In this document: positions 1 through 64,000 of the stretch, one piece after another | Position numbering within the stretch: position 1 is the stretch's first letter | Layout: each line of letters opens with the position of its first letter | DNA from: a virus | DNA: 64,000 nucleotides | Direction: 5' to 3' (one strand) | IMG/VR virus record: IMGVR_UViG_3300043411_001639 | Coordinates: 62,001-126,000 of that record | Made by a program: the position numbers and the translations under genes | The notes under the pieces: generated by a model | What the model was told of the DNA's origin: nothing | The model's input: the letters and a program-made list of their open reading frames with translations, nothing else | Database searches by the model: none

Positions 1-476
1 ATACGTAACATTGGATAAGATTTTTCATTTCTAAACACTGGATGATCATTGAACCATGTTTCACCTAGTAACTTACCTTCTTCATAATCTATTACTATAT
101 CTTCTCTTGACAAGAACATTTTCTTGGTTGTTTTAAACCATTGTCTTATGTCTTCAATCCATTGTTCGTCTACTTTACCTAAAACGTGTTCAAGATCATT
201 TGGATCTAGCATACAACAAGCACATTTTAATCCTTCATAACCACAACAGTTTTCTAAACATGTTTTCTTTGCTACCTCATCAGTAAATCTTTGTTTGTGA
301 GGATTGTTTTCCCATTGAGTTGCATCATTAATATAAAGAACAGGTAGGTGATATTTGTTTAATACTTTTTGTGGTTGTTCAACTTCATTAACAACTTCTA
401 CAGGTTGTGATTCAGGAATTTTCCTAATTATCCTGTCTGTTGAGATTAACAATTTTCTTTTTTGAACATCAGGCAT
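1..476 (-). CDS. Cys-rich conserved phage protein (N-terminal part)
   Basis: A minus-strand frame opens at ATG 476 and runs off the left edge, giving about 158 residues. Cysteines cluster at residues 73-88 (CLENCCGYEGLKCACC), which suggests a zinc or Fe-S site. Further on is an acidic stretch, DIVIDYEEGK. I recognise this as a conserved phage protein type but know no function for it. Only 22 bp separate it from the divergent gene at 499, so both promoters must lie in or near that gap. The C-terminus is outside the window. Confidence 0.75.
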   Translation of the reverse strand, partial: MPDVQKRKLLISTDRIIRKIPESQPVEVVNEVEQPQKVLNKYHLPVLYINDATQWENNPHKQRFTDEVAKKTCLENCCGYEGLKCACCMLDPNDLEHVLGKVDEQWIEDIRQWFKTTKKMFLSREDIVIDYEEGKLLGETWFNDHPVFRNEKSYPMLR

Positions 477-498
477 TTCTCACCACGATACTTATAGC

Positions 499-1854
499 AT
501 GAATAACATGCAACTACAAGAAGAGATAAATTTAAACAGACTAAAACAAGAAACAGAGTTCAACAAAGTTTTCATAGAAAACAACTTGTTCTTTCTTGAT
601 AATATTGAGGAACTCCAACAGAGTTTAACAGAACAGATAGAAACTGCTGAACAAGCTCTTGAATTTTATAATCTTCCAAAGATAAAAAATCATACTCAGA
701 AACTTTGGGAACAACTAGCTGAATCTATTGCTCAAGGAGAACAAGAAAAAACCATAGGTTCTATCTGTGAGATATTTAATACTTATGCTTGTATAGCAGA
801 TGAATTAGATGAAGAAAGAAAACTAGTTCTTGAAAGTAAAAACAACTGGTTTAAATTCAGCCTAAAACCTGAACTAGTACAAGAGTTAACTTCTACACTA
901 GATTCCAGCCAGAAGCAACAACTGTCAGAACAACTAGAATCAGTTAAGCATCCAGTTTTAATGGAACAACTAGAGTTCTTACAAGAAAAAGTAACCACTG
1001 AAAACATTCAAGAACTACAACAAGCTGTTGCAGCATTAACCAAACTTGTTAAGAGTTTTCCTAAACTTGGTGAAATTAACAAACTTGTTCAGAAAACAAA
1101 TGTTGAGGTTGTTAACATGATCAGAAATAAAGGGTTTTTAAGCTCATTTAATCTTTCTGCTACAAGACTTGCTGGGAAAATAACATTTGTTTATGATGGT
1201 TTATATGAATTTTTTGTTCAAGATTTACCTTTAATACTAAATCTTCCTGATATGGAAGCAACAAAATTAAATCCAGATCAAGATTTATTAACATCTCTAG
1301 GCCAGAATTCAAAAAAAGTTGAAGAGATGATAAAAGGAAGAATTGAACCAACAACCCTATCAAAACTTCTACAATTTGTTGGTTCAGGTGGGACTAAACC
1401 TTCAATTGGATCAATGATTAATTTAAATCAATTTGCTAGAGAGATGCTAGAACTCACATACACTGAGATAGAGAGTTTAACAAAATATGGTCAAGCATTA
1501 CCAAAACCCCTAGCTGCTCCTAAACCAGAACAACCAAAGCCTGGAGAAACTCAACAACCTAGTGGTCAAGAACAACCCCTACCAACTATTCCTCCAGAAT
1601 GGAGTAATCAACCCACAACACCTGATAAACTTGAGACCATTAAAAAAGCTACCAAAGAAGATTCTGGACAGATGATCATTAATTTTAGAGATAATAAGGG
1701 TCAACCTCTTCCAGATAATGAAATGGTTAAATTATTAAAACTTCCCAAAGAACAACTGGTACAAATTCTTGATAAACTAGCAGAGAAGAACAATACACCA
1801 ACCCCCCCATCTTCACCACCTACCCCTAATGCTCCTGGTTCAACAGGAAACTAA
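499..1854 (+). CDS. Coiled-coil protein with Pro-rich C-terminus, unknown function
   Basis: The 451-residue protein is rich in Glu, Gln and Leu over residues 1-190, as expected for long helices or coiled coil. A middle section (about 200-330) is more globular. Residues 335-385 and the last 20 are rich in Pro, Thr and Gln and look disordered. There is no signal peptide or membrane segment. I do not recognise a family. A scaffold-like or structural role would fit the composition but is inference. The 3' end overlaps the convergent chaperonin-like gene by four bases, leaving no room for a separate terminator. Confidence 0.75.
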   Translation: MNNMQLQEEINLNRLKQETEFNKVFIENNLFFLDNIEELQQSLTEQIETAEQALEFYNLPKIKNHTQKLWEQLAESIAQGEQEKTIGSICEIFNTYACIADELDEERKLVLESKNNWFKFSLKPELVQELTSTLDSSQKQQLSEQLESVKHPVLMEQLEFLQEKVTTENIQELQQAVAALTKLVKSFPKLGEINKLVQKTNVEVVNMIRNKGFLSSFNLSATRLAGKITFVYDGLYEFFVQDLPLILNLPDMEATKLNPDQDLLTSLGQNSKKVEEMIKGRIEPTTLSKLLQFVGSGGTKPSIGSMINLNQFAREMLELTYTEIESLTKYGQALPKPLAAPKPEQPKPGETQQPSGQEQPLPTIPPEWSNQPTTPDKLETIKKATKEDSGQMIINFRDNKGQPLPDNEMVKLLKLPKEQLVQILDKLAEKNNTPTPPSSPPTPNAPGSTGN

Positions 1855-3125
1855 ATATTTTCTAAAACTATAGCTCCACCAGTCTGATCAATCAACAATT
1901 TTTTAAGTTTCTCTCCAAACAACCAACCCAACTTTAAACTAACAACGGGAACTATCTTCTTGATAGATTTCAAGTATCCTGGTTTCACAACTCCATAGTG
2001 GTTCATTAAGACTGTTTTAACTTTTCTTAGAACTGTTTCTGTAATTGACTGATATTGTTTCAGTGTTAGAGTATCAGTTTCAGGGAACTTGAGAACTACA
2101 GTTTTTGACAACAAAGTTTTTACCCTTTTATCTAATAAATTCTTTATATCAGCAAGTTGATGGTTATCACGTTTTTGTATTAGTTCATTAACTGTTTGAA
2201 TAACATTATGTTCGGTTTTTTGATTAGTTATACAAACTTGTTTTGTTAATTTGTTAATCATGATACCATCAATCACTGGAAGTTCGGAATAGTCAGTCCA
2301 GATGATTTGTTGACCTTTTAAACTTGAGACAACATCCCCTCCACAAACTGCTGCCACATCATTTAAAACATTTAATCCCTCAAGGGAAGGTTCTAATTTT
2401 AATGGATAGATAAAAAATCTTTCTTGTTTGTTGTTAGCAAGAATAGTAGCTAAAACTTCTTCACTAAAACCTTGAGCAAATATAACCAGAGGTTGTTTCG
2501 TTTGAGAACATTTAGTAAATATATTCTCTAGTTCACTAACTCTTTCAATGCTCCCATCTACAAGAAGAACTTTTAGTGGTTCTTTAGATTCCCAACCATC
2601 AAAAAAAGGAAGTGGTTTCAAACTATCAAACCAGTAACCATTTTTAAGTTCAATAAAAAACTTGTTGGTTTTTGTTGTTTCAGGACTTATAACTATCTGA
2701 TATTCTAATCCAGCTAAAGTTATTACCTGCTCTAAAACTTTAACAAGTTTTTTGTGTTCTTGACATTCTTGTTTGATAATGGTTTTAATGGTTTTATTAG
2801 TTACAGGTTCAATCCAACGTTCAAGTTCTTTAGATACCTGTTCATAAGTTTTATTAGAAATAAATCCTAACAAGGTATAAAAACAACCTTCAGCTACTAA
2901 ATTTTCAGCTTTTAAAAGTTCGTTGATTAGAACAGAATTTAAAACCAATTCTGTTCTTGTGGTTGGTTTTAGAAGTTTTAATATTGTTTGATAATTGTTT
3001 GTGGATAATATTCCAGAGTTTTCAGAAAGTAGGGTTGAACGAGTAATTATTGTTTCTTTTAAAATGGATAGATTTAACAAGAAATAATTTTGAATATCAT
3101 CATTGTCTACGAACATAGTTTTCAT
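1851..3125 (-). CDS. Divergent chaperonin (GroEL apical-domain-like) protein
   Basis: Residues 155-290 follow the order of the GroEL apical domain. A NGYWFDSL stretch sits where GroEL has RGYLSPYF. Then come KVLLVDGSI, a helix, QPLVIFAQGFSEEVLATI (GroEL: KPLLIIAEDVEGEALATL) and NDVAAVCGGDVVSS (GroEL: DIATLTGGTVIS). Flanking helices could be reduced intermediate or equatorial parts. At 424 residues it is shorter than GroEL (about 545), and I cannot find the ATP-binding GDGTT motif. An ATP-independent substrate binder, or a partner for the host chaperonin, is possible but inferred. It lies antisense to its neighbours. Confidence 0.65.
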   Translation of the reverse strand: MKTMFVDNDDIQNYFLLNLSILKETIITRSTLLSENSGILSTNNYQTILKLLKPTTRTELVLNSVLINELLKAENLVAEGCFYTLLGFISNKTYEQVSKELERWIEPVTNKTIKTIIKQECQEHKKLVKVLEQVITLAGLEYQIVISPETTKTNKFFIELKNGYWFDSLKPLPFFDGWESKEPLKVLLVDGSIERVSELENIFTKCSQTKQPLVIFAQGFSEEVLATILANNKQERFFIYPLKLEPSLEGLNVLNDVAAVCGGDVVSSLKGQQIIWTDYSELPVIDGIMINKLTKQVCITNQKTEHNVIQTVNELIQKRDNHQLADIKNLLDKRVKTLLSKTVVLKFPETDTLTLKQYQSITETVLRKVKTVLMNHYGVVKPGYLKSIKKIVPVVSLKLGWLFGEKLKKLLIDQTGGAIVLENI

Positions 3126-3151
3126 ATTTTATACTTAGATTTATATTCTAT
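3126..3151 (-). promoter_or_regulatory. Candidate late-type promoter between divergent genes
   Basis: This 26-bp gap separates two divergent genes. On the minus strand it reads TATAAATC (3145 down to 3138), one base away from the T4 late-promoter box TATAAATA. The leader to the chaperonin-like gene would then be very short and have no Shine-Dalgarno sequence. The plus-strand promoter must overlap the same AT-rich bases. This is a weak motif in AT-rich DNA. Confidence 0.3.
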
Positions 3152-3730
3152 ATGGCAGAAACAGATTTGACAATCAAAGTTTTCTCTGAACTACAAGAGA
3201 TAAAATCAGCTATTAAAAAAGGTCCTGATGGAATGGAAAAATTTGCTGTCAATGTAGAGCATCTAACTAAAAAAGTTGATGAAGGAGTTGCTGTAACAAA
3301 AGGGTTAGAATCAAAACTTTATGAACCAACAACAGGTATTTATGCTCGTTTACAATCTCTTGAGATTGAACAAAAAAACCATGTTATAGATGATGCTGCT
3401 GATCACCAAAAACACTATGATTTTCTAAAAGAAAACAATGAAAGATCAAAAAGAGAGTCGGCGGAGTTTGAAAAAGATCTTATAACTCTTAAAACAGATA
3501 TAAATAAAATACAAAACTCTGTTAATAAAATTGAAGAGAACAACACCGAAGATACTAAAAAAATTATAGTAAAAATTAAAGAAATCGGTGGAGGCGAGGG
3601 CTTAGTTGAACTGGAAACTATTATCAAATTCAAAAAAAATTTTGACAAACTGTTTTGGTTGCTTTTAACCGGGGTTATAACCACTCTAGGAAAATTCATT
3701 TTTGATCTCATCAATTCACATAATCGTTAG
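3152..3730 (+). CDS. Coiled-coil protein with C-terminal membrane anchor
   Basis: The 192-residue protein is mostly charged helix with heptad-like spacing (residues 60-155). It ends in a hydrophobic segment at about residues 165-187 (FWLLLTGVITTLGKFIFDL) followed by a short polar tail. A YEPTTGIYARLQSLE segment near residue 60 precedes the coiled coil. The architecture resembles XhlA-like, holin-associated proteins. No lysis enzyme is next to it, so a lysis role is inference. The start ATG is directly after the AT-rich gap and has no clear ribosome-binding site. Confidence 0.65.
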   Translation: MAETDLTIKVFSELQEIKSAIKKGPDGMEKFAVNVEHLTKKVDEGVAVTKGLESKLYEPTTGIYARLQSLEIEQKNHVIDDAADHQKHYDFLKENNERSKRESAEFEKDLITLKTDINKIQNSVNKIEENNTEDTKKIIVKIKEIGGGEGLVELETIIKFKKNFDKLFWLLLTGVITTLGKFIFDLINSHNR

Positions 3731-3748
3731 ACATTTGTATCCAAACAG

Positions 3749-3782
3749 TATATAAATTAATACTAAAGGACACAAAAACACT
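3749..3782 (+). promoter_or_regulatory. Candidate promoter and ribosome-binding site of H1-like gene
   Basis: A TATATAAAT box (3749-3757), similar to T4 late-promoter sequence, lies 25 bases before the ATG at 3783. An AAAGGA Shine-Dalgarno sequence follows at 3765-3770. With the terminator at 4070-4107 this makes the H1-like gene a self-contained transcription unit. The box is inferred from similarity only. Confidence 0.35.
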
Positions 3783-4034
3783 ATGGAACCAAGATCAACA
3801 CAAGAACTTTACGAAGAACTAAAAGCAGCTTTTGCATCACTAGAAAAAGATGTTAAGAAAAACTCTGAAAAACATAACTGCTCCGCAGGAGTTAGAGTTA
3901 GGCTAGGACTTCTTCAACTAGAAAAAGCTTCAAAAGAATTACGTAGAGCCGCTTTAGCTGCTGACAAAGCAACAAAAGTTACCAGAACAGAAAAGAGAGC
4001 TGCAAAACCAGTACCTGCTCCTCCAGTAGTTTGA
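3783..4034 (+). CDS. Histone H1-like (Hc1-type) DNA-binding protein
   Basis: The protein has 83 residues and starts with EELKAAFASLEKD. An amphipathic helix rich in Arg and Lys follows, containing SAGVRVRLGLLQLEKASKELR. A basic Ala/Pro tail ends the chain. This layout matches the Hc1 family of small histone H1-like proteins, which condense DNA in chlamydiae and occur in other bacteria. Binding of phage or host DNA is inferred. The gene has its own TATA-like box and ribosome-binding site and is closed by a strong terminator, so it is probably expressed separately and at high level. Confidence 0.6.
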   Translation: MEPRSTQELYEELKAAFASLEKDVKKNSEKHNCSAGVRVRLGLLQLEKASKELRRAALAADKATKVTRTEKRAAKPVPAPPVV

Positions 4035-4069
4035 TAGTTCACCTTCTAATTAAAAAGGTATGAAGATAT

Positions 4070-4107
4070 AAAAGGCAAGAGAATAAAAACTCTTGCCTTT
4101 TCTTTTT
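4070..4107 (+). terminator. Rho-independent terminator
   Basis: A perfect 12-bp stem is formed by 4070-4081 and 4090-4101, around the GCAAGAG/CTCTTGC core. It encloses an 8-base A-rich loop and is followed by CTTTTTC. The symmetric A-tract and T-tract could also stop transcription from the other strand. It is the only textbook intrinsic terminator I see in the window. Confidence 0.9.
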
Positions 4108-4133
4108 CAGAAAGAAATAGAGACCAAATAACA

Positions 4134-5501
4134 ATGCAAAAGAAGATGTATGTACTTGACACAAATGTTTTATTATCTGATGGAAACGCTATCACAAGTT
4201 TTCAAGAGAATGATATAGTAATTCCATTTATAGTAGTTGAAGAACTTGATAAACACAAATCAAGACAAGATGAAGCGGGAAAAGAAGCAAGAGAAACAGT
4301 AAGAAAACTAGATGGACTGATGAAAAAACATCCAGATAAAGATCCAAAAAATGGTATCCCAATCAATGATCTTGGAGCCAAACTTTATATCTTGTCTTTA
4401 AAAAATCTTTCTGTTGTTGAAGAAAATCTTTATTTTAAATCTGATGTTGATGTGTTAAAAAACAATGCTGATAATATCATCCTAGAATTTTGTATAGCAT
4501 TACAAAAGCAGTTTAATTCTGTTCTTTGTGTACTAGTCAGTCAAGATGTATTATTAAACATCAAAGCCAAACAGCTTGGAATAGCCTCAGAATCCTTCAA
4601 AAAAATAAAAGCTACAGATACTGCTGATCATATATTCTCGGGCTGTCTAAGCCTTGCAAATGAATATTTTGACATAGATAAAATATACAGCAACCCAATG
4701 TGTGTTCTTGACTATGTTGGAGATAACAAACTATATTCAAATCAATTTATAGTTGTTAAAAACTCTTTAACACATCAAAGTGCTATGTTAAGATGTGGTT
4801 TGAAACCTTATGAAAACATCAGACTAGCTGGTGATAATTTATCAGCAGGTAAACTAAAAGCAAGAAACAAAGAACAAAACTTTGCTCTTGAATTACTAAT
4901 GGATGACAGTGTTAAGTTAGTAACTCTAATTGGAACTGCTGGAACAGGTAAAACATTATGTGCTATTGCTGCTGGATATGAACAAGTGTTGGGAGGTTCA
5001 AGAGCCTTTAAATCTTTACTTGTTTCAAGACCAGTTCATCCAATGGGGAGAGATATTGGTTTCCTTCCAGGAATGATTTCAGAAAAAATGGAACCTTGGA
5101 TAGCCCCTATTAAAGATAACCTAAGATTTTTGATAGGAGATGGTACCAAATCAAAATCTACAGAAGAAACCCTGAACCATTTGATGGAAAAAGGACTGAT
5201 TGAAGTTGAAGTTATTGCTTACATCAGAGGAAGATCTATTCCAAAAGCTTTCATGATCATTGATGAAGCACAAAACTTGTCAGGTCATGAACTTAAAACT
5301 ATTATCACAAGATGTGGTGAAGGTACTAAAATAGTTTTAACAGGTGATATTGAACAAATTGACAACCTGTCCGTTGACGCTACTACAAATGCTCTTACTA
5401 TTGCTGTTGAGAAATTCAAAGATTCACCTCTAGCTGGTCACGTTACTTTAGTTAAAGGTGAAAGAAGCCAACTAGCTACTGAAGCTGCTAAAATACTCTG
5501 A
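4134..5501 (+). CDS. phoH: PIN-domain PhoH family ATPase (PhoH2-like)
   Basis: The N-terminal PIN ribonuclease domain starts with YVLDTNVLL (Asp9) and VVEELDKHK. From about residue 240 a PhoH P-loop ATPase follows, with Walker A GTAGTGKT at 267-274 and Walker B MIIDEAQN at 374-381. An ITRCGEGTKIVLTGD sensor region comes after that. The 455-residue length and domain order match bacterial PhoH2 (PIN-PhoH) proteins, which couple RNA unwinding to cleavage. PhoH genes are very common in large phages, where their role is unsettled. The gene stands alone after the terminator. Confidence 0.93.
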   Translation: MQKKMYVLDTNVLLSDGNAITSFQENDIVIPFIVVEELDKHKSRQDEAGKEARETVRKLDGLMKKHPDKDPKNGIPINDLGAKLYILSLKNLSVVEENLYFKSDVDVLKNNADNIILEFCIALQKQFNSVLCVLVSQDVLLNIKAKQLGIASESFKKIKATDTADHIFSGCLSLANEYFDIDKIYSNPMCVLDYVGDNKLYSNQFIVVKNSLTHQSAMLRCGLKPYENIRLAGDNLSAGKLKARNKEQNFALELLMDDSVKLVTLIGTAGTGKTLCAIAAGYEQVLGGSRAFKSLLVSRPVHPMGRDIGFLPGMISEKMEPWIAPIKDNLRFLIGDGTKSKSTEETLNHLMEKGLIEVEVIAYIRGRSIPKAFMIIDEAQNLSGHELKTIITRCGEGTKIVLTGDIEQIDNLSVDATTNALTIAVEKFKDSPLAGHVTLVKGERSQLATEAAKIL

Positions 5502-5520
5502 CATGTTTTCTACTTAAGAT

Positions 5521-6198
5521 GTGTCACAACTAACCTCTCTTAATAAATCCCACTATAGAAAAACGTATTCAAAACTAGGACATCATAAACCTGTCATTTT
5601 AAATCTTGACAGACAGTATGATATTAATCACATGGTATTTGATAGAAACCATCTATCTTTACCTTGTGCGCCTAATCTTGGAGTAACTTCCAGTATTTAT
5701 TATGCTGAGTATGAAGAAGGTTATGTTTATTTTAATAATGAAACGGAAGTTCAGACTTTTTTCACAACAACTTTCACTGATGAACCTTTTACAATAATTG
5801 AAATACTTCCAGCTTCAGGATTAGAAAACATTAATTTTTCTATCTACCAAACAACACCTGTAAAATTTGTCATAAACACTTCTGCTAATTTTACAGGTTG
5901 GTTTAAGTATTATTCTGTTCATTCTGCGCTAGGATATCCAACAACAGTTTTATCAGGTGCTATTCCTAAAGAATGTACTGCTGGTTCATTAACTATAGTT
6001 AGTGCTGATACCGTTTCACAATCCTTAATTCCTTCATGCTCAGTTGTTCCAACCACCAGTAGCTTCTGTCTATATGAGACTGTATTAGATTTAGGTAGCA
6101 GCTTTTTCTCTGGTAGTATAAATTCTTCTGGTAGTTTCTTGACCGGGAGTTTTTCAGCCAATTATACAAACAAGATCAACTATATTAATTTGGTTTAA
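5521..6198 (+). CDS. Putative virion or fibre-associated protein
   Basis: The 225-residue protein starts at GTG 5521; no in-frame ATG fits better. It is rich in Ser, Thr, Tyr and aromatic residues, as expected for beta structure. The tail has Gly-Ser repeats (GSINSSGSFLTGSF) like those of the virion proteins at 34-54 kb. I do not recognise the family. Its place at the head of a group of fibre-like genes suggests a structural role. Confidence 0.6.
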   Translation: MSQLTSLNKSHYRKTYSKLGHHKPVILNLDRQYDINHMVFDRNHLSLPCAPNLGVTSSIYYAEYEEGYVYFNNETEVQTFFTTTFTDEPFTIIEILPASGLENINFSIYQTTPVKFVINTSANFTGWFKYYSVHSALGYPTTVLSGAIPKECTAGSLTIVSADTVSQSLIPSCSVVPTTSSFCLYETVLDLGSSFFSGSINSSGSFLTGSFSANYTNKINYINLV

Positions 6199-6220
6199 CT
6201 CATAGTTATTTTAGGATAAT

Positions 6221-7324
6221 ATGGCATACGATTTTAGAGCTAATCAAATCAGAACCGAAAAACTTATTGTTTCTTCAGCCTTGGGACAACATAGGATACT
6301 TATATATCCTGTTGATGTTGCAACGGATTTGCAAGGAACAGTAGGTTTTAACACATCAGCAATTGGAACTGATATATTGTTTTTTGTCTCAGGTGCCAAG
6401 GGAGGAAGAGGAGGAGCAACAGCAAATGTAGGATTGTTTGGAGGTGATCTTGTTGTATCAGGCAACTTGATATTATTATCTGGATTGTCGGGTTCTTTGC
6501 AGAGACTTAGTTCCGGGATTCCTTATTTGCTAGCAGGACCAAATATCAATGTAGTTACAAACTCACTAGGACAGATAGAAATTAGTAGTTCGGCGGGTGC
6601 TTCTGATCCTAGCCCTTGGAAAGAATCAAATGGAATCAACATTCAAACAACTTCTTCAGTTGCCATAACAGGCAATCCTCTGTTTTTTGCTCCAGATGTT
6701 GGTTCTGATGTTTATTTTTATGTCTCAGGAAGTTCTACGAAAAAAGCTGTTTTTGGTGGAGATGTTGTTCTGTCGGGTTCTTTTCTTGTTGGAAACAACA
6801 ATTCTATTAACAAAATAAACGGGCAACTGTCTGGTTCAATCAGAAATACAGTTGATGGACTTGCATTTTTAACTGGTTCTGGTGCTACAATAAACATCAA
6901 CTATAACACAGTAGGACAATATGAAATTTCATGTTCTACACCTTTGTTTTATTCCCAAAGTCTTATTAAACGAATAGAGTTGTCTGGTTATCAAACAACT
7001 AGTTCTAGTATATCAACTAGAATTGGAGGCACATATTTTAGAGTTCAAGACTATACAAATCCAGGTTTTATAAGTTCTAGTATTTTTGAATCAGTTGGTT
7101 TTGTTACCGCAGGAACAGGATCTATAAGTTTATACAACATTACTGATTCTATTATTGTTTCTTCTTTGAATTTTTCTGAGACCTCTGACACTTATAAATC
7201 ACAAGCATTTGTTTTGAATTCAACTGCTTCTGTTATTTTAGAAGTAAGATGCAATTATGTTTCTGGTTCTAGTTTTGACTATGCTGGTTTTATGGGGACT
7301 AAAATATGCATTAATTACTCATAG
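6221..7324 (+). CDS. Fibre-like virion protein with two internal repeats
   Basis: The 367-residue protein contains the same unit twice. The first copy covers about residues 45-125 and the second about 160-240. Each has an FFVSG or FYVSG strand, then VGLFGGDLVVSG or AVFGGDVVLSG, then a LSGSL/LSGSI turn, and ends in GQIEIS or GQYEIS. The C-terminal 120 residues form a separate Ser-rich beta domain. Repeated shaft plus terminal knob is typical of fibre or decoration proteins. A TTAGGA Shine-Dalgarno sequence precedes the ATG. Which part of the virion carries it is unknown. Confidence 0.65.
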   Translation: MAYDFRANQIRTEKLIVSSALGQHRILIYPVDVATDLQGTVGFNTSAIGTDILFFVSGAKGGRGGATANVGLFGGDLVVSGNLILLSGLSGSLQRLSSGIPYLLAGPNINVVTNSLGQIEISSSAGASDPSPWKESNGINIQTTSSVAITGNPLFFAPDVGSDVYFYVSGSSTKKAVFGGDVVLSGSFLVGNNNSINKINGQLSGSIRNTVDGLAFLTGSGATININYNTVGQYEISCSTPLFYSQSLIKRIELSGYQTTSSSISTRIGGTYFRVQDYTNPGFISSSIFESVGFVTAGTGSISLYNITDSIIVSSLNFSETSDTYKSQAFVLNSTASVILEVRCNYVSGSSFDYAGFMGTKICINYS

Positions 7325-7342
7325 AACTAATTAGTTCTATGA
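7319..7342. promoter_or_regulatory. 24-bp perfect palindrome over a stop/start junction
   Basis: Bases 7319-7342 are a perfect inverted repeat with no central spacer. The left half contains the TAG stop of the fibre-like gene and the right half contains the ATG of the next gene. As RNA it can form a 10-bp stem with a 4-base loop that buries the ATG. As DNA it could be a dimer-binding operator. No T-tract follows, so a classic terminator is unlikely. Confidence 0.75.
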
Positions 7343-8280
7343 CTGTTATAATTTCTGCCTCATTAATAACAACGGGAGATGAAGCTGTTTTTAGTTTAAA
7401 ATCACTATTAAAAGATGCTAGCTGGATTGTTTCTGGTAGTTCTGATAGTGTGACTTATAATGGTACTGGAGATCTACTCAGCGCAAGTGCAAACCTTTCA
7501 AATCCTGAAGCATGGTTTAGAATCATTGCCTCAGATAACAGTAGACAGTGGACATTCCAAAGGGGTTCAAGTGCACAAAACTGGACTATAAAAAGAAGTA
7601 AGACAGGTTTTACAGGCTCCTCTGATGCCACAAAACCTCCTTTTGATTCCGAGGCTCATACTTTAATCAGTGCATCAACTGTGTTTCCTGCTTCTGTTGA
7701 CAATTGGTTGGTTTCAGCAGTTAGTGGTTCTTCAGTAGGAGAATTCTCAGATCTTTCTTGGTTTGCTTTTAGTGTTGTAAACGGTGGTGGAAATATAAAA
7801 ACATTTTTATTTGACGAGGCTTTACTCTCAGGTTCTTATGTCGCAGAAGACCAAGATCCTTATATTTGGGGATTTTACTATGATGGAACAGGATTCAACA
7901 CTGTGAATTTTAGCATCTCAAGATTTAATGCAAGGAGTTGGAAAAGATTTAGACATAATCTTTCAACTCCTTCTTTTGAAGATGTTACTTTTTTTACCTA
8001 TACTTCTTCAGGTTTAACAATTACTCCTCCTGGTGATTGGAACTCAAATCTTGGATTAAATCCTTACAGTTCAACAGAAATACCTTTATTTATTCCGGTA
8101 GCTGTCCCAAATGATGGAAGTGTAACAAACAGAGGTTGGGTAGGATATCCTACTAACCTAAAATGGTCCTCTGTTTTAACAAGAGCAAACGGACAAACTC
8201 TCAACTGTAGTAACACCAATTATTATATTTATTGTGGAGGTATCTGGGTAATGTGGAACTCCACTGCTCCAGCTATTTGA
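7339..8280 (+). CDS. Putative virion protein, unknown fold
   Basis: The 313-residue protein is rich in Ser, Trp and aromatics and has no Cys until the last 30 residues. It looks like an all-beta extracellular protein. Residues 75-95 (WTFQRGSSAQNWTIKRSK) and the C-terminal YYIYCGGIWVMWN are distinctive, but I do not recognise them. Its ATG lies inside the 24-bp palindrome and has no Shine-Dalgarno sequence, so translation may depend on the upstream fibre gene. Confidence 0.6.
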   Translation: MTVIISASLITTGDEAVFSLKSLLKDASWIVSGSSDSVTYNGTGDLLSASANLSNPEAWFRIIASDNSRQWTFQRGSSAQNWTIKRSKTGFTGSSDATKPPFDSEAHTLISASTVFPASVDNWLVSAVSGSSVGEFSDLSWFAFSVVNGGGNIKTFLFDEALLSGSYVAEDQDPYIWGFYYDGTGFNTVNFSISRFNARSWKRFRHNLSTPSFEDVTFFTYTSSGLTITPPGDWNSNLGLNPYSSTEIPLFIPVAVPNDGSVTNRGWVGYPTNLKWSSVLTRANGQTLNCSNTNYYIYCGGIWVMWNSTAPAI

Positions 8281-8286
8281 TAAAAA

Positions 8287-8514
8287 ATGTCTAATTACTC
8301 TGGCAACATACTGACAAACAATTTAGAATCACCTTCTGGTAGAATAGTTTATTCTAGATCTCGTGGATCAAAAATAAACTTATCTAATTCATCAGGTACA
8401 GATGAAAACATCATAAGATTCTTTTATAGAACTTCTGGTGGAATGTTTTTAAATACTGTGACTTATTCAGAAATTCCTCATGATGCAGTGTTACTAAAGA
8501 CATTATATGAGTAA
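8287..8514 (+). CDS. Small hypothetical protein
   Basis: This 75-residue protein starts six bases after the previous stop, so it is probably co-translated with the virion-like gene before it. It is polar and Ser/Asn-rich, with no membrane segment. It may be a small virion or assembly protein by position only. Confidence 0.5.
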   Translation: MSNYSGNILTNNLESPSGRIVYSRSRGSKINLSNSSGTDENIIRFFYRTSGGMFLNTVTYSEIPHDAVLLKTLYE

Positions 8515-8534
8515 CTGTTTAATAACAAGTTATG

Positions 8535-8579
8535 TAGGAATCTCATTTACACCTTATACAATAGGTTAGTGTAATCCTA
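8535..8579 (+). promoter_or_regulatory. Two-part inverted repeat in primase leader
   Basis: The 89-bp gap before the primase fusion holds an inner stem TTACAC (8547-8552)/GTGTAA (8569-8574) and an outer stem TAGGA (8535-8539)/TCCTA (8575-8579). A 7-base bulge lies on the left arm. The loop contains TTATACAAT, which could be a -10 element. A strong purine-rich ribosome-binding site (8588-8602) follows. It could be a leader structure or an operator over a promoter. Confidence 0.4.
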
Positions 8580-8603
8580 TTCATATAGGGAGAGGAAGAG
8601 GGC

Positions 8604-10793
8604 ATGTTCTTAGAGATCTTAAAGAAGCATATTACTGATCATGGATTATACTGTTTGCCATTGGAAGGTACATTAGAAGGTGCTTGTAGTTGTGGGTCTA
8701 AAACCTGTACAAGCAGAGGAAAGCATCCTACAAAGCGTTTTTTCTGGAGTTATTCATCAAGAAATGAAAAACAGAAAGTAACTGGATGGTTTGATAACTG
8801 TCCTAATCCACACAATATTGGGGTTTTAACAGGAAGGAAATCAAAGATCAATGGAAAATATCTAGTTGTAATTGACATTGATTATGCATGTCCAGAATTA
8901 GTAGAAAAACTACCGCCAACATTTTCTTATAAAACAGGGAAACCAGACGGTATACATCTTTGGTTCTGGAGTGATAAAAGAATTAGCAACTCAGTAGGAC
9001 TGTTAGCACCAAAAGTTGATATCAGAGGTGAAAATGGCTATGTTGTTGTTCCTCCAAGTAGGCATCAAACAGGAAACATCTACACAGTTTTAAATGACTT
9101 AGAAATAGCAGACTTGCCTGTTTGGGTATCTGAAATACTTGAAACTAATAGAAAATCTATCAAACGTGATTCCAAAGAACAGAAAACTGTTAAATCAAAG
9201 GCTAATAAATCAAAACTACCATATGAAAACTGGACAGTTCTTGATGTTGATCAGATTGAAGAAAAACTAGAACTAGGAGAATTAATCCCAGTTGGGCAAA
9301 GAAACAACATTGTTTTTAAGTTGTTGACTGCTAAAAAAATATCAGGTGTAGAAGACGAACAACTTATAGAATATGCAATAGGAATAGCTTCAAGAGTTGA
9401 AGATCCAGAATCATATTCAGAACAAGAACTTCATGCGTCCATAAGATCTGTTGGTAAAATAACGACATACAAAAAAGACATTACTAAATTCAATGAAAAC
9501 TATGTTAAGTTTATTAAAAATACTTTTTATACTCAGAAACAACTTGATGTAGAGTTATACACAAAAACTCTAGATGATTCAGACAATGAATTTTTTGGTC
9601 TACTAACCCCAGAACAAGATAAGAAGAAGTTTGTTCTGTTAAAAGATTTGATGGAACTAAGATTAAACTGGTTGAAACAAGTTAAAGGATTAGAGCATGT
9701 TTCAAAATATGGAACAAATAGTTTCGCAGAAAAACTAATATTACTTGAGTTTAACAAACACAGAACAAGTAAGAACTGTTTTTGGAATGTAAATTTTGAG
9801 AAAGTAACTGAACAATTAAACCACATCATGCAAACAACATCTCAAACCACTAACAATATGTTCAAAGGAACTCCAGTAGAAGTTTATGTTCTCCCTTCTG
9901 TGACAACTATTTTTGTTACAGATTTCTTTAAAGAAGAAGTATCAGGAGGAGCGGAATTAACAACACAAGCTATTATAGATGTTTGTCCAACGGAACAAAA
10001 AAACTCTATAGCTAAAATTCATTCAGTTTCACTAACACCAAAAATGTTAACTAACTTATCAAAAAGACTGATAAAACCAACTTTGGTTTTCTGCAACTTT
10101 AGTCAAGTAGATGGGGATGTACTAAAGCATCTTGCTGAAACAAAGTGTTTAAACTATGTTGTAGTTGAATATGATTTAAAATACTGCGCCTATAGATCAG
10201 AACAACTTCATTTTCTTCAAACAAACGGAGCAGGTTGTGACTGCAAAGAAACTCAACACGGTAAAACAATGGCTAAGTTTTATTCTTCAGCTTCACATGT
10301 TTTTTGGATGGCTGAGAAACAGATAGAACTGTATGAAACTAAACTAGGGATAAAATTAAAAAACAAATCAACAGTTCTTAGTAGTTGTTTTACTGATGAA
10401 CAACTAGATCTGTTACTAACCCTTGGTAAAACCTATCTTAAAGAAAACAAACTAGCAGTCCTTGGTTCTGGAAGTTGGATCAAGGGAATAAAAGAGTCTG
10501 AAGCATGGTGTAAGGTACACAACAAATCCTATGCAACAATCCCGGCACTTGATTATTTTAGTTTTATTAAAAAACTTGCAGGGTTTAAAGGATTGGTATT
10601 CAAACCTCTTGACTATGACACTTGTCCAAGGCTAGTAATTGAAGCAAAGATCTTAGGTCTTGACTTATATCTTAACAACAATGTACTCCATAAAAATGAA
10701 AGTTGGTTTCAAAAGACACCTGAAGAGATAGTATTATATCTAAAAAACAATAAAATTATGTTTTGGAATTACTTGTTGGACAAACAGTGCTAA
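8604..10793 (+). CDS. Primase-polymerase (AEP) fused to glycosyltransferase-like domain
   Basis: Residues 1-185 form a bifunctional primase/polymerase domain. They contain a CSCG...GKHP entry motif, NIGVLTG, the metal pair D91-I-D93, H118 (HLWFW) and D139 in VDIRGENGYVVVPPS. A helical PriCT-like linker follows (about 210-300). From about residue 430 the chain changes to a GT-B/GT4-type pattern: VFVTDFF, SGGAELTTQAI (447-457), WIKG (625-628) and DTCPRLVIEAKILG (672-685). The last keeps an acidic-x7-Glu arrangement (D672, E680). It is one uninterrupted frame with a strong ribosome-binding site. A helicase domain, often found in this position, is absent. The target of the sugar-transfer domain is unknown. 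Confidence 0.8.
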   Translation: MFLEILKKHITDHGLYCLPLEGTLEGACSCGSKTCTSRGKHPTKRFFWSYSSRNEKQKVTGWFDNCPNPHNIGVLTGRKSKINGKYLVVIDIDYACPELVEKLPPTFSYKTGKPDGIHLWFWSDKRISNSVGLLAPKVDIRGENGYVVVPPSRHQTGNIYTVLNDLEIADLPVWVSEILETNRKSIKRDSKEQKTVKSKANKSKLPYENWTVLDVDQIEEKLELGELIPVGQRNNIVFKLLTAKKISGVEDEQLIEYAIGIASRVEDPESYSEQELHASIRSVGKITTYKKDITKFNENYVKFIKNTFYTQKQLDVELYTKTLDDSDNEFFGLLTPEQDKKKFVLLKDLMELRLNWLKQVKGLEHVSKYGTNSFAEKLILLEFNKHRTSKNCFWNVNFEKVTEQLNHIMQTTSQTTNNMFKGTPVEVYVLPSVTTIFVTDFFKEEVSGGAELTTQAIIDVCPTEQKNSIAKIHSVSLTPKMLTNLSKRLIKPTLVFCNFSQVDGDVLKHLAETKCLNYVVVEYDLKYCAYRSEQLHFLQTNGAGCDCKETQHGKTMAKFYSSASHVFWMAEKQIELYETKLGIKLKNKSTVLSSCFTDEQLDLLLTLGKTYLKENKLAVLGSGSWIKGIKESEAWCKVHNKSYATIPALDYFSFIKKLAGFKGLVFKPLDYDTCPRLVIEAKILGLDLYLNNNVLHKNESWFQKTPEEIVLYLKNNKIMFWNYLLDKQC

Positions 10794-10803
10794 ACTCACT
10801 GGT

Positions 10804-11667
10804 ATGAGTGAAATTGTAATCGTAGATACTAAAGTTCATCTACCTGTTCTTAGTTCAATTCCAGAAGAAGAAATGAAAAAACATGTTAGTTATTCAGAAC
10901 TGGCTGTTTGGGCAGGTTGTAACTTCAGACACAAGTTGAAATATGTTGACAAAATATCTCTTGATAAACCATCAGAACATACTTTGTTTGGACATGCAGG
11001 ACATGATATATTACAAGAGTATTTAAAAACTAGAGAGATTAAAGATCTAGATAAAGCAGTTGAAGCATTAACATTAAAATTTGCTGAAAACAACATAGTT
11101 GTAAAACAATCGGAATTCCAAGATACTCTTAAGCCTATCATGGAAGAAATACCTTCCTTCTTGGAAGAACATTTTAAAGACTGGACATTTGTTAGTTCAG
11201 AAGAACAGTTGTTTGAAACTATCAGTGGTACTACAAATGAAAGATCATTTAAAGGATTCGTTGACGGAATCATTCGTGTACCAAAATCATCTAGATTAAA
11301 AACAGGTAAATCAGATGAGTATGAGTATCATATTATTGACTGGAAATTTTGTGGATGGGGTTGGGATTTTAAAAAGAAAACAGATCCAATAAAAATCATG
11401 CAGTTGAGTTTATATAAACATTTTGTTGCACAAAAAATGAACATTGATCCAAAAGAAATAAGATGTGGTTTTGTTTTGCTAAAAAGACTACCAAAAAAAG
11501 GTGGTTCAAGATGTGAACTAGTTCCAATTAGTGTTGGTCCCAAAACAACCGAGTTTGCTTTAACTACACTTAAAACGATGTTGTTTTATGGTAAAAAAGG
11601 ACTATATCCAAAGAACAAAAACAACTGTTTGTATTGTGAATATAAAAACACTACTCACTGTCCTTGA
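10804..11667 (+). CDS. RecB/Cas4-like PD-(D/E)XK nuclease with Fe-S cysteines
   Basis: The 287-residue protein has the order expected for a Cas4/AddB-type nuclease: VSYSELAVWAGCNF with C39, the GHAGH histidines (64, 67), GFVDG (D154) and the catalytic IIDWK (D179, K181). A C-terminal CLYCEYKNTTHC carries C275, C278 and C286. With C39 these can hold a 4Fe-4S cluster. Such enzymes trim or resect DNA ends. It starts 10 bases after the primase fusion, so a shared replication or recombination role is likely. Confidence 0.85.
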   Translation: MSEIVIVDTKVHLPVLSSIPEEEMKKHVSYSELAVWAGCNFRHKLKYVDKISLDKPSEHTLFGHAGHDILQEYLKTREIKDLDKAVEALTLKFAENNIVVKQSEFQDTLKPIMEEIPSFLEEHFKDWTFVSSEEQLFETISGTTNERSFKGFVDGIIRVPKSSRLKTGKSDEYEYHIIDWKFCGWGWDFKKKTDPIKIMQLSLYKHFVAQKMNIDPKEIRCGFVLLKRLPKKGGSRCELVPISVGPKTTEFALTTLKTMLFYGKKGLYPKNKNNCLYCEYKNTTHCP

Positions 11668-11679
11668 AAGAAAACTACT

Positions 11680-12696
11680 ATGTTGATATCTTCTTATACT
11701 ACTTCAAGAAATGCAATAGAACTAAACTATCCTATCAGAGAATCTGTTAAATCATTATTAGGATTTTCCGACGAGGTAATAGTGTTTGATACTTCAGGAA
11801 CAACTCATACAGTTGATGAATTAACCAAATGTTTTAAACTAGAACCCAAAGTTAAAATCGTACATGAACCTTGGGATTGGACAGTTAAAAATTTTGGTGT
11901 TTTAGACGGTCAATCAAAAGCACAAGCTAGAAATTTGTGTAAAGGTCATATTCTATGGCAGAATGATAGTGATGAAATTGTTCATGAACAACATCAAAGT
12001 TTTATCAGACCTTTAATTGAAAGTTATAAAAACTGGGATAGCTATAGTTTGATAGGATTACCTGTTGTTGAGTTTTGGGGTTCTAGTGGGAAAGCTAGAA
12101 TTGATATAAATCCTTGGAAATGGAGAATTTCAATAAATGACAAAAAAATTACTCACGGTATTCCCGGTAGATATAGATTTTATGACAAAGATGGCTTGTT
12201 ATTTGCCAAACCCGGAACAGATGGTTGTGATTATATATACTCTGACTCACTAGTTCCTGTTCCTTGTGACTTGTCTGTTATGCATTATACAGATAGAGTG
12301 TTTGGTTTACAACAAGCTGCTATAACAAATGAAAAAGCTGCACACTTGTATGAAGGTTGGTTTAATATTATGTTGGCTGATACTCCAGGTGTGTTCCATT
12401 ATAGTTGGTGGAATATTGAAAGAAAAATAAAACACTATAGAGAGTTTTGGACTAAGTTCTGGCCGTCACTTTATAATGAATCAGTTGACGAAAGACAAAA
12501 TCCATTTTTCCCTGGAATGTTGTGGTCAGAAGTTTCTGATCAACAAATAAAACAAAAAGCACAAGAGTTAGAACAAGGTACAGGTGGTTGGATATTTCAT
12601 AAACCTTGGGATGGTACCAAACATTGTTCTATTAAACAAGTTAATATGGAACATCCAAAGTTTATCAAAGACTGGATAAGAACTATCAATGCTTAA
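11680..12696 (+). CDS. Glycosyltransferase, GT-A (GT2-like)
   Basis: The N-terminus ISSYTTSRNAIELNYPIRES and the following EVIVFDTSGTT match the nucleotide-binding start of GT2-like enzymes that begin synthesis or extend core glycans. The acidic motif WQNDSDE near residue 90 is the likely metal/nucleotide-sugar site. The C-terminal half contains many Trp residues and is probably the acceptor domain. It is the first gene of a chain of overlapping glycan genes. Donor and acceptor cannot be read from the sequence. Confidence 0.8.
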   Translation: MLISSYTTSRNAIELNYPIRESVKSLLGFSDEVIVFDTSGTTHTVDELTKCFKLEPKVKIVHEPWDWTVKNFGVLDGQSKAQARNLCKGHILWQNDSDEIVHEQHQSFIRPLIESYKNWDSYSLIGLPVVEFWGSSGKARIDINPWKWRISINDKKITHGIPGRYRFYDKDGLLFAKPGTDGCDYIYSDSLVPVPCDLSVMHYTDRVFGLQQAAITNEKAAHLYEGWFNIMLADTPGVFHYSWWNIERKIKHYREFWTKFWPSLYNESVDERQNPFFPGMLWSEVSDQQIKQKAQELEQGTGGWIFHKPWDGTKHCSIKQVNMEHPKFIKDWIRTINA

Positions 12697-13585
12697 TACT
12701 ATCATATTCTCAAAAGATAGAGCTTGTCAACTTGAAGCTTTGTTAAGAACTTGGACAAATAATGTAACAGGAGTAGGAAATCTTGGTAAAACTCACATTA
12801 TCTGGAAAGCTTCAACTCCTGATTTTGAATTGGGATATCAAAAACTAATAGATTTATATCCTTGTTCAAAGCAGTTTAATTTTCTTAAAGAAGAATCATT
12901 TTCAGAACAAGTTTGTGAGTTGTTAGAAACATGTAACACAGCAACAGATCTTGTTATGTTTCTTGTTGATGATATCATGTTTAAAGAACCTTGGTGGCTA
13001 GACAAAGAACTAGAAGATCTATTAGTGATGAGTAAAGAAATATTTTGTTTATCACTCAGACTATCAGAACATATCAATTACTGTTATCCTACTTCATCAA
13101 TAGTTACCAAACCCTCCAGTTATACAGTATTGATAAATGGTTATTCTTGTGGTAATTTAGCTGAATTTGAATGGAAACATGGAGAAGGTGATTGGGGCTA
13201 TCCAATGTCACTAGATGGTCATGTGTTCAGAGCTAGTTTCATTAGACCAATAGTTTTTAAACTAAGAAAGTATTTTAACAATCCAAACTCACTTGAAAGT
13301 GTTCTATCAGAAACCTGTAACAGAGGAGTCTTTGATTATCTTCCTAAAATGTTATGTTATCATTTCAACAGTAAAATCATAAATATCCCAGCTAATAGAG
13401 TTCAAACCACTTGTCTTAACAAACACAATGACAACCTAACTCCAGAAGAACTTAACAAGTTGTTTGTAGAACTAAATCAAGTTGTTGATACTGACAAATT
13501 TTTTAAAATTAAAAACAACAGTCCTCACATGAACCTACCACTGGTATTACATGATGATCCCAGATCGGATATTATGTACCAATGA
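12689..13585 (+). CDS. Glycosyltransferase-like protein (GT-A)
   Basis: The start NTIIFSKDRACQLEALLRTW and the central MFLVDDIMF (acidic pair near residue 93) mark a GT-A glycosyltransferase-like protein of 298 residues. This phage- and virus-associated group has no assigned sugar. The gene overlaps the preceding one by eight bases and the next by four (ATGA), so the three are translationally coupled. Confidence 0.7.
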   Translation: MLNTIIFSKDRACQLEALLRTWTNNVTGVGNLGKTHIIWKASTPDFELGYQKLIDLYPCSKQFNFLKEESFSEQVCELLETCNTATDLVMFLVDDIMFKEPWWLDKELEDLLVMSKEIFCLSLRLSEHINYCYPTSSIVTKPSSYTVLINGYSCGNLAEFEWKHGEGDWGYPMSLDGHVFRASFIRPIVFKLRKYFNNPNSLESVLSETCNRGVFDYLPKMLCYHFNSKIINIPANRVQTTCLNKHNDNLTPEELNKLFVELNQVVDTDKFFKIKNNSPHMNLPLVLHDDPRSDIMYQ

Positions 13586-14568
13586 ATGTTTTAGTGGTAG
13601 GAGGTGCAGGGTTTATAGGTTCTCACTTGGTTGAAGAGTTGTTGGAAACCCATTCAAACAGAGATCAACATCATGTATCAATAGTTGATGATCTTTCAAC
13701 AGGTTCTTTAAAGAATATTGAACATTTAAATTATTTTTCAAAATATAATATTGATCATAATAAAAACTATTCAAACTGTACTTTGCATAAAGAAAAAATC
13801 AATGATTATATTAAAGATCGTCCTAATGCTAAGTTTGACTATGTGTTTAGTCTGGCAGCCCAAACCAGTGTACCAGAAACAGTAGAAGATCCTGTAGGTT
13901 CAAACCATAAGAACGTTACAGAAACACTTGAGTTTGTTGATTGGGTTTTTACTAAATGTAAACCGAAGAAGTTTATCTGGTTTAGTTCAAGTGCTGTGTA
14001 TGGTAACAACATGTCTGTTAAAGAAAATCAACCATTCAAAAACAGCACTGTTAGTCCATATGCAATACAGAAAAAACTAATAGAGGATTACATAGAGTTT
14101 TATAGTAATAAACACAGAATACAATCCTTAGTTTTTAGACCTTTTAACGTGTTTGGAACAAGACAAAATCCTGATGGAAAATATCCAAACTTAATCTCTA
14201 GTTGGGGTAAAGCACTAGCAACTAATCAACCATTAATCATTTATGGGTCTGGAGAACAAAAAAGAGATTTTGTTTCTGTCAAACAACTAGTAAAAAAGGT
14301 TTTATCAGATGTTTCAGTCACTGATTATCCAACTTTTATTGTCAAAGATATTGGAACAGGATTTAATTTTAGTGTAAATGAGATTTTATCTTTAGTAAGA
14401 AGTGAAATTGATTCTTGCCTTTTAGTAAAGTTTTTTCCTGAAAGACTTGGAGAAGTTAAAGAAACTTTGTCTGCAACAAAACTAGATCATTCTTCAAACA
14501 AACTTAAAATATGTAAAGAGATAGTTGATACTCTAGAATGGTATATGGTAAACTATGCAGTTTCATGA
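13582..14568 (+). CDS. NAD-dependent epimerase/dehydratase (extended SDR)
   Basis: Residues 7-13 carry the NAD motif GGAGFIG. The catalytic set is SSSAVYG (about 135-141) and Y160-x3-K164 (SPYAIQKK). RPFNVFGTRQNP is the substrate-loop signature of UDP-hexose 4-epimerases and related dehydratases. The length (328) is usual. It probably makes an activated sugar for the adjacent transferases. Epimerase and dehydratase activity cannot be told apart here. Confidence 0.88.
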   Translation: MNVLVVGGAGFIGSHLVEELLETHSNRDQHHVSIVDDLSTGSLKNIEHLNYFSKYNIDHNKNYSNCTLHKEKINDYIKDRPNAKFDYVFSLAAQTSVPETVEDPVGSNHKNVTETLEFVDWVFTKCKPKKFIWFSSSAVYGNNMSVKENQPFKNSTVSPYAIQKKLIEDYIEFYSNKHRIQSLVFRPFNVFGTRQNPDGKYPNLISSWGKALATNQPLIIYGSGEQKRDFVSVKQLVKKVLSDVSVTDYPTFIVKDIGTGFNFSVNEILSLVRSEIDSCLLVKFFPERLGEVKETLSATKLDHSSNKLKICKEIVDTLEWYMVNYAVS

Positions 14569-15307
14569 AAAATTAGGGGTTTTAATTCCCGTACATAACG
14601 CAGAAGAAACAATAGTAAGAAGTCTTCGCTCCGTAGTTGATGCTTGTAAATTATCAAAGGTTGAAACCAAGATAGTAGTTGTTTTAAACGGCTGTACAGA
14701 TAACACTCTTATAGAGGTAATGAATTTTAGTGAATCTCAAACAAAAGATTCAAACATTGTTATTGAAGAAACATTTTCTGAAAAAGGTCTTGTTCCTGCT
14801 TTAAACAAGGGATTACAATCTCTAATTAACAAGGGTTGTTCATTAATAGCAAGACAAGACGCAGATGATAGTTGGCATAAAAACAAAATAGTTAAACAAC
14901 TAGCTTATCTTCAAGAACATAAAACTGTAGATATTTTAGGTACACAGATCAACTTAGTAACACCTGGAACATGGGAAACATTGGAAAGAACTCATAACCC
15001 AACAACTCATGTAAACATAAAAGAATGGTTACTAAGAGGACATAATCCTATAGCTCATCCTTCTGTTGTGTTTAGAACATCAATTTTGAATAAACTTGGT
15101 GGTTATCAAGACTTGTTTCCAATGGCAGAAGATCTATGGTTATGGAGCAGTGCTGTTATAGCAGGATATAATCTTGCTAATCTTCCAGATGTTCTTGTTG
15201 ATTATACCAGTGTTCACAATCCAAACTATAATCCAAAGTCACCAAAGGTATTGGCAAATTGTTTGGGGAATATATTAGGAGCTCATTTGAATGAATCACA
15301 ACAATAA
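14555..15307 (+). CDS. Glycosyltransferase family 2
   Basis: The 250-residue protein has the GT2 start GVLIPVHNAEETIVRSLRS, then VVVLNGCTDNT and a metal-binding RQDADDSW (near residue 107). The later PMAEDLWLW matches the ED base region of inverting GT2 enzymes. It overlaps both neighbours by 14-17 bases, in keeping with tight coupling along the island. Confidence 0.88.
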   Translation: MQFHEKLGVLIPVHNAEETIVRSLRSVVDACKLSKVETKIVVVLNGCTDNTLIEVMNFSESQTKDSNIVIEETFSEKGLVPALNKGLQSLINKGCSLIARQDADDSWHKNKIVKQLAYLQEHKTVDILGTQINLVTPGTWETLERTHNPTTHVNIKEWLLRGHNPIAHPSVVFRTSILNKLGGYQDLFPMAEDLWLWSSAVIAGYNLANLPDVLVDYTSVHNPNYNPKSPKVLANCLGNILGAHLNESQQ

Positions 15308-16040
15308 ACGAATTGCCTTGATGTTGATTGCTACGAACAAATATACCGACTTTGTTAAACCATTACTAAAATCAGTTGATAAATGGTTTTTAACAGATCA
15401 TAAAGTTGATGTGTATTTGTTTACAAACTTAGTTGATGAAAAAAGAGTGATTGACCTATTAGAAGAATATAGACCTATCAACAGAGTATCATTAGCGGTT
15501 AGAGAAATAGAGCATCAACCTTGGCCTATGATGACTTTATTGAGATACAACATGTTTAAGTCAATAGAACAAGAACTAGAAGGAAACTATGACTATATTT
15601 TCTACTCAGACGTAGATATGTTATTTGTTGATAAAGTTGGTGATGAGGTACTAGGTACAGGATTAACTGCTACTGTTCATCCTGGGTTTTACAACAAACC
15701 AAGAGAACAGTTTACCTATGAAACTAATCCTCTCAGTTACGCCTATATCCAACCAGACCAAGGAAGATTTTATTTTGCTGGAGGGTTTCAAGGTGGAACT
15801 ACTGAGTCATTTTTAACAGCTATCAGAGAATGTTCTAGTGGTGTTACTGCTGATCTTTCAAATAGAATCATAGCTGTTTGGCAAGATGAGTCACACTGGA
15901 ACAGATACCTTAGTGACTATAAAGGAAAATTAACTAAGTTGTCTCCTAGCTACTGTTTTCCTGAATCTTGGAATCATCTACCATTCCAAAGAAAACTGCT
16001 AGCACTAGACAAAGACCATAAAGAATTTAGGAAAGAATAA
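15291..16040 (+). CDS. GT6 family glycosyltransferase (ABO/alpha-1,3-galactosyltransferase-like)
   Basis: The 249-residue protein carries the GT6 signatures in order: YSDVDMLF with DVD at 107-109, TVHPGFY (130-132), FYFAGGFQGG (162-169), DESHWNRY (199-206) and LSPSYCFPESW. GT6 enzymes are retaining transferases that add Gal or GalNAc in alpha-1,3 linkage to a galactosyl acceptor. Vertebrate forms use DXD for metal, whereas most bacterial forms have NXN. This one has DXD, as reported for a GT6 of cyanophage P-SSM2. No membrane anchor is present. Confidence 0.9.
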   Translation: MNHNNKRIALMLIATNKYTDFVKPLLKSVDKWFLTDHKVDVYLFTNLVDEKRVIDLLEEYRPINRVSLAVREIEHQPWPMMTLLRYNMFKSIEQELEGNYDYIFYSDVDMLFVDKVGDEVLGTGLTATVHPGFYNKPREQFTYETNPLSYAYIQPDQGRFYFAGGFQGGTTESFLTAIRECSSGVTADLSNRIIAVWQDESHWNRYLSDYKGKLTKLSPSYCFPESWNHLPFQRKLLALDKDHKEFRKE

Positions 16041-16044
16041 TACA

Positions 16045-16668
16045 ATGGGATTTTACGATCAAACAGTTGAGTTAAAACAACTTAACACAGACAGAGTTGA
16101 ATGGTTTATAAGTTTGTGTAAAGATAAAAAAGTATTACATGTGGGCTGTGTAGATTGGCCTGTGTTTAATCCTGAGAGTAATTTACACATGACTCTTAGT
16201 AAACACACAAAGGAACTTGTAGGAGTTGATACAAACGTAGAAGGATTACAAGATTTACATGCATTTTGTGGTGGGAGATATCTAACAGAGTTAACGACTC
16301 TAGGTAAAGAGCAATTTGATGTTGTTCTAGTTCCAGAAACCATAGAACATGTTTTGAATGCTGGAGATTTCATGAAACAACTTATGTTGTTCTGTAAGTT
16401 TAAAACACTTGTCATCACAGCACCAAATGCTATGATGACTGAACCTTCTAAAGTATGGAACGATAGCAAGTATGACAAACTAGCTTCGGGTAAATGTCTG
16501 TTTACTGAGGTTGTACATCCAGATCATAAGTGTTGGTATAGTCCTTATACACTAATGAATCTCGTAAAAACTTGTTGTGGTGAACACTGGGAAATAGAAG
16601 AAGTAGGAACTCTCTGTAATACTTCAATGGTTTATGTAAAGGTAAAACAACGTGATGAAGAGTGGTAA
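16045..16668 (+). CDS. SAM-dependent methyltransferase-like protein (class I)
   Basis: The 207-residue protein has a Rossmann methyltransferase pattern: KKVLHVGCVDWP as motif I, ELVGVDTN as motif II and FDVVLVPETIEHV as motif IV/post-I. The Gly pattern of motif I is modified (HVGCVD instead of DxGxGxG). It is four bases downstream of the GT6 gene, so methylation of the glycan is a plausible role. The substrate is unknown. Confidence 0.7.
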   Translation: MGFYDQTVELKQLNTDRVEWFISLCKDKKVLHVGCVDWPVFNPESNLHMTLSKHTKELVGVDTNVEGLQDLHAFCGGRYLTELTTLGKEQFDVVLVPETIEHVLNAGDFMKQLMLFCKFKTLVITAPNAMMTEPSKVWNDSKYDKLASGKCLFTEVVHPDHKCWYSPYTLMNLVKTCCGEHWEIEEVGTLCNTSMVYVKVKQRDEEW

Positions 16669-17545
16669 CAGACCAATAAAAATACTTGTTCTTGGATCAA
16701 CGGGTATGGCAGGACATACTGTGTTCAAATATCTTAGTGAAAATCCATTGTTTGAAGTCTATGGTTATAAAAGATTTAATATTGCGGGTTATGTTGCTAT
16801 GGGTGATGGTATTCAAAAAACAATAGAAAATGTTACCTTCAATTTATACCAAATAGAACCTGATTATGTTATCAACTGTATAGGACTTATTAAACAACGT
16901 GAAGGAACTAAGCTAGTAGATCATTTAGAAACTAATGGTATGTTTCCTGTTTGGTTATCATCAACATTCCCAAGAGTCAAGATCATACACTTAAGTTCTG
17001 ATTGTGTGTTCTCAGGAACCTTACCAGTTGGTTCAGCCTATAAGACACATGATTTTACTGATGCTTGTGACAACTATGGAATATCAAAAGCAATGGGTGA
17101 GAACTGTTGGAAACTAGGAGCTATGGTTCTTAGAACTTCAATCATAGGAATTGAGGAACAGAACAACAAAGGATTGGTTGAGTGGGTATTGAGAGAAAAT
17201 AAAGAAGTTCTTGATGGGTATACCAATCATTTATGGAATGGAGTATTAACAACTGAGTTAGCAAGAAAAATAGAACAGATTATAACTGAGGATAGGTTTG
17301 TTCCAGAACTATATCAACTAGGTTCACCAGAACTTGTATCAAAATATCGGTTAGTTGAAATGATAACAGCAATGTTATCTGATTTTGAAAAAACACAGTT
17401 CAAAAAAACCGTTAAACCAGTTTCAAAGCATTTTCCTATAAACAGAGTTCTGAAATCTGATTTCTCTGATGTAAAACCATTGTTTGAACAGTTTCTAGAT
17501 CACAAAAACTTCATGTTAAAACACAATATGGACAAGAGACCATGA
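16655..17545 (+). CDS. RmlD-like sugar-nucleotide reductase (SDR)
   Basis: The frame starts at ATG 16655 (GTG 16652 is an alternative). IKILVLGSTGMAGHTVF is the NAD(P)-binding start. HLSSDCVFSG and YGISKAMGEN give the Ser and Tyr-x3-Lys catalytic residues in the pattern of dTDP-4-dehydrorhamnose reductases and of FnlB/WbjC-type reductases. Together with the CapD/FnlA-like dehydratase 0.8 kb downstream, it could complete a deoxysugar such as a FucNAc- or rhamnose-type donor. That pairing is inference. Confidence 0.82.
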   Translation: MKSGNRPIKILVLGSTGMAGHTVFKYLSENPLFEVYGYKRFNIAGYVAMGDGIQKTIENVTFNLYQIEPDYVINCIGLIKQREGTKLVDHLETNGMFPVWLSSTFPRVKIIHLSSDCVFSGTLPVGSAYKTHDFTDACDNYGISKAMGENCWKLGAMVLRTSIIGIEEQNNKGLVEWVLRENKEVLDGYTNHLWNGVLTTELARKIEQIITEDRFVPELYQLGSPELVSKYRLVEMITAMLSDFEKTQFKKTVKPVSKHFPINRVLKSDFSDVKPLFEQFLDHKNFMLKHNMDKRP

Positions 17546-18384
17546 CAATAAAACTATATAGTATTTGTTTTAACAGACCTGATTTAATGCAGATGCAGGT
17601 TGAATCATTCAAGTTCTTTCTTAAGGACAAGCACGAAATAATATTTGTTAACAATGCACCAACAGACAACGTAGCTACTGAGATAAAAAAAGTAGCTGAC
17701 AGTCTGGAGTGCAGATCAATCAGAGTTCAGACAAATTTAGGTAACAATTGGCTTCCAGGTAAAAATCATGCTGATGCCATGAATCTAGTATTGAGAACAG
17801 AGTTTACCAAAGACCAAGGTACTGACTTAGTAGGATTCATGGATAATGATTTCTTTATGGTACTTCCTTTCTCTATTGAAGAACATATGAAAAATGGAGT
17901 AACAATGTCAGGTGTAAAACAAAGAAGAGAGAACTTCTACTATCTTACACCAAATTTATTATTCATGAATAAATCATTGTTACCTAATATTCAAAACATA
18001 GATCTTGAAGGAGTTCATATCAATGGAGTAGCTCTTGATACAGGTGGTGGACTGTATAACTACTTTGAAAAATATCCTCAAGTTAAAGCTGGAGTAAAAG
18101 GAATAGCACATACATGGGTTATGACTTCTGACAGACACAACACTCATAACATTCCAGATGAATTAATAGCAGAGTATAAAGATGACTATGTGTTAGAACT
18201 ATATCAAAACTCTTTCTTGCATTACTGTAGATCATCAAACTGGGATCAACAGAGTTATGATTTTCATAAAGAAAAGACAGGGTTTGTAAGGAAATTTGTG
18301 TATGGTTCAATGAGTGGTTTAATCCACCCAAAGAAACTAGATTTCCAGATTGTTGATTCAATATTTGGATGGGATGGACTATGA
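17542..18384 (+). CDS. Glycosyltransferase-like protein (GT-A)
   Basis: The 280-residue protein begins IKLYSICFNRPDLMQMQVES and has IIFVNNAP and VGFMDNDFF (DND metal-type motif near residue 103). A Gly-rich ALDTGGGLYNYF segment (about 167-178) may touch the acceptor. This is a GT-A architecture of a phage-type group without known specificity. It is coupled to both neighbours by ATGA overlaps. Confidence 0.7.
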   Translation: MTIKLYSICFNRPDLMQMQVESFKFFLKDKHEIIFVNNAPTDNVATEIKKVADSLECRSIRVQTNLGNNWLPGKNHADAMNLVLRTEFTKDQGTDLVGFMDNDFFMVLPFSIEEHMKNGVTMSGVKQRRENFYYLTPNLLFMNKSLLPNIQNIDLEGVHINGVALDTGGGLYNYFEKYPQVKAGVKGIAHTWVMTSDRHNTHNIPDELIAEYKDDYVLELYQNSFLHYCRSSNWDQQSYDFHKEKTGFVRKFVYGSMSGLIHPKKLDFQIVDSIFGWDGL

Positions 18385-19418
18385 CATTTATACCAGAACT
18401 AGTAGGTGAAAAAATATTGATTTTTGGAGGAGCAGGTTCACTAGGAACTAAACTCTGTCAGACATTTCTCTCAAAAAGAAAAAATCAAGTTTATTCTTGT
18501 TCAAGAGATGAAGCTAAACAATGGCAACTAAAACAATTGTTCAGTCAACAAGACAGAGAGTTATTAACTACTGGAATCTGTGACATCAGAGATATCAGAC
18601 AGGTTGAGTCAATTATATTTGCTATTAAACCAAGCATTATTATAATAGCTTCCGCTATGAAACAGGTTGACACTTGTGAAGCATTTCCGTATGAATCTGT
18701 TAAAACTAACGTTGATGGAATAAATAATATACTAGAAATAGTAAGGAAATATTCAGACCTAGCAGATCAACAATATACCAAACGACTTACCGTTTGTTTT
18801 ATATCAACAGACAAAGCTTGTAGTCCAGTAAACACCTACGGAATGTGTAAGAGTATTGCTGAAAGACTAGTACAAAACCAAGCTGTTGAAAACAAAAAAG
18901 TGAAGTATCTCACAGTAAGATATGGTAACGTAGTAAACAGTAAAGGAAGTATAGTTCCACTGTTACAAGAACAACTTAAGAATCCTGGTTTTAATCTTAC
19001 TCTAACAGATCCAAGAATGACTAGGTTTATGATGACAATGGAAGAATCTGTTGAGTTAATCATTCAATCAATCTACTCAGGTTCATCAGGTGATATCTGG
19101 ATTCCTAAACTTGACTCAATGTCAATGTCAGATCTATTCCAGTGGTTTAGTAATAAACATACTAGGAAAGTTGAAATAACAGGCATTAGACCCGGCGAGA
19201 AAATTCATGAAGTATTATATAACCAAGATGAGTCAAGATATATTCAAGAGTTTTCTAGAGGCTCCAGGGCACCTTACTACGTCATCAATAAAAATAAACT
19301 GAGTGATACAAAAGGTTTTAAACTCCATGAGTTTTCTTCTGAACACAACGTGATATCACCAGAGGTTCTAGCTAACAGACTTGAAGAGTTTTTTAAATCT
19401 GGAAGTTATCAACGATGA
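18381..19418 (+). CDS. CapD/FnlA-like UDP-sugar 4,6-dehydratase (SDR)
   Basis: I choose ATG 18381 because it gives the ATGA overlap used throughout the island; ATG 18369 in the same frame adds four residues. The protein has the NAD motif FGGAGSLG, the STDKACSP active-site segment and TYGMCKSIAE (Tyr-x3-Lys). A late GIRPGEKIHEVL motif is typical of UDP-GlcNAc 4,6-dehydratases (FlaA1/CapD/FnlA). It would supply the keto intermediate for the RmlD-like reductase. It ends 8 bases before the convergent kinase-like gene. Confidence 0.88.
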   Translation: MTFIPELVGEKILIFGGAGSLGTKLCQTFLSKRKNQVYSCSRDEAKQWQLKQLFSQQDRELLTTGICDIRDIRQVESIIFAIKPSIIIIASAMKQVDTCEAFPYESVKTNVDGINNILEIVRKYSDLADQQYTKRLTVCFISTDKACSPVNTYGMCKSIAERLVQNQAVENKKVKYLTVRYGNVVNSKGSIVPLLQEQLKNPGFNLTLTDPRMTRFMMTMEESVELIIQSIYSGSSGDIWIPKLDSMSMSDLFQWFSNKHTRKVEITGIRPGEKIHEVLYNQDESRYIQEFSRGSRAPYYVINKNKLSDTKGFKLHEFSSEHNVISPEVLANRLEEFFKSGSYQR

Positions 19419-19425
19419 GAAAAGT

Positions 19426-20187
19426 TCAATCTCTATCAGCAAACCCACCAGCCCAACCAAGATCAAGTATTTTTGGTCCTTTGGCCCAATGCTCAATTCT
19501 TTGAAGATCTCCCATTCCTAGATCATAGGTTGCTATCAAATCAAGGAACTCAGTTAAAGCTCTGTTCTTAGTATAGGGAGTAACATCAACTTCAGAACAG
19601 TCTTTTTCACTAATTTCATAATGATATTCTTCTTCAGTTTCTTCATATTCTTTCTGAAGTTCTTCTTCTGTTTTCTGTCTACCAAACAAGTTACAGATAA
19701 CTTGTTCAAGACTAGCTTCTCTGTCTCTTCTTGATTCTTCAACTATCTCAAAGAACGTATAAAAATCTATTCCTGTTTCTTGTTCAAATTCTTCCTCTGA
19801 TTCAAGAGGTATTAGTTTTTGAACAACTATCCACAGGTCATCTTCATGTGACACAGGATTGCTAGCAGCAAAATATCTGGTATCTATGTTGTGATATATC
19901 TGAGATTCTTTTTCATTCTGTCTAATTCCAGACCTACTCTTTGCTACTTTTAATACCCAGTATTCATCAATCTCATATACTGTTCTTGAACTACCTTGGT
20001 TGATGTATTTAAATCCATTAGCATCAAGCCATTGAGTTATCTCTTGAACTGTCTTCATCTTACTGATTCCATCAACAACAGTTTTAACTTTTGAATCATT
20101 TTCTTCCATGTAGTCTTCTGGATCATCAAACCAGTTAACAAAAGTTTGATAGTAAGCCTCAAGGAAAATAAACTTGTTGAATTTCAT
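19426..20187 (-). CDS. Protein kinase-like fold protein
   Basis: Residues 65-71 (GSSRTVY) and K80 in YWVLKVAKS look like a glycine loop plus the ATP-anchoring lysine. Near the end, DLGMGDLQR and ILDLGWA (D242) could be the catalytic-loop and DFG-type metal segments. A long acidic insertion (about 140-195) separates the lobes. The 253-residue chain lacks much of a normal C-lobe, so it may be a minimal or inactive kinase. It lies antisense inside the glycan operon, which suggests separate expression. Confidence 0.55.
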   Translation of the reverse strand: MKFNKFIFLEAYYQTFVNWFDDPEDYMEENDSKVKTVVDGISKMKTVQEITQWLDANGFKYINQGSSRTVYEIDEYWVLKVAKSRSGIRQNEKESQIYHNIDTRYFAASNPVSHEDDLWIVVQKLIPLESEEEFEQETGIDFYTFFEIVEESRRDREASLEQVICNLFGRQKTEEELQKEYEETEEEYHYEISEKDCSEVDVTPYTKNRALTEFLDLIATYDLGMGDLQRIEHWAKGPKILDLGWAGGFADRD

Positions 20188-20221
20188 GTTATGTAAATAT
20201 TGTATACACTAAGTTGATAGC

Positions 20222-21151
20222 ATGACAAAACCTAAAGTAATCATATGGGGACACCAGTTATCCGAAGGACACACCCATAGTTTTATACACAATGCTTTTT
20301 ATAGAGCATTTAGCCATCTTGGTTATCAAACTAGTTGGCTTGATAACAACAACTATCAACAGTATAACTTCTCAGACAATGAAAACTATCTGTTCTTAAC
20401 AGAAGGACAGACAGATCAAAACATTCCTATTCTAAAGAATGCTAAGTATGTTTTACACAACTGCAACCTCAACAAGTACCAATCCATATTCCCCAACACC
20501 CTTAATATCCAAGTTTATACAAAACGTGCAAGAGATAATCAAGAACAAAGAAAACTAGTCTATCTTGATAAACCTTGCCACTGGTATCAACCAAATCCTG
20601 TTTTAGATGATCCTCAACATGGGATAGATAATAGAACTTTGTATTTTATTTGGGGAACTAATTTATTACCAAATGAGTTTCCTGAACCTATGTTAGATTT
20701 TACTGGTGTGTCTGATACTGTTTATTGGGTTGGTAGTATCTGTGGTGGTTATCATGGAAATGATGTTGAATTAAATAAATTCATACAAGGTTGTACTGAG
20801 CATAATATTAAATTTCAACACCTTAAGATTCCAGAGGGTAAACCAACTATCAAAGCTATCAGAACTTCTTATGTAGCTCCTGCGTTGCAAGGTAACTGGC
20901 AAGTTGAGAATGAATACATTCCCTGTCGCGTGTTCAAAAACATATCCTATGGTAGAATTCCAGCTACTAACAACCTAGCAGTTGCAAAACTGTTCAGTGA
21001 CCAGATTCCCTATGTTAAAGACTGTGAAAACATCTGTGAAGTAAACTGGAACCAGGAGAGGAAACTAAACAACATCAAAGATCTACAAGAACAAGTAAGA
21101 CAAAACCACACTTATATCAACAGAATTAACTCAATCATGGAAGTGCTATGA
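20222..21151 (+). CDS. Glycosyltransferase-like protein (GT-B type)
   Basis: The start VIIWGHQLSEGHTHSFIHNA followed by FYRAFSHLGYQTSWLD resembles the N-lobe of GT-B enzymes in phages and giant viruses. The C-terminal PCRVFKNISYGRIPATNN and APALQGNWQ fit the nucleotide-sugar lobe. The 309-residue length is short for GT-B. The gene restarts the plus-strand operon after the antisense kinase-like gene; the 34-bp gap (20188-20221) must carry divergent promoters. Confidence 0.65.
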   Translation: MTKPKVIIWGHQLSEGHTHSFIHNAFYRAFSHLGYQTSWLDNNNYQQYNFSDNENYLFLTEGQTDQNIPILKNAKYVLHNCNLNKYQSIFPNTLNIQVYTKRARDNQEQRKLVYLDKPCHWYQPNPVLDDPQHGIDNRTLYFIWGTNLLPNEFPEPMLDFTGVSDTVYWVGSICGGYHGNDVELNKFIQGCTEHNIKFQHLKIPEGKPTIKAIRTSYVAPALQGNWQVENEYIPCRVFKNISYGRIPATNNLAVAKLFSDQIPYVKDCENICEVNWNQERKLNNIKDLQEQVRQNHTYINRINSIMEVL

Positions 21152-21408
21152 ACAGTAATAAAATCATATCCAATAAAAAACTAACCAATAAAATTCTAAA
21201 ACCACTATATCAACCTGGTAAAGGAATTAATTCCGGTTGTTTGATTGACAGTTTTCTTAACATTGAAACAGGTGAAGAATATAAATCAACTAATAACAAC
21301 AGTAAAACAGGTGTAAAATACAAAAAAGTCCCAAAAGAAAATAGTGCTGACTACACCTATGATATTAAAACTAGAACATTTACCTACTGGAAGGAACAAG
21401 AGAAATGA
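21148..21408 (+). CDS. Small basic protein of unknown function
   Basis: The 86-residue protein is rich in Lys and Asn and has the motif NIETGEEYKST near its centre and an aromatic end (TFTYWKEQ). It is the first of a run of small genes joined by ATGA overlaps between two sugar-modifying genes. The central x-G-x-x-aromatic motif recurs in the other members, which suggests a shared small beta fold. No function is known. Confidence 0.6.
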   Translation: MNSNKIISNKKLTNKILKPLYQPGKGINSGCLIDSFLNIETGEEYKSTNNNSKTGVKYKKVPKENSADYTYDIKTRTFTYWKEQEK

Positions 21409-21719
21409 AACCAAACTACGCAAAAGAAGCAGTAGCATCAACCCCTCAATTTATACTCAGCAAACCTAAACCAATAATAATTGGAAAACACAAATATTCC
21501 GGTGTTTGGTTTGATCACATCACTAAAAAAGAATTTGGTATAAAGATTGGATCAAACGTACAAACAGAGACAGGAAGAAAGTTTAAATGTGTTGAAACTA
21601 GAATGGTTTCACAACATGAACTTGTTGATTGTTCTAAATATAAAAACAAAAAAATCTATGTCAGTTATCCTGACAGTACCGAGAAGTGTAAAGCAGAAAT
21701 CTGGATGTTAGTAGAGTGA
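21405..21719 (+). CDS. Small protein with TGRKFK motif, unknown function
   Basis: The 104-residue protein contains TETGRKFKCVET, then SKYKNKKIYVSY, and ends in EIWMLVE. The same order of elements (TGRKFK, KYKN-x-YV, ELWVLV) is present in the 107-residue protein at 23283, so the two are likely paralogues. ATGA overlap with the upstream gene indicates coupling. No catalytic motif is visible. Confidence 0.6.
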   Translation: MKPNYAKEAVASTPQFILSKPKPIIIGKHKYSGVWFDHITKKEFGIKIGSNVQTETGRKFKCVETRMVSQHELVDCSKYKNKKIYVSYPDSTEKCKAEIWMLVE

Positions 21720-21721
21720 CT

Positions 21722-21985
21722 ATGAACCAGGAAACAAAAAAATATCTTGGAGAGAAACTCAGTCAAGCTAAGATAACATGTGATATCGTTACATTAACTA
21801 TTAAAATAAACGGTAAAACAACTATTTTAGATCAAGATGGTACAGCCTATGAAGTGTTCTTCTGTACACACCAAAAATTATCTAATTTTTCTGGGTTGTT
21901 AATAAAACTTGGGATTCTAATTCCTTTTGAATCTAAAACAAAAGGCAAAGGCCACGCAATATTAAGGAAAATTAATGAACAGTAA
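21722..21985 (+). CDS. Small hypothetical protein
   Basis: I take ATG 21722 as start; GTG 21716 in the same frame would overlap the previous stop. The protein begins NQETKKYLGEKLSQAKITCD and has DQDGTAYEVFFC in the middle. The next gene product begins SKTKEYLIDKFKQGTVTWD and has DEQGKLYQIMCS, so these two look like tandem duplicates that have diverged. Function unknown. Confidence 0.6.
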   Translation: MNQETKKYLGEKLSQAKITCDIVTLTIKINGKTTILDQDGTAYEVFFCTHQKLSNFSGLLIKLGILIPFESKTKGKGHAILRKINEQ

Positions 21986-22244
21986 AACCAAAGAGTATCT
22001 AATAGACAAATTTAAACAAGGTACAGTAACCTGGGATAACGGAATTTTTAAGTTAAATAAAAAAGACAAGGTTGCTGATGAACAAGGAAAACTCTATCAG
22101 ATTATGTGTTCTTACAGATATCAAGAACCTTATAAACAGTTTGGAACAACAATATCAAAGTTTGAAAAACTTGATTACAACCACATAAAATATAGAATAA
22201 ACAAACTTTGTTGCTCAGTGTTTCTAAGAGAAATTAAACCATGA
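21975..22244 (+). CDS. Small hypothetical protein, paralogue of upstream gene
   Basis: The 89-residue protein shares its N-terminal TKEYL-x-x-KF pattern and central D-x-x-G-x-x-Y motif with the gene just upstream. It is basic (many Lys) and has two adjacent Cys near the C-terminus (LCCSVF). It overlaps the upstream gene by 11 bases. Function unknown. Confidence 0.6.
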   Translation: MNSKTKEYLIDKFKQGTVTWDNGIFKLNKKDKVADEQGKLYQIMCSYRYQEPYKQFGTTISKFEKLDYNHIKYRINKLCCSVFLREIKP

Positions 22245-22564
22245 AAACTGCTATCAACTTAGAAAATTACTATCTTACAATAGTAACAAACCTTGAAAAA
22301 CATAACAAAAAGAGAGAACTACAACTAGGAGGATTACCATTCTATAACTGTCTTGATAAACAAGGATATGAATGGGAAGTTGTTATGACCGCAACAGGTG
22401 CTATTACTAGAGTGTTTAAAACAGGTAAGAAGTTTAAGAGACAACAAGTTATAGAAAGATTTAGTTGGAAGAAGATGAAAAATCAATATGTGACAGGTGA
22501 AAACACTGGTGGTGAAACAGGTTTAATTAAAAAATTTATCATATGGAAAGAGGTTAAATCATGA
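22241..22564 (+). CDS. Small basic hypothetical protein
   Basis: The 107-residue protein begins MKTAINLENYYL, much like the MKTQTNLTHYYC start of the gene at 23283. It contains KTGKKFKRQQV and ends FIIWKEVKS, the same motif order seen in the other small proteins of the cluster. It is coupled by ATGA overlaps to both neighbours, the second being a methyltransferase. Function unknown. Confidence 0.6.
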   Translation: MKTAINLENYYLTIVTNLEKHNKKRELQLGGLPFYNCLDKQGYEWEVVMTATGAITRVFKTGKKFKRQQVIERFSWKKMKNQYVTGENTGGETGLIKKFIIWKEVKS

Positions 22565-23286
22565 AAGAACAGTTTCAACAACTCAAACTAAATCTAGAAC
22601 CATTTGGTTATTTCAAACCAACAGATCCTGTTTTAAATGGATTAAGAAGGGGTAACTGGGGAAGTAGGGAATTTGAATACATGTGGGCATCCAAGATAGT
22701 TTCTGTTAAAGACAAGGATGTTTTAGATCTTGGTACTGGAATGCCTAGTGATCATAACTGGCATCAGTTTGTCAGAGAGTATCTTGAACCAACCTCATAT
22801 GTTGGAATTGATATCAATGAACGTATGAAACAAGAAGAGATCAATGAACCAAGCCATAAGATGTTGTGGATGGACATGACGGATCTTAAGTTTCCAGATC
22901 AAACATTTGATGTTGTTTATTCATTGTCAACCTATGAACATATTCCAGTAGCAGAACAGTTCTTCAAAGCTATGGAAGAAACACACAGGGTTATGAAACC
23001 AGGAGGAATCTTAGTGGTAACTCTTGATGAAATATGGAACACTCTACTAAAACCAGAACAGTGTATTTGTTCAACCTGGAATGATCTTGAAAGAGATTTA
23101 GTAAAGAAAAATTGTGTTGATACTATTAAAGGTGTTAGTTTTGGAATAGAAGACTTTACAGACCTAGTAAAACAATGGTTTAAACCTGTCACAGAACCAC
23201 CTGTTAAACAAAACGCGCAACAAGGACTCTTGTATTCCAGAGAGTATAACAGTGTTGTATCACACGGAGTATATCAAAAAATATGA
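22561..23286 (+). CDS. SAM-dependent methyltransferase (class I)
   Basis: The 241-residue enzyme has motif I VLDLGTGMPSDHNW, motif II YVGIDIN, an acidic MDMTDLKF, FDVVYSLSTYEHI and the post-motif VMKPGGILVVTLDE. This is the class I Rossmann pattern of small-molecule or sugar methyltransferases. Its place among glycosyltransferases suggests O-methylation of a sugar, but the substrate cannot be read from the sequence. Confidence 0.85.
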   Translation: MKEQFQQLKLNLEPFGYFKPTDPVLNGLRRGNWGSREFEYMWASKIVSVKDKDVLDLGTGMPSDHNWHQFVREYLEPTSYVGIDINERMKQEEINEPSHKMLWMDMTDLKFPDQTFDVVYSLSTYEHIPVAEQFFKAMEETHRVMKPGGILVVTLDEIWNTLLKPEQCICSTWNDLERDLVKKNCVDTIKGVSFGIEDFTDLVKQWFKPVTEPPVKQNAQQGLLYSREYNSVVSHGVYQKI

Positions 23287-23606
23287 AAACACAAACTAAT
23301 TTAACTCATTATTATTGTTATGAAAAATTTAATTTCAATTCTAAAAAAGATTGTTTAGTATTAGATCTTAGTGCAATTAAAACAAATCCGAAAATTGGTT
23401 TTATTGTTAGGGAAAAAACAAATAATTTAGGTAAAACTAACAGCTATACTGGAAGGAAATTTAAATTGATTAAAATACAAAAACAACGATTTGAAGTTCA
23501 AGATTTTGTTAAATATAAAAATTGTTATGTTAGATGCTACTGTTGTTATAGCAGCGAAATTGTTCATAGAGAATTATGGGTATTGGTAAATGAAGATAAT
23601 AAATGA
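23283..23606 (+). CDS. Small protein with TGRKFK motif, paralogue of 21405 gene
   Basis: The 107-residue protein has SYTGRKFKLIKI, FVKYKNCYVRCYCC and ELWVLVNE in the same order as the 104-residue protein at 21405. A cluster of Cys at about residues 85-90 is unique to this copy. It sits after the methyltransferase gene rather than with the other small genes, so the methyltransferase may have been inserted into the run. Function unknown. Confidence 0.6.
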   Translation: MKTQTNLTHYYCYEKFNFNSKKDCLVLDLSAIKTNPKIGFIVREKTNNLGKTNSYTGRKFKLIKIQKQRFEVQDFVKYKNCYVRCYCCYSSEIVHRELWVLVNEDNK

Positions 23607-23763
23607 ATTAATTGTTGAAGATACGTTTGAAGAAACATTAAAGTTAATAGTTGAAAACCATTCAAGTAAAGAATTTATTTACTTAACTCTTAATGGTAAA
23701 ACAGTTATAGTAAATGCTCAGTTATTAACTAAGGCAATTGAGAATGCGGTAAATCATGCCTGA
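23590..23763 (+). CDS. 57-residue hypothetical protein
   Basis: A short frame begins at ATG 23590 inside the end of the previous gene and stops at TGA 23761, overlapping the next start by eight bases. The overlap pattern matches the rest of the operon, and without it there would be a 150-bp gap that is otherwise rare here. The product is acidic with a hydrophobic IYLTLNGKTVIVNAQLL core. No family recognised. Confidence 0.6.
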   Translation: MKIINELIVEDTFEETLKLIVENHSSKEFIYLTLNGKTVIVNAQLLTKAIENAVNHA

Positions 23764-24523
23764 TGAAAACCTATTAGATTATAGAAACACTGTGTTTAGT
23801 TCAAAACTAGGTGAAGATGGTATCATTGAAAACATATTCTCTAGGTTTGATATTCATCAGTGTCTTACGAGAATGAATGTTTTAGATTCAAAACTTTCTC
23901 CTAGAACTCTTATTGATATAGGAGCACATGATGGAGTATTTATATCAAATGTAAGAAACCTGATTATTAATCATAGCTGGACAGGTATATTAGTTGAAGG
24001 TGATCCAACAAAAGCAGATAAATGTAGACAATCATTTGAAGGTTACCTTGGTGTTGAAACTAGATGTTGTTACGTTGGTTTCAGAGAAAGAGAAAACAAC
24101 TATGAACAACTGTTTGGAAACTATTCACCAGTAAGTTTCTTGTCAATTGATGTTGATGGTATTGACTATGAGATATTTGAATCAATTCCAGACCACCTAA
24201 AACCTTCTGTTGTCTGTGTTGAAGTATCAGCAGGTATAAATCCTTCTGATCACACAAGACTTCCTTATAGTATTTCAAAAGATAATCTTGGACAAGGTTT
24301 AGGAGTTATGACTGACTTAGCTAATGCTAAGGGCTATGAACTTCTTTGTTATACAGGTAATGCCTTTTATGTTCTACGTGAGCACATGCATATGTTTAAC
24401 ATCAGAGACAACTCACCTGAAACCATGTATTCAAACTTCTGGAAGATTCAAACTATGTCAGACAAACAATATCTTATGGGTTGGTGTAAACAAAACGGTT
24501 ATTACAACCCATTAATGATATGA
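23756..24523 (+). CDS. FkbM-like methyltransferase
   Basis: The 255-residue protein starts DYRNTVFSSKLGEDGIIENI and has the SAM motif LIDIGAHDGVFISN, then GILVEGDP. The FkbM-type SFLSIDVDGIDYEIFESI and VVCVEVSAGI follow. This group methylates sugars, peptides or other small acceptors. A role in modifying the phage-specified glycan fits its place between small genes and two GT4 enzymes. Confidence 0.8.
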   Translation: MPDENLLDYRNTVFSSKLGEDGIIENIFSRFDIHQCLTRMNVLDSKLSPRTLIDIGAHDGVFISNVRNLIINHSWTGILVEGDPTKADKCRQSFEGYLGVETRCCYVGFRERENNYEQLFGNYSPVSFLSIDVDGIDYEIFESIPDHLKPSVVCVEVSAGINPSDHTRLPYSISKDNLGQGLGVMTDLANAKGYELLCYTGNAFYVLREHMHMFNIRDNSPETMYSNFWKIQTMSDKQYLMGWCKQNGYYNPLMI

Positions 24524-24526
24524 TAT

Positions 24527-25903
24527 ATGCTCAAGAAGAAAATTTTAATGTTGTGCGATCATCCCTTGCATCCAAGTGGAGTAGGGATTCAATCAAAACT
24601 ATTAATTGACGGTTTAATAGCTACAGGTAAATATAGTTTCAGAGTTCTTGGTGGTGCCATCAAGCATGGAGACTATAACACAATCAAAGTAAATGAAGAC
24701 TTCTATGTAAAACCAGTTGATGGTTTTGGTAACAAACAGATGATTCATCAACTTCTCCTAACAGAACAACCAGATGCTATTCTAATCTTTACAGATCCAA
24801 GACAGTTTGTTTGGTTATGGGAGATGGAAGATGAAATAAAACAAATCTGTCCAATCCTATACTGGCACGTATGGGACAATGATCCATATCCAGCTTTTAA
24901 TACAGTGTGGTATGACAGTACAGAACTAATCAACTGTTTGTCTTATAAAACTTATAGTCTACTAAAACAGAACTACAAAGGCTCTGAAAAAGTAAATTAT
25001 GTTCCACATGCTTTCCCAAAAACTATGTTTTTCCCAATAGCGGAAACAACAGTCAACCAATATAAACGTAATCATTTTCAAGAAAAACATGACTGGTTTA
25101 AAGTTCTATGGGTAGCACGTAATGCTACAAGAAAATGTCCTTCAGATGTTATGTTAGCATGGAAGATATTCCTTGATCAACTTCAACAGCAACACGGTCA
25201 TAAAAATGCTGTGTTAGTTATGCATACAGATCCAACCGATATGGAAGGACCAAATCTGTTTGAAGTATCAGAACTACTAGGCTTAAAAGACAATGTTTGG
25301 TTTAGTCCAGCAAGAGTAGGGCATGAAGAAATGAACATTCTCTACAACATGTGTGATGTTGTAGTATCTTTAGCTAGAGAAGAAGGTTTTGGACTTCCTT
25401 TATTACAGGCTCTACAAGTAGGAAAACTAGTTGTTGCTCTTAAAACTGGAGGAATGACAAGACAAGTAGTAGATCATAGAACAGGGGTTGAATATGGGGT
25501 TGCCCTAGAACCTGTTGAAAGAAACTTGATAGGTAGTCAAGCTGTTCCATATATCTTCAGTGATATTGGATCAAAACAACAAACCGCTGATGGTTTATTA
25601 AAAATCTATAACATGCCAGTTAGTGAGAGACAACAACTAGGACAACTTGCGAGAGAGTATGTTGATGTTGAATTCAACTATGATAACATGATATCAACTT
25701 GGGATAAAACTATAGAATCAACTCTAGACAATTGGGCATATAACAAACCTGTTCAGTGGGAACTACAAGAAATAGGAATAGTAAATCATATTTTAGATGT
25801 ACAACATCAACTTCCACCTCAACAACAAGCTGCTACTTCAACACCTATTACTTCAAACACAGTTCAGAAACTAAAAATTAATCAACCAAGAGGTATCAAA
25901 TGA
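24527..25903 (+). CDS. Glycosyltransferase family 4 (GT-B, retaining)
   Basis: The 458-residue protein begins ILMLCDHPLHPSGVGIQSK, the GT4 Gly-rich N-lobe loop. The C-lobe has FKVLWVARNATRKCPSD, VVVSLAREEGFGLPLLQAL (the E-x7-E site) and VALKTGGMTRQV. The last 60 residues are Gln-rich and probably flexible. It overlaps the next GT4 gene by four bases; the pair may act in sequence on one glycan. Confidence 0.9.
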   Translation: MLKKKILMLCDHPLHPSGVGIQSKLLIDGLIATGKYSFRVLGGAIKHGDYNTIKVNEDFYVKPVDGFGNKQMIHQLLLTEQPDAILIFTDPRQFVWLWEMEDEIKQICPILYWHVWDNDPYPAFNTVWYDSTELINCLSYKTYSLLKQNYKGSEKVNYVPHAFPKTMFFPIAETTVNQYKRNHFQEKHDWFKVLWVARNATRKCPSDVMLAWKIFLDQLQQQHGHKNAVLVMHTDPTDMEGPNLFEVSELLGLKDNVWFSPARVGHEEMNILYNMCDVVVSLAREEGFGLPLLQALQVGKLVVALKTGGMTRQVVDHRTGVEYGVALEPVERNLIGSQAVPYIFSDIGSKQQTADGLLKIYNMPVSERQQLGQLAREYVDVEFNYDNMISTWDKTIESTLDNWAYNKPVQWELQEIGIVNHILDVQHQLPPQQQAATSTPITSNTVQKLKINQPRGIK

Positions 25904-27120
25904 CAACCAAGAAAACAGTTTTATTAAAAGGTCCATTGTTAACAAAGAGTGGATACGGAGTTCATGCAAGACAGATAGCTAGTTGGTTGCTTGGTCATCA
26001 AGATAGTTTTGATATTACAACTCAGATACTTCCTTGGGGAACAACTCCTTGGATTCTTGATCCCAATGAACAAATAGGACTCACAGGTTTTTGTGTTGGT
26101 CAACTAATTCAAGCAGCAAATAACAAGAAACAGTTCTATGATATTTCAATCCAGATACAACTCCCTAATGAATGGGAACCATTCGCTGCTGGATATAATG
26201 TTGGAGTAACTGCTGGAGTTGAAACAACAACCTGTAACCCTGCCTGGATTACTAAAATTAACCAAATGGATCTTGTTATAGTTCCTTCGGAATTTACCAA
26301 ACAAACATTTCTTGATACAGGGAAAGTAACAACTCCTATCCACGTAATAGGAGAATCCTATCCAGATTGTTTTGACGTTGAATGTTATAAAACAAAACTT
26401 GGATATAAACTAGATGAACTTGAAACAGATTTTAATTTTCTAGCAGTAGGGCTACTAACTGGAAACAATCCTGAAAATGATAGAAAAAACATTCAATATC
26501 TTTTGAAATGGTTCTCAGAAACATTTAAAGGAGTGAGTTCCAAGGTGGGATTAATAGTTAAAACTTCTGCTGGAAGACTAACTCACCTTGATAGAACCAT
26601 GGTACATAATGTCTTGAATAAAACTCTGATTGAAAACAAGCTGGTAGAACCAGGAGTAGTTGGACCTAAGTTTTACTTTCTTCACGGAGATCTAACTGAT
26701 CTAGAGATGAAAGAACTTTATTCTCATTATAAAGTAAAAGCACTTATCAACTGTTCAAAAGGTGAAGGTTTTGGTTTGCCTGTTCTTGAAGCAGCAGCTT
26801 CAAGACTTCCAGTATTAGCAACAAACTGGAGTGGTTATCTTGATTTTCTTAACAAAGGAAAGTTTATTAAGTTTGATTATAAACTTGATGGTATTCATCC
26901 TTCAAGAATTGATGGTGAGATATTTGTTGAAGGAGCTAAGTGGGCCAATCCAATTGATGAAGATGTAAAGAAAAAACTTTTGAAGTTCTATAATCAACCT
27001 GAGATTCCTCAACAATGGGCTAAAGAACTTCAAAAAACTATTCAATCCGAATACTCATCAAAAGCTGTTAGAAAACTCTATGACAATCTTTTATTAGACT
27101 TGTTTAACGGAGTAAATTAA
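25900..27120 (+). CDS. Glycosyltransferase family 4 (GT-B, retaining)
   Basis: The 406-residue protein has the N-lobe start LLKGPLLTKSGYGVHARQIA and the C-lobe motif NCSKGEGFGLPVLEAAASRL, holding E-x7-E. LPVLATNWSGYLDFL follows. It is similar in layout to the preceding GT4 but clearly diverged. It ends the continuous glycan block two bases before a small membrane protein gene. Confidence 0.9.
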   Translation: MTTKKTVLLKGPLLTKSGYGVHARQIASWLLGHQDSFDITTQILPWGTTPWILDPNEQIGLTGFCVGQLIQAANNKKQFYDISIQIQLPNEWEPFAAGYNVGVTAGVETTTCNPAWITKINQMDLVIVPSEFTKQTFLDTGKVTTPIHVIGESYPDCFDVECYKTKLGYKLDELETDFNFLAVGLLTGNNPENDRKNIQYLLKWFSETFKGVSSKVGLIVKTSAGRLTHLDRTMVHNVLNKTLIENKLVEPGVVGPKFYFLHGDLTDLEMKELYSHYKVKALINCSKGEGFGLPVLEAAASRLPVLATNWSGYLDFLNKGKFIKFDYKLDGIHPSRIDGEIFVEGAKWANPIDEDVKKKLLKFYNQPEIPQQWAKELQKTIQSEYSSKAVRKLYDNLLLDLFNGVN

Positions 27121-27122
27121 CC

Positions 27123-27449
27123 ATGTTAGGTTGGTCATTGTTTGTAGTTGTTCTTGGTTTGTTGATTGCTTCACTCATCTATCTCTATAGATTTTCTATG
27201 ATTATTCTTGAACAAGAGAGGATCTATGAGAGCGCAATAAAAGCTTTGGATGAACTAGAAAATAAATTCAGTGAGTTTGAATCAATGCCTGTCTATTTTG
27301 ATAATCCTAGTTCAAGAGAGATGTTCCTTGAATTTAAAAACAACATATTATTATCAAGGAATAAAATCTTAGAATTGATAGACCGTCTATTACTTTTCAG
27401 TAAGAAAAAATATATCATAATAGAAGAGACAGAAGAAAACGAAACATGA
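27123..27449 (+). CDS. Small membrane protein with coiled-coil tail
   Basis: Residues 4-26 form one transmembrane helix (SLFVVVLGLLIASLIYLYRF), followed by a charged helical region to residue 95 and a Glu-rich end. Most of the protein would face the cytoplasm or periplasm as a coiled coil. It is coupled to the sigma-like gene by an ATGA overlap. Similar small membrane proteins occur next to late-sigma genes in T4-like marine phages as I recall them; no function is known. Confidence 0.65.
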   Translation: MLGWSLFVVVLGLLIASLIYLYRFSMIILEQERIYESAIKALDELENKFSEFESMPVYFDNPSSREMFLEFKNNILLSRNKILELIDRLLLFSKKKYIIIEETEENET

Positions 27450-28243
27450 AAAAAGATTTTGATGAATCAGAAATTAACCCTAACAACATAGAAGAAACTA
27501 TTCTAAGTTTCACAGGCAAAAAAAGAATGGTTCCAAGAAAGAAGATTGTTAGGAGAAATCCATCAGATACTTCCCCTAAGAAAAACTATTTTGATGAAAC
27601 CACACAGGACGCAATTGTAAGATTCCAGAAAGAATCTTCAATCCCTATCAAAAATCTCATCTATGAAAAAGAGATATCTCCAGCTTTTAATACACTTGTT
27701 GAAAATCTGATCAATGTTTACAAGTTTCAAGTAACCCAAGAAGATAAAACAGAACTAAGAAAAGAAGTAGTACATTTTTTATTTACTGTTTTACAAAAAT
27801 TTGATGCTGACAAAGGCTCAAAAGCTTTTTCGTATTTTAACGTTGTTGCTATGAACAAACTTACAATTCTATCAAAACAGAGTTCTAAGAACAATCAAAC
27901 ATTTGTTTCAATTGACAATAGAGAAGCTCTTAATTTGCATGAACAAGAAATGATTGAGATGCCCCCGGAAAACCTGTTTACTCCAGAAGAGTATAGAGAG
28001 AACATCCTGAAAATCTTAACAGAGTTGAAAACCAGAACTAAAAACGCTAATGAAACTGTATGTATTGAAGCTATATTTACTCTGATTGAAAACATTGAAA
28101 AAGTTGAGATTGTAAACAAAAGAGCAGTTCTTGCTTATCTCAGAGACATTACAGGATTTAAACCCAAACAACTTTCAGTCTATATGAGTCAATTAAAAAA
28201 GAACTACAAACTTGTTAGAAAAGAAGGTCTATTTTTTCTATGA
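27446..28243 (+). CDS. Putative late sigma factor (T4 gp55-like)
   Basis: Residues 118-142 (KFDADKGSKAFSYFNVVA and following) match the sigma region-2 core as seen in T4 gp55 and cyanophage homologues: an aromatic/acidic start, KAFSYF and a helix. A basic N-terminal tail and a C-terminal segment with KPKQLSVYMSQL, possibly a promoter- or clamp-contacting helix, flank it. The length (265) exceeds gp55 (185). The neighbouring baseplate genes suit late control. The match rests on one motif. Confidence 0.6.
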   Translation: MKKDFDESEINPNNIEETILSFTGKKRMVPRKKIVRRNPSDTSPKKNYFDETTQDAIVRFQKESSIPIKNLIYEKEISPAFNTLVENLINVYKFQVTQEDKTELRKEVVHFLFTVLQKFDADKGSKAFSYFNVVAMNKLTILSKQSSKNNQTFVSIDNREALNLHEQEMIEMPPENLFTPEEYRENILKILTELKTRTKNANETVCIEAIFTLIENIEKVEIVNKRAVLAYLRDITGFKPKQLSVYMSQLKKNYKLVRKEGLFFL

Positions 28244-28695
28244 ACAATCTTGGTGACCTTGAACAACTAGATAAATTCCAACCTTTAACAAAACTAGCTC
28301 TTGAAACAGAAGTTGAAAAACAAACCAGAGAGTTTCAAGAACTTCTAGTTGAACTTTCAAACGTAGATATTAAACTAAAAGTTATCTGGACTCAAATATA
28401 TAACAATGCTCTGTTTGATAGAAAAAATGCTTATTTAGCATTCATAGACCTATATGCTAAGGTTCATGGTATTGAAGAAAAACATGCACTTCACGCTCAG
28501 AACGTTGTTAAATACCTAGAAAGAATGGAAAAATCTAACGAGCAACTAGTCAAGGTAGCAAAACTAATTCAAGAAGCTATTAGAGATAAACCCGAAGAAC
28601 CAGAAGAAAGCGAAAGTGGTTTTAAAGCCAACAAACCTTCTAATAATCCAAGAAATATATTTCAACAACTAAAACAAAAACAAAACAATGAGTAG
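28240..28695 (+). CDS. Helical acidic protein, unknown function
   Basis: The 151-residue protein is largely helical with a Glu/Pro/Ser-rich tail (KPEEPEESESG) and a Gln-rich end. It sits between the sigma-like factor and the gp5-like hub gene and overlaps both. A transcription co-activator of the gp33 kind or a small virion protein would fit the position. I see no motif that decides between them. Confidence 0.6.
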   Translation: MNNLGDLEQLDKFQPLTKLALETEVEKQTREFQELLVELSNVDIKLKVIWTQIYNNALFDRKNAYLAFIDLYAKVHGIEEKHALHAQNVVKYLERMEKSNEQLVKVAKLIQEAIRDKPEEPEESESGFKANKPSNNPRNIFQQLKQKQNNE

Positions 28696-30253
28696 TAATG
28701 TTTCAAGAAGAATAATAGGGGGAGTAGGTTCAAACCATGTTGATACTCAACAAGGAATTAGAGATGGTAATGCTCCTAGTTTACACAATGTAGTTGTAGT
28801 AGATGTTATTTGTGATCCAGAAACTTACACAGAAGCAGAAAAAACAGACCTAAAACAAAAACTTAACAATCCAGAGTTTGTTGATCTAATGCCAGAAAAC
28901 AGCATAGTTGGGAGGGTGATCAACGATGGACATGACCTTACAAATTCAAAACCAAGTTTGTTCTATCCTTTTTTTAGTTCTCATTTTGCTTTACCTGTTA
29001 GACCTGGAGAACAAGTATCTGTAATCTATGATGATTTTCAACAACATGGTTTAAATCTTGGTAGATGGCTAACAAGAGTAAGAGAGAATGAGTTTGTTGA
29101 AGATCCAAACTATACTCATGGGGATAGAAAATATGATCCAGAGTTGTTAGCTCCTGGTCAAAGAACTAGTCAACAAGCAGCGGGACCTCCCTCTTCTCCT
29201 AATCCTCCAGGTTTTCCAAACGGAACAGGTGTTCAGGGAGGTTATACTCTTAGTCAAGAAGGAAATCAGAATCCCTATAATAAAATACTGGAGAGTTCTA
29301 GAATAAGAAATCTTGTTACTTTTGAGCCTGTTCCACGTTGGGTTAAAAGACCACAAGAGTTTGTTTTACAAGGCACGAATAACACTCTTCTGGTTTTAGG
29401 AGAAGATCGTACAGGACCAGCTATAAGAGTTTCAGGAAGTGAACAACAAGACAGAAATAGTTTTGCAGGAACTATAGATGTTGTTTGTGGAAGAGGAAGA
29501 AACAACTTGCCTTATTCAGAATCAACAGTTCCTTCTGGTAATGACACTGCCCCTGTTGTAGTAACAAACACTAGAAGAAAACTTGAAACAGACAAAACTC
29601 CTAGAAAGAGAAATAGATCAAGAAATCCCAAAGAAGGCCAACCGGATTTTACTAAAGATGCTGCCCGTATCTATGTTTCTATGAACACACTAGGAGACAG
29701 AAACTTTGGTTTAGTTAGAGATTTCTACCCGACCAACGTTCTAAAACCCGACCAACTTCCAGCTAACAACACTGGTATTGGAAATTCATATGTTATACAA
29801 AAAGCTGATAATATTAGGATAATAGGAAGAAAAGAAACTACTCCCACTATCAACGGTTCAATTTTGATTCTTAAAGAAGGAACTAAAGATGAAGACCTTA
29901 GTTATATTTTTCTTGACAGAACAGGCAAGATTCAATTAGAAGGATCAGAGATATTTCTTGGTCAGAGTACCGAAAAAACAGATCCTTATATTAAATTTTC
30001 TGTCTATAAAGAACATATCAGAGAGTTGAAAACTCAGATTAAAACATTGGCAGATCAAGTGCAAGCTATAACAATCGCTTATAATGCTGCTTTTCAACTT
30101 TCTATTGCTATTCCTTTAATTCCTATAGCTACACTTGTTGCAGTAGGTCCTACTGTTCAAACCCAAACAACAACAGTTGTAACAGCAGTCAAAACAGCGG
30201 TTGATACAATTAATGCTGATGATGCTAAAAGTGAAAAGATTTTTGGAGAATAA
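28688..30253 (+). CDS. Baseplate hub/spike-like OB-fold protein (gp5-like)
   Basis: Residues 55-140 look like the gp5/VgrG-type OB fold: NSIVGRVIND, SHFALPVRPGEQVSVIYDD and GRWLTRVRE. A Pro/Gly-rich linker (160-200) and a beta-rich middle with repeated short strands follow. The C-terminus (430-521) is helical and hydrophobic. No lysozyme domain is present between the OB fold and the rest, unlike T4 gp5. The gene is followed by a small gene and the gp25-like gene, which supports a hub or spike role. Confidence 0.65.
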   Translation: MSSNVSRRIIGGVGSNHVDTQQGIRDGNAPSLHNVVVVDVICDPETYTEAEKTDLKQKLNNPEFVDLMPENSIVGRVINDGHDLTNSKPSLFYPFFSSHFALPVRPGEQVSVIYDDFQQHGLNLGRWLTRVRENEFVEDPNYTHGDRKYDPELLAPGQRTSQQAAGPPSSPNPPGFPNGTGVQGGYTLSQEGNQNPYNKILESSRIRNLVTFEPVPRWVKRPQEFVLQGTNNTLLVLGEDRTGPAIRVSGSEQQDRNSFAGTIDVVCGRGRNNLPYSESTVPSGNDTAPVVVTNTRRKLETDKTPRKRNRSRNPKEGQPDFTKDAARIYVSMNTLGDRNFGLVRDFYPTNVLKPDQLPANNTGIGNSYVIQKADNIRIIGRKETTPTINGSILILKEGTKDEDLSYIFLDRTGKIQLEGSEIFLGQSTEKTDPYIKFSVYKEHIRELKTQIKTLADQVQAITIAYNAAFQLSIAIPLIPIATLVAVGPTVQTQTTTVVTAVKTAVDTINADDAKSEKIFGE

Positions 30254-30262
30254 TAAATACAA

Positions 30263-30508
30263 ATGCTAGAAGAACAACTTAAAAGAAACATAGAGAGTGC
30301 GTTAGAACTTCAAGGAGCTACAACAGCGGAAGGTGGTCAAACAGCTAAACAACAAATTGTAAATAACCTAGCTAGGGCTATTGAAGTTTATACAAAAGCA
30401 AAACTACAAGAAATGAAAGTTGCTCTTGTAACTCCTGGTGCTTTTCAAGGAGTTGGTACTGGAACTGTTATTATTACAGCAGTTAGTTTGAATACTTATA
30501 ACCCATGA
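30263..30508 (+). CDS. Small baseplate-associated hypothetical protein
   Basis: The 81-residue protein has an N-terminal helix with TAKQQIVNNLARAIEVYTK and a C-terminal beta part (GVGTGTVIITAVS). Small proteins of this layout commonly lie between spike and gp25-like genes in large myophages. It overlaps the gp25-like gene by four bases. The exact role is unknown. Confidence 0.6.
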   Translation: MLEEQLKRNIESALELQGATTAEGGQTAKQQIVNNLARAIEVYTKAKLQEMKVALVTPGAFQGVGTGTVIITAVSLNTYNP

Positions 30509-30987
30509 CCACAGAGAGTTTTATATCATTTAAAAACGTAGGATTTCGTCAGTTTGAACAACGTTACCTCTCTCCAGTTTCTCAGAGTGTTACTCCAATA
30601 GGAATTAAAACTCCTGTTTCTTTTGGAAACAGTTCAGAGGGTTTATTTTCTATGAACTATACTCTTGAAGATCAGATAAATGATAACCTAAAATCTCTGA
30701 TTAAAACAAATCATGGTGAACGAGTTGTGTTATACGACTACGGTGCTAACTTACAACCTTTAGCAACTGAATATTCAAACAAAGAAAACTACACAACAGA
30801 TGCTATGGAAAGAATTAATACTTGTGTTACCAAATATATGCCTTTTGTTCAACTTGAAGGATTTAGAGCAGAACCAAGATATAATGACAATCAATATGTT
30901 GGAGTAATTGACAACTACTTAGTTTATTCTGTTTCCAGAGTGAATATTAACTCAAAAACTCTAGTTGTTAGAATTTTTGCTATTTAA
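30505..30987 (+). CDS. Baseplate wedge protein, gp25/GpW-like
   Basis: The 160-residue protein has the gp25 core: an N-terminal helix/strand region, EDQINDNLKSLIKTNHGERV with the conserved G-E-R (71-73), then VLYDYGANL. The usual C-terminal VVRIFAI strand closes it. gp25 joins the wedge to sheath initiation in contractile tails and is a good marker of a myovirus. It is somewhat longer than T4 gp25 (132). Confidence 0.88.
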   Translation: MTTESFISFKNVGFRQFEQRYLSPVSQSVTPIGIKTPVSFGNSSEGLFSMNYTLEDQINDNLKSLIKTNHGERVVLYDYGANLQPLATEYSNKENYTTDAMERINTCVTKYMPFVQLEGFRAEPRYNDNQYVGVIDNYLVYSVSRVNINSKTLVVRIFAI

Positions 30988-31004
30988 AGTTTATACTCAA
31001 AGAT

Positions 31005-31103
31005 ATGGCTAGAAGAAAAAAAAGAAGTCACTACAAAACAGGTGTTCATATCAGTAGCAAGTGTACTTCTGGTAAGATAAAATATAGAAGCGGGTGGGAA
31101 TAA
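31005..31103 (+). pseudogene. Truncated duplicate of the gp4-like gene head
   Basis: ATG 31005 opens a 32-codon frame ending at TAA 31101. Its product ends in SSKCTSGKIKYRSGWE, which is identical over 16 residues to the N-terminus encoded at 31249. The two differ at many third codon positions. It is therefore a second, diverged copy of the start of the head-completion nuclease gene, cut off where the endonuclease remnant begins. Confidence 0.85.
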
Positions 31104-31276
31104 CGGATCTGGTTGGGAAAATTTTTATAGATCATAATCATTTCAATAATCAACGAAGAGGTTTGTTGTGCAGGCAGTGTAATACTGCACTTGGAATGCT
31201 AAAAGAAAATGTTAACACAATAGAAAAAATGAAAGAATATATTTTAAAATGGCAAAAAGAAGAAAACATTACATAA
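31094..31276 (+). pseudogene. Endonuclease VII-type HNH remnant (C-terminal half)
   Basis: From GTG 31094 the frame encodes IFIDHNHFNNQRRGLLCRQC followed by NTALGMLKEN and a closing helix. This is the second half of the recombination endonuclease VII/HNH fold: DH-x-H, then RGLLC-x-x-CN. The N-terminal CxxC zinc pair and any proper start are missing; an in-frame TAG lies just upstream at 31085. It overlaps the restored gp4-like start by 28 bases. It is most likely the relic of a free-standing homing endonuclease. Confidence 0.75.
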
Positions 31277-31657
31277 CTGGTACTCATGTTTCTAGCAAAT
31301 GTACCTCTGGTAAGATAAAATACCGTAGCGGTTGGGAGAGACAGGTAATTTTTTTTTTTAGATAATAATCCCCTAGTAGCTTCATATGGTTATGAATGTT
31401 TAAAAATTCCTTATGTAGCAAACTATAAAACAGGCAAAATTAGAATCTATTTTCCTGATTTTTTAATCACTTATACTAATGGAGAAAGAAAACTTGTTGA
31501 AGTTAAAAGAATGGACAAGATAGGAACAGCTTCTGTTATCAAGAAAAGTGCTGCCGCTAGAACTTGGTGTGATGGAAATAACGTTGTGTTTGAAATATGG
31601 TCAAATACAATTATAGAAGGAATCAGAAAGATTAATGAATCAAAGGGATTGAAATGA
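31249..31657 (+). pseudogene. Head-completion nuclease (T4 gp4-like), frameshifted at an 11-T run
   Basis: ATG 31249 encodes MAKRRKHYITGTHVSSKC and then YRSGWERQVIFF, but the frame stops at TAA 31363 after a run of 11 T (31349-31359). Reading one base later gives LDNNPLVASYGYECLKIPYV, IRIYFPDFLITY and KLVEVKR, a PD-(D/E)XK nuclease core, and ends at TGA 31655. YRSGWE and this core match T4 gp4, which finishes heads before tail joining. Ten T would make one intact 135-residue gene. The shift may be a real mutation, slippage or a homopolymer sequencing error. It overlaps the next ATG (ATGA). Confidence 0.8.
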
Positions 31658-32298
31658 CAACAAGTAAACACCAATGTTTAGGATTAGACATCTCAACTAG
31701 TGTAGTAGGTTTTTGTACTCTTGCAGGAGAAGACATTTGGGAGATAGAAGAAGATGGTGAGTTGATAGTTGAACAAGGAAGATTAGAAACTCTTGACGCT
31801 ATCAAACTTACTGGTACTAAACTAGAAAATCTCTGGCAAAAAGCTGATTATGTTAGTGACTGGTTTTTCAACTGGAGATCAAAAAATCCAGATATAGTCA
31901 TAACGAAGATATTTGTTGAAGAGAACGCTAAGAGATTTGCAGAGGGTTTTACAAGTGCTGATGTTATTTTAACTTTAGCTAAATTTAATGGTATCGTTAG
32001 TTACCTGGCACATAAAACCTTTGATGCAGAAGTTTTTAATATCAACGTAACCAAGGCAAGATCTGCTATTGGTTTTAAAAATAAACTTGATGGTGCAATA
32101 GATCCTTTAACAAAGAAAAAAATGACTGTTAAAGAAAAAGTATTTAATCATGTTATAGCACTTCATCCTGAGTTTCCTTGGAAAAAACATATAGCAAAAT
32201 CAGGTAGTCATAAAGGAAATGAAGTTTTTGATGACTGTTCAAGGGATATGTGTGATGCCTATGTTGTTTGTAAAGGTGGAATGTCTATAATTACATAA
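31654..32298 (+). CDS. RuvC-like Holliday-junction resolvase
   Basis: The 214-residue protein has an RNase H-fold nuclease layout: GLDIST with D12, IFVEEN with E89, and a C-terminal acidic set FDDCSRDMCDAY (D194, D198, D201). RuvC-like enzymes of this kind are frequent in large phages and cut branched DNA before packaging. Its place behind the gp4-like nuclease, coupled by ATGA, fits late DNA processing. Confidence 0.8.
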   Translation: MTTSKHQCLGLDISTSVVGFCTLAGEDIWEIEEDGELIVEQGRLETLDAIKLTGTKLENLWQKADYVSDWFFNWRSKNPDIVITKIFVEENAKRFAEGFTSADVILTLAKFNGIVSYLAHKTFDAEVFNINVTKARSAIGFKNKLDGAIDPLTKKKMTVKEKVFNHVIALHPEFPWKKHIAKSGSHKGNEVFDDCSRDMCDAYVVCKGGMSIIT

Positions 32299-32299
32299 C

Positions 32300-34150
32300 A
32301 TGCCTATCAATGATTCTAGAAGACAGCAAATCAGAGAAAGAAAATATCTAAACAAAGATTTTGAAGGATTCTACAACGATCTTCAAGAATATTCAAGAAC
32401 TTATTTTAATCAAGTAAATAAAGATTTGAGTGAAAACAGTGTAGGTGGAATGATGGTAGAGCTAGGAGCTTTCATAGGAGATAACCTTTCTTATTACCTT
32501 GATCATCAGTTTCAGGAACTTGACTATGAGACCATGGTTGAACCAAAGAACATTGAGAGAGAACTAAAAAACTCAGGTGTTAAAATAGTAGGTTCAAGTC
32601 CTTCTGTACTTGACATAACTTTTTATTTTAAAATTCCAAGCCTATCTGGAACAACTCCAACAACTTATGATCCAGCAGGTTTGCCTTGTGTACACATGGG
32701 AACTAAGTTTATTTCAGAATCAGGGGTTAGTTTTGAACTGATAGAAGATTTAGATTTTACAGAACTAGATTTTGCTGGAAACTATAAGTTTGATATTCTG
32801 ATAGGAGAACAAGATCCTTCAACAAACAGACCTCTAAATTGGTTGATTTCAAGAACAGGAATAGCGGTATCAGGCCAGAGAGAAACAGAAAGTTTCTCTC
32901 TTGGTAGTTTTGAAGCTTTTAAACGAATAACTCTTTCTAAAGAAAATATAACAGAGGTTGTTTCGGTGTTTGATTCTGAAGGAAATGAATATTATCAGGT
33001 AGAAAACCTGACACATGCAAGTGTCTTTAAAAAGATAAGAAATATTAAACAAGACCAAGATGTGGTACCACACCATCTTGAAATAATTCCAGCACCTTAT
33101 AGATTCACAGAAGAAACAAGTCTTAATACAAGACTTACAACTTTGGTTTTTGGAGGAGGGAGTGCGGATAGGTATGAAACAGAAGATGATGATATCATTC
33201 CAGATCCAAGTGAATATGCTCTTCCACTTTATGGTAAAAATACTGTTTCAAGATTTAGTATTAATCCTTCAAATCTATTAACAACTACAACTTTAGGGAT
33301 ATTAACTCCTAACACCACATTAACCATTGATTATAGATATGGTGGTGGTTTATCTCATAATATTGAGAAAGAAACTATAAAATCAATTACTGATCTAAGA
33401 ATAACATTTCCAAACAACCCTAGTCCTACTATTTCAGCTCTGGTAGTGCAATCAGCAGATGCTAACAACCTAAAAAGAGCTTCAGGCGGAGAAGATCCTT
33501 TAACTTTAGAAGAACTGAAACAGAAGATTCCTTCTGAAAGAGCAGCACAATCTAGAATAGTAGAACAAAGAGATCTTCTAGCAAGGATCTATAAAATGCC
33601 CACTACTTTTGGGCGTGTATTTTCAGCTAGTGCTTGGCCCAACTTAAATAATCCTCTTGCTACAAGTTTGTTTGTAATTTGTAGAGATAGTAATAAAAAC
33701 TATATTCAAGCGCCAGATACTCTGAAGAAAAATCTTGCTTTATATCTTAATGAATATAGATTAACAAATGATTCAATTGATATTTTAGATGCTCAGGTAA
33801 TAAACTTACAACTAAGATTTATAGTTAATTTAAGTCAAGGGTCAAACAAACAGTTAGTTTTGCAAACTATCATTCAAAAACTAAAGAAATATTTCTCTTC
33901 TGGAAACTTCAAGATTGATTATCCAATCTCTATGGATGATGTAAGAAACCTTATTTATAACACTCAACATGTTGAATCAGTTGAGCAAATCATGTTTACT
34001 AACATAACAGGAATTAATGGAGAACTAGAATATAGTTCAAATTATTTTGATCCTTCTGCCAATACCAAAAGAGGTTTGTTATATCCCCCTCAAGGTGGAG
34101 TGTTTGAAATAAAATATAAAGATATAGATATCATAGGAACACCTGTATGA
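32300..34150 (+). CDS. Baseplate wedge protein, gp6/gpJ-like
   Basis: The N-terminus follows T4 gp6: FEGFYNDLQEYSRTYF, SENSVGGMMVELGAFIGDNL and YYLDHQFQE. The later RAAQSRIVEQRDLLARIYKM segment and the C-terminal domain, with two alpha/beta repeats (430-600), agree with gp6/baseplate J proteins. At 616 residues it is close to T4 gp6 (660). It forms the wedge ring of a contractile baseplate. Confidence 0.88.
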   Translation: MPINDSRRQQIRERKYLNKDFEGFYNDLQEYSRTYFNQVNKDLSENSVGGMMVELGAFIGDNLSYYLDHQFQELDYETMVEPKNIERELKNSGVKIVGSSPSVLDITFYFKIPSLSGTTPTTYDPAGLPCVHMGTKFISESGVSFELIEDLDFTELDFAGNYKFDILIGEQDPSTNRPLNWLISRTGIAVSGQRETESFSLGSFEAFKRITLSKENITEVVSVFDSEGNEYYQVENLTHASVFKKIRNIKQDQDVVPHHLEIIPAPYRFTEETSLNTRLTTLVFGGGSADRYETEDDDIIPDPSEYALPLYGKNTVSRFSINPSNLLTTTTLGILTPNTTLTIDYRYGGGLSHNIEKETIKSITDLRITFPNNPSPTISALVVQSADANNLKRASGGEDPLTLEELKQKIPSERAAQSRIVEQRDLLARIYKMPTTFGRVFSASAWPNLNNPLATSLFVICRDSNKNYIQAPDTLKKNLALYLNEYRLTNDSIDILDAQVINLQLRFIVNLSQGSNKQLVLQTIIQKLKKYFSSGNFKIDYPISMDDVRNLIYNTQHVESVEQIMFTNITGINGELEYSSNYFDPSANTKRGLLYPPQGGVFEIKYKDIDIIGTPV

Positions 34151-35697
34151 CTGTTAGAATATTTGACTGTATAGCTGACACGTATATTACAAACAAATAT
34201 ATTAACAACACTATGGTATCTCAGTCAAACACAGGAATGGCTGGAACAATAGACTTATTTAAACTTTATGACGAGACTTCAGTTCCTGGTTTGACAGGTT
34301 CGGTTATAGTGGAACAATCAAGAGCATTGTTAAAGTTTGATCTTACGAGTTTAATATCTAGTTCTTTTGTTCCAACAAACGGTTTTAGATGTTTTTTAAA
34401 ACTATCTGACATATATTCTGGTCAACCTGTACCTTCTAATTTTAGTTTACAGTTGTTTCCTCTAGCAAAAGAGTTTGTTGAAGGGAGAGGAATGGATGTT
34501 GTTAGTTTTAGAGATAAAGATTTTACTAACTGGACAACTGCTTCTTCGGGAATAATCTGGACTGTTTCTGGTGCTGGTAGTTCAGGAAGTTTAACAAGTT
34601 CAAATATTGATTATTTTTACACTCCTAGTGCCACTCAGTATTTTTCAAGAGGTGATGAACAACTTTTGATGGATGTTACCAGTTTAGTATCTGGAGTTGT
34701 TGACGGAACTATTCCAAACTATGGTTTTAGACTAGGTTTCACCCAGGCCAATGAACAAGATGCTTACACTTATTTTGTTAAACGTTTTTATTCTAGACAT
34801 GCACTGGACAAATCAAAAAAACCAAAGATTTTGTTTTATGATGATAATTCAAAACAAGACGGGTTTTTATCTACTTGGTTTGGTGTGTCTAGCTCTGTTT
34901 ATCTTTATAACAATAAGATTGATAATACATACAGAAATTTTAAATCAGGAGCCCTTGATTTAACTGGTAGCAACTGTATGAAATTGTTGTTGCTAAGTTC
35001 TAAAAGCATTAATATAACTACAAGTAGTTGGAGTGATAGTTTCAGTTCTAGTATTACTTACGTGACTAGTTCTGTTAGTTACTTTTCCAGTTCTTTCAAT
35101 GTTTCTCAAGTATCAACAGGAATATATTCCAGTTCTCTAATTCTTGATCCACAGGCCGATAGTTCCCTTCAAATATTTATTACTGGTTTGGGGTCACAGA
35201 TATTTTTCAAGCCTATCTGGACCTCTTCTGATGAGACTGTTGTGTATAGAACGGGTAGTTATTATCTTCCAGTATTAAAAAATGAAGGTAGTTCTACTGA
35301 AGCAGAAACAGATGAGGGTTATATAGTTTCTTTGCCTAATCTTAAAGAGACATATACTTCAAGAACAGAAACCCGTGTCCGAGTGTTGTTAAATAAATTT
35401 GGTGGGTTGCCTATATCAAACTATTTCAAAGTACAAAACATTAATCAACCAAAATCAATAGTTGTTTCTTCAATGCATTGGAGACTTAAAAAGGCTTTTA
35501 CAAACGAAGTTTTGTTTGATTTTGATACAACCCACAATGGAACAAAGCTATCCTCTGATAATGAAGGAATGTGGTTTGTTTTATATTGCCAAGACTTGTT
35601 GGTAGGTCAAGTATACGAGATAGAGTTCCTAATAGATCAACCTATTAACAAAACATTTATACTCAACCAAGGTTTTAGATTCAAAATAATTGAATAG
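34147..35697 (+). CDS. Virion protein with DNRLRE-type adhesion domain
   Basis: Residues 5-250 resemble DNRLRE domains: an opening ADTYITNKY, then RALLKFDLTSL and FSLQLFPLAKEFVEGRG, with a final YGFRLGFT strand. Such domains occur in cell-surface and carbohydrate-binding proteins. The rest is Ser-rich beta sequence ending in a jelly-roll-like part. It overlaps the gp6-like gene by four bases, so it is probably a baseplate or fibre-connecting protein. Confidence 0.65.
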   Translation: MTVRIFDCIADTYITNKYINNTMVSQSNTGMAGTIDLFKLYDETSVPGLTGSVIVEQSRALLKFDLTSLISSSFVPTNGFRCFLKLSDIYSGQPVPSNFSLQLFPLAKEFVEGRGMDVVSFRDKDFTNWTTASSGIIWTVSGAGSSGSLTSSNIDYFYTPSATQYFSRGDEQLLMDVTSLVSGVVDGTIPNYGFRLGFTQANEQDAYTYFVKRFYSRHALDKSKKPKILFYDDNSKQDGFLSTWFGVSSSVYLYNNKIDNTYRNFKSGALDLTGSNCMKLLLLSSKSINITTSSWSDSFSSSITYVTSSVSYFSSSFNVSQVSTGIYSSSLILDPQADSSLQIFITGLGSQIFFKPIWTSSDETVVYRTGSYYLPVLKNEGSSTEAETDEGYIVSLPNLKETYTSRTETRVRVLLNKFGGLPISNYFKVQNINQPKSIVVSSMHWRLKKAFTNEVLFDFDTTHNGTKLSSDNEGMWFVLYCQDLLVGQVYEIEFLIDQPINKTFILNQGFRFKIIE

Positions 35698-35721
35698 TGT
35701 ATTTAACAATACATAAATTCT

Positions 35722-38700
35722 ATGCCTGAACTAAACAGATCATTTTCAACCCCTGTTGTAACCAGGAGACAAAACAATATTAATAATAGAACAGGTATTT
35801 TAGAGAATGTTAGTTATTCTCAGATATCAGGTTCAAGTTTTGGTAGTTCGGGTAGTTTTAGATATGATATTCCCGGTTCTGGTTTGAAATCAACTCAAGA
35901 GCTCAATGTTAATTGGTCTGAATTTAAAAACCATGTTTTTTTTAACTCTGCACAAATAAAAACAAATGCTGCTATTCAAAAAATATTTGATGGATTTCCT
36001 TTTGATGGTTCAAAACAAGAATATGAACTGTTTTTTGATGGGATGACAGGATATGAAAAATGGATCTACGATCAGTTTCCAAAGAATGTTGGTTATATGT
36101 TTTTCTCAGGTACTAACGGTACGGAGCTAACAGAAGGAACTTACATAACAGTTAAAGATCAGGCGGGGTTACTGAACTCTGGAAGCTCAACAAATATATC
36201 AGGCAGACAGTTTTTAAATCCTGGTATAAGTTCAGATCTAATGATTGAATTCCAGTTGTTTATACCGCCAGTATCAAACTCAAATCAAATCATTTTACAA
36301 AAACTAAACAACATACAAAATTGTGGTTATCAAATTTGTCTACATGAAACAGGTTCTATAAATGAAACTTCAATAAGTTTTACTGTTGTTTCAAGTTCAC
36401 AAACCTTAACCACTGAATCAAATAAATTAATAGTAAACAAGAACCAGTTCAATCATCTTTGTTTCTTTTGGCAAAGAGCCTCAAATAGTTTGTTTTGTTA
36501 TAACAACCATCAGCTTTTGTCAACAAGTTCAATGCCTGTTCTGATATCCAGTCTTGATTTTAACAGTTATGATTTATTGATTGGATCAGGAACAACAAAC
36601 AGAAACACGGGATTTACTCCAAAAAATACTTTGTCCGGTGCTATGGATGAATTAAGAATTTGGCACAAATTTGTTTCTTCTGATCTTAGACAGAAGAATG
36701 AAAAAAGAAATGTTTATGCTCAACCCAATTTAAATCTTTATTTTAAATTTAATGAACCTTCTGGCAGTAATTCCAAACTAATTCTTGACTATTCGGGCAA
36801 CAGTCTTCATGGAGAGTTATCACAACATGGATTTGGTTTAGGGGTAGGAAACGTTGCAACAGGAAGCATAGCAGGAAGTTCACCTTTAGTAGCTGAAAAA
36901 CCAGAACTAAACCCCAACTTGTTTTCCGTAACAACAGAGTTTGCAACACTAACTTCTAGTTTATTAACTACTGCCAAAACCTACGATAATAACAATCCTA
37001 GCTGGATCTTAAATCTTGTTCCTTCACATTTTTTTCTTGATGGAGATTACGAAGAAGCATTAGCTACGACAGATGGTGAACTCCTAGAAGGAATAAACTT
37101 CTTTGGTTTCAATAAAGCAACCATGAAACAAAGCCAAGTGTTATTATTAGTGTTGTATCTTTGGGCTAAATTCTTTGATGAACTAAAGTTAATGATTGAT
37201 AGTTTTGCTTATCTCAACTATGTTGATTTTATAGAAGAAGACACAATTCCAGATAAATTTCTTCAGTTTTTTGCTAAGAGACAGGGATTTGACCTTCCAA
37301 CTTTGTTTAATAACAGTTCTCTTACGCAGTTCATAGATGGAGAAGACCTTTTGAACAGCGATTTTGGGTTTGGCACCTCTCTTAAAACTATCCAGTATAA
37401 AATCTGGAGAAGAATACTATCCAATATTCAAGACATTAAAAAATCAAAAGGAACTATTCATTCAATCAAATCTTTTATCAGATCAGTTGGAATTGAACCT
37501 GACAATAACTTTAGGATTAGAGAACGTGGTGGTCCTTTAAAAACAAATCTTTCATTCTCAAAACAAAACAAGAGTGAAGTCATGAAACAGATAAATTTTA
37601 TATCAGGAGGTTTATTGACCTCTCCTTATCTGTCAAGCTCAAGAACTTCTACAGAACTAGGATTTCCTGGTATTGCTAACATTCCAAGTGATGGATTGTT
37701 AACTTCTGGTAGTTGGTCTTTTGAACTAATGTTTCAAGTGCCACGAAATGGTGCAAACACATATTCAAGTCAATCATTAGCAAGGTGGTTTACAACAGGA
37801 AGTTTGGGTAAATGTTTAATAGCAGATATTCAAATAGTATCAAGCTCAGGTCTTACAGTTTTCTTTAATCCTTTGGTTGATACAACCCCTGTTTCAATGT
37901 CAGTCAGTTTTGATCCTATGGATAATAATATTTGGAATCTTTGTTTTTCAAAACAAAGAGCTGACCAGTTAGGATTTAACAGTTCCAGCTATCAACTAAG
38001 AGTTGCAAGAAATTCATTTGGAAAAATTGAAACTTGTTATTCTTCTAGTTTGTTTATCAATGATTCCAATAATAATGTCTTTAGTTTTTTATCTAGTTCA
38101 ACAAATGCTTCTGGCAGTTGGTTTGAAATTGGAAGTTCTTCTATAACAAACATTAATACCGGAAGTTTTATGTCAAGTCTCAGTTTTACCGATAGAGTTT
38201 TCAATGGAAAACTATCGCAGATAAGATTTTGGTCTAAGTATCTAACAGATGTTGAGTGGTTTGAACATGTTACTAATCCTAAATCTATTGGAACTTTAAA
38301 CCCAATAGTAAACTATGGGTTTAACACAAAAATAACAGGCAGTTTTGAACGTTTAAGAATTCATGCTCATGTAGATCAACCTGTTACTTCTTCAAATACT
38401 TCTGGTGAGATATTATTAACTGATTTCTCACAAAACAATCTGACTCTTTCTGGTACTAGTTTTCCTATAAATTCCGTTGTAGTACAGCCAAAATTATTTT
38501 ATTACTCATATGTTAACCCTTACTATGATGATCTTTCAACAACAAACAAGGTAAGAATCAGAAGTTTTATCAGTGGTTCCTCTTTTGAAAACAATCAAGA
38601 ACAACACTATGCTCAACAAGGAAAAGTTTATGAACTAAATCCTAATGAGTTAGTACAAGACAACGCAGTGCTATCAATTGACTACTCCGCAGTTGATGCT

Positions 38701-39084
38701 CTAAATCAGGACATAGCAAATATGTTTGGAACACTAGAACTCATTAATAATTCAATTGGAGCCCCTGAATTGATGTTTTCCCCTGATTATCCAGATCTTG
38801 AGTTTTTACAAAAGATTTATTTTAACAACCTAGTTGATCCAATAAATCTTAAAAACTGTTTTGATTTTTATAAATGGTTTGATATTAGTTTTGGTGATTT
38901 TATTAAACAACTGATACCAAGAAAAACAAAGTATTTTGGAATCAACTTTGTCTTAGAATCTCATATGTTAGAACGTCCAAAATTTGAATATAGTTTTGGT
39001 GATAGCTATGTTGGTGAATCAAACAGAGATCCAAGTTCAACTCTTACACTACAGTTCTTTAGAGGAAAAATAAATAGATCATGA
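35722..39084 (+). CDS. Large baseplate protein with two LamG domains and a gpI-like core
   Basis: The 1120-residue protein has a LamG/concanavalin-type domain at about 170-370, with LSGAMDELRIWHKFVSSDLR, and a second at about 660-865, with FNGKLSQIRFWSKYLTDVEW. Between them a helical region (430-640) holds LVPSHFF and KSKGTIHSIKSFIRSVGIEP, which recalls P2 gpI/tail-protein-I domains of contractile baseplates. A C-terminal helical region contains an RKTKYFGINFVLESHML segment. LamG domains bind glycans, so it may join the wedge to host-contacting parts. Confidence 0.7.
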   Translation: MPELNRSFSTPVVTRRQNNINNRTGILENVSYSQISGSSFGSSGSFRYDIPGSGLKSTQELNVNWSEFKNHVFFNSAQIKTNAAIQKIFDGFPFDGSKQEYELFFDGMTGYEKWIYDQFPKNVGYMFFSGTNGTELTEGTYITVKDQAGLLNSGSSTNISGRQFLNPGISSDLMIEFQLFIPPVSNSNQIILQKLNNIQNCGYQICLHETGSINETSISFTVVSSSQTLTTESNKLIVNKNQFNHLCFFWQRASNSLFCYNNHQLLSTSSMPVLISSLDFNSYDLLIGSGTTNRNTGFTPKNTLSGAMDELRIWHKFVSSDLRQKNEKRNVYAQPNLNLYFKFNEPSGSNSKLILDYSGNSLHGELSQHGFGLGVGNVATGSIAGSSPLVAEKPELNPNLFSVTTEFATLTSSLLTTAKTYDNNNPSWILNLVPSHFFLDGDYEEALATTDGELLEGINFFGFNKATMKQSQVLLLVLYLWAKFFDELKLMIDSFAYLNYVDFIEEDTIPDKFLQFFAKRQGFDLPTLFNNSSLTQFIDGEDLLNSDFGFGTSLKTIQYKIWRRILSNIQDIKKSKGTIHSIKSFIRSVGIEPDNNFRIRERGGPLKTNLSFSKQNKSEVMKQINFISGGLLTSPYLSSSRTSTELGFPGIANIPSDGLLTSGSWSFELMFQVPRNGANTYSSQSLARWFTTGSLGKCLIADIQIVSSSGLTVFFNPLVDTTPVSMSVSFDPMDNNIWNLCFSKQRADQLGFNSSSYQLRVARNSFGKIETCYSSSLFINDSNNNVFSFLSSSTNASGSWFEIGSSSITNINTGSFMSSLSFTDRVFNGKLSQIRFWSKYLTDVEWFEHVTNPKSIGTLNPIVNYGFNTKITGSFERLRIHAHVDQPVTSSNTSGEILLTDFSQNNLTLSGTSFPINSVVVQPKLFYYSYVNPYYDDLSTTNKVRIRSFISGSSFENNQEQHYAQQGKVYELNPNELVQDNAVLSIDYSAVDALNQDIANMFGTLELINNSIGAPELMFSPDYPDLEFLQKIYFNNLVDPINLKNCFDFYKWFDISFGDFIKQLIPRKTKYFGINFVLESHMLERPKFEYSFGDSYVGESNRDPSSTLTLQFFRGKINRS

Positions 39085-39863
39085 GTGTTTTCTTAAGTCA
39101 CCATACATCCTATTCAATTAAACCATTTGATGATCTTGAATCAAGTCAGTTAAATAGAAAAAACGGAACTGTTACTAATAACTTTAATGGAGTTTACGAT
39201 AGATCAAGACAAGGAACTGAAATAAGAACTGTTGAAGATATATTAAAAACCAACCAACCAAAACTAAGATCAAGGGGTTTATTTAACACAATTGATAGTT
39301 TTGGCAAAGTAACTCATGAACAAAAACTAAACAACATAGGATCAGTACAAAGTTTTGTTGAATATACAAATCAAAAGTTTTATAATGATCTCCAAGAAGA
39401 ACTTCTTCCTGAAAAGTTTATTGAAAACAATCAGAATGTCTATTACCCATTCTATATGAACTCTGGATTGTATAAAATTGAAAGATGCACAGTAGAAATA
39501 CTACAATCTTATCCTAGTAGATTCCCAGAGTCATCTATAGGGTTTGGAACAACCAGAGGAAAAAATTATGAGCAATTTTCCATTAACACAACCTGTTTTC
39601 TTGATGAGGGAGAAGAGTTTTTAGGGGATACATTGTCTGGATCTATTGTGTTTGAAGGTTGGTTAGCTCCTGTTAGCAACAGTATACAATGTTATTTTGA
39701 ACAAGATCCTACTACAACTTGGGTAGAAAACTTGACTATTACTGACCAACAAATGAAGAATAGTTTAAACTCATTAACAGCTTCATGTCTTGAAACAAAT
39801 TTAGTAATAAACCTTAACAAGAGAACAAGTGTTGTTTTTGATGGCTGGAGGAAAGGAAGTTAA
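39081..39863 (+). CDS. Putative virion protein
   Basis: The 260-residue protein is coupled to the large LamG protein by an ATGA overlap. Residues 20-90 are polar, and VYYPFYMNSGLYKIERCTVE begins a beta-rich C-terminal half. I recognise no domain. Its position in the virion block and composition like its neighbours suggest a baseplate or fibre component. Confidence 0.65.
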   Translation: MSVFLSHHTSYSIKPFDDLESSQLNRKNGTVTNNFNGVYDRSRQGTEIRTVEDILKTNQPKLRSRGLFNTIDSFGKVTHEQKLNNIGSVQSFVEYTNQKFYNDLQEELLPEKFIENNQNVYYPFYMNSGLYKIERCTVEILQSYPSRFPESSIGFGTTRGKNYEQFSINTTCFLDEGEEFLGDTLSGSIVFEGWLAPVSNSIQCYFEQDPTTTWVENLTITDQQMKNSLNSLTASCLETNLVINLNKRTSVVFDGWRKGS

Positions 39864-39868
39864 AATTA

Positions 39869-41443
39869 ATGAGAACAGAAAAAGGTACTAGATTAAAGTT
39901 TCTACCTCCAAAACATCAATTACAACAGCAAAGAATAAAACCCAAAAGAACTAGATTTAGTTTTATTGATGATGAAGTAGTTGATTTTAATGTTTCTGGA
40001 ACTATTAATGCTGGAAATGGTTTGATATCAGGGAGTCAGTTTTTGATAGGACTAGACGTTCATACAACCCTTAATATCCCAGATGGAGTTGTAAGACAAG
40101 ATTCAGTTGAATCAATTATTAAAATTCCATTGAATATTTCTGGTGCAGTCCTACCATTTAAAGACAATGAAATTCCCGAAATTGATAACTCAGCCAATAG
40201 TTTTTATACCACTGGCAGTAGAGTTATAGATATGGGGGATGGATTTCTGTCTCCTTTGTATAACAAGGTTAAATTTGAGATTGATTTAACTCCTAGTTCT
40301 AATACTAGTTTTGGTATGCAAAACTATCTTAGTGGTTCCAATAATTTTGTAATGAGTTATTGGAACCATTTTTTAAACAGATATGAAGGCATAGGATCAG
40401 GAACAGAGTTTAATGCTTATACTAGCAGTTCTGCTAGTTTGTTGGATTTTCTTACAGGCAGTGCAATAAGTTTTGGAGGTTCTACGGGTGGTAGTCCTTT
40501 GTTGGGGGATCTTTCAGGTTCTCAGATACTTGCCAATCCAATAAACACTTTTGGTTTCCCAGGTTGGTCTACTTATGAAGCTTCAAGTTCACAACTATAT
40601 TCTCTTTCAACTAAAATTAAAGAACCATTCCTACTTGAGAAAGTTGTTTTGTATTTTAGTGGTAGTTTAAATGGCCACAACTATGCTTGGGCAGGAGAAG
40701 CTTGTATTACAACTTTTTTTATATTAAATCAAAGAAAAACATTTATTAACAAACTTGAAAACACTGTTTATTATATTTCTTCTGGTTCTACAAGTGTTGG
40801 TTCCATGGTTTTATCTCAAAGTAGTTTAACCACAACAAGAGATTTGATAACTTGGTTACAGTTGTCAAGGCAATCTTCAATCTTAGACCCAGTTGGATTA
40901 CAAAGAGAATACTATTATCCAGATCCAGGAGTAAGAAATAGTTTACAAGGTGAATTCAGTCAACAGTTTATAGTTTCGGGAAATGTTAAATCACCTTTCT
41001 CTTATGCTCCTTCTATTAGTTTTCTTGTGGATTCAAGCAGAAAAACACAGGGTATTCTTGAAAACTATAATGTATCTGGCAGAAATATGATAAATGACTT
41101 GGGGCGTAGTTGGAAAAATCCTTGGTTAAGTTCACAAAATTATATAAATGGTTTGTTTGTTGATCATTATCTCACAGAAAGAACAGCAAACATATCAAAA
41201 GAATATTCACAAAATATACCTTATCTGTTATTACCAACAGATAAGTTAATATTTGGGTGGTGTTTGCCAACAGAATTATATTATTGGAGTCATGACAATG
41301 CTGATCCAATTTTTATAGGGGCCGGGCCAGCATTAACAGGTAGTAATCAGGGGGTTAATAAAATAGTTTTCTATGGTTCTTACCTTTCAGCCAACAAAGA
41401 ACGTCTAACCGAAACACAAGAGGTTATAAAATATGGAATTTGA
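39869..41443 (+). CDS. Putative virion protein, Ser/Gly-rich
   Basis: The 524-residue protein has a basic N-terminus (RLKFLPPKHQLQQQRIKPKR). A long Ser/Gly/Thr-rich beta region follows, including LSGSNNFVMSYWNHFLNRYE and FGGSTGGSPLLGDLSGS. The composition matches the surrounding tail proteins. No enzymatic motif is visible. It overlaps the next gene by 11 bases. Confidence 0.65.
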   Translation: MRTEKGTRLKFLPPKHQLQQQRIKPKRTRFSFIDDEVVDFNVSGTINAGNGLISGSQFLIGLDVHTTLNIPDGVVRQDSVESIIKIPLNISGAVLPFKDNEIPEIDNSANSFYTTGSRVIDMGDGFLSPLYNKVKFEIDLTPSSNTSFGMQNYLSGSNNFVMSYWNHFLNRYEGIGSGTEFNAYTSSSASLLDFLTGSAISFGGSTGGSPLLGDLSGSQILANPINTFGFPGWSTYEASSSQLYSLSTKIKEPFLLEKVVLYFSGSLNGHNYAWAGEACITTFFILNQRKTFINKLENTVYYISSGSTSVGSMVLSQSSLTTTRDLITWLQLSRQSSILDPVGLQREYYYPDPGVRNSLQGEFSQQFIVSGNVKSPFSYAPSISFLVDSSRKTQGILENYNVSGRNMINDLGRSWKNPWLSSQNYINGLFVDHYLTERTANISKEYSQNIPYLLLPTDKLIFGWCLPTELYYWSHDNADPIFIGAGPALTGSNQGVNKIVFYGSYLSANKERLTETQEVIKYGI

Positions 41444-42593
41444 TATAGAACCAACTAAAAATTTATATCTTTCATCAATAGATAAAATTATCACAGGTTC
41501 AATACTTGCAGGAACCAGAGGGGTGGTTGGAAGTAAAATATCTGGTTCTCTTGAATATAGAGGTGATCAAGTTTATTCTAGTTACTATTATAACAAGTTT
41601 AAAAAAACTAGTCTTGGTTCAAATAGACATGTAAATTTTGTTTCACAAGATAAAATTATTTGGGATTCCGTTGTTCCTTCTCCAATAGAGATTTATTTGA
41701 TGAATGGGGCCAAGGTTGTTTCTGCTGAGTATGATACTGATATTTGGAACAACATTTTCGGGCCTCCTCCACTTCCTGATAAAGTTCGTTTGAGAGAGTT
41801 TTTAGTAAAAATTTTTATCGCTAAAGGTTCAAATAGTTTTCTAACTGCAAGTAATGGTGCAACTATAACAGACAACTATTGGTATAGTAGTTTTCCTTTT
41901 CAAAATACATATAAAAATATTACTAGACTGTTCCAGCCTTCAACTACACTGCATTTTACCAAAGGTTACAAAGAGAAATTAAACGGTACTGATTTTCTTG
42001 TTTACCAAAAAGGAGTAACGAACGATGTGTCTGCTTCTTATAAATTTGGAATATCTATTGTAAGCGGAAACAATGGTTTAAGTTCAAGTTTTATACAAGA
42101 AGTTTTATATGAATATGTTGTAACTCCTAGTGTATTTAGTGTTTTAGAGATTGGAAATGCCTCTAGTTTAGAATCAATTCTAAACTTGTCTTCAAAAACA
42201 TTTTATGATTGTTTTTTTGGTATTAGACCAAGGATGGTACAAACAGATCTATCTTATGTAAACACAAGTTCTTTTCCGCAATGTCATTATTCTCAAAGTT
42301 TTGTTGTTGAGAGAGAAGGCTGGAAGTTTGGCTTGTATAATGCTTTCCCAACTAACTATAATGTTGTTTTCAAACGTAATAGTTATGGTCAGATCAGAGA
42401 TTTGTTGGAACCCAGAAAAAGAACTAAAACTTATGAGTTATCAACAGGAACTTTTTTGACTCCTATACAAATTACTTTTGTTTCTGGAACTCAAGCCTAT
42501 TTGACTTCTTCTGAAGCAGATACTCTAGATACTAGAGAAACAGGTATTTATAACTTTGAATATCAATGTGGAAAACCATATGTTGATAATTAA
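41433..42593 (+). CDS. Putative virion protein
   Basis: The 386-residue protein is aromatic- and Ser-rich, with a KYFxK-like absence of long helices, so it is probably all-beta. It begins inside the end of the preceding gene and ends 14 bp before the next, where an AATACT-type sequence precedes the ATG. It probably works with the two proteins upstream. No family recognised. Confidence 0.6.
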   Translation: MEFDIEPTKNLYLSSIDKIITGSILAGTRGVVGSKISGSLEYRGDQVYSSYYYNKFKKTSLGSNRHVNFVSQDKIIWDSVVPSPIEIYLMNGAKVVSAEYDTDIWNNIFGPPPLPDKVRLREFLVKIFIAKGSNSFLTASNGATITDNYWYSSFPFQNTYKNITRLFQPSTTLHFTKGYKEKLNGTDFLVYQKGVTNDVSASYKFGISIVSGNNGLSSSFIQEVLYEYVVTPSVFSVLEIGNASSLESILNLSSKTFYDCFFGIRPRMVQTDLSYVNTSSFPQCHYSQSFVVEREGWKFGLYNAFPTNYNVVFKRNSYGQIRDLLEPRKRTKTYELSTGTFLTPIQITFVSGTQAYLTSSEADTLDTRETGIYNFEYQCGKPYVDN

Positions 42594-42607
42594 TCAATAC
42601 TAGTTGC

Positions 42608-43567
42608 ATGTCAGGAATATTAAATTCAAAAGAAAGAATCTTGGATACTATTATAACACAACAAGGTAGAAAACAAATTTCTACTGGCAAGTTAAAACCT
42701 GTATTTTATTCTTTTTCTGATACTGGTACTTTCTATGATAAACAAGATCTTGACAACCTGGATATTCCTTTTGAACTAGAAGGAAGATTGATGTTTGAAG
42801 CAGCTAGTTTGCCTCAAGACCTAATCTGTCTTGAAAAAGATGATTCTGGTAAACTTATAGTAAAAGAATTTCAAAGAACTTCAGGGAGTTTTGTATTGAT
42901 AAATGGTCAGACTTATGATACTGAAAACCAACTGTTTGTTTCTGAGTCTGCTTCACAACAAAACAGTTTTTTGAGTGGTTCACTAAGAAATTTTATTAAT
43001 TTAAACCTGTTATCCGAAGCAAAAGAACTAGATATTAATACTAATAGTTCTGAGTTTGTGGTTTCTCCTAATTCAGTAACTTTTAATATTACCAGAACTG
43101 TTCCTATGTCTGGAAGTGCTAGGGTGGGGAGCATAGATCAAATAGAAAGCTTGTTTGAAGACAAGAAACTGAGCCATTTATCAAATTTTGATTTCCTACC
43201 CCCGGTTAATATTCCAAGAACAGGAACTACCATCAAACAACCTCTCGGAAACTTTGTTGATCTAAAACAATCTTCTATCCTAACTTTGGCAGATCTTTAT
43301 CAAGAAATAACAAGATTTTCAGACTATATGGTTTCTTTAAATTTTTTATCAACAAGTAAAAACAACCGTATTTTTAGTCAGTTTTATGAAAAATCAGAAT
43401 CTTCAGGTATAAGAAAACTAGATATCATAGATTTTGGTGAATTTGAGGAAAGAAACATAAGAAAACATGTTTTTTTTGCTGGTAAACTTTATAGGGACAG
43501 TACAGGAAGTGACACCTTTGTCAACATGTTTACATTAATCTGGAAGAAAGAGTTGCAAAATGCCTAG
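42608..43567 (+). CDS. Virion protein with N-terminal (I/V)(T)xxGR motif
   Basis: The N-terminus reads NSKERILDTIITQQGRKQI, then LKPVFYSFSDTGTFYDK. The protein at 50314 starts with a similar order (IIVDAVITDAGRQAIA, then SFSVVKWAASDEEVDY). Short leading modules of this kind are conserved in large myophages. The remainder (319 residues in total) is mixed alpha/beta. Two copies of the module in one tail block suggest related attachment points. The function is not known. Confidence 0.65.
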   Translation: MSGILNSKERILDTIITQQGRKQISTGKLKPVFYSFSDTGTFYDKQDLDNLDIPFELEGRLMFEAASLPQDLICLEKDDSGKLIVKEFQRTSGSFVLINGQTYDTENQLFVSESASQQNSFLSGSLRNFINLNLLSEAKELDINTNSSEFVVSPNSVTFNITRTVPMSGSARVGSIDQIESLFEDKKLSHLSNFDFLPPVNIPRTGTTIKQPLGNFVDLKQSSILTLADLYQEITRFSDYMVSLNFLSTSKNNRIFSQFYEKSESSGIRKLDIIDFGEFEERNIRKHVFFAGKLYRDSTGSDTFVNMFTLIWKKELQNA

Positions 43568-45533
43568 TTTTAGAACTCTGAGTAATCTACCTGTTGGTCT
43601 TGAAGAAAAACCTGCGATTATTTCAGACATAGAAGTTTATTTGTTAAAAACTACTAGTACAAAAACAATCTATGTTCTTGAATATAAATTCTATCCTTCA
43701 AGAGCCATTTTAAATAACCAACAAGCTTTTAAAGTTGTTTGTCAGGTAAGAGACAAAGAAAAACCTAGAGTTCTAGGTACTTTTGGTGGGGATAACATGT
43801 CAATAAGTGAATTAATCGTACAAAGTAACTTCCTTACAGTTAGAGCTTTGAATGAACAAGCCAGACATGTTTTGAGTGAATTTCAATCAGATCCTACAAG
43901 GTCTATTCCGAACAACAGACTTAATAATTTAGCAAGTTATAGAAAAGAATCTATTAAAATAACTGAACAATTTACTATTACTCAGGATATAACAGATTTA
44001 TTTATCTATGTATCTGTTAAAAATTCACAAGATTTAGTTGTTCAAGAGGAAAAGCTAATGATTCCTCATTTGAAATATAAAAATCTGTTTGAGAACACTA
44101 TCACCAAACCCTTGACTTGTTTGCCTGCTCAAAACAACATCCTTGGAAGAAATATATTTTATGTTCAACAATCTGAGGGAAAAGGTTTTAGTTTGTTCAG
44201 AAAAAATAAACTTACAAAGAAATATGAATTCATAAAAAATTATTATGCTTCTGGTACAGGTAGTGAAGTTTATAAGGTAGTTGACGAAACAACGGTTTTA
44301 TATCATAACATTCAATACAGAGTTGTTCCTTTTGTGTTAGATGGTAGTTTGGTTTCTGATTTTACTGATGTAGTGATTTCTTCCAATAGAAAACAACCTG
44401 AACTTAAACCATTCATCCACCTGATTATCTCAGATGAAAACAAGGTAAGAGTTGATTTTTTTAATATTACAACTAGAATAAAATCTATTGTTCTGTACAG
44501 AAACGACCAGATAATAAAACTGTTCAATCCCCAAAATAATTTTAGTTTCATTGATGATTTGGTTCAACAAGGGAAGATTTATAAATATCGTTTTGAATAC
44601 TATGATAGTTTTGGCAATAAATTTAGTTCCGTTTCTGAAACTAATATTAGAGTACCAATTTCAACAGCCCCAGAGAAAGTAAATTTAACAACAAAAATTT
44701 CTGAGATTTCACAACAAGAAAACAATATTACGTTTGTTTTAACAAGTGAATTTCTTGAATCTATTCAAACAAAACTTAAAACATTTATTGGAGAAAGAGG
44801 ATTTGGATTGTTTGAAGAATCAATAAACCTAAATGATCTTCAAGGAATTGTTTCTTATCAAATTATCAGACAAAACATTACAACAGGTGAACAAGAAGAT
44901 CTGGGAGTTTTGACTAACACAAACAGATTTGACGATAAAAGAAACTCGGATTTAATGGGGGCCAAATTATTAGTTCCAAAAAATCAATATAGATATATTA
45001 TTAATACATTTGTTAGGAACATTATCACCCTGCTACCAAACTATGTTGTTACAGATAATTCAGTTACTGGAGTTGAGTATAATTACAGCCCTTATAAATG
45101 GTTAAATCCAGTGGTACTAAATCAAGGAACTATTGTGTTCTCAAATGAACAACAAAGAAATTTTTCCTACTCTCCTTTTACAATATCTGAATTATCCAGA
45201 ACTCAAATAACAGAAGTTTTCACCATAGGGGACAGAACTACTACTGCCAACATCCAATCAGTAAATCCGATTAAACTATCCAAAGACAAAGTATTAGTCC
45301 AATGGAACATTAGTGATCTTTCTTTTGTTGATAGTTTTGAGATTTATAAATCTGTTAAACTTTCTTCTATAAAAAGGATAGCAGGTTTTCACCATGCTTT
45401 AAACAATATCTTTGAATTTATTGACACGGTAAACCCAGACGAGAAAGATTTACTATATTCTGTTGTTGTAAGATATATTGATGGTACTTCTAGTGAAGTA
45501 TTTGCGCAAAACAAAATATTTTATACATCATAG
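43560..45533 (+). CDS. Virion protein with fibronectin III-like domains
   Basis: The 657-residue protein contains beta-sandwich units at about 255-385 and 575-655. Typical strands are VRVDFFNITTRIKSIVLYRN, YKYRFEYYDSFGNKFSSVSE and VLVQWNISDLSFVDSFEIYK, which match FnIII spacing (Trp or Phe, then Tyr near the end). FnIII repeats are common spacers or adhesion units in phage tails. It overlaps the upstream gene by eight bases. Confidence 0.65.
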   Translation: MPSFRTLSNLPVGLEEKPAIISDIEVYLLKTTSTKTIYVLEYKFYPSRAILNNQQAFKVVCQVRDKEKPRVLGTFGGDNMSISELIVQSNFLTVRALNEQARHVLSEFQSDPTRSIPNNRLNNLASYRKESIKITEQFTITQDITDLFIYVSVKNSQDLVVQEEKLMIPHLKYKNLFENTITKPLTCLPAQNNILGRNIFYVQQSEGKGFSLFRKNKLTKKYEFIKNYYASGTGSEVYKVVDETTVLYHNIQYRVVPFVLDGSLVSDFTDVVISSNRKQPELKPFIHLIISDENKVRVDFFNITTRIKSIVLYRNDQIIKLFNPQNNFSFIDDLVQQGKIYKYRFEYYDSFGNKFSSVSETNIRVPISTAPEKVNLTTKISEISQQENNITFVLTSEFLESIQTKLKTFIGERGFGLFEESINLNDLQGIVSYQIIRQNITTGEQEDLGVLTNTNRFDDKRNSDLMGAKLLVPKNQYRYIINTFVRNIITLLPNYVVTDNSVTGVEYNYSPYKWLNPVVLNQGTIVFSNEQQRNFSYSPFTISELSRTQITEVFTIGDRTTTANIQSVNPIKLSKDKVLVQWNISDLSFVDSFEIYKSVKLSSIKRIAGFHHALNNIFEFIDTVNPDEKDLLYSVVVRYIDGTSSEVFAQNKIFYTS

Positions 45534-45542
45534 ATATAACAT

Positions 45543-48500
45543 ATGGGAAATAACTTTGGAATACCTGTTAGAAACAATACTTCGGCAGCTTATGGTGGTT
45601 TAACTACACAGCCTTCTTCTGCTCCTCTTCCAACAGCTACAGCACCTATTCCCACTACAACTAATACTTTTTTAGTTCCTGAAGCATCTGTTCCACAGTC
45701 TCCTGTAGCTAGTGGGTTTCAAATGTCTACTACTATTGTACCAGGAGTTAGTGTTCAACGAACTGGAACAGCAACAGTTTTTATTGATAGAACAATACCA
45801 CCTACTGTTTATCAAACAGAAAATCTTACAGTTCAGTTTGGTGGTGCTAACAACCCAGAAACTAGAAATATTATTAACGAAGGTTTATCAGCTTTGAGAC
45901 CAGAAGTTTTATTACAATTTTCACCAAGAAATTTAATAGATACAAACAATCAACTAACGGATCTTGGTAAACTAGCAGATTTTAACTATAAACTCAGAAA
46001 ACTTAAACTAGATGTTTCATTGGTTACTTCAAGATCACTATCTGAATCTGAAACAGTTAAATTTGAACAACTAGATTTATCTTATAGACAACAGTACGAA
46101 ACTTGTTTTAACAATATCCAAAGTAAAAAAATCAAATCACAAAAGAAAAAAACCATCAAAGCATTGTTTGATATAAAGTCAATACCAGACAGTTATTTTG
46201 GTGATGGCTTTTTAAGTTTTAAACAAATATTTTCAAACTATCTTGGATATTCAAATCAAAGTTATAATAGTTTTACAGATACAAAAATTCTTGGTCAACT
46301 TATTCTTGATTTAAGAAATGCTCTTGAAAACTATTCTAGTAACTTATTAAGCATCAGAGATCTAGATAGAACAAATGATCTCAACCCTTACACATATGAT
46401 AAAACTTTTAACGTTAACGGTTTAAAAATAGAACAATTAAGATCTAATTCAAGAATTAAAAATCTCTTCAATGAAGGAGTGTTCAGAAACTTAGTAACAA
46501 GATTACCTCCTCAACCTCTTGATAAGATAAAACTAATGATTCATTTGCTTTCAAAAGAATTGTTAGTTTCAAAAAATCTTTCTAATAGTCAAACCAGAAC
46601 AAAACTTGTTCAAATGTTTGGAGCATCAGCTAATCCTGATGGAAATCCTTTTGATAATATATTTGGGGATACTGGAGTTTCAATATTTGATCCTGTTGTA
46701 TCTGCCACTAACAACTCAATAGTTTCTTTGTTGAATTATGTGAATCAAAAAGTTCTACCATTTGAAAACAGATATCTTCAAGAACAAACTACAAACTCTG
46801 TGTTCATACCAGGACACGAATATTTTCTTGATACTACTGATCGTATAAATCTTGATGTTTTCACAATAGGATTGTCACGAAACATAACAGAACTAACAGA
46901 TATCCTCACTAAATTATTATCTCTGGATGTTAACCCACAAACTTCTAATGTTGTGTTTAGTAGTCTTGCCATCCAGTTTGGACAAACTTTAGCTGGAAGA
47001 AATACAAATAACATATCACATGCATTGTTTAAACTGGCATCAGAAGATATTCAACTGCAATATTTATTGTTTAACTATTTGTTTTTAGCGGGATTAATCA
47101 TAACTCTTGGTGAAGAAGATAATGTTTTTATACGTTCTTATAAAAAAGATACTCAAAGAACAGAAATTGATGTTGATACTCTTTATGAAGAAATAGGATT
47201 AGTAATTACAAGAATAGTTGAAAGAGTGGTTGGTTTACTTTCTTCAAACTCAAACAATGAGCTTAATATAGTAAACAGTTCATTTACTAGTTTAATAACA
47301 ACTCTTGGTTTAACAAGAGTTTATACCCAAGATCTGACACAAACTTTGAGAGGCTTTGTAAACGCAGATCCGATTAATTCAAAAAATTCATTATTTAAGA
47401 TGTTCATTGATTTCATTCTTGAGTTAGAGAACATCAACTCATCAAATGGAACAAAAATTTTTCTTTTACAGGATGACAGTGGAAGAACAAGATTTAATTT
47501 TCTCAGTTCTTCTACAATGTTGTTTTTGTTTTATCAAACTATGATAGGATTATCTGCTATGTTTATTCCTTATGAATTTGCAGGTCCTGTAATAAACAAC
47601 AGTTTTAACATTGAATTTGATACTTCTGAGTTTGAAAGACTACACAACCTATTGACCAATCGTACAAATCCAGTTCCAGAATATACAGCAATTTTCAATG
47701 TACTGGAAAAAGAAACAACTTTTGTCAAACAAGGACTAAATTGTTTCAACAAACTTAATTCAAGGTTTTCAAACATTCAACAACTGGCAGAGCCCTATTT
47801 TCTTCAGTCTAGTTTTGTAACAGAATATCAGACAAAACTAGCTTTATCCGTTATTAATTCAGGTAGATTTAAAAATAAGTTTGACGGAAGTTATGGAATA
47901 TTACCCGTGACATTAGCTGAAAAACAAACAGTAATAGATTTTTCAAAAAACTTTGGAGAAAATAATTTTAAAGTATTTGGTATAGGTTTACCTAATGGGT
48001 TTGTAGAAAACTTAAACAAAAACATTATTATTACCGAAGATGCTGGTTCGGACCAAGAAACTTCTGTGATAAAAATCAATGTTTTCTGTAAACTTTTACA
48101 ATACCCAAACATTGTGTTAAAACCACAATCTTATCTCTTTGATCTTAATATTTTCAACCTGAAACAAATATCAACTGGTTTTTACAACTCAGTTGATCAG
48201 GTAATAAACAATAATTTTGGTACCACCTATGTTGATGGAAATTTCTCTATAATTGAAGGATATAATGATATTCTAATTCAAAAGGAAGAACTAAGAAATC
48301 ATAAAACAAGTGAGTTGTTAAAAACATACATGTGTTTAGTTTCTGGGATCAAGATGTATGAAGAAGAATTTTTTATCACACCAAAACTTTTTACAAACAA
48401 AACTAAAGATAATTTATTTAATAGCCTTGACGTAAGAAATTTAACCTCTGTGTTGACAGGGCAGAAATTGTTTGATAGAATTTTGTTTTTGTTGGTTGAT

Positions 48501-48650
48501 TTAAACCAGTTTGAAATTGATTACAGTAAAACAAATAAAAATAGTCTCGGAGCTCAAACATTAGAAAAAATAAAAATTGTTAATGACAGAACTAGTTTTG
48601 ATAAAAACGATCTTGTTTTAGTTGATATATTCTTCACTGTTGGAAAATAA
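45543..48650 (+). CDS. Large helical virion protein
   Basis: The 1035-residue protein starts with a Pro/Thr/Ala-rich region (1-75) and is then mainly helical, unlike its beta-rich neighbours. Segments such as LFNYLFLAGLIITLGEEDN and FLFYQTMIGLSAMFIPYEF are hydrophobic but sit within a soluble-looking helical repeat. I do not recognise the family. Size and place in the tail block suggest a baseplate or long-fibre base protein. Confidence 0.65.
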   Translation: MGNNFGIPVRNNTSAAYGGLTTQPSSAPLPTATAPIPTTTNTFLVPEASVPQSPVASGFQMSTTIVPGVSVQRTGTATVFIDRTIPPTVYQTENLTVQFGGANNPETRNIINEGLSALRPEVLLQFSPRNLIDTNNQLTDLGKLADFNYKLRKLKLDVSLVTSRSLSESETVKFEQLDLSYRQQYETCFNNIQSKKIKSQKKKTIKALFDIKSIPDSYFGDGFLSFKQIFSNYLGYSNQSYNSFTDTKILGQLILDLRNALENYSSNLLSIRDLDRTNDLNPYTYDKTFNVNGLKIEQLRSNSRIKNLFNEGVFRNLVTRLPPQPLDKIKLMIHLLSKELLVSKNLSNSQTRTKLVQMFGASANPDGNPFDNIFGDTGVSIFDPVVSATNNSIVSLLNYVNQKVLPFENRYLQEQTTNSVFIPGHEYFLDTTDRINLDVFTIGLSRNITELTDILTKLLSLDVNPQTSNVVFSSLAIQFGQTLAGRNTNNISHALFKLASEDIQLQYLLFNYLFLAGLIITLGEEDNVFIRSYKKDTQRTEIDVDTLYEEIGLVITRIVERVVGLLSSNSNNELNIVNSSFTSLITTLGLTRVYTQDLTQTLRGFVNADPINSKNSLFKMFIDFILELENINSSNGTKIFLLQDDSGRTRFNFLSSSTMLFLFYQTMIGLSAMFIPYEFAGPVINNSFNIEFDTSEFERLHNLLTNRTNPVPEYTAIFNVLEKETTFVKQGLNCFNKLNSRFSNIQQLAEPYFLQSSFVTEYQTKLALSVINSGRFKNKFDGSYGILPVTLAEKQTVIDFSKNFGENNFKVFGIGLPNGFVENLNKNIIITEDAGSDQETSVIKINVFCKLLQYPNIVLKPQSYLFDLNIFNLKQISTGFYNSVDQVINNNFGTTYVDGNFSIIEGYNDILIQKEELRNHKTSELLKTYMCLVSGIKMYEEEFFITPKLFTNKTKDNLFNSLDVRNLTSVLTGQKLFDRILFLLVDLNQFEIDYSKTNKNSLGAQTLEKIKIVNDRTSFDKNDLVLVDIFFTVGK

Positions 48651-48655
48651 ATACT

Positions 48656-50308
48656 ATGGTAATTGCAAAGAAAATACAAATTCTACCCACTAAACAATCA
48701 ACCACAATTGACATTTCAGAAATTGAAGATCTTAGAGGAAAGTTTGTATACAACTATTTTGAAAGAGATGAAAAAACAAACAACCCAAGTTTAGTTGATT
48801 CAAGAAAAATAAGTTTGACTTGGACTCCTAATGTCATATGGAATAGAAGGGACTTGGTTGATTCAATAATCATAGGAGATCATTATGATCTTATTATTCA
48901 AGAAGATGAGTTTAACAATCACAATCTAAAAACAATTGATTTAAATCAAACAACTGGGATTAATCAGGATGTTTTCCGACTTCTTGAAACTAGTTTTACA
49001 GGTTTGTCTTCAGGAAGTTTATTAGATCGTACCAAATCTCTTTATGAACAAACTGACGAAGAACTAGATCAACAGTTTATAGGAGGATTAGTTCATTCTC
49101 AAAAACAAGGTCTTGGAGTTTATTTTGATACCGATAGCACAAACATCAAAAATGAAAACCTAATATTTCCTGTTGGAATAACTCCTAAGTTTATGGATAA
49201 AATCATTGAAACAATAGATGAAAACAATATTGGTTTTAACGGTTTTTTGACTGCTGAAGAGCGAGAACAAATCATTGTTATGGCTAATGAATCCAAAGAA
49301 AAAAGAAATACAAATGTATTCTCAATGGAAGATTATGACCACCAGTTAGACAAAATTTTTTCACTAAGAAACATAAAAACAGATTCAAACTATCAGCCTG
49401 TGTTTCAGCCTGTTGGTTATGTTGTTGAAAAATTTAACAAGTCAACAAACATGTTTGAACAACCATTGTTTATTGAAAATATTACTATAAGTAAAACAGA
49501 AGATATCAATGTAAAATATAATCAGACTTATTGTTATAGGATTAGAACAGTAGCTTATGTTGAATTTACTGGTCTAAACAGTGAAACAAATGAATATTTG
49601 GTTTTTTCTTTTCTCGTTGGATCAAAACTAAGTAACTTGTTAGAAGTTGAATGCGTTGAAACAACCCCTCCTCCAGTAGTTACAGATTTTGATGTCACCT
49701 GGGATTTTGTTAAAAATCTTCCTAAGATAAGCTGGAGTTTTCCTCCCAACAAACAACGAGATATTAAAAAGTTTCAAGTGTTTAGGCGTAGAACCATCAC
49801 AGAACCTTTTGAATTGATTAAAATGTATGATTTTGATAACAGTACAGTGAAAACACTATCACAAGAACAACCCAATCCAGAGATAGTAGAACTAATAGAT
49901 AATCCTCCATTGTTTTATTGGGATAATAGATTTATCAAAACAAATACAATGATTTATTCTGTTTGTTCAATAGATGCTCATGGTTATAGTTCTGGATATT
50001 CAATGCAGTTAGAAATATCCTGGATTTCTAATAAATTTAAGAAGAGACTAATATCGGTTTCAGGAGCACCTAAAGCTTATCCAAACTTGTTTTTGAACCA
50101 AGATGCTTTTGTAGACTCAATAAAAACAGAAGAGTTTACAGGTTTAGATCTATATTTTAATCCTGAGTTTATTGAGTTGACAGACAAGAATTCAAGAAGT
50201 TTAGAGTTTTTAAAAACTGGTGCAAACGATACATATTCATTAGTAATGATAAACATTGACAATCAAAAACAAGCAACTTTTGATATTAGCTTAAGGAACA
50301 GAGAGTAA
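48656..50308 (+). CDS. Virion protein with fibronectin III-like C-terminal part
   Basis: The 550-residue protein has an FnIII-like unit at about 338-460: PPVVTDFDVTWDFVKNLPKI, SWSFPPNK, KKFQVFRRR and MIYSVCSIDAHGYSS. Before it lies a long region with extended helices (120-240). AATAAATACT directly precedes the ATG and could be a late-promoter-like element. It resembles the FnIII protein at 43560 in architecture, not in detailed sequence. Confidence 0.65.
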   Translation: MVIAKKIQILPTKQSTTIDISEIEDLRGKFVYNYFERDEKTNNPSLVDSRKISLTWTPNVIWNRRDLVDSIIIGDHYDLIIQEDEFNNHNLKTIDLNQTTGINQDVFRLLETSFTGLSSGSLLDRTKSLYEQTDEELDQQFIGGLVHSQKQGLGVYFDTDSTNIKNENLIFPVGITPKFMDKIIETIDENNIGFNGFLTAEEREQIIVMANESKEKRNTNVFSMEDYDHQLDKIFSLRNIKTDSNYQPVFQPVGYVVEKFNKSTNMFEQPLFIENITISKTEDINVKYNQTYCYRIRTVAYVEFTGLNSETNEYLVFSFLVGSKLSNLLEVECVETTPPPVVTDFDVTWDFVKNLPKISWSFPPNKQRDIKKFQVFRRRTITEPFELIKMYDFDNSTVKTLSQEQPNPEIVELIDNPPLFYWDNRFIKTNTMIYSVCSIDAHGYSSGYSMQLEISWISNKFKKRLISVSGAPKAYPNLFLNQDAFVDSIKTEEFTGLDLYFNPEFIELTDKNSRSLEFLKTGANDTYSLVMINIDNQKQATFDISLRNRE

Positions 50309-50313
50309 TAATA

Positions 50314-51027
50314 ATGGGAATTATACAAAATGATACCAACAACATCATTGTTGATGCGGTTATAACAGATGCAGGGAGACAAGCTATTGCAAGAAACGAT
50401 GGTAGTTTTTCTGTTGTTAAATGGGCTGCTTCTGATGAGGAAGTAGACTATTCAATCATTCAACAGTTTGGTAAAACAAATGGAGAAGCTAAAATAGTAG
50501 TTAACACTCCTGTTTTTGAAGCTTTAACTTCTCAACAGTTCTCTCAGAAATATAAACTGATGAGTATTAGTAATCCAGCTTTAATACGTCTTCCTACCCT
50601 TAAAATTACTGGAGAGGGTGTTGATGCTAGTATAAATGCAATTGCTATTGGAAATACAACCATTAAAAGGAGAACTGTAACAATCTATCAAGATATTTTG
50701 AATGAAACAACAATAGATCTTGAACTGAGAGACCAATCTTTTATGATTACTATGCCAAGTAGATTTCTACAGGTTAGAAGTATCCCACCAGATGACATAG
50801 ACAGTGTTTATAATGCTCTTTATTTTCTTACAAGAGATTCAGGAGAAACAACCCTTGGTGGCAGTAGACTAAGTTTTACACTTGAAACTAAATCAATTTC
50901 CGAAACAGATTTCCAGATTTACGGAACAAGAACCAACAAAAACATCATTAAATGTTACATTAAAATTGCAGGGATACAAAGTGGTGCTGTTCTTGATATA
51001 GAAGTATCAATAACCAAAACATCATAA
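50314..51027 (+). CDS. Virion protein with N-terminal ITDAGR module
   Basis: The 237-residue protein begins NIIVDAVITDAGRQAIARND and continues with GSFSVVKWAASDEEVDYSI, a module conserved in structural proteins of large myophages. The middle (LPTLKITGEGVDASINAIAI) and the end are beta-rich, and the last 40 residues resemble an Ig-like strand set. It lies between the FnIII-like protein and two related tail proteins and is probably a tail or fibre component. Confidence 0.65.
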   Translation: MGIIQNDTNNIIVDAVITDAGRQAIARNDGSFSVVKWAASDEEVDYSIIQQFGKTNGEAKIVVNTPVFEALTSQQFSQKYKLMSISNPALIRLPTLKITGEGVDASINAIAIGNTTIKRRTVTIYQDILNETTIDLELRDQSFMITMPSRFLQVRSIPPDDIDSVYNALYFLTRDSGETTLGGSRLSFTLETKSISETDFQIYGTRTNKNIIKCYIKIAGIQSGAVLDIEVSITKTS

Positions 51028-51048
51028 CTGGAAGAATAACAAACAACT

Positions 51049-52188
51049 ATGAGTACCTTTAAAGAATTCGGTCCCAATGATATTAAAACAACCCAAGACT
51101 ATTTTGAAGTCATAACGGATGTGTTGCAAACAGATATTTCTTCAAGTGCTACAAGAAGAAAATCTGAAACCTTTGTTTCAGGAGGGATTGGTCCCGGTGT
51201 TACTTCTTCTCTTTGGCATACTGTGTTTGACCAAGACTATAGTCTTCAAACAGCTAACCCAATCATGAATATCACTTTTGGATTAAGTCCTAGAAGTAGT
51301 TTGGTTTCTGGATCTGTTACTTATACAGATTCTAGAACAGGGAAACAATATTTTCCTTCACAAAGTTTGATGATGAGAGAAAAAACTTTTATCTATAGAG
51401 AGTTTGCGCAAACTCTTCTTGGAAACAGTAATCTTGATTTCCAACTTATCTCAGGTTCTACAACCTCTTATATACGAGAACCTTTGTTTCTTACCTTTAC
51501 TAGACTTGTAGCAAGAGATGGATTAAAAAGAGAAAGTTTTGCCATTAAAGCATTTGTTTCTTCTGCTATTGTTACTGGTCCTCCAACAAGTTCAAAGATC
51601 TATACAGATGTAGGTTCAACTTCAAACATTGAAACAGGTGTTGGTGGTCAGGTATCAGTATTAGTGGATTCTAGTAATACAAACTATCCAGTAGGATTAT
51701 TGTACCTTGATAGAGGAATAGCTATTCTTGATACTCAGAGAATATTCTATGTCTCTCAGTCAATGACAGGTTCAATCAGAGCTGTTAACAGTGCTGGAAC
51801 TCAGTTGTTTTCAGGTAGTTGTAATCAATTCTTTGTTTCTGCTTGTTTGGATGACATTCTTGATCATGTATGTACTGTAAGATTTAGTTCGTCAAATGAA
51901 ACAGCAATAGCATTCAAAAACCTAACAACCATCAATAGTACAATCTATTACTGTAGATTTGATGCAGATGAATTCAACTACTCATCTAACCCAACATATA
52001 CAGATTCAAACAACAGGATAGTTGTAATTGAACCAGGGCAAGAAGCTAGACAAAAATCATTCACTTTTGTTACCAGTATTGGCGGATATGACGCTCTTGG
52101 TAGATGTTTATGGAATGGGAAACTTTCAAGACCTGTGATGAAAGATAGTCAAAGATCCTTTGTGATAGAGGTTGCAAATGATTTCTGA
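51049..52188 (+). CDS. Conserved virion protein with FNYSSNPTY motif
   Basis: The 379-residue protein has the signature EFNYSSNPTYTDSNNRIVVI near residues 308-327 and ends FVTSIGGYDALGRCLWNGKL with SRPVMKD. I know this combination from conserved structural proteins of large phages. The C-terminal module is also found, diverged, at the end of the next protein. A weak GGAAGAA purine stretch precedes the start. The exact position in the virion is unknown. Confidence 0.7.
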   Translation: MSTFKEFGPNDIKTTQDYFEVITDVLQTDISSSATRRKSETFVSGGIGPGVTSSLWHTVFDQDYSLQTANPIMNITFGLSPRSSLVSGSVTYTDSRTGKQYFPSQSLMMREKTFIYREFAQTLLGNSNLDFQLISGSTTSYIREPLFLTFTRLVARDGLKRESFAIKAFVSSAIVTGPPTSSKIYTDVGSTSNIETGVGGQVSVLVDSSNTNYPVGLLYLDRGIAILDTQRIFYVSQSMTGSIRAVNSAGTQLFSGSCNQFFVSACLDDILDHVCTVRFSSSNETAIAFKNLTTINSTIYYCRFDADEFNYSSNPTYTDSNNRIVVIEPGQEARQKSFTFVTSIGGYDALGRCLWNGKLSRPVMKDSQRSFVIEVANDF

Positions 52189-54530
52189 TGACTCTACAAA
52201 AAATCTACCCAGAATTCATTGAAACAATCAGCCTCAATACTAACCCAAAAAGGAACTATATTAGTAGTTCCTCTGGAATTACAGGAGACCTATATGTTTT
52301 CCCACGTAGAATTCTAAGGGAAAAACAAATAAAACTAACTTCTAGTAGTTCTGTATTTACAGAACAAACGGATTTAAACGACTATTTAGACAGTGCTAAG
52401 AATTCAGCTAGGGTATCTAACTCAAACAACTTTGCTCTGAACAGTTTTCTAACGGCTGTTAATACTCAGCCAACTAACCAGAACAAACAACAGAAAGTAT
52501 TAATTTACAGAGAAGTTCCAGGTTTTGATACTGACAAAGCCCAACAACTAAAGAAAAACCTACAAAAAGTATTAATACCTTTTTACAAACCGGAATCAAC
52601 TACTTTTGATTTTAGTTATAACAATTTTAACAGTTTAAACTTCTTTCGTAGTTCGGATACTCCTACAAGTTCTGTACTGTTATATCCGAACTTAATAACT
52701 GTTGGTTCAGATAGTACAATAACAGGAAGATACATCCCTTCAACTGGATTTAGTTTTGATCTTTGGGTTAAACCTGGATATACCAACACTAAAGCTGCTA
52801 CTATATTTCACCTTAGTTCTGTGTTTGCACTGTCTGTATTAACTGGTTCACTGAAGAATGAAAGAGATGAACCACTAGGATACAGACTGTTGTTACAAAC
52901 AAGTGCTAGTTGTGACACCTCACCATCAACCATCAATCTTAATTCTCTCCCAACAGGTAGTTTTTTATCAGATAACAACTGTTTGTTAAAAAATCACTGG
53001 CATCATGTTTCTGTTAGATGGGGAGGTTTAGCAGTTAACAATGGTACTGGTAGTTTCTATGTTGATGGAAACAACAAAGGTAACTTTGTTATCAGTAGTT
53101 CTACAATAGTTCCTCTAAGTTTCTCTCCTGGTAGAGATAACCCAAATGTTCTTTGTGTTGGTAATTTCTATGAAGGAACCAACTCTGGAAGTGCATCAAC
53201 AGGTAAATTCTTTACTTCAACCATTGCTACAAGAGAAGGATTGGAACAGTTAACTGTTGATACAGGGTTTGCACCCTCCAGTTATTTCTTTGATCATACA
53301 TTTAGCGGAGAACTATCAGAACTAAAAATCTATAACAGATATATAACAGACTCAGAGATAAGATTCTTACAAACAAATAGTCCATTACCATCAACACAAG
53401 GGTTGATATTCTATCTACCTCCATTCTTTACCTATGAATCTCCAACCAGGACATTCCATGCAGCTAACGGAGGAGTTTTAATATCACCTTTCCAAACAGA
53501 GGATGGAACTACTAATACTCCATTCAACAAAGACCTAGCATACGGTCTAGGAGGTCATTATATCAACCTGGAAAATAATACTAGGGAAATGGTCAACGGA
53601 ATATATCCGCGCCTCTGGGAGCTCACTGGTAGCCTTCTGTTGAATAGTCTAAATACTCCGATGACTGCTAATGAAATACTCTACTCAACAGGTTCTGTTA
53701 AAAAAGCTTCTCTTACTGTTCTACCTTCTGACAATGGAAACTATTTTCCCAACTATGATTGGTTTGGTAGTTTAAATAAAACTAGGTTTGTTAATGATTT
53801 TGGTAGTCAAGATCTATCAAGGATAACCTTGAACGATATACTTCCTTCAAGAACAGAAGCCTATAACAATTTGTCTGGGAGTTTAGCTTCAGATCTAGTT
53901 GGTTCAAGACCTGAAAACATCAGCGCAAGTATAACAAACAACCAAGCTTATACCCTACAACAAAGAACAGGTGATAGTTCTTCCAGACAAGTTGTTATGT
54001 TTAACATCAGTAACTTGTTCTATGGTGACAAGATAAAACCCAACAGTTTAACTATTGTTGATACAGACCTATCAGGATCAGATGGAATTGTAAGAATAAC
54101 TCTCAAAGATGATGGCTGTGGTAATTTATATAGAGCAGATAGTTCTGGAAGTTTAGGACATGCAACCTGGAACTCAGTAGGAAACGTGTTTTACAACGAA
54201 GGAATAGTTTTAATCAAACATCCTTCCCTATATTTTTTTGGTAAGAATGAATTTAGAATGACATTTCAAGGGGAGAGAAACGTTCATGTTCTTAGTTTAA
54301 ATCTGTTCCTAGCACCTTATCAATTTACTTCTTCTTCTAATCCTAGTTTTGTTGAACTATCCAGTTCAATATCAACTAACATCAATGAAGAAGATAGGAA
54401 GTTTGTTTATGTTACTAACGTAAACATCCATGATGACAACTTGAATGTTATAGCTAAAACTTCATTTGCTCAACCTTACAGATTAAAACACTCAGACAAA
54501 GCACTTGTTAAAGTAAAACTAGACTTCTAA
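52188..54530 (+). CDS. LamG-domain virion protein
   Basis: The 780-residue protein contains a LamG/concanavalin-like domain at about 188-410, with TGFSFDLWVKPGYTN, NHWHHVSVRWGG, GSFYVDGN and FSGELSELKIYNRYITDSEI. The C-terminus FVYVTNVNIHDDNLNVIAKT and the closing VKVKLDF echo the end of the preceding protein. It closes the virion block; its stop is two bases from the convergent zincin-like gene. It is probably a glycan-binding tail or fibre protein. Confidence 0.72.
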   Translation: MTLQKIYPEFIETISLNTNPKRNYISSSSGITGDLYVFPRRILREKQIKLTSSSSVFTEQTDLNDYLDSAKNSARVSNSNNFALNSFLTAVNTQPTNQNKQQKVLIYREVPGFDTDKAQQLKKNLQKVLIPFYKPESTTFDFSYNNFNSLNFFRSSDTPTSSVLLYPNLITVGSDSTITGRYIPSTGFSFDLWVKPGYTNTKAATIFHLSSVFALSVLTGSLKNERDEPLGYRLLLQTSASCDTSPSTINLNSLPTGSFLSDNNCLLKNHWHHVSVRWGGLAVNNGTGSFYVDGNNKGNFVISSSTIVPLSFSPGRDNPNVLCVGNFYEGTNSGSASTGKFFTSTIATREGLEQLTVDTGFAPSSYFFDHTFSGELSELKIYNRYITDSEIRFLQTNSPLPSTQGLIFYLPPFFTYESPTRTFHAANGGVLISPFQTEDGTTNTPFNKDLAYGLGGHYINLENNTREMVNGIYPRLWELTGSLLLNSLNTPMTANEILYSTGSVKKASLTVLPSDNGNYFPNYDWFGSLNKTRFVNDFGSQDLSRITLNDILPSRTEAYNNLSGSLASDLVGSRPENISASITNNQAYTLQQRTGDSSSRQVVMFNISNLFYGDKIKPNSLTIVDTDLSGSDGIVRITLKDDGCGNLYRADSSGSLGHATWNSVGNVFYNEGIVLIKHPSLYFFGKNEFRMTFQGERNVHVLSLNLFLAPYQFTSSSNPSFVELSSSISTNINEEDRKFVYVTNVNIHDDNLNVIAKTSFAQPYRLKHSDKALVKVKLDF

Positions 54531-54531
54531 C

Positions 54532-55371
54532 CTACATCAACAGGATTTTACCAATATAATAACCAATTAAATTCTCTATATGACCCACAATGTTTTCTTC
54601 ATATGAGGGTAAATCTTGTTTATACATTTCAAGAGCATGTCGGTTGCTAGGATTAATATCCCCATAGAATTTTATAGTTTTTGGTAGTTGAAGTTTAACT
54701 GTTCCCGTTAATAAATACTGTGCTATCAATTCATAAACAAATTCATATCCTCTATTAAGTTTCTTGTCTCTGGCGGACTTCATTGTTCCTATTTGTTGAA
54801 ATACTTCTCCCAAGCCTGGTTCAAATAACTTAGTGAAATAAATACCATAAACTTCACCCAGAATATTTCTTAGGATTGAAGTTAATTCTCTTTCAAAATA
54901 TTGAAACTCTTCAGGGTTCCCTTTCCCATTCATCATATCCCTATTCATTACATGTCCAAATCTATGAGCAATTGTCCAACCTGTCATTGGAACTTTTTGA
55001 TCACCAAAATTACCGTTAAAAATTATAGTAATACTATCAGGGTTTGGGTCTGGAATTTCATTGGGTGATATTTTTAGTTCTGTTCTCAGAAAATTTAAAT
55101 CTATTGGACCTATCTCTTGGTAATCTTCACTGTTTGTGTAAGATTTATTAAGCATATAAACATCAAAGTTAAATTTTGTTCTTTCCCACTGTTTTGTTAT
55201 TTTTTCAATAGCTTTTGGATTTGTTAATAATTTTCTGTCAGTGTCATCAAATCCACCTTCTTCAGCTTCTCTACCTGTAAAATTTCCTACAAGTTTTGTC
55301 TTGATTGGCATTTCATTCAAGATTACTGACTCAACAATCATAATGAACTTTTGTTTTTCAAACTGATCCAT
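54532..55371 (-). CDS. Zincin-like protein with HRFGH motif
   Basis: I choose ATG 55371 (MDQFEKQ); an upstream in-frame ATG at 55410 would overlap the divergent gene at 55390. The 279-residue protein has TGWTIAHRFGHVMNRD, which has the spacing of HExxH zinc peptidases but Arg in place of the catalytic Glu. A later FVYELIAQYLLTG could hold the third ligand, as in gluzincins. A divergent or inactive metallopeptidase is my reading, with moderate support. It lies antisense between the virion and replication blocks. Confidence 0.55.
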   Translation of the reverse strand: MDQFEKQKFIMIVESVILNEMPIKTKLVGNFTGREAEEGGFDDTDRKLLTNPKAIEKITKQWERTKFNFDVYMLNKSYTNSEDYQEIGPIDLNFLRTELKISPNEIPDPNPDSITIIFNGNFGDQKVPMTGWTIAHRFGHVMNRDMMNGKGNPEEFQYFERELTSILRNILGEVYGIYFTKLFEPGLGEVFQQIGTMKSARDKKLNRGYEFVYELIAQYLLTGTVKLQLPKTIKFYGDINPSNRHALEMYKQDLPSYEENIVGHIENLIGYYIGKILLM

Positions 55372-55389
55372 GTTCTCTAGAATATATGT

Positions 55390-55647
55390 ATGATGAACAA
55401 CTCTAAACAAGAACAGTTGGGTTTGATCCTAGCTCTACAGTATCAGAAAGAAACAGATACTATACTATGGGATTTATTAAACACAAAAAAGTATCATGGT
55501 TTAGTAGACATCTGGTATGAGTTTAACAATGACAGGTTAGATATTAAATTCCAGCAGATAAAAACACCTGATGTTCAGAAACATAATAATGAAACAATGA
55601 GATGGTTTGTTAGTCAAGAAAAACAAGCTGTAAAACACGTTGTTTAA
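55390..55647 (+). CDS. Small hypothetical protein
   Basis: The 85-residue acidic/aromatic protein begins MMNNSKQEQLGLILALQYQK and has a WYEFNNDRLDIKFQQIK stretch. It starts 18 bp from the divergent zincin-like gene, whose promoter must share the AGAATATATGT gap. It precedes the primase gene by 38 bp. No family recognised. Confidence 0.55.
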   Translation: MMNNSKQEQLGLILALQYQKETDTILWDLLNTKKYHGLVDIWYEFNNDRLDIKFQQIKTPDVQKHNNETMRWFVSQEKQAVKHVV

Positions 55648-55685
55648 AGCCATAACCAACTATGGTAACATGGGTATGAACAGAA

Positions 55686-56693
55686 ATGAGTTTTACTCTA
55701 GGAGAATCACAAGAGTTTTTAACCAAAGTATTTGGTTCTGGAAAGTTAACAGGTAACGGTCTTAATTTTGCTATCTCTTGTCCGTTCTGTCAAGACACTA
55801 ACCACAAGAAGAAACTTGAAATTAGACTTGACTATTTTGTTTGTCATTGTTGGATCTGTGGTTTCAAGAGTAAAAACCTTGTTAAACTTTTAAAAGAAAC
55901 TAACAACCAACACCATGTTAGAGAATATCTTGATAAGTTTGGCAAGAGTTTACTGTTAAAAGAACAAGCAGAGGAAGAACTGTTCTCAGATAAACTTAAC
56001 AGACTTCTTGATAAAACTACTAGTAATAATAAACAACCAGAGACACAACAGGTAGATCTTCCTAAAGATTTTAAGTTACTAGCAGTAAACCTTGATTCAA
56101 AAACCGCTAAACCTTATTTAGACTATCTTATAAAACAAAGAGGTTTGGAATTAAGAGATCTGTGGTACTATAAGATTGGTATAGCTCCAGGTACATATCC
56201 GAACAGAGTTATTATCCCTTCACACAGACCTGATGGTAGTTTAAACTACTTTATTACTAGAACAATCAACAGTTGGGAAAAACCTAAATATTACTCTCCT
56301 GTTAAACAAAGAACAGATCTAATATTCAACGAGATTAACATAGACTGGACATTGAACAGAATAGTCCTTGTTGAAGGAGTGTTTGACCTGATGAAAGTAG
56401 CATATGAAAACACAGTACCACTACTAGGAAGTGAGTTAGACGAGAAAACAAGACTATTTCAAACCATAATAAACAATGCAGATACTATGGAAGTTATACT
56501 GGGACTTGATAATGACGCTAAAACAAAGACAGTAAAACTTGTCAAACAGTTTCAAAACTACGGAATCAACCCTAAAATAGCAATCCCAAACAACAATGAC
56601 TTTGGTCAGATGATGAATAAACAGAATGTTGAACAACAAATAAACAACGCTAGAGAGTTTACTTTTCAACAACTGTTACAATGGAACATATAA
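55686..56693 (+). CDS. DnaG-type DNA primase (zinc finger plus TOPRIM)
   Basis: A CHC2-like zinc site is formed by C32, C35, C55 and C58 (SCPFC and VCHCWIC). The TOPRIM domain has LVEG with E230 and LGLDND with D275 and D277. At 335 residues it has zinc finger, catalytic core and no helicase domain, as in stand-alone phage primases. It lies directly before the SbcD-SbcC fusion, and the pair forms a replication/recombination unit. It is a different family from the primase at 8604. Confidence 0.88.
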   Translation: MSFTLGESQEFLTKVFGSGKLTGNGLNFAISCPFCQDTNHKKKLEIRLDYFVCHCWICGFKSKNLVKLLKETNNQHHVREYLDKFGKSLLLKEQAEEELFSDKLNRLLDKTTSNNKQPETQQVDLPKDFKLLAVNLDSKTAKPYLDYLIKQRGLELRDLWYYKIGIAPGTYPNRVIIPSHRPDGSLNYFITRTINSWEKPKYYSPVKQRTDLIFNEINIDWTLNRIVLVEGVFDLMKVAYENTVPLLGSELDEKTRLFQTIINNADTMEVILGLDNDAKTKTVKLVKQFQNYGINPKIAIPNNNDFGQMMNKQNVEQQINNAREFTFQQLLQWNI

Positions 56694-56699
56694 ACAACA

Positions 56700-59600
56700 A
56701 TGAAAATAGCACACATATCAGACATTCATGTTCGTGGTTTAACAAGACATGAAGAATACAAAGCAGTATTCAACAATCTTTATCAGAAACTAAAAGAGGA
56801 AATAAAACCTGATCTAATAGTTTGTACTGGAGATATCTGGCATACCAAAACCCAAGGAATAACTCCAGAGGCTATTGAGTTACTCACCAACTTCTTTGAT
56901 GAACTAGCAGGAATAGCTCCTTTACACATGATCTTAGGTAACCATGACGGCAACCTAGCTAACAACAACAGACAAGATGCTATAACTCCTATACTCAAAG
57001 CAATGAACTATAAGAGTAAGAAAAACACTAAATTTTATAACAACATAGGTGATTTACAACCAGGAATAAAACTTTATAAACAAAGTGGTGTTTATCCTGT
57101 TTATTGTTCAGACTTTATGATTTTTGGTGATTCAACAGTATTAACTTCAAACAGTCATCAATTAAAAGAATCAGATTTTTCCTTCTGTGTTTTATCACCT
57201 TTTGATAAAGAAGGATGGGAACAAGTTAAACCAAAACCTGACAAGATAAACATCTGTTTGTTTCACGGTTCTGTTCTAGGTTGTGTTACAGACCTAGAGC
57301 ATATGTTAGAGCACACAGAAGAAGAACTAAGACTGTTTGATGGTTATGATTTTGTTATGCTGGGGGATATTCATCAACAACAGTTCATGGGACACAGACC
57401 TGATAAAACTGGAAACATAAAACCTTGGATTGGATATCCAGGTTCACTAGTACAACAGAACTTTGGTGAAGGTGTTCACAAAGGTTTCTTTGTCTGGGAT
57501 ATCAGAGCAAAGGATGATTGGGATGTTGATTTTATCATACTTCCTAATGACATGCCATTTCTTAACATCAGGTGGATGGGTGATGTTGATCTAACCCTAG
57601 AACAACTAGAAGATATTAAACCAGGAACAAGAGTCAGAGTTATATCTGATGAACAAATAACCCAAATAGACAGGAGACACTTATATCATGAACTAAGAGA
57701 AGTTAAATCATGTTCTGAACTAGCCTATAAAATTACTAACAACAAAGACAACCTAAAAAACATTTCTACTTCTGGATTAACAATTCATAAGGCTAGTTTA
57801 AGAAATGATCATGGAACCATGTTGCAGTTCTATAGAAAATACATAACTGATCATCTTCAATCTATGAATCTTCAAGAAGAAGAACTAAAAGGGGCAGAAG
57901 AACTGATTGTCCAGTACATGAATAAATTCAATGAATCTTTCCAAGAAGAAGCAAGAGACGTTCACTGGACGGTTAAAGAACTAGTTTTTAATAACCTGTT
58001 CAAATATGGGGAAGGAAACAAGATCAATTTTGATAAACTAAAAGGTATAGTTGGTATCTTTGGTCCTAACAGAGCAGGTAAATCTTCAATTGTTAGTAGT
58101 TTAATGTACGGGTTGTTTAATACAACAGAAAGAGAAGTAGGCAGAGGAGTAGGACACTACATCAACAAAGGGAAGAAACAGGCTAACTGTTCTATCAGAT
58201 TTGAATCAGGTGGTTCTGAGTATTTGATAGAAAGAGCAGTAGCTTTAAAAGAAAACCCTAAAGAACCTATGGCCTCAACTACCACACTACAACTCTACCA
58301 AATACAAAAAGACGGCAGTAAGAGTATTGTAGAAAATGATGTATCAAGAACTGACACTGATAAAGTTTTAAGAAAACTAATAGGTACACCAGTTGATTTT
58401 AGACTAACTGCTTATTCAGCCCAAGGTGACATAGCTAGGTTCATTGAACAAGGTGCTACTCAAAGAAAAGCTAACCTTAACAGGTTCCTTGACCTTGATA
58501 TATTTGAGAAACTTTATAAAACAGTAAATGATGACTACAATGCTATAACTGCGAGAATATCTGTCTATCAAACAGATGAAACAAGAGAGTCAAACATACA
58601 AGTGTTATCTGATAAAATAACACAGTTAGAACAAGAACTACAAGTTGTTCAAGGAAACATTGAAACCAGAAAAACAAACATTGAGTTTATCCAGAATACT
58701 TTAAACAACCAAACCAACATAAAAAACATCAAGTTAAAACTAGTAAACCTAAGACAAGAAACAGAAAAACTAAGTTATAAACTACAGGAATTTAGTTCTG
58801 TTTCTGTAAAATCTTTAGATTTAAGAGAACAATACCAAACAAAACTATCTCAAGTTGAGCAACAACTAGAAGAGTTGTCTGGAAAACTGGAAACCTGGAG
58901 AGAAGTTGAGTTGTTGTTAACAACAAAAGCTAAAGAACAACAAGAAATAAAAATAACTCTTGACAAAGAAACAATAGTTTTAACACAGCAAGAAAAATCT
59001 GTTAGAAAACTTGATTTAGTTCCTTGTGGTGATCAGTTTCCTAACTGCCACTTTATTAAAGACAGTTATGAAGATAAACAAAAACTTCCTGTACAACAAG
59101 CTGTTGTGTTGGGTTTAAAAAACAAACATCGTTCATTAGAATTAGAACTTGAAGACCTGATTAAAACAGAAGCTACTAAGTCAATTAAACAGTTTGAACA
59201 ACTAGAGTTAACAAAAACTAAATTAATCAAAGAACTTGAAGATATTAAATCTCAAGATTTAATATTAGAAGATAGAGCTACTCTTGTTAAGGAACAACTA
59301 CAAGAGAAACTTCAAGAAGTACAACAGCTTGAGAAAGAAGCTTCTGGTTATGACCTTGATAGTTTTGATACCAAACAACGTGAGTTATTACAAGAACAAA
59401 AAGAAATAACAGCTCTTGAACAAGAAAAATCTAACAAGATCAAAACTGTTGGAATGTTAGAAAACAAAAAACAAACAGTGATAAAACAAGTTGAAGAATT
59501 AAAGAAAGGACAAAAACAACAACGAATCTTATCAACAATTCTTGAAACATTCTCAAAGAATGGTATTCCAGCTTTAATTCTTTCAAGTCAGTTACCTGCT

Positions 59601-60005
59601 ATTAATGAAGAGATAAACAAGGTACTTCAAACAACAGTAGATTTTAAAGTAGTTCTTGAAACAGAAGTATCTTCTAACACACTTGATATCTGGATTGAAG
59701 ACTCAGGTTCAAAAAGAATAATTGAGTTAGCTTCTGGAATGGAGAAAATGATTGCAGCACTTGCTATTAGAATTGCTTTGTTAAATCTTTCCAGTTTACC
59801 AAGACCTGATTTTTTTATCATAGATGAGGGGTTTGGTTCTCTAGATGATGACTCAATCATGAAATGTCTACAGTTTATACAAACATTCAAGTCAGTATTT
59901 AAAACAATTATTGTCATAAGTCACATCTCTCAAGTAAAAGAGATAGCAGAGAAAATCATTGAAATCACAACCTATGAAAACGAATCAAAAGTACAACATA
60001 TCTGA
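56700..60005 (+). CDS. Single-chain SbcD-SbcC (Mre11-Rad50, gp47-gp46) fusion
   Basis: Residues 1-330 form an Mre11/SbcD phosphoesterase: ISDIHVRG (D8, H10), VCTGDIWH, LGNHDGN, LFHGSVLG and MLGDIHQQ. From about 430 a Rad50/SbcC ATPase begins with Walker A GPNRAGKS (455-462). Long coiled coils (about 600-760 and 800-970) flank a hook with C776 and C783. The C-lobe has LASGMEKMIAALAIR and FFIIDEGFGSLDDD. The two activities are normally separate subunits (T4 gp47 and gp46) encoded by neighbouring genes. Here the 1101-residue frame is uninterrupted. It would process ends and start recombination-dependent replication. Confidence 0.9.
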   Translation: MKIAHISDIHVRGLTRHEEYKAVFNNLYQKLKEEIKPDLIVCTGDIWHTKTQGITPEAIELLTNFFDELAGIAPLHMILGNHDGNLANNNRQDAITPILKAMNYKSKKNTKFYNNIGDLQPGIKLYKQSGVYPVYCSDFMIFGDSTVLTSNSHQLKESDFSFCVLSPFDKEGWEQVKPKPDKINICLFHGSVLGCVTDLEHMLEHTEEELRLFDGYDFVMLGDIHQQQFMGHRPDKTGNIKPWIGYPGSLVQQNFGEGVHKGFFVWDIRAKDDWDVDFIILPNDMPFLNIRWMGDVDLTLEQLEDIKPGTRVRVISDEQITQIDRRHLYHELREVKSCSELAYKITNNKDNLKNISTSGLTIHKASLRNDHGTMLQFYRKYITDHLQSMNLQEEELKGAEELIVQYMNKFNESFQEEARDVHWTVKELVFNNLFKYGEGNKINFDKLKGIVGIFGPNRAGKSSIVSSLMYGLFNTTEREVGRGVGHYINKGKKQANCSIRFESGGSEYLIERAVALKENPKEPMASTTTLQLYQIQKDGSKSIVENDVSRTDTDKVLRKLIGTPVDFRLTAYSAQGDIARFIEQGATQRKANLNRFLDLDIFEKLYKTVNDDYNAITARISVYQTDETRESNIQVLSDKITQLEQELQVVQGNIETRKTNIEFIQNTLNNQTNIKNIKLKLVNLRQETEKLSYKLQEFSSVSVKSLDLREQYQTKLSQVEQQLEELSGKLETWREVELLLTTKAKEQQEIKITLDKETIVLTQQEKSVRKLDLVPCGDQFPNCHFIKDSYEDKQKLPVQQAVVLGLKNKHRSLELELEDLIKTEATKSIKQFEQLELTKTKLIKELEDIKSQDLILEDRATLVKEQLQEKLQEVQQLEKEASGYDLDSFDTKQRELLQEQKEITALEQEKSNKIKTVGMLENKKQTVIKQVEELKKGQKQQRILSTILETFSKNGIPALILSSQLPAINEEINKVLQTTVDFKVVLETEVSSNTLDIWIEDSGSKRIIELASGMEKMIAALAIRIALLNLSSLPRPDFFIIDEGFGSLDDDSIMKCLQFIQTFKSVFKTIIVISHISQVKEIAEKIIEITTYENESKVQHI

Positions 60006-60234
60006 TGACCTAATAGTCATCAATCCTAACAACATACAAACAGTACCTTTGTTCTGTCCTGTTTGTGGTTTTCCACTTGAACACTCAGATGATGTTAAAC
60101 ACTACAAAGAATATAACAAGTGCTTCATGTGCGTCTGTAAGAACATAGATATTAATACTCTCCCAGAAAAACTAGAACAATATTTAGCTTCTAGAGTTAA
60201 AACCCTCCAAACCAAACAATTAATCATAAACTAA
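59974..60234 (+). CDS. Small zinc-ribbon protein
   Basis: I take ATG 59974 as start; a TTG at 59959 in the same frame is less likely. The 86-residue product has LFCPVCGFPL and KCFMCVCKNI, two Cys pairs about 25 residues apart that can bind zinc. A helical C-terminus follows. It overlaps the end of the SbcD-SbcC gene and precedes the terminase by 32 bp. The role is unknown; a small packaging or transcription accessory protein is possible. Confidence 0.7.
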   Translation: MKTNQKYNISDDLIVINPNNIQTVPLFCPVCGFPLEHSDDVKHYKEYNKCFMCVCKNIDINTLPEKLEQYLASRVKTLQTKQLIIN

Positions 60235-60266
60235 TCTTGTTGATATTTAAATCTATAATACAATAG

Positions 60267-62399
60267 ATGTCAACAAGAAAATTAGCAAAACAAGAACAGA
60301 TTGATGAACTAATGAAATGTGGTTCAGATCCAATCTATTTTATCAAAAACTACCTATTCATTCAACATCCAGAAAAAGGAAGAATACCTTTTGAACTCTT
60401 TGAATTCCAAGAAGACTGCATCAGAGACTTTTTAAAATACAAATTTAATGTAGTGGTCAAGTCAAGACAGTTGGGATTATCCACCACCGCCGCCGCTTAT
60501 TGCCTATGGATGGCAATGTTCCATGAAGATAGAAACATATTAATTCTTGCTACTAAACTTGATGTAGCTAAAAAGATCATCAATAAGATTCGTGTAACTT
60601 TTAAGATGTTACCTGGATGGATGGTAGGTTTGCTTGGTTTAACAGAACCAGAAGCAAGCTCTGTCAAGTACATGAAACTATCAAACGGTTCTACCATTAC
60701 TGCTGAACCCACAACAGAAAACTCAGGACGTTCAGATGCTCTGTCTTTATTGGTAATAGATGAATGCGTAACAGGAGATACCACTATTCAAATAAGAAAT
60801 AAAACAACAGGTGAAATAAAAACCGTTGAAATACAAGACTTATTAAGTTCAGAATATAGGGGATCTATTAATCAAGATTTAAAATTAATAGACGAACTAG
60901 AGGTTTTAACTCCTAGTGGTTGGAGTAGTTTTACTGGAGTTAAAAAAACTACCAAACAAGAGAAGTATGAGGTATTAACTGAACACTCAAAACTAGAATG
61001 TTCAAAAGGACACAGACTTAAACTGGAAGATGGTAGTTTTGTTGAGGTAAAAGATCTAAATCCAGGGAACAAACTTGACAATCAAAATATTGTTGTTTCA
61101 ATTAAACAAACCCAAGAAACAACAGATTTTTTTGATTTAATTAATGTTGAAAAACATAGTGAATATTATACCAACAATATAACAAGCCACAATTGTGCTC
61201 ACATTGAAGGTTTAGAAGATATTTGGGTGGCTTTAAAACCTGCTCTAACAGTAGCTAAAAACGCTAAAGTTATTGCATTTAGTTCACCTAAAGGAAAAGC
61301 AAACTTCTTCTATAAACTCTATAAAGAAGCAGAAACAGGGGTTTGGGAAGAAGACAAAAAAGGCTTCCATGCTAAAGGACTAGGCAAGAACAGTTTTCAC
61401 GCTATTAAACTTCCTTGGACAGTACATCCTGATAGAGATGAAAAATGGTTTGAAGAAGAATCAAAATCAATGGATGCCAAAGCTATTGCTCAAGAGTTCA
61501 TGGCGTCATTTGAACAATCAGGTGACACTTATTTTAACATTGAAACAATGAACAACATTGAACAAGAACTTGAAGAACCACTATACCATGATGGTCCTAA
61601 TGAAAAAAACATAGATGCACTCTGGATCTGGAAAGAAGTTTTCTTAGATCACAAATACCTGTTGTGTGGTGATGTATCAAGAGGAGATGCTCAGGATTTT
61701 AGTGCATTCCATATAATCAATACTACTACTTGGGAACAAGATGCTGAGTTTATGGGCAAGATACCACCGGACAAATATGCTGATTACATGGTTGAGATAG
61801 CCAAAAGATATGGGGAAGCTTTTATTATACAAGAGAAAAACTCTGTAGGTATAGCTACAGCTATCAGACTAAGAGACTTAAAATATCCTCATGTTTACTG
61901 GCAGGATAAATCACAAGATGAACAACTATACATGTCTGATGAAGAAAAGACAATGTTGTTTCCAGGATTTACTATGAAACCAGGAAATAAACCAGGAAAT
62001 AGAGATGAGCTTTTAATAAATCTTGAAGGAATATTAAGAAACAAACAATTATTAATCAGATCAAGAAGATTCTATTCTCAGATGCAAGACTTCATTTGGA
62101 ATGGCAAGAAGGGACAAGCAGCCAAGGGGAGAAATGACGATCTTATCACTTCTCTGGCTATTGGTTGTCACATAGTAAAACCAGAAAGAAACAACGTTAA
62201 TAAAACAGACAAAGAAGCTCCTGGCTCAATTCCAGATTTTCAAAACATGTTTCTCAAAGTCATGAGAAGACAGAATATTAATACAAATATTAACCTTGGA
62301 CAACAAACATTTAATGGAGTTAAACTCAAACCAGGAGTTAGATCTGAAGCTGTTGCTCAGCAACAACAAGTAAAAGATATGTTTGGTTGGATGTTTTAA
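60267..62399 (+). CDS. terL: Terminase large subunit with in-frame mini-intein
   Basis: The ATPase motor has the Walker A-type VVKSRQLGLST (63-73) and Walker B LLVIDE (161-166). An intein (167-309) follows the Walker B Glu directly. The extein resumes at C310 (CAHIEGLEDIW). The coupling segment VIAFSSPKGKANFF and the RNase H-fold nuclease follow, with CGDVSRGDAQDFS (D469), IQEKNSVG and RNDDLITS (D624, D625). Spliced length would be 567 residues, normal for a gp17-like terminase. It packages DNA into procapsids. Confidence 0.93.
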   Translation: MSTRKLAKQEQIDELMKCGSDPIYFIKNYLFIQHPEKGRIPFELFEFQEDCIRDFLKYKFNVVVKSRQLGLSTTAAAYCLWMAMFHEDRNILILATKLDVAKKIINKIRVTFKMLPGWMVGLLGLTEPEASSVKYMKLSNGSTITAEPTTENSGRSDALSLLVIDECVTGDTTIQIRNKTTGEIKTVEIQDLLSSEYRGSINQDLKLIDELEVLTPSGWSSFTGVKKTTKQEKYEVLTEHSKLECSKGHRLKLEDGSFVEVKDLNPGNKLDNQNIVVSIKQTQETTDFFDLINVEKHSEYYTNNITSHNCAHIEGLEDIWVALKPALTVAKNAKVIAFSSPKGKANFFYKLYKEAETGVWEEDKKGFHAKGLGKNSFHAIKLPWTVHPDRDEKWFEEESKSMDAKAIAQEFMASFEQSGDTYFNIETMNNIEQELEEPLYHDGPNEKNIDALWIWKEVFLDHKYLLCGDVSRGDAQDFSAFHIINTTTWEQDAEFMGKIPPDKYADYMVEIAKRYGEAFIIQEKNSVGIATAIRLRDLKYPHVYWQDKSQDEQLYMSDEEKTMLFPGFTMKPGNKPGNRDELLINLEGILRNKQLLIRSRRFYSQMQDFIWNGKKGQAAKGRNDDLITSLAIGCHIVKPERNNVNKTDKEAPGSIPDFQNMFLKVMRRQNINTNINLGQQTFNGVKLKPGVRSEAVAQQQQVKDMFGWMF
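60765..61193 (+). other. Mini-intein inside the terminase
   Basis: The 143-residue intein starts with Cys (CVTGDTTIQI, block A) and has a block B-like LECSKGHRLKLEDGS. It ends with a block F-like FFDLINVEKHSEYYTNN and block G ITSHN, followed by Cys310 as the +1 residue. All splicing residues (first Cys, block B His, penultimate His, last Asn, +1 Cys) are present. There is no homing endonuclease domain. It sits at the most conserved ATPase position, immediately after the Walker B acidic pair. Confidence 0.92.
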
Positions 62400-62411
62400 T
62401 GAATTATATTG

Positions 62412-62456
62412 CAACTGTCTATGAAACGTGGTAGTGTCAGTCCACTATGACAGTTG
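62412..62456 (+). promoter_or_regulatory. Nested inverted repeat covering a start codon
   Basis: An outer 8-bp stem, CAACTGTC (62412-62419)/GACAGTTG (62449-62456), encloses an inner 5-bp stem TAGTG (62432-62436)/CACTA (62443-62447). The ATG of the next gene (62447-62449) lies in the junction. The RNA could hide the start codon. As DNA the site, just after the terminase gene, could be a protein-binding site. Confidence 0.45.
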
Positions 62457-62902
62457 AACTTCTAGTCTCTCAAATTACAAAAGACAATTTTGAAAACATC
62501 CAACAGAGATTCATTCTGTTGAAATACTTCTGTGAAGTAGGAGGAAATATTCTTCTTCAACAACTCAAATCTCCTGTGTCAAGGAACTTCCTCCCAAATA
62601 ATTTCATGCGTTTTCCTAGAGACATCAAAGTAACTATTGAACGTCTTGAGCCAGCGGCAGAAAACCAAACAGTTGAAAATTGGTTTGAACAGGTTACTCA
62701 TCTAGCCAAAGATCTTCTTGAAGTTATAGTTCATAACATTGGTGATCTAAACAACAAGAAACTTCTCCAAGAAATTAAAGAAACGGCAATTCTGTTGATG
62801 GAAAAATCAGGATATGAACAGTTTGAGGCAGTGTTATTTCCTAGTGAGGGAAACAATGATGATAGTGATCCGACTAGCGATGATCAACAACAGGTAGCTT
62901 GA
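62447..62902 (+). CDS. Hypothetical protein with acidic tail
   Basis: The 151-residue protein is mostly helical and ends in an acidic Asp/Ser stretch (EGNNDDSDPTSDDQQ). No family is recognised. Its start lies inside the nested inverted repeat, which suggests translational control. Position after the terminase would fit a head or packaging accessory protein, but nothing in the sequence shows this. Confidence 0.6.
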   Translation: MTVELLVSQITKDNFENIQQRFILLKYFCEVGGNILLQQLKSPVSRNFLPNNFMRFPRDIKVTIERLEPAAENQTVENWFEQVTHLAKDLLEVIVHNIGDLNNKKLLQEIKETAILLMEKSGYEQFEAVLFPSEGNNDDSDPTSDDQQQVA

Positions 62903-62907
62903 TGAAA

Positions 62908-63312
62908 TCAACCTAAACCGTTATACCCTACAACGTTAATACTACTTGTTAGAGCAGCAGAACCAGAAAGAAAAGGCATGTCATCTCTTGATATGCTGGT
63001 TAAACCTGCAACGGCTTCAAAAGTTGAAGTTCCATTAGCGCTAAGTAAGAACAAGTCTTTTATTCTCCATTCTCCAGAATAAGAACCACTTGGAGGCAGA
63101 CTAAAACAATTACCACCATTGAGAACACCGTTGTTTGTAAAACCTACCTTTAGATAGTTAGTTCCGGTATTTTTAACTGTTAGGAACTTTGTTACAAAAG
63201 GAAACTGAATTCTGGTTGTTGTGGAAGTACCAGCTATTGAATTTGTAACAAAAGGCAAAGCAGAAACTTGATATTCTGCAACATAACCAAAACCACTTTT
63301 AGGAGTATACAT
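62908..63312 (-). CDS. Conserved beta-rich virion-like protein
   Basis: The 134-residue protein begins YTPKSGFGYVAEYQVSALPF, then has VTKFLTVKNTGTNYLKVGFT and a Gly-Ser end (FLSGSAALTS). It looks like a small jelly-roll or decoration protein; similar proteins are widespread in large environmental phages as I recall them. It lies antisense between two plus-strand genes and has its own promoter region in the 36-bp gap at 63313-63348. Confidence 0.65.
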   Translation of the reverse strand: MYTPKSGFGYVAEYQVSALPFVTNSIAGTSTTTRIQFPFVTKFLTVKNTGTNYLKVGFTNNGVLNGGNCFSLPPSGSYSGEWRIKDLFLLSANGTSTFEAVAGLTSISRDDMPFLSGSAALTSSINVVGYNGLG

Positions 63313-63348
63313 ACGTTTAACTATCAGAGAGTTAGTATATTTAATTCC

Positions 63349-63858
63349 ATGCTAAATGAAATGGTAATTGACGTTATAAACCAAGCTCAACAAGAGTTGT
63401 TTCAACAAACTGATGATTATTCAGAACTTGCTATACTACTAGCTTTATTAAGATCATTAAATATATTACACCAATCTCATCACTGGCAATCAGAAGGTAA
63501 TCAGTTTTATTCTGATCACTTGTTATTCCAACGATTATATGAAAAAATTCAAGATGAAATTGATATAGTTGGGGAAAAAACAGTAGGTTTAGGTAAACCA
63601 TATCTAACAAACTACTTTAAACAATTAAAGATGATTAAACTGTTCTTAAAAACTTTAACAGATTCAAATGTGTCGTATACTTTAAACTCTTATAGAGCAG
63701 AACTGTTTGTTGTTGAATTTATTGAAGAAATAATTCAAAGATTAAAACTTAAAGAGTTTCTAAGTTCGGGACTTGAACAAACACTAGGTACTATCCAAGA
63801 AACACACGAACAGTTCTGTTATCTTCTCAAACAACAAACAAGAGAAACATCATATTGA
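63349..63858 (+). CDS. Dps/ferritin-like protein
   Basis: I choose ATG 63349 because an earlier in-frame start at 63268 would overlap the divergent gene. The 169-residue protein has LHQSHHWQSEGNQFYSDHLL and RLYEKIQDEIDIVGEKTVG. These give the His-Trp, His and Asp/Glu pattern of the Dps ferroxidase helices, in the usual spacing. Dps proteins bind DNA or oxidise iron. Related proteins occur in T4-like marine phages. An AT-rich TATATTTAA element precedes the start. Confidence 0.65.
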   Translation: MLNEMVIDVINQAQQELFQQTDDYSELAILLALLRSLNILHQSHHWQSEGNQFYSDHLLFQRLYEKIQDEIDIVGEKTVGLGKPYLTNYFKQLKMIKLFLKTLTDSNVSYTLNSYRAELFVVEFIEEIIQRLKLKEFLSSGLEQTLGTIQETHEQFCYLLKQQTRETSY

Positions 63859-64000
63859 AACCTGTAATATATACTAGAAAAGGTTTTAAACCTTGGGAAC
63901 AAGAAGAACTGCCAAGTGCTTCACAACACTTCCCTGTTTATAATCAAAGAACTCTAATTCCTGAAGGTAGTTTAGTAATTCCAAGGTACTCAGCTTTACC
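63855..64000 (+). CDS. N-terminal part of a conserved phage protein, TTG start
   Basis: A frame begins at TTG 63855, overlapping the previous stop (TTGA), and runs off the right edge with 48 codons visible. It reads KPVIYTRKGFKPWEQEELPS, and later IPEGSLVIPRYSALP. I associate this start with phage ATP-grasp-type proteins, but the catalytic region lies outside the window, so that call is tentative. Confidence 0.5.
   Translation, partial: MKPVIYTRKGFKPWEQEELPSASQHFPVYNQRTLIPEGSLVIPRYSAL

Follow-up and report, generated by a model that had tools for sequence, protein, structure and literature searches.

The stretch of DNA analysed here, called the window, comprises 64,000 nucleotides of the IMG/VR virus record IMGVR_UViG_3300043411_001639. 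One of its reading frames appears to encode a primase and a sugar transferase in a single protein. This raises the question of whether DNA synthesis and sugar chemistry are coupled by this fusion or whether two neighbouring phage genes were joined while their products kept separate jobs.

One open frame spans a primase core and a GT-B domain

The predicted frame of 729 residues is present, as its layout below shows, and a strong Shine-Dalgarno-like sequence lies 5′ of it. The residues cited in the original prediction (D91, D93, H118, D139, SGGAELT at 447, WIKG at 625, D672 and E680) are all at their positions.

8604..10793, +, single open frame of 729 aa (primase core, linker and GT-B domain), ATG to TAA, without internal stops
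8637..9125, +, catalytic domain of the AEP Prim-Pol (residues 12-174; PF09250, E=8.8e-27), containing D91/D93, H118 and D139
9288..9458, +, PriCT-1-like helical segment, residues 229-285 (PF08708, 16 bits; conserved motif)
9531..9791, +, end of the primase core, residues ~310-396, winged-helix-like (alignment, weak Foldseek matches)
9792..9869, +, Thr/Gln/Asn-rich linker forming the fusion joint, residues 397-422 (26 residues)
9870..10790, +, GT-B domain, by predicted fold a glycosyltransferase, residues 423-729 (AlphaFold2, Foldseek, family alignment)

A joint alignment of the whole fusion placed primases onto the glycosyltransferase (GT) half; hence the two halves were folded separately.

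A primase half without a helicase domain

The AEP primase-polymerase is intact, as had been claimed. The PF09250 Prim-Pol profile scores 94.9 bits over residues 12-174, against a gathering cut-off of 22.8, and the four catalytic residues are conserved at 90% or more in an alignment of 15 sequences. PriCT_1 (PF08708) scores below its cut-off of 21.1 at residues 229-285 (E=0.009), and the PxGxRN...LL motif of this PriCT-1-like segment is conserved in relatives. A winged helix is a tentative reading of residues 310-396, whose Foldseek matches to winged-helix proteins are weak (probability up to 0.44). Modelled with AlphaFold2, the primase half reaches a pLDDT of 82 and a pTM of 0.48, and its best fold match in the PDB is RSF1010 RepB′ (3h20; probability 1.00, E=1.8e-3, TM-score 0.29/0.39).

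The core of about 396 aa is made up of AEP, PriCT-like and winged-helix-like parts with no helicase domain, and it resembles the helicase-free AEP primases. Such primases are a described class, in which RepE/RepS and PrimHYQ carry PriCT-1 and HTH (PMC5862659). The view that primases are usually fused to helicases must be qualified on this point. The accompanying claim, that no described primase-sugar transferase is known, agrees with our literature search, in which no primase-glycosyltransferase fusion was found; the word stem “glycosyl” is absent from two surveys of AEP primases.

The C-terminal domain has a GT-B fold

Searched alone, the C-terminal domain has no match in Pfam, PHROG, NCBIfam or the PDB sequences. 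A degenerate DNA pattern derived from its motif DTxPRxxIEA...G drew 107 stretches from IMG/VR, and about 100 frames in these are relatives of the domain (phmmer E from 2e-69 to 1e-11). From an alignment of 67 sequences, AlphaFold2 built a model of pLDDT 94.6 and pTM 0.91. Modelled apart from the primase, the domain folds confidently as GT-B, a fold of two Rossmann-like domains, and its top Foldseek matches in the PDB are the GT-B/GT4-type glycosyltransferases Gtf3, SenB, PglA and BshA (E ~1e-6, probability 1.00).

The columns that are invariant in the 67-sequence alignment are all kept here, among them the two glycines of the GGAE loop, K627, D672, R676 and E680. Because the GT-B fold is matched and these residues are kept, the domain is, by its modelled fold, a glycosyltransferase, and it is probably catalytically active as judged from the alignment. 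The proposed GT-B/GT4-type assignment holds for the fold and for the GT4-type top matches, but not for the GT4 sequence profile or the E-x7-E motif. The latter is replaced by D672-x7-E680, with the D invariant across the family. Pfam GT4 matches in fused relatives fall in the other half of the protein, and by sequence profile the GT domain is outside GT4. A C...H...CxC pattern is also conserved in the N-terminal GT-B domain (residues 528-547, window about 10185-10244) and is possibly a zinc site.

Primase and GT are unfused in all relatives found

The same primase family is carried by 22 other uncultured-phage contigs in IMG/VR, which were gathered with the GT patterns, with an alignment and a DNA pattern of the primase, and through the adjacent nuclease. 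None of these 22 primases is fused to the GT, which is the outcome of the search for the same fusion in related phages. The whole fusion used as a single-protein query against IMG/VR has no close relative either, and this record is the only one known to carry it. In 15 of the 22 contigs the GT has a gene of its own, at most 2.5 kb downstream of the primase; in 8 of those 15, the GT domain begins no more than 30 nt from the primase stop and is read in another frame. The start of the GT gene often coincides with the primase stop codon. The two genes are far apart in one phage (the contig of L114), and the remaining six contigs have no GT within the stretch fetched. The gene order primase, GT, PD-(D/E)XK nuclease and GT2 is common to the window and its relatives, with PhoH and structural genes upstream in some relatives, as in the window.

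In L034, L085, L112-L114 and L133, the stand-alone primase has the same end point as the fused core. The core of L070, L071 and others runs into a different domain of about 200 aa without a Pfam match (L070:7663-8319, L071:3732-4388), which is a separate gene in L085 (L085:4251-4865) and was not detected in the window's record. Since the core is joined elsewhere to this other domain, its end is fusion-prone; here the attached gene is the GT.

The GT family is usually joined to other glycosyltransferases

Among 198 distinct GT frames (raw counts, including kin), 95 are fused at the C-terminus to a relative of the window's GT2 (11680-12696), 20 are fused at the C-terminus to another domain (Pfam GT2 in the one tested, L020), 10 are fused at the N-terminus to a relative of the window's GT4 (25900-27120) and 72 stand alone. 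Only one is fused to a primase, namely the window's. Because the fusions are otherwise to GT2 and GT4, the usual partners of the GT are glycan-building enzymes. This repeated fusion with other glycosyltransferases points to a likely role of the GT in glycan assembly and not in DNA replication. Upstream of the GT, the most frequent neighbour is a family of GT4-like appearance, followed by the primase and then PhoH.

The GT domain and one relative gave no tblastn match in 50,697 cultured phage records, and the whole fusion protein searched against phages and plasmids was matched in its primase part alone. The GT domain was found in 2 of 54 bacterial-genome stretches that match the GT motif, both of them MAG contigs, and the primase is in neither stretch. 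The greater novelty lies in the GT family, which neither Pfam nor PHROG matches and which the searches of cultured phages did not turn up.

The fused gene lies next to a glycan island

A glycan island had been predicted to begin after one nuclease gene, and the downstream genes are arranged in this way.

10804..11667, +, PD-(D/E)XK nuclease gene, a conserved neighbour (PF12705, E=2.7e-14; synteny)
11680..12696, +, GT2-type glycosyltransferase (GT2a); 95 of the 198 distinct frames join a relative of it to the GT-B domain
12689..19418, +, rest of the glycan island: NAD-epimerases, GT2, GT6, RmlD-like and Polysacc_synt_2
25900..27120, +, GT4 gene; in 10 other frames a relative of it is the N-terminal fusion partner of the GT-B domain

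The shared neighbourhood suggests that the nuclease and the GT form a conserved module. IMG/VR contains at least 566 relatives of the nuclease, and the GT is nearby in 36 of their 80 best loci (L124-L203). An IMP dehydrogenase-like (guaB-type) gene, recognized by eye, lies in or beside the GT/nuclease/GT2 module of L070, L071, L085 and L034 and is absent from that of the window. The island includes a GT6 family glycosyltransferase at 15291-16037 (PF03414, E=6e-47), the family of the ABO blood-group enzymes, which is, to our knowledge, uncommon in phages.

Outside the window, the first residues of translated frames in the same record, judged by eye, suggest a GroEL-like chaperonin (L208:1105-2751, − strand), an isoleucyl-tRNA synthetase-like frame of 993 aa (L204:13233-16211) and an MnmA-like tRNA-modification gene (L205:1464-2549). 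Searches of the 156.7-kb record, which may be a fragment, for DnaB, PolA and PolB were empty.

Is the joint genuine?

The two sides of the joint have similar GC, GC3 and codon use, and synteny is unbroken across it; for these reasons, an assembly that merged unrelated genomes into a chimera was judged unlikely and rejected. An internal start of the GT at the joint was also considered. Neither in-frame ATG (9828, 9858) follows a Shine-Dalgarno sequence, but this is weak evidence and not decisive, as such sequences precede only about 40% of the starts in this phage.

The main doubt about the fusion is that it might be only apparent, with two close-packed genes joined by a one-base error or a stop-loss error in the linker. 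Spurious joining would be easy, since the genes of the relatives are tightly packed in different frames. The layout of L034 (primase stop, short gap, GT start) is that of the window if split, stops occur in both other frames soon after the core end, and no relative is fused. However, the other window genes examined look intact, so a low error rate seems likely; ATG 9858 would be the weakest start among all 53 genes by anti-Shine-Dalgarno energy; and natural fusions of the GT family to other genes are common. The intact genes and the lack of a ribosome-binding site at the joint ATGs mildly favour a true fusion, and we regard an artefactual joint as unlikely, though it deserves to be taken seriously.

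A probable fusion of two adjacent genes with separate jobs

Probably, two neighbouring phage genes became one frame in this lineage, while their products went on doing separate jobs. The kept synteny, the two intact active sites and the fusion-prone core end are evidence for a two-gene fusion. An ancestral operon of primase, GT, nuclease and GT2 would have had its primase and GT joined in this lineage. The N-terminal half would prime or extend phage DNA, and the C-terminal half, acting with the GT2 at 11680, would use a nucleotide sugar as donor and pass the sugar on to an acceptor in a glycan pathway that the phage encodes. The tether may link expression and dosage and fix the ratio of the two enzymes, and no coupled chemistry would be needed. 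Against separate jobs, a retained fusion could reflect selection for coupling.

The original prediction allowed, as speculation, for a coupling between DNA synthesis and sugar modification of DNA, which the data do not support. It seems very unlikely that the fused protein couples priming to sugar transfer at the fork, whether by glycosylating DNA or by having a nucleotide sugar gate priming. Base glycosylation of phage DNA at the fork could be argued from the physical tether between a primase-polymerase and a GT-B enzyme, as the DNA glucosyltransferases of phage T4 are likewise GT-B. However, these T4 enzymes are absent among the 50 Foldseek matches listed for the GT domain. In addition, the relatives of the GT are not joined to primases and are mostly joined to GT2 or GT4, the two genes are distant in one related phage, and the 156.7-kb record, possibly incomplete, has no match to a thymidylate synthase-type hydroxymethylase (PF00303). 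We give such DNA modification very little credence. An equally slim chance is left for the GT-B domain regulating the primase as a sensor of nucleotide sugars, or being catalytically idle: nothing beyond the fusion itself speaks for it, the GT is a separate protein in relatives, and the family-invariant residues are all kept, as expected of an active enzyme.

We know of no precedent for the primase-GT architecture, in which parts already known are combined anew within one lineage. Its relatives allow a striking fusion to be read correctly, as a fusion-prone primase core joined to the next gene. They also expose an unlabelled GT-B family, widespread in uncultured phages and not found in cultured ones, whose repeated GT2 and GT4 fusions predict its partners in phage glycan synthesis. 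If the two-gene fusion is real in a living phage, the protein would offer a way to learn whether a sugar transferase tethered to a replication enzyme is tolerated by it or put to use.

Comparison with known systems

RepE/RepS and PrimHYQ (AEP-PriCT-1-HTH; PMC5862659) share with the primase half the AEP core with its DxD/H/D residues and the lack of a helicase, with the PriCT-1-like and winged-helix-like C-terminal parts as candidate counterparts, whereas here PriCT_1 is below the cut-off, the winged helix is weakly supported and a GT-B domain is appended. The RSF1010 RepB′ primase is alike in being the best PDB fold match, at a low TM-score, but is a plasmid protein without a GT. Gtf3 (3rhz), SenB (8jjq), PglA (8dqd) and BshA (5d01) have in common with the GT domain the fold, the GGAE loop, a conserved K in the C-domain and an acidic-x7-E motif; the GT domain differs from them in its ~10% identity, D-x7-E, lack of a Pfam GT4 match and its own C...H...CxC pattern. 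A T4-like DNA-glycosylating system differs in its accompanying hydroxymethylase, unmatched in this possibly incomplete record. The glycan-synthesis clusters of jumbo phages and cyanophages, proposed to diversify the outer polysaccharide, resemble the island in holding epimerases and several GT families in one cluster, but here the cluster borders on a primase gene that is fused to one of the cluster's glycosyltransferases (PMC7824862 for the clusters).
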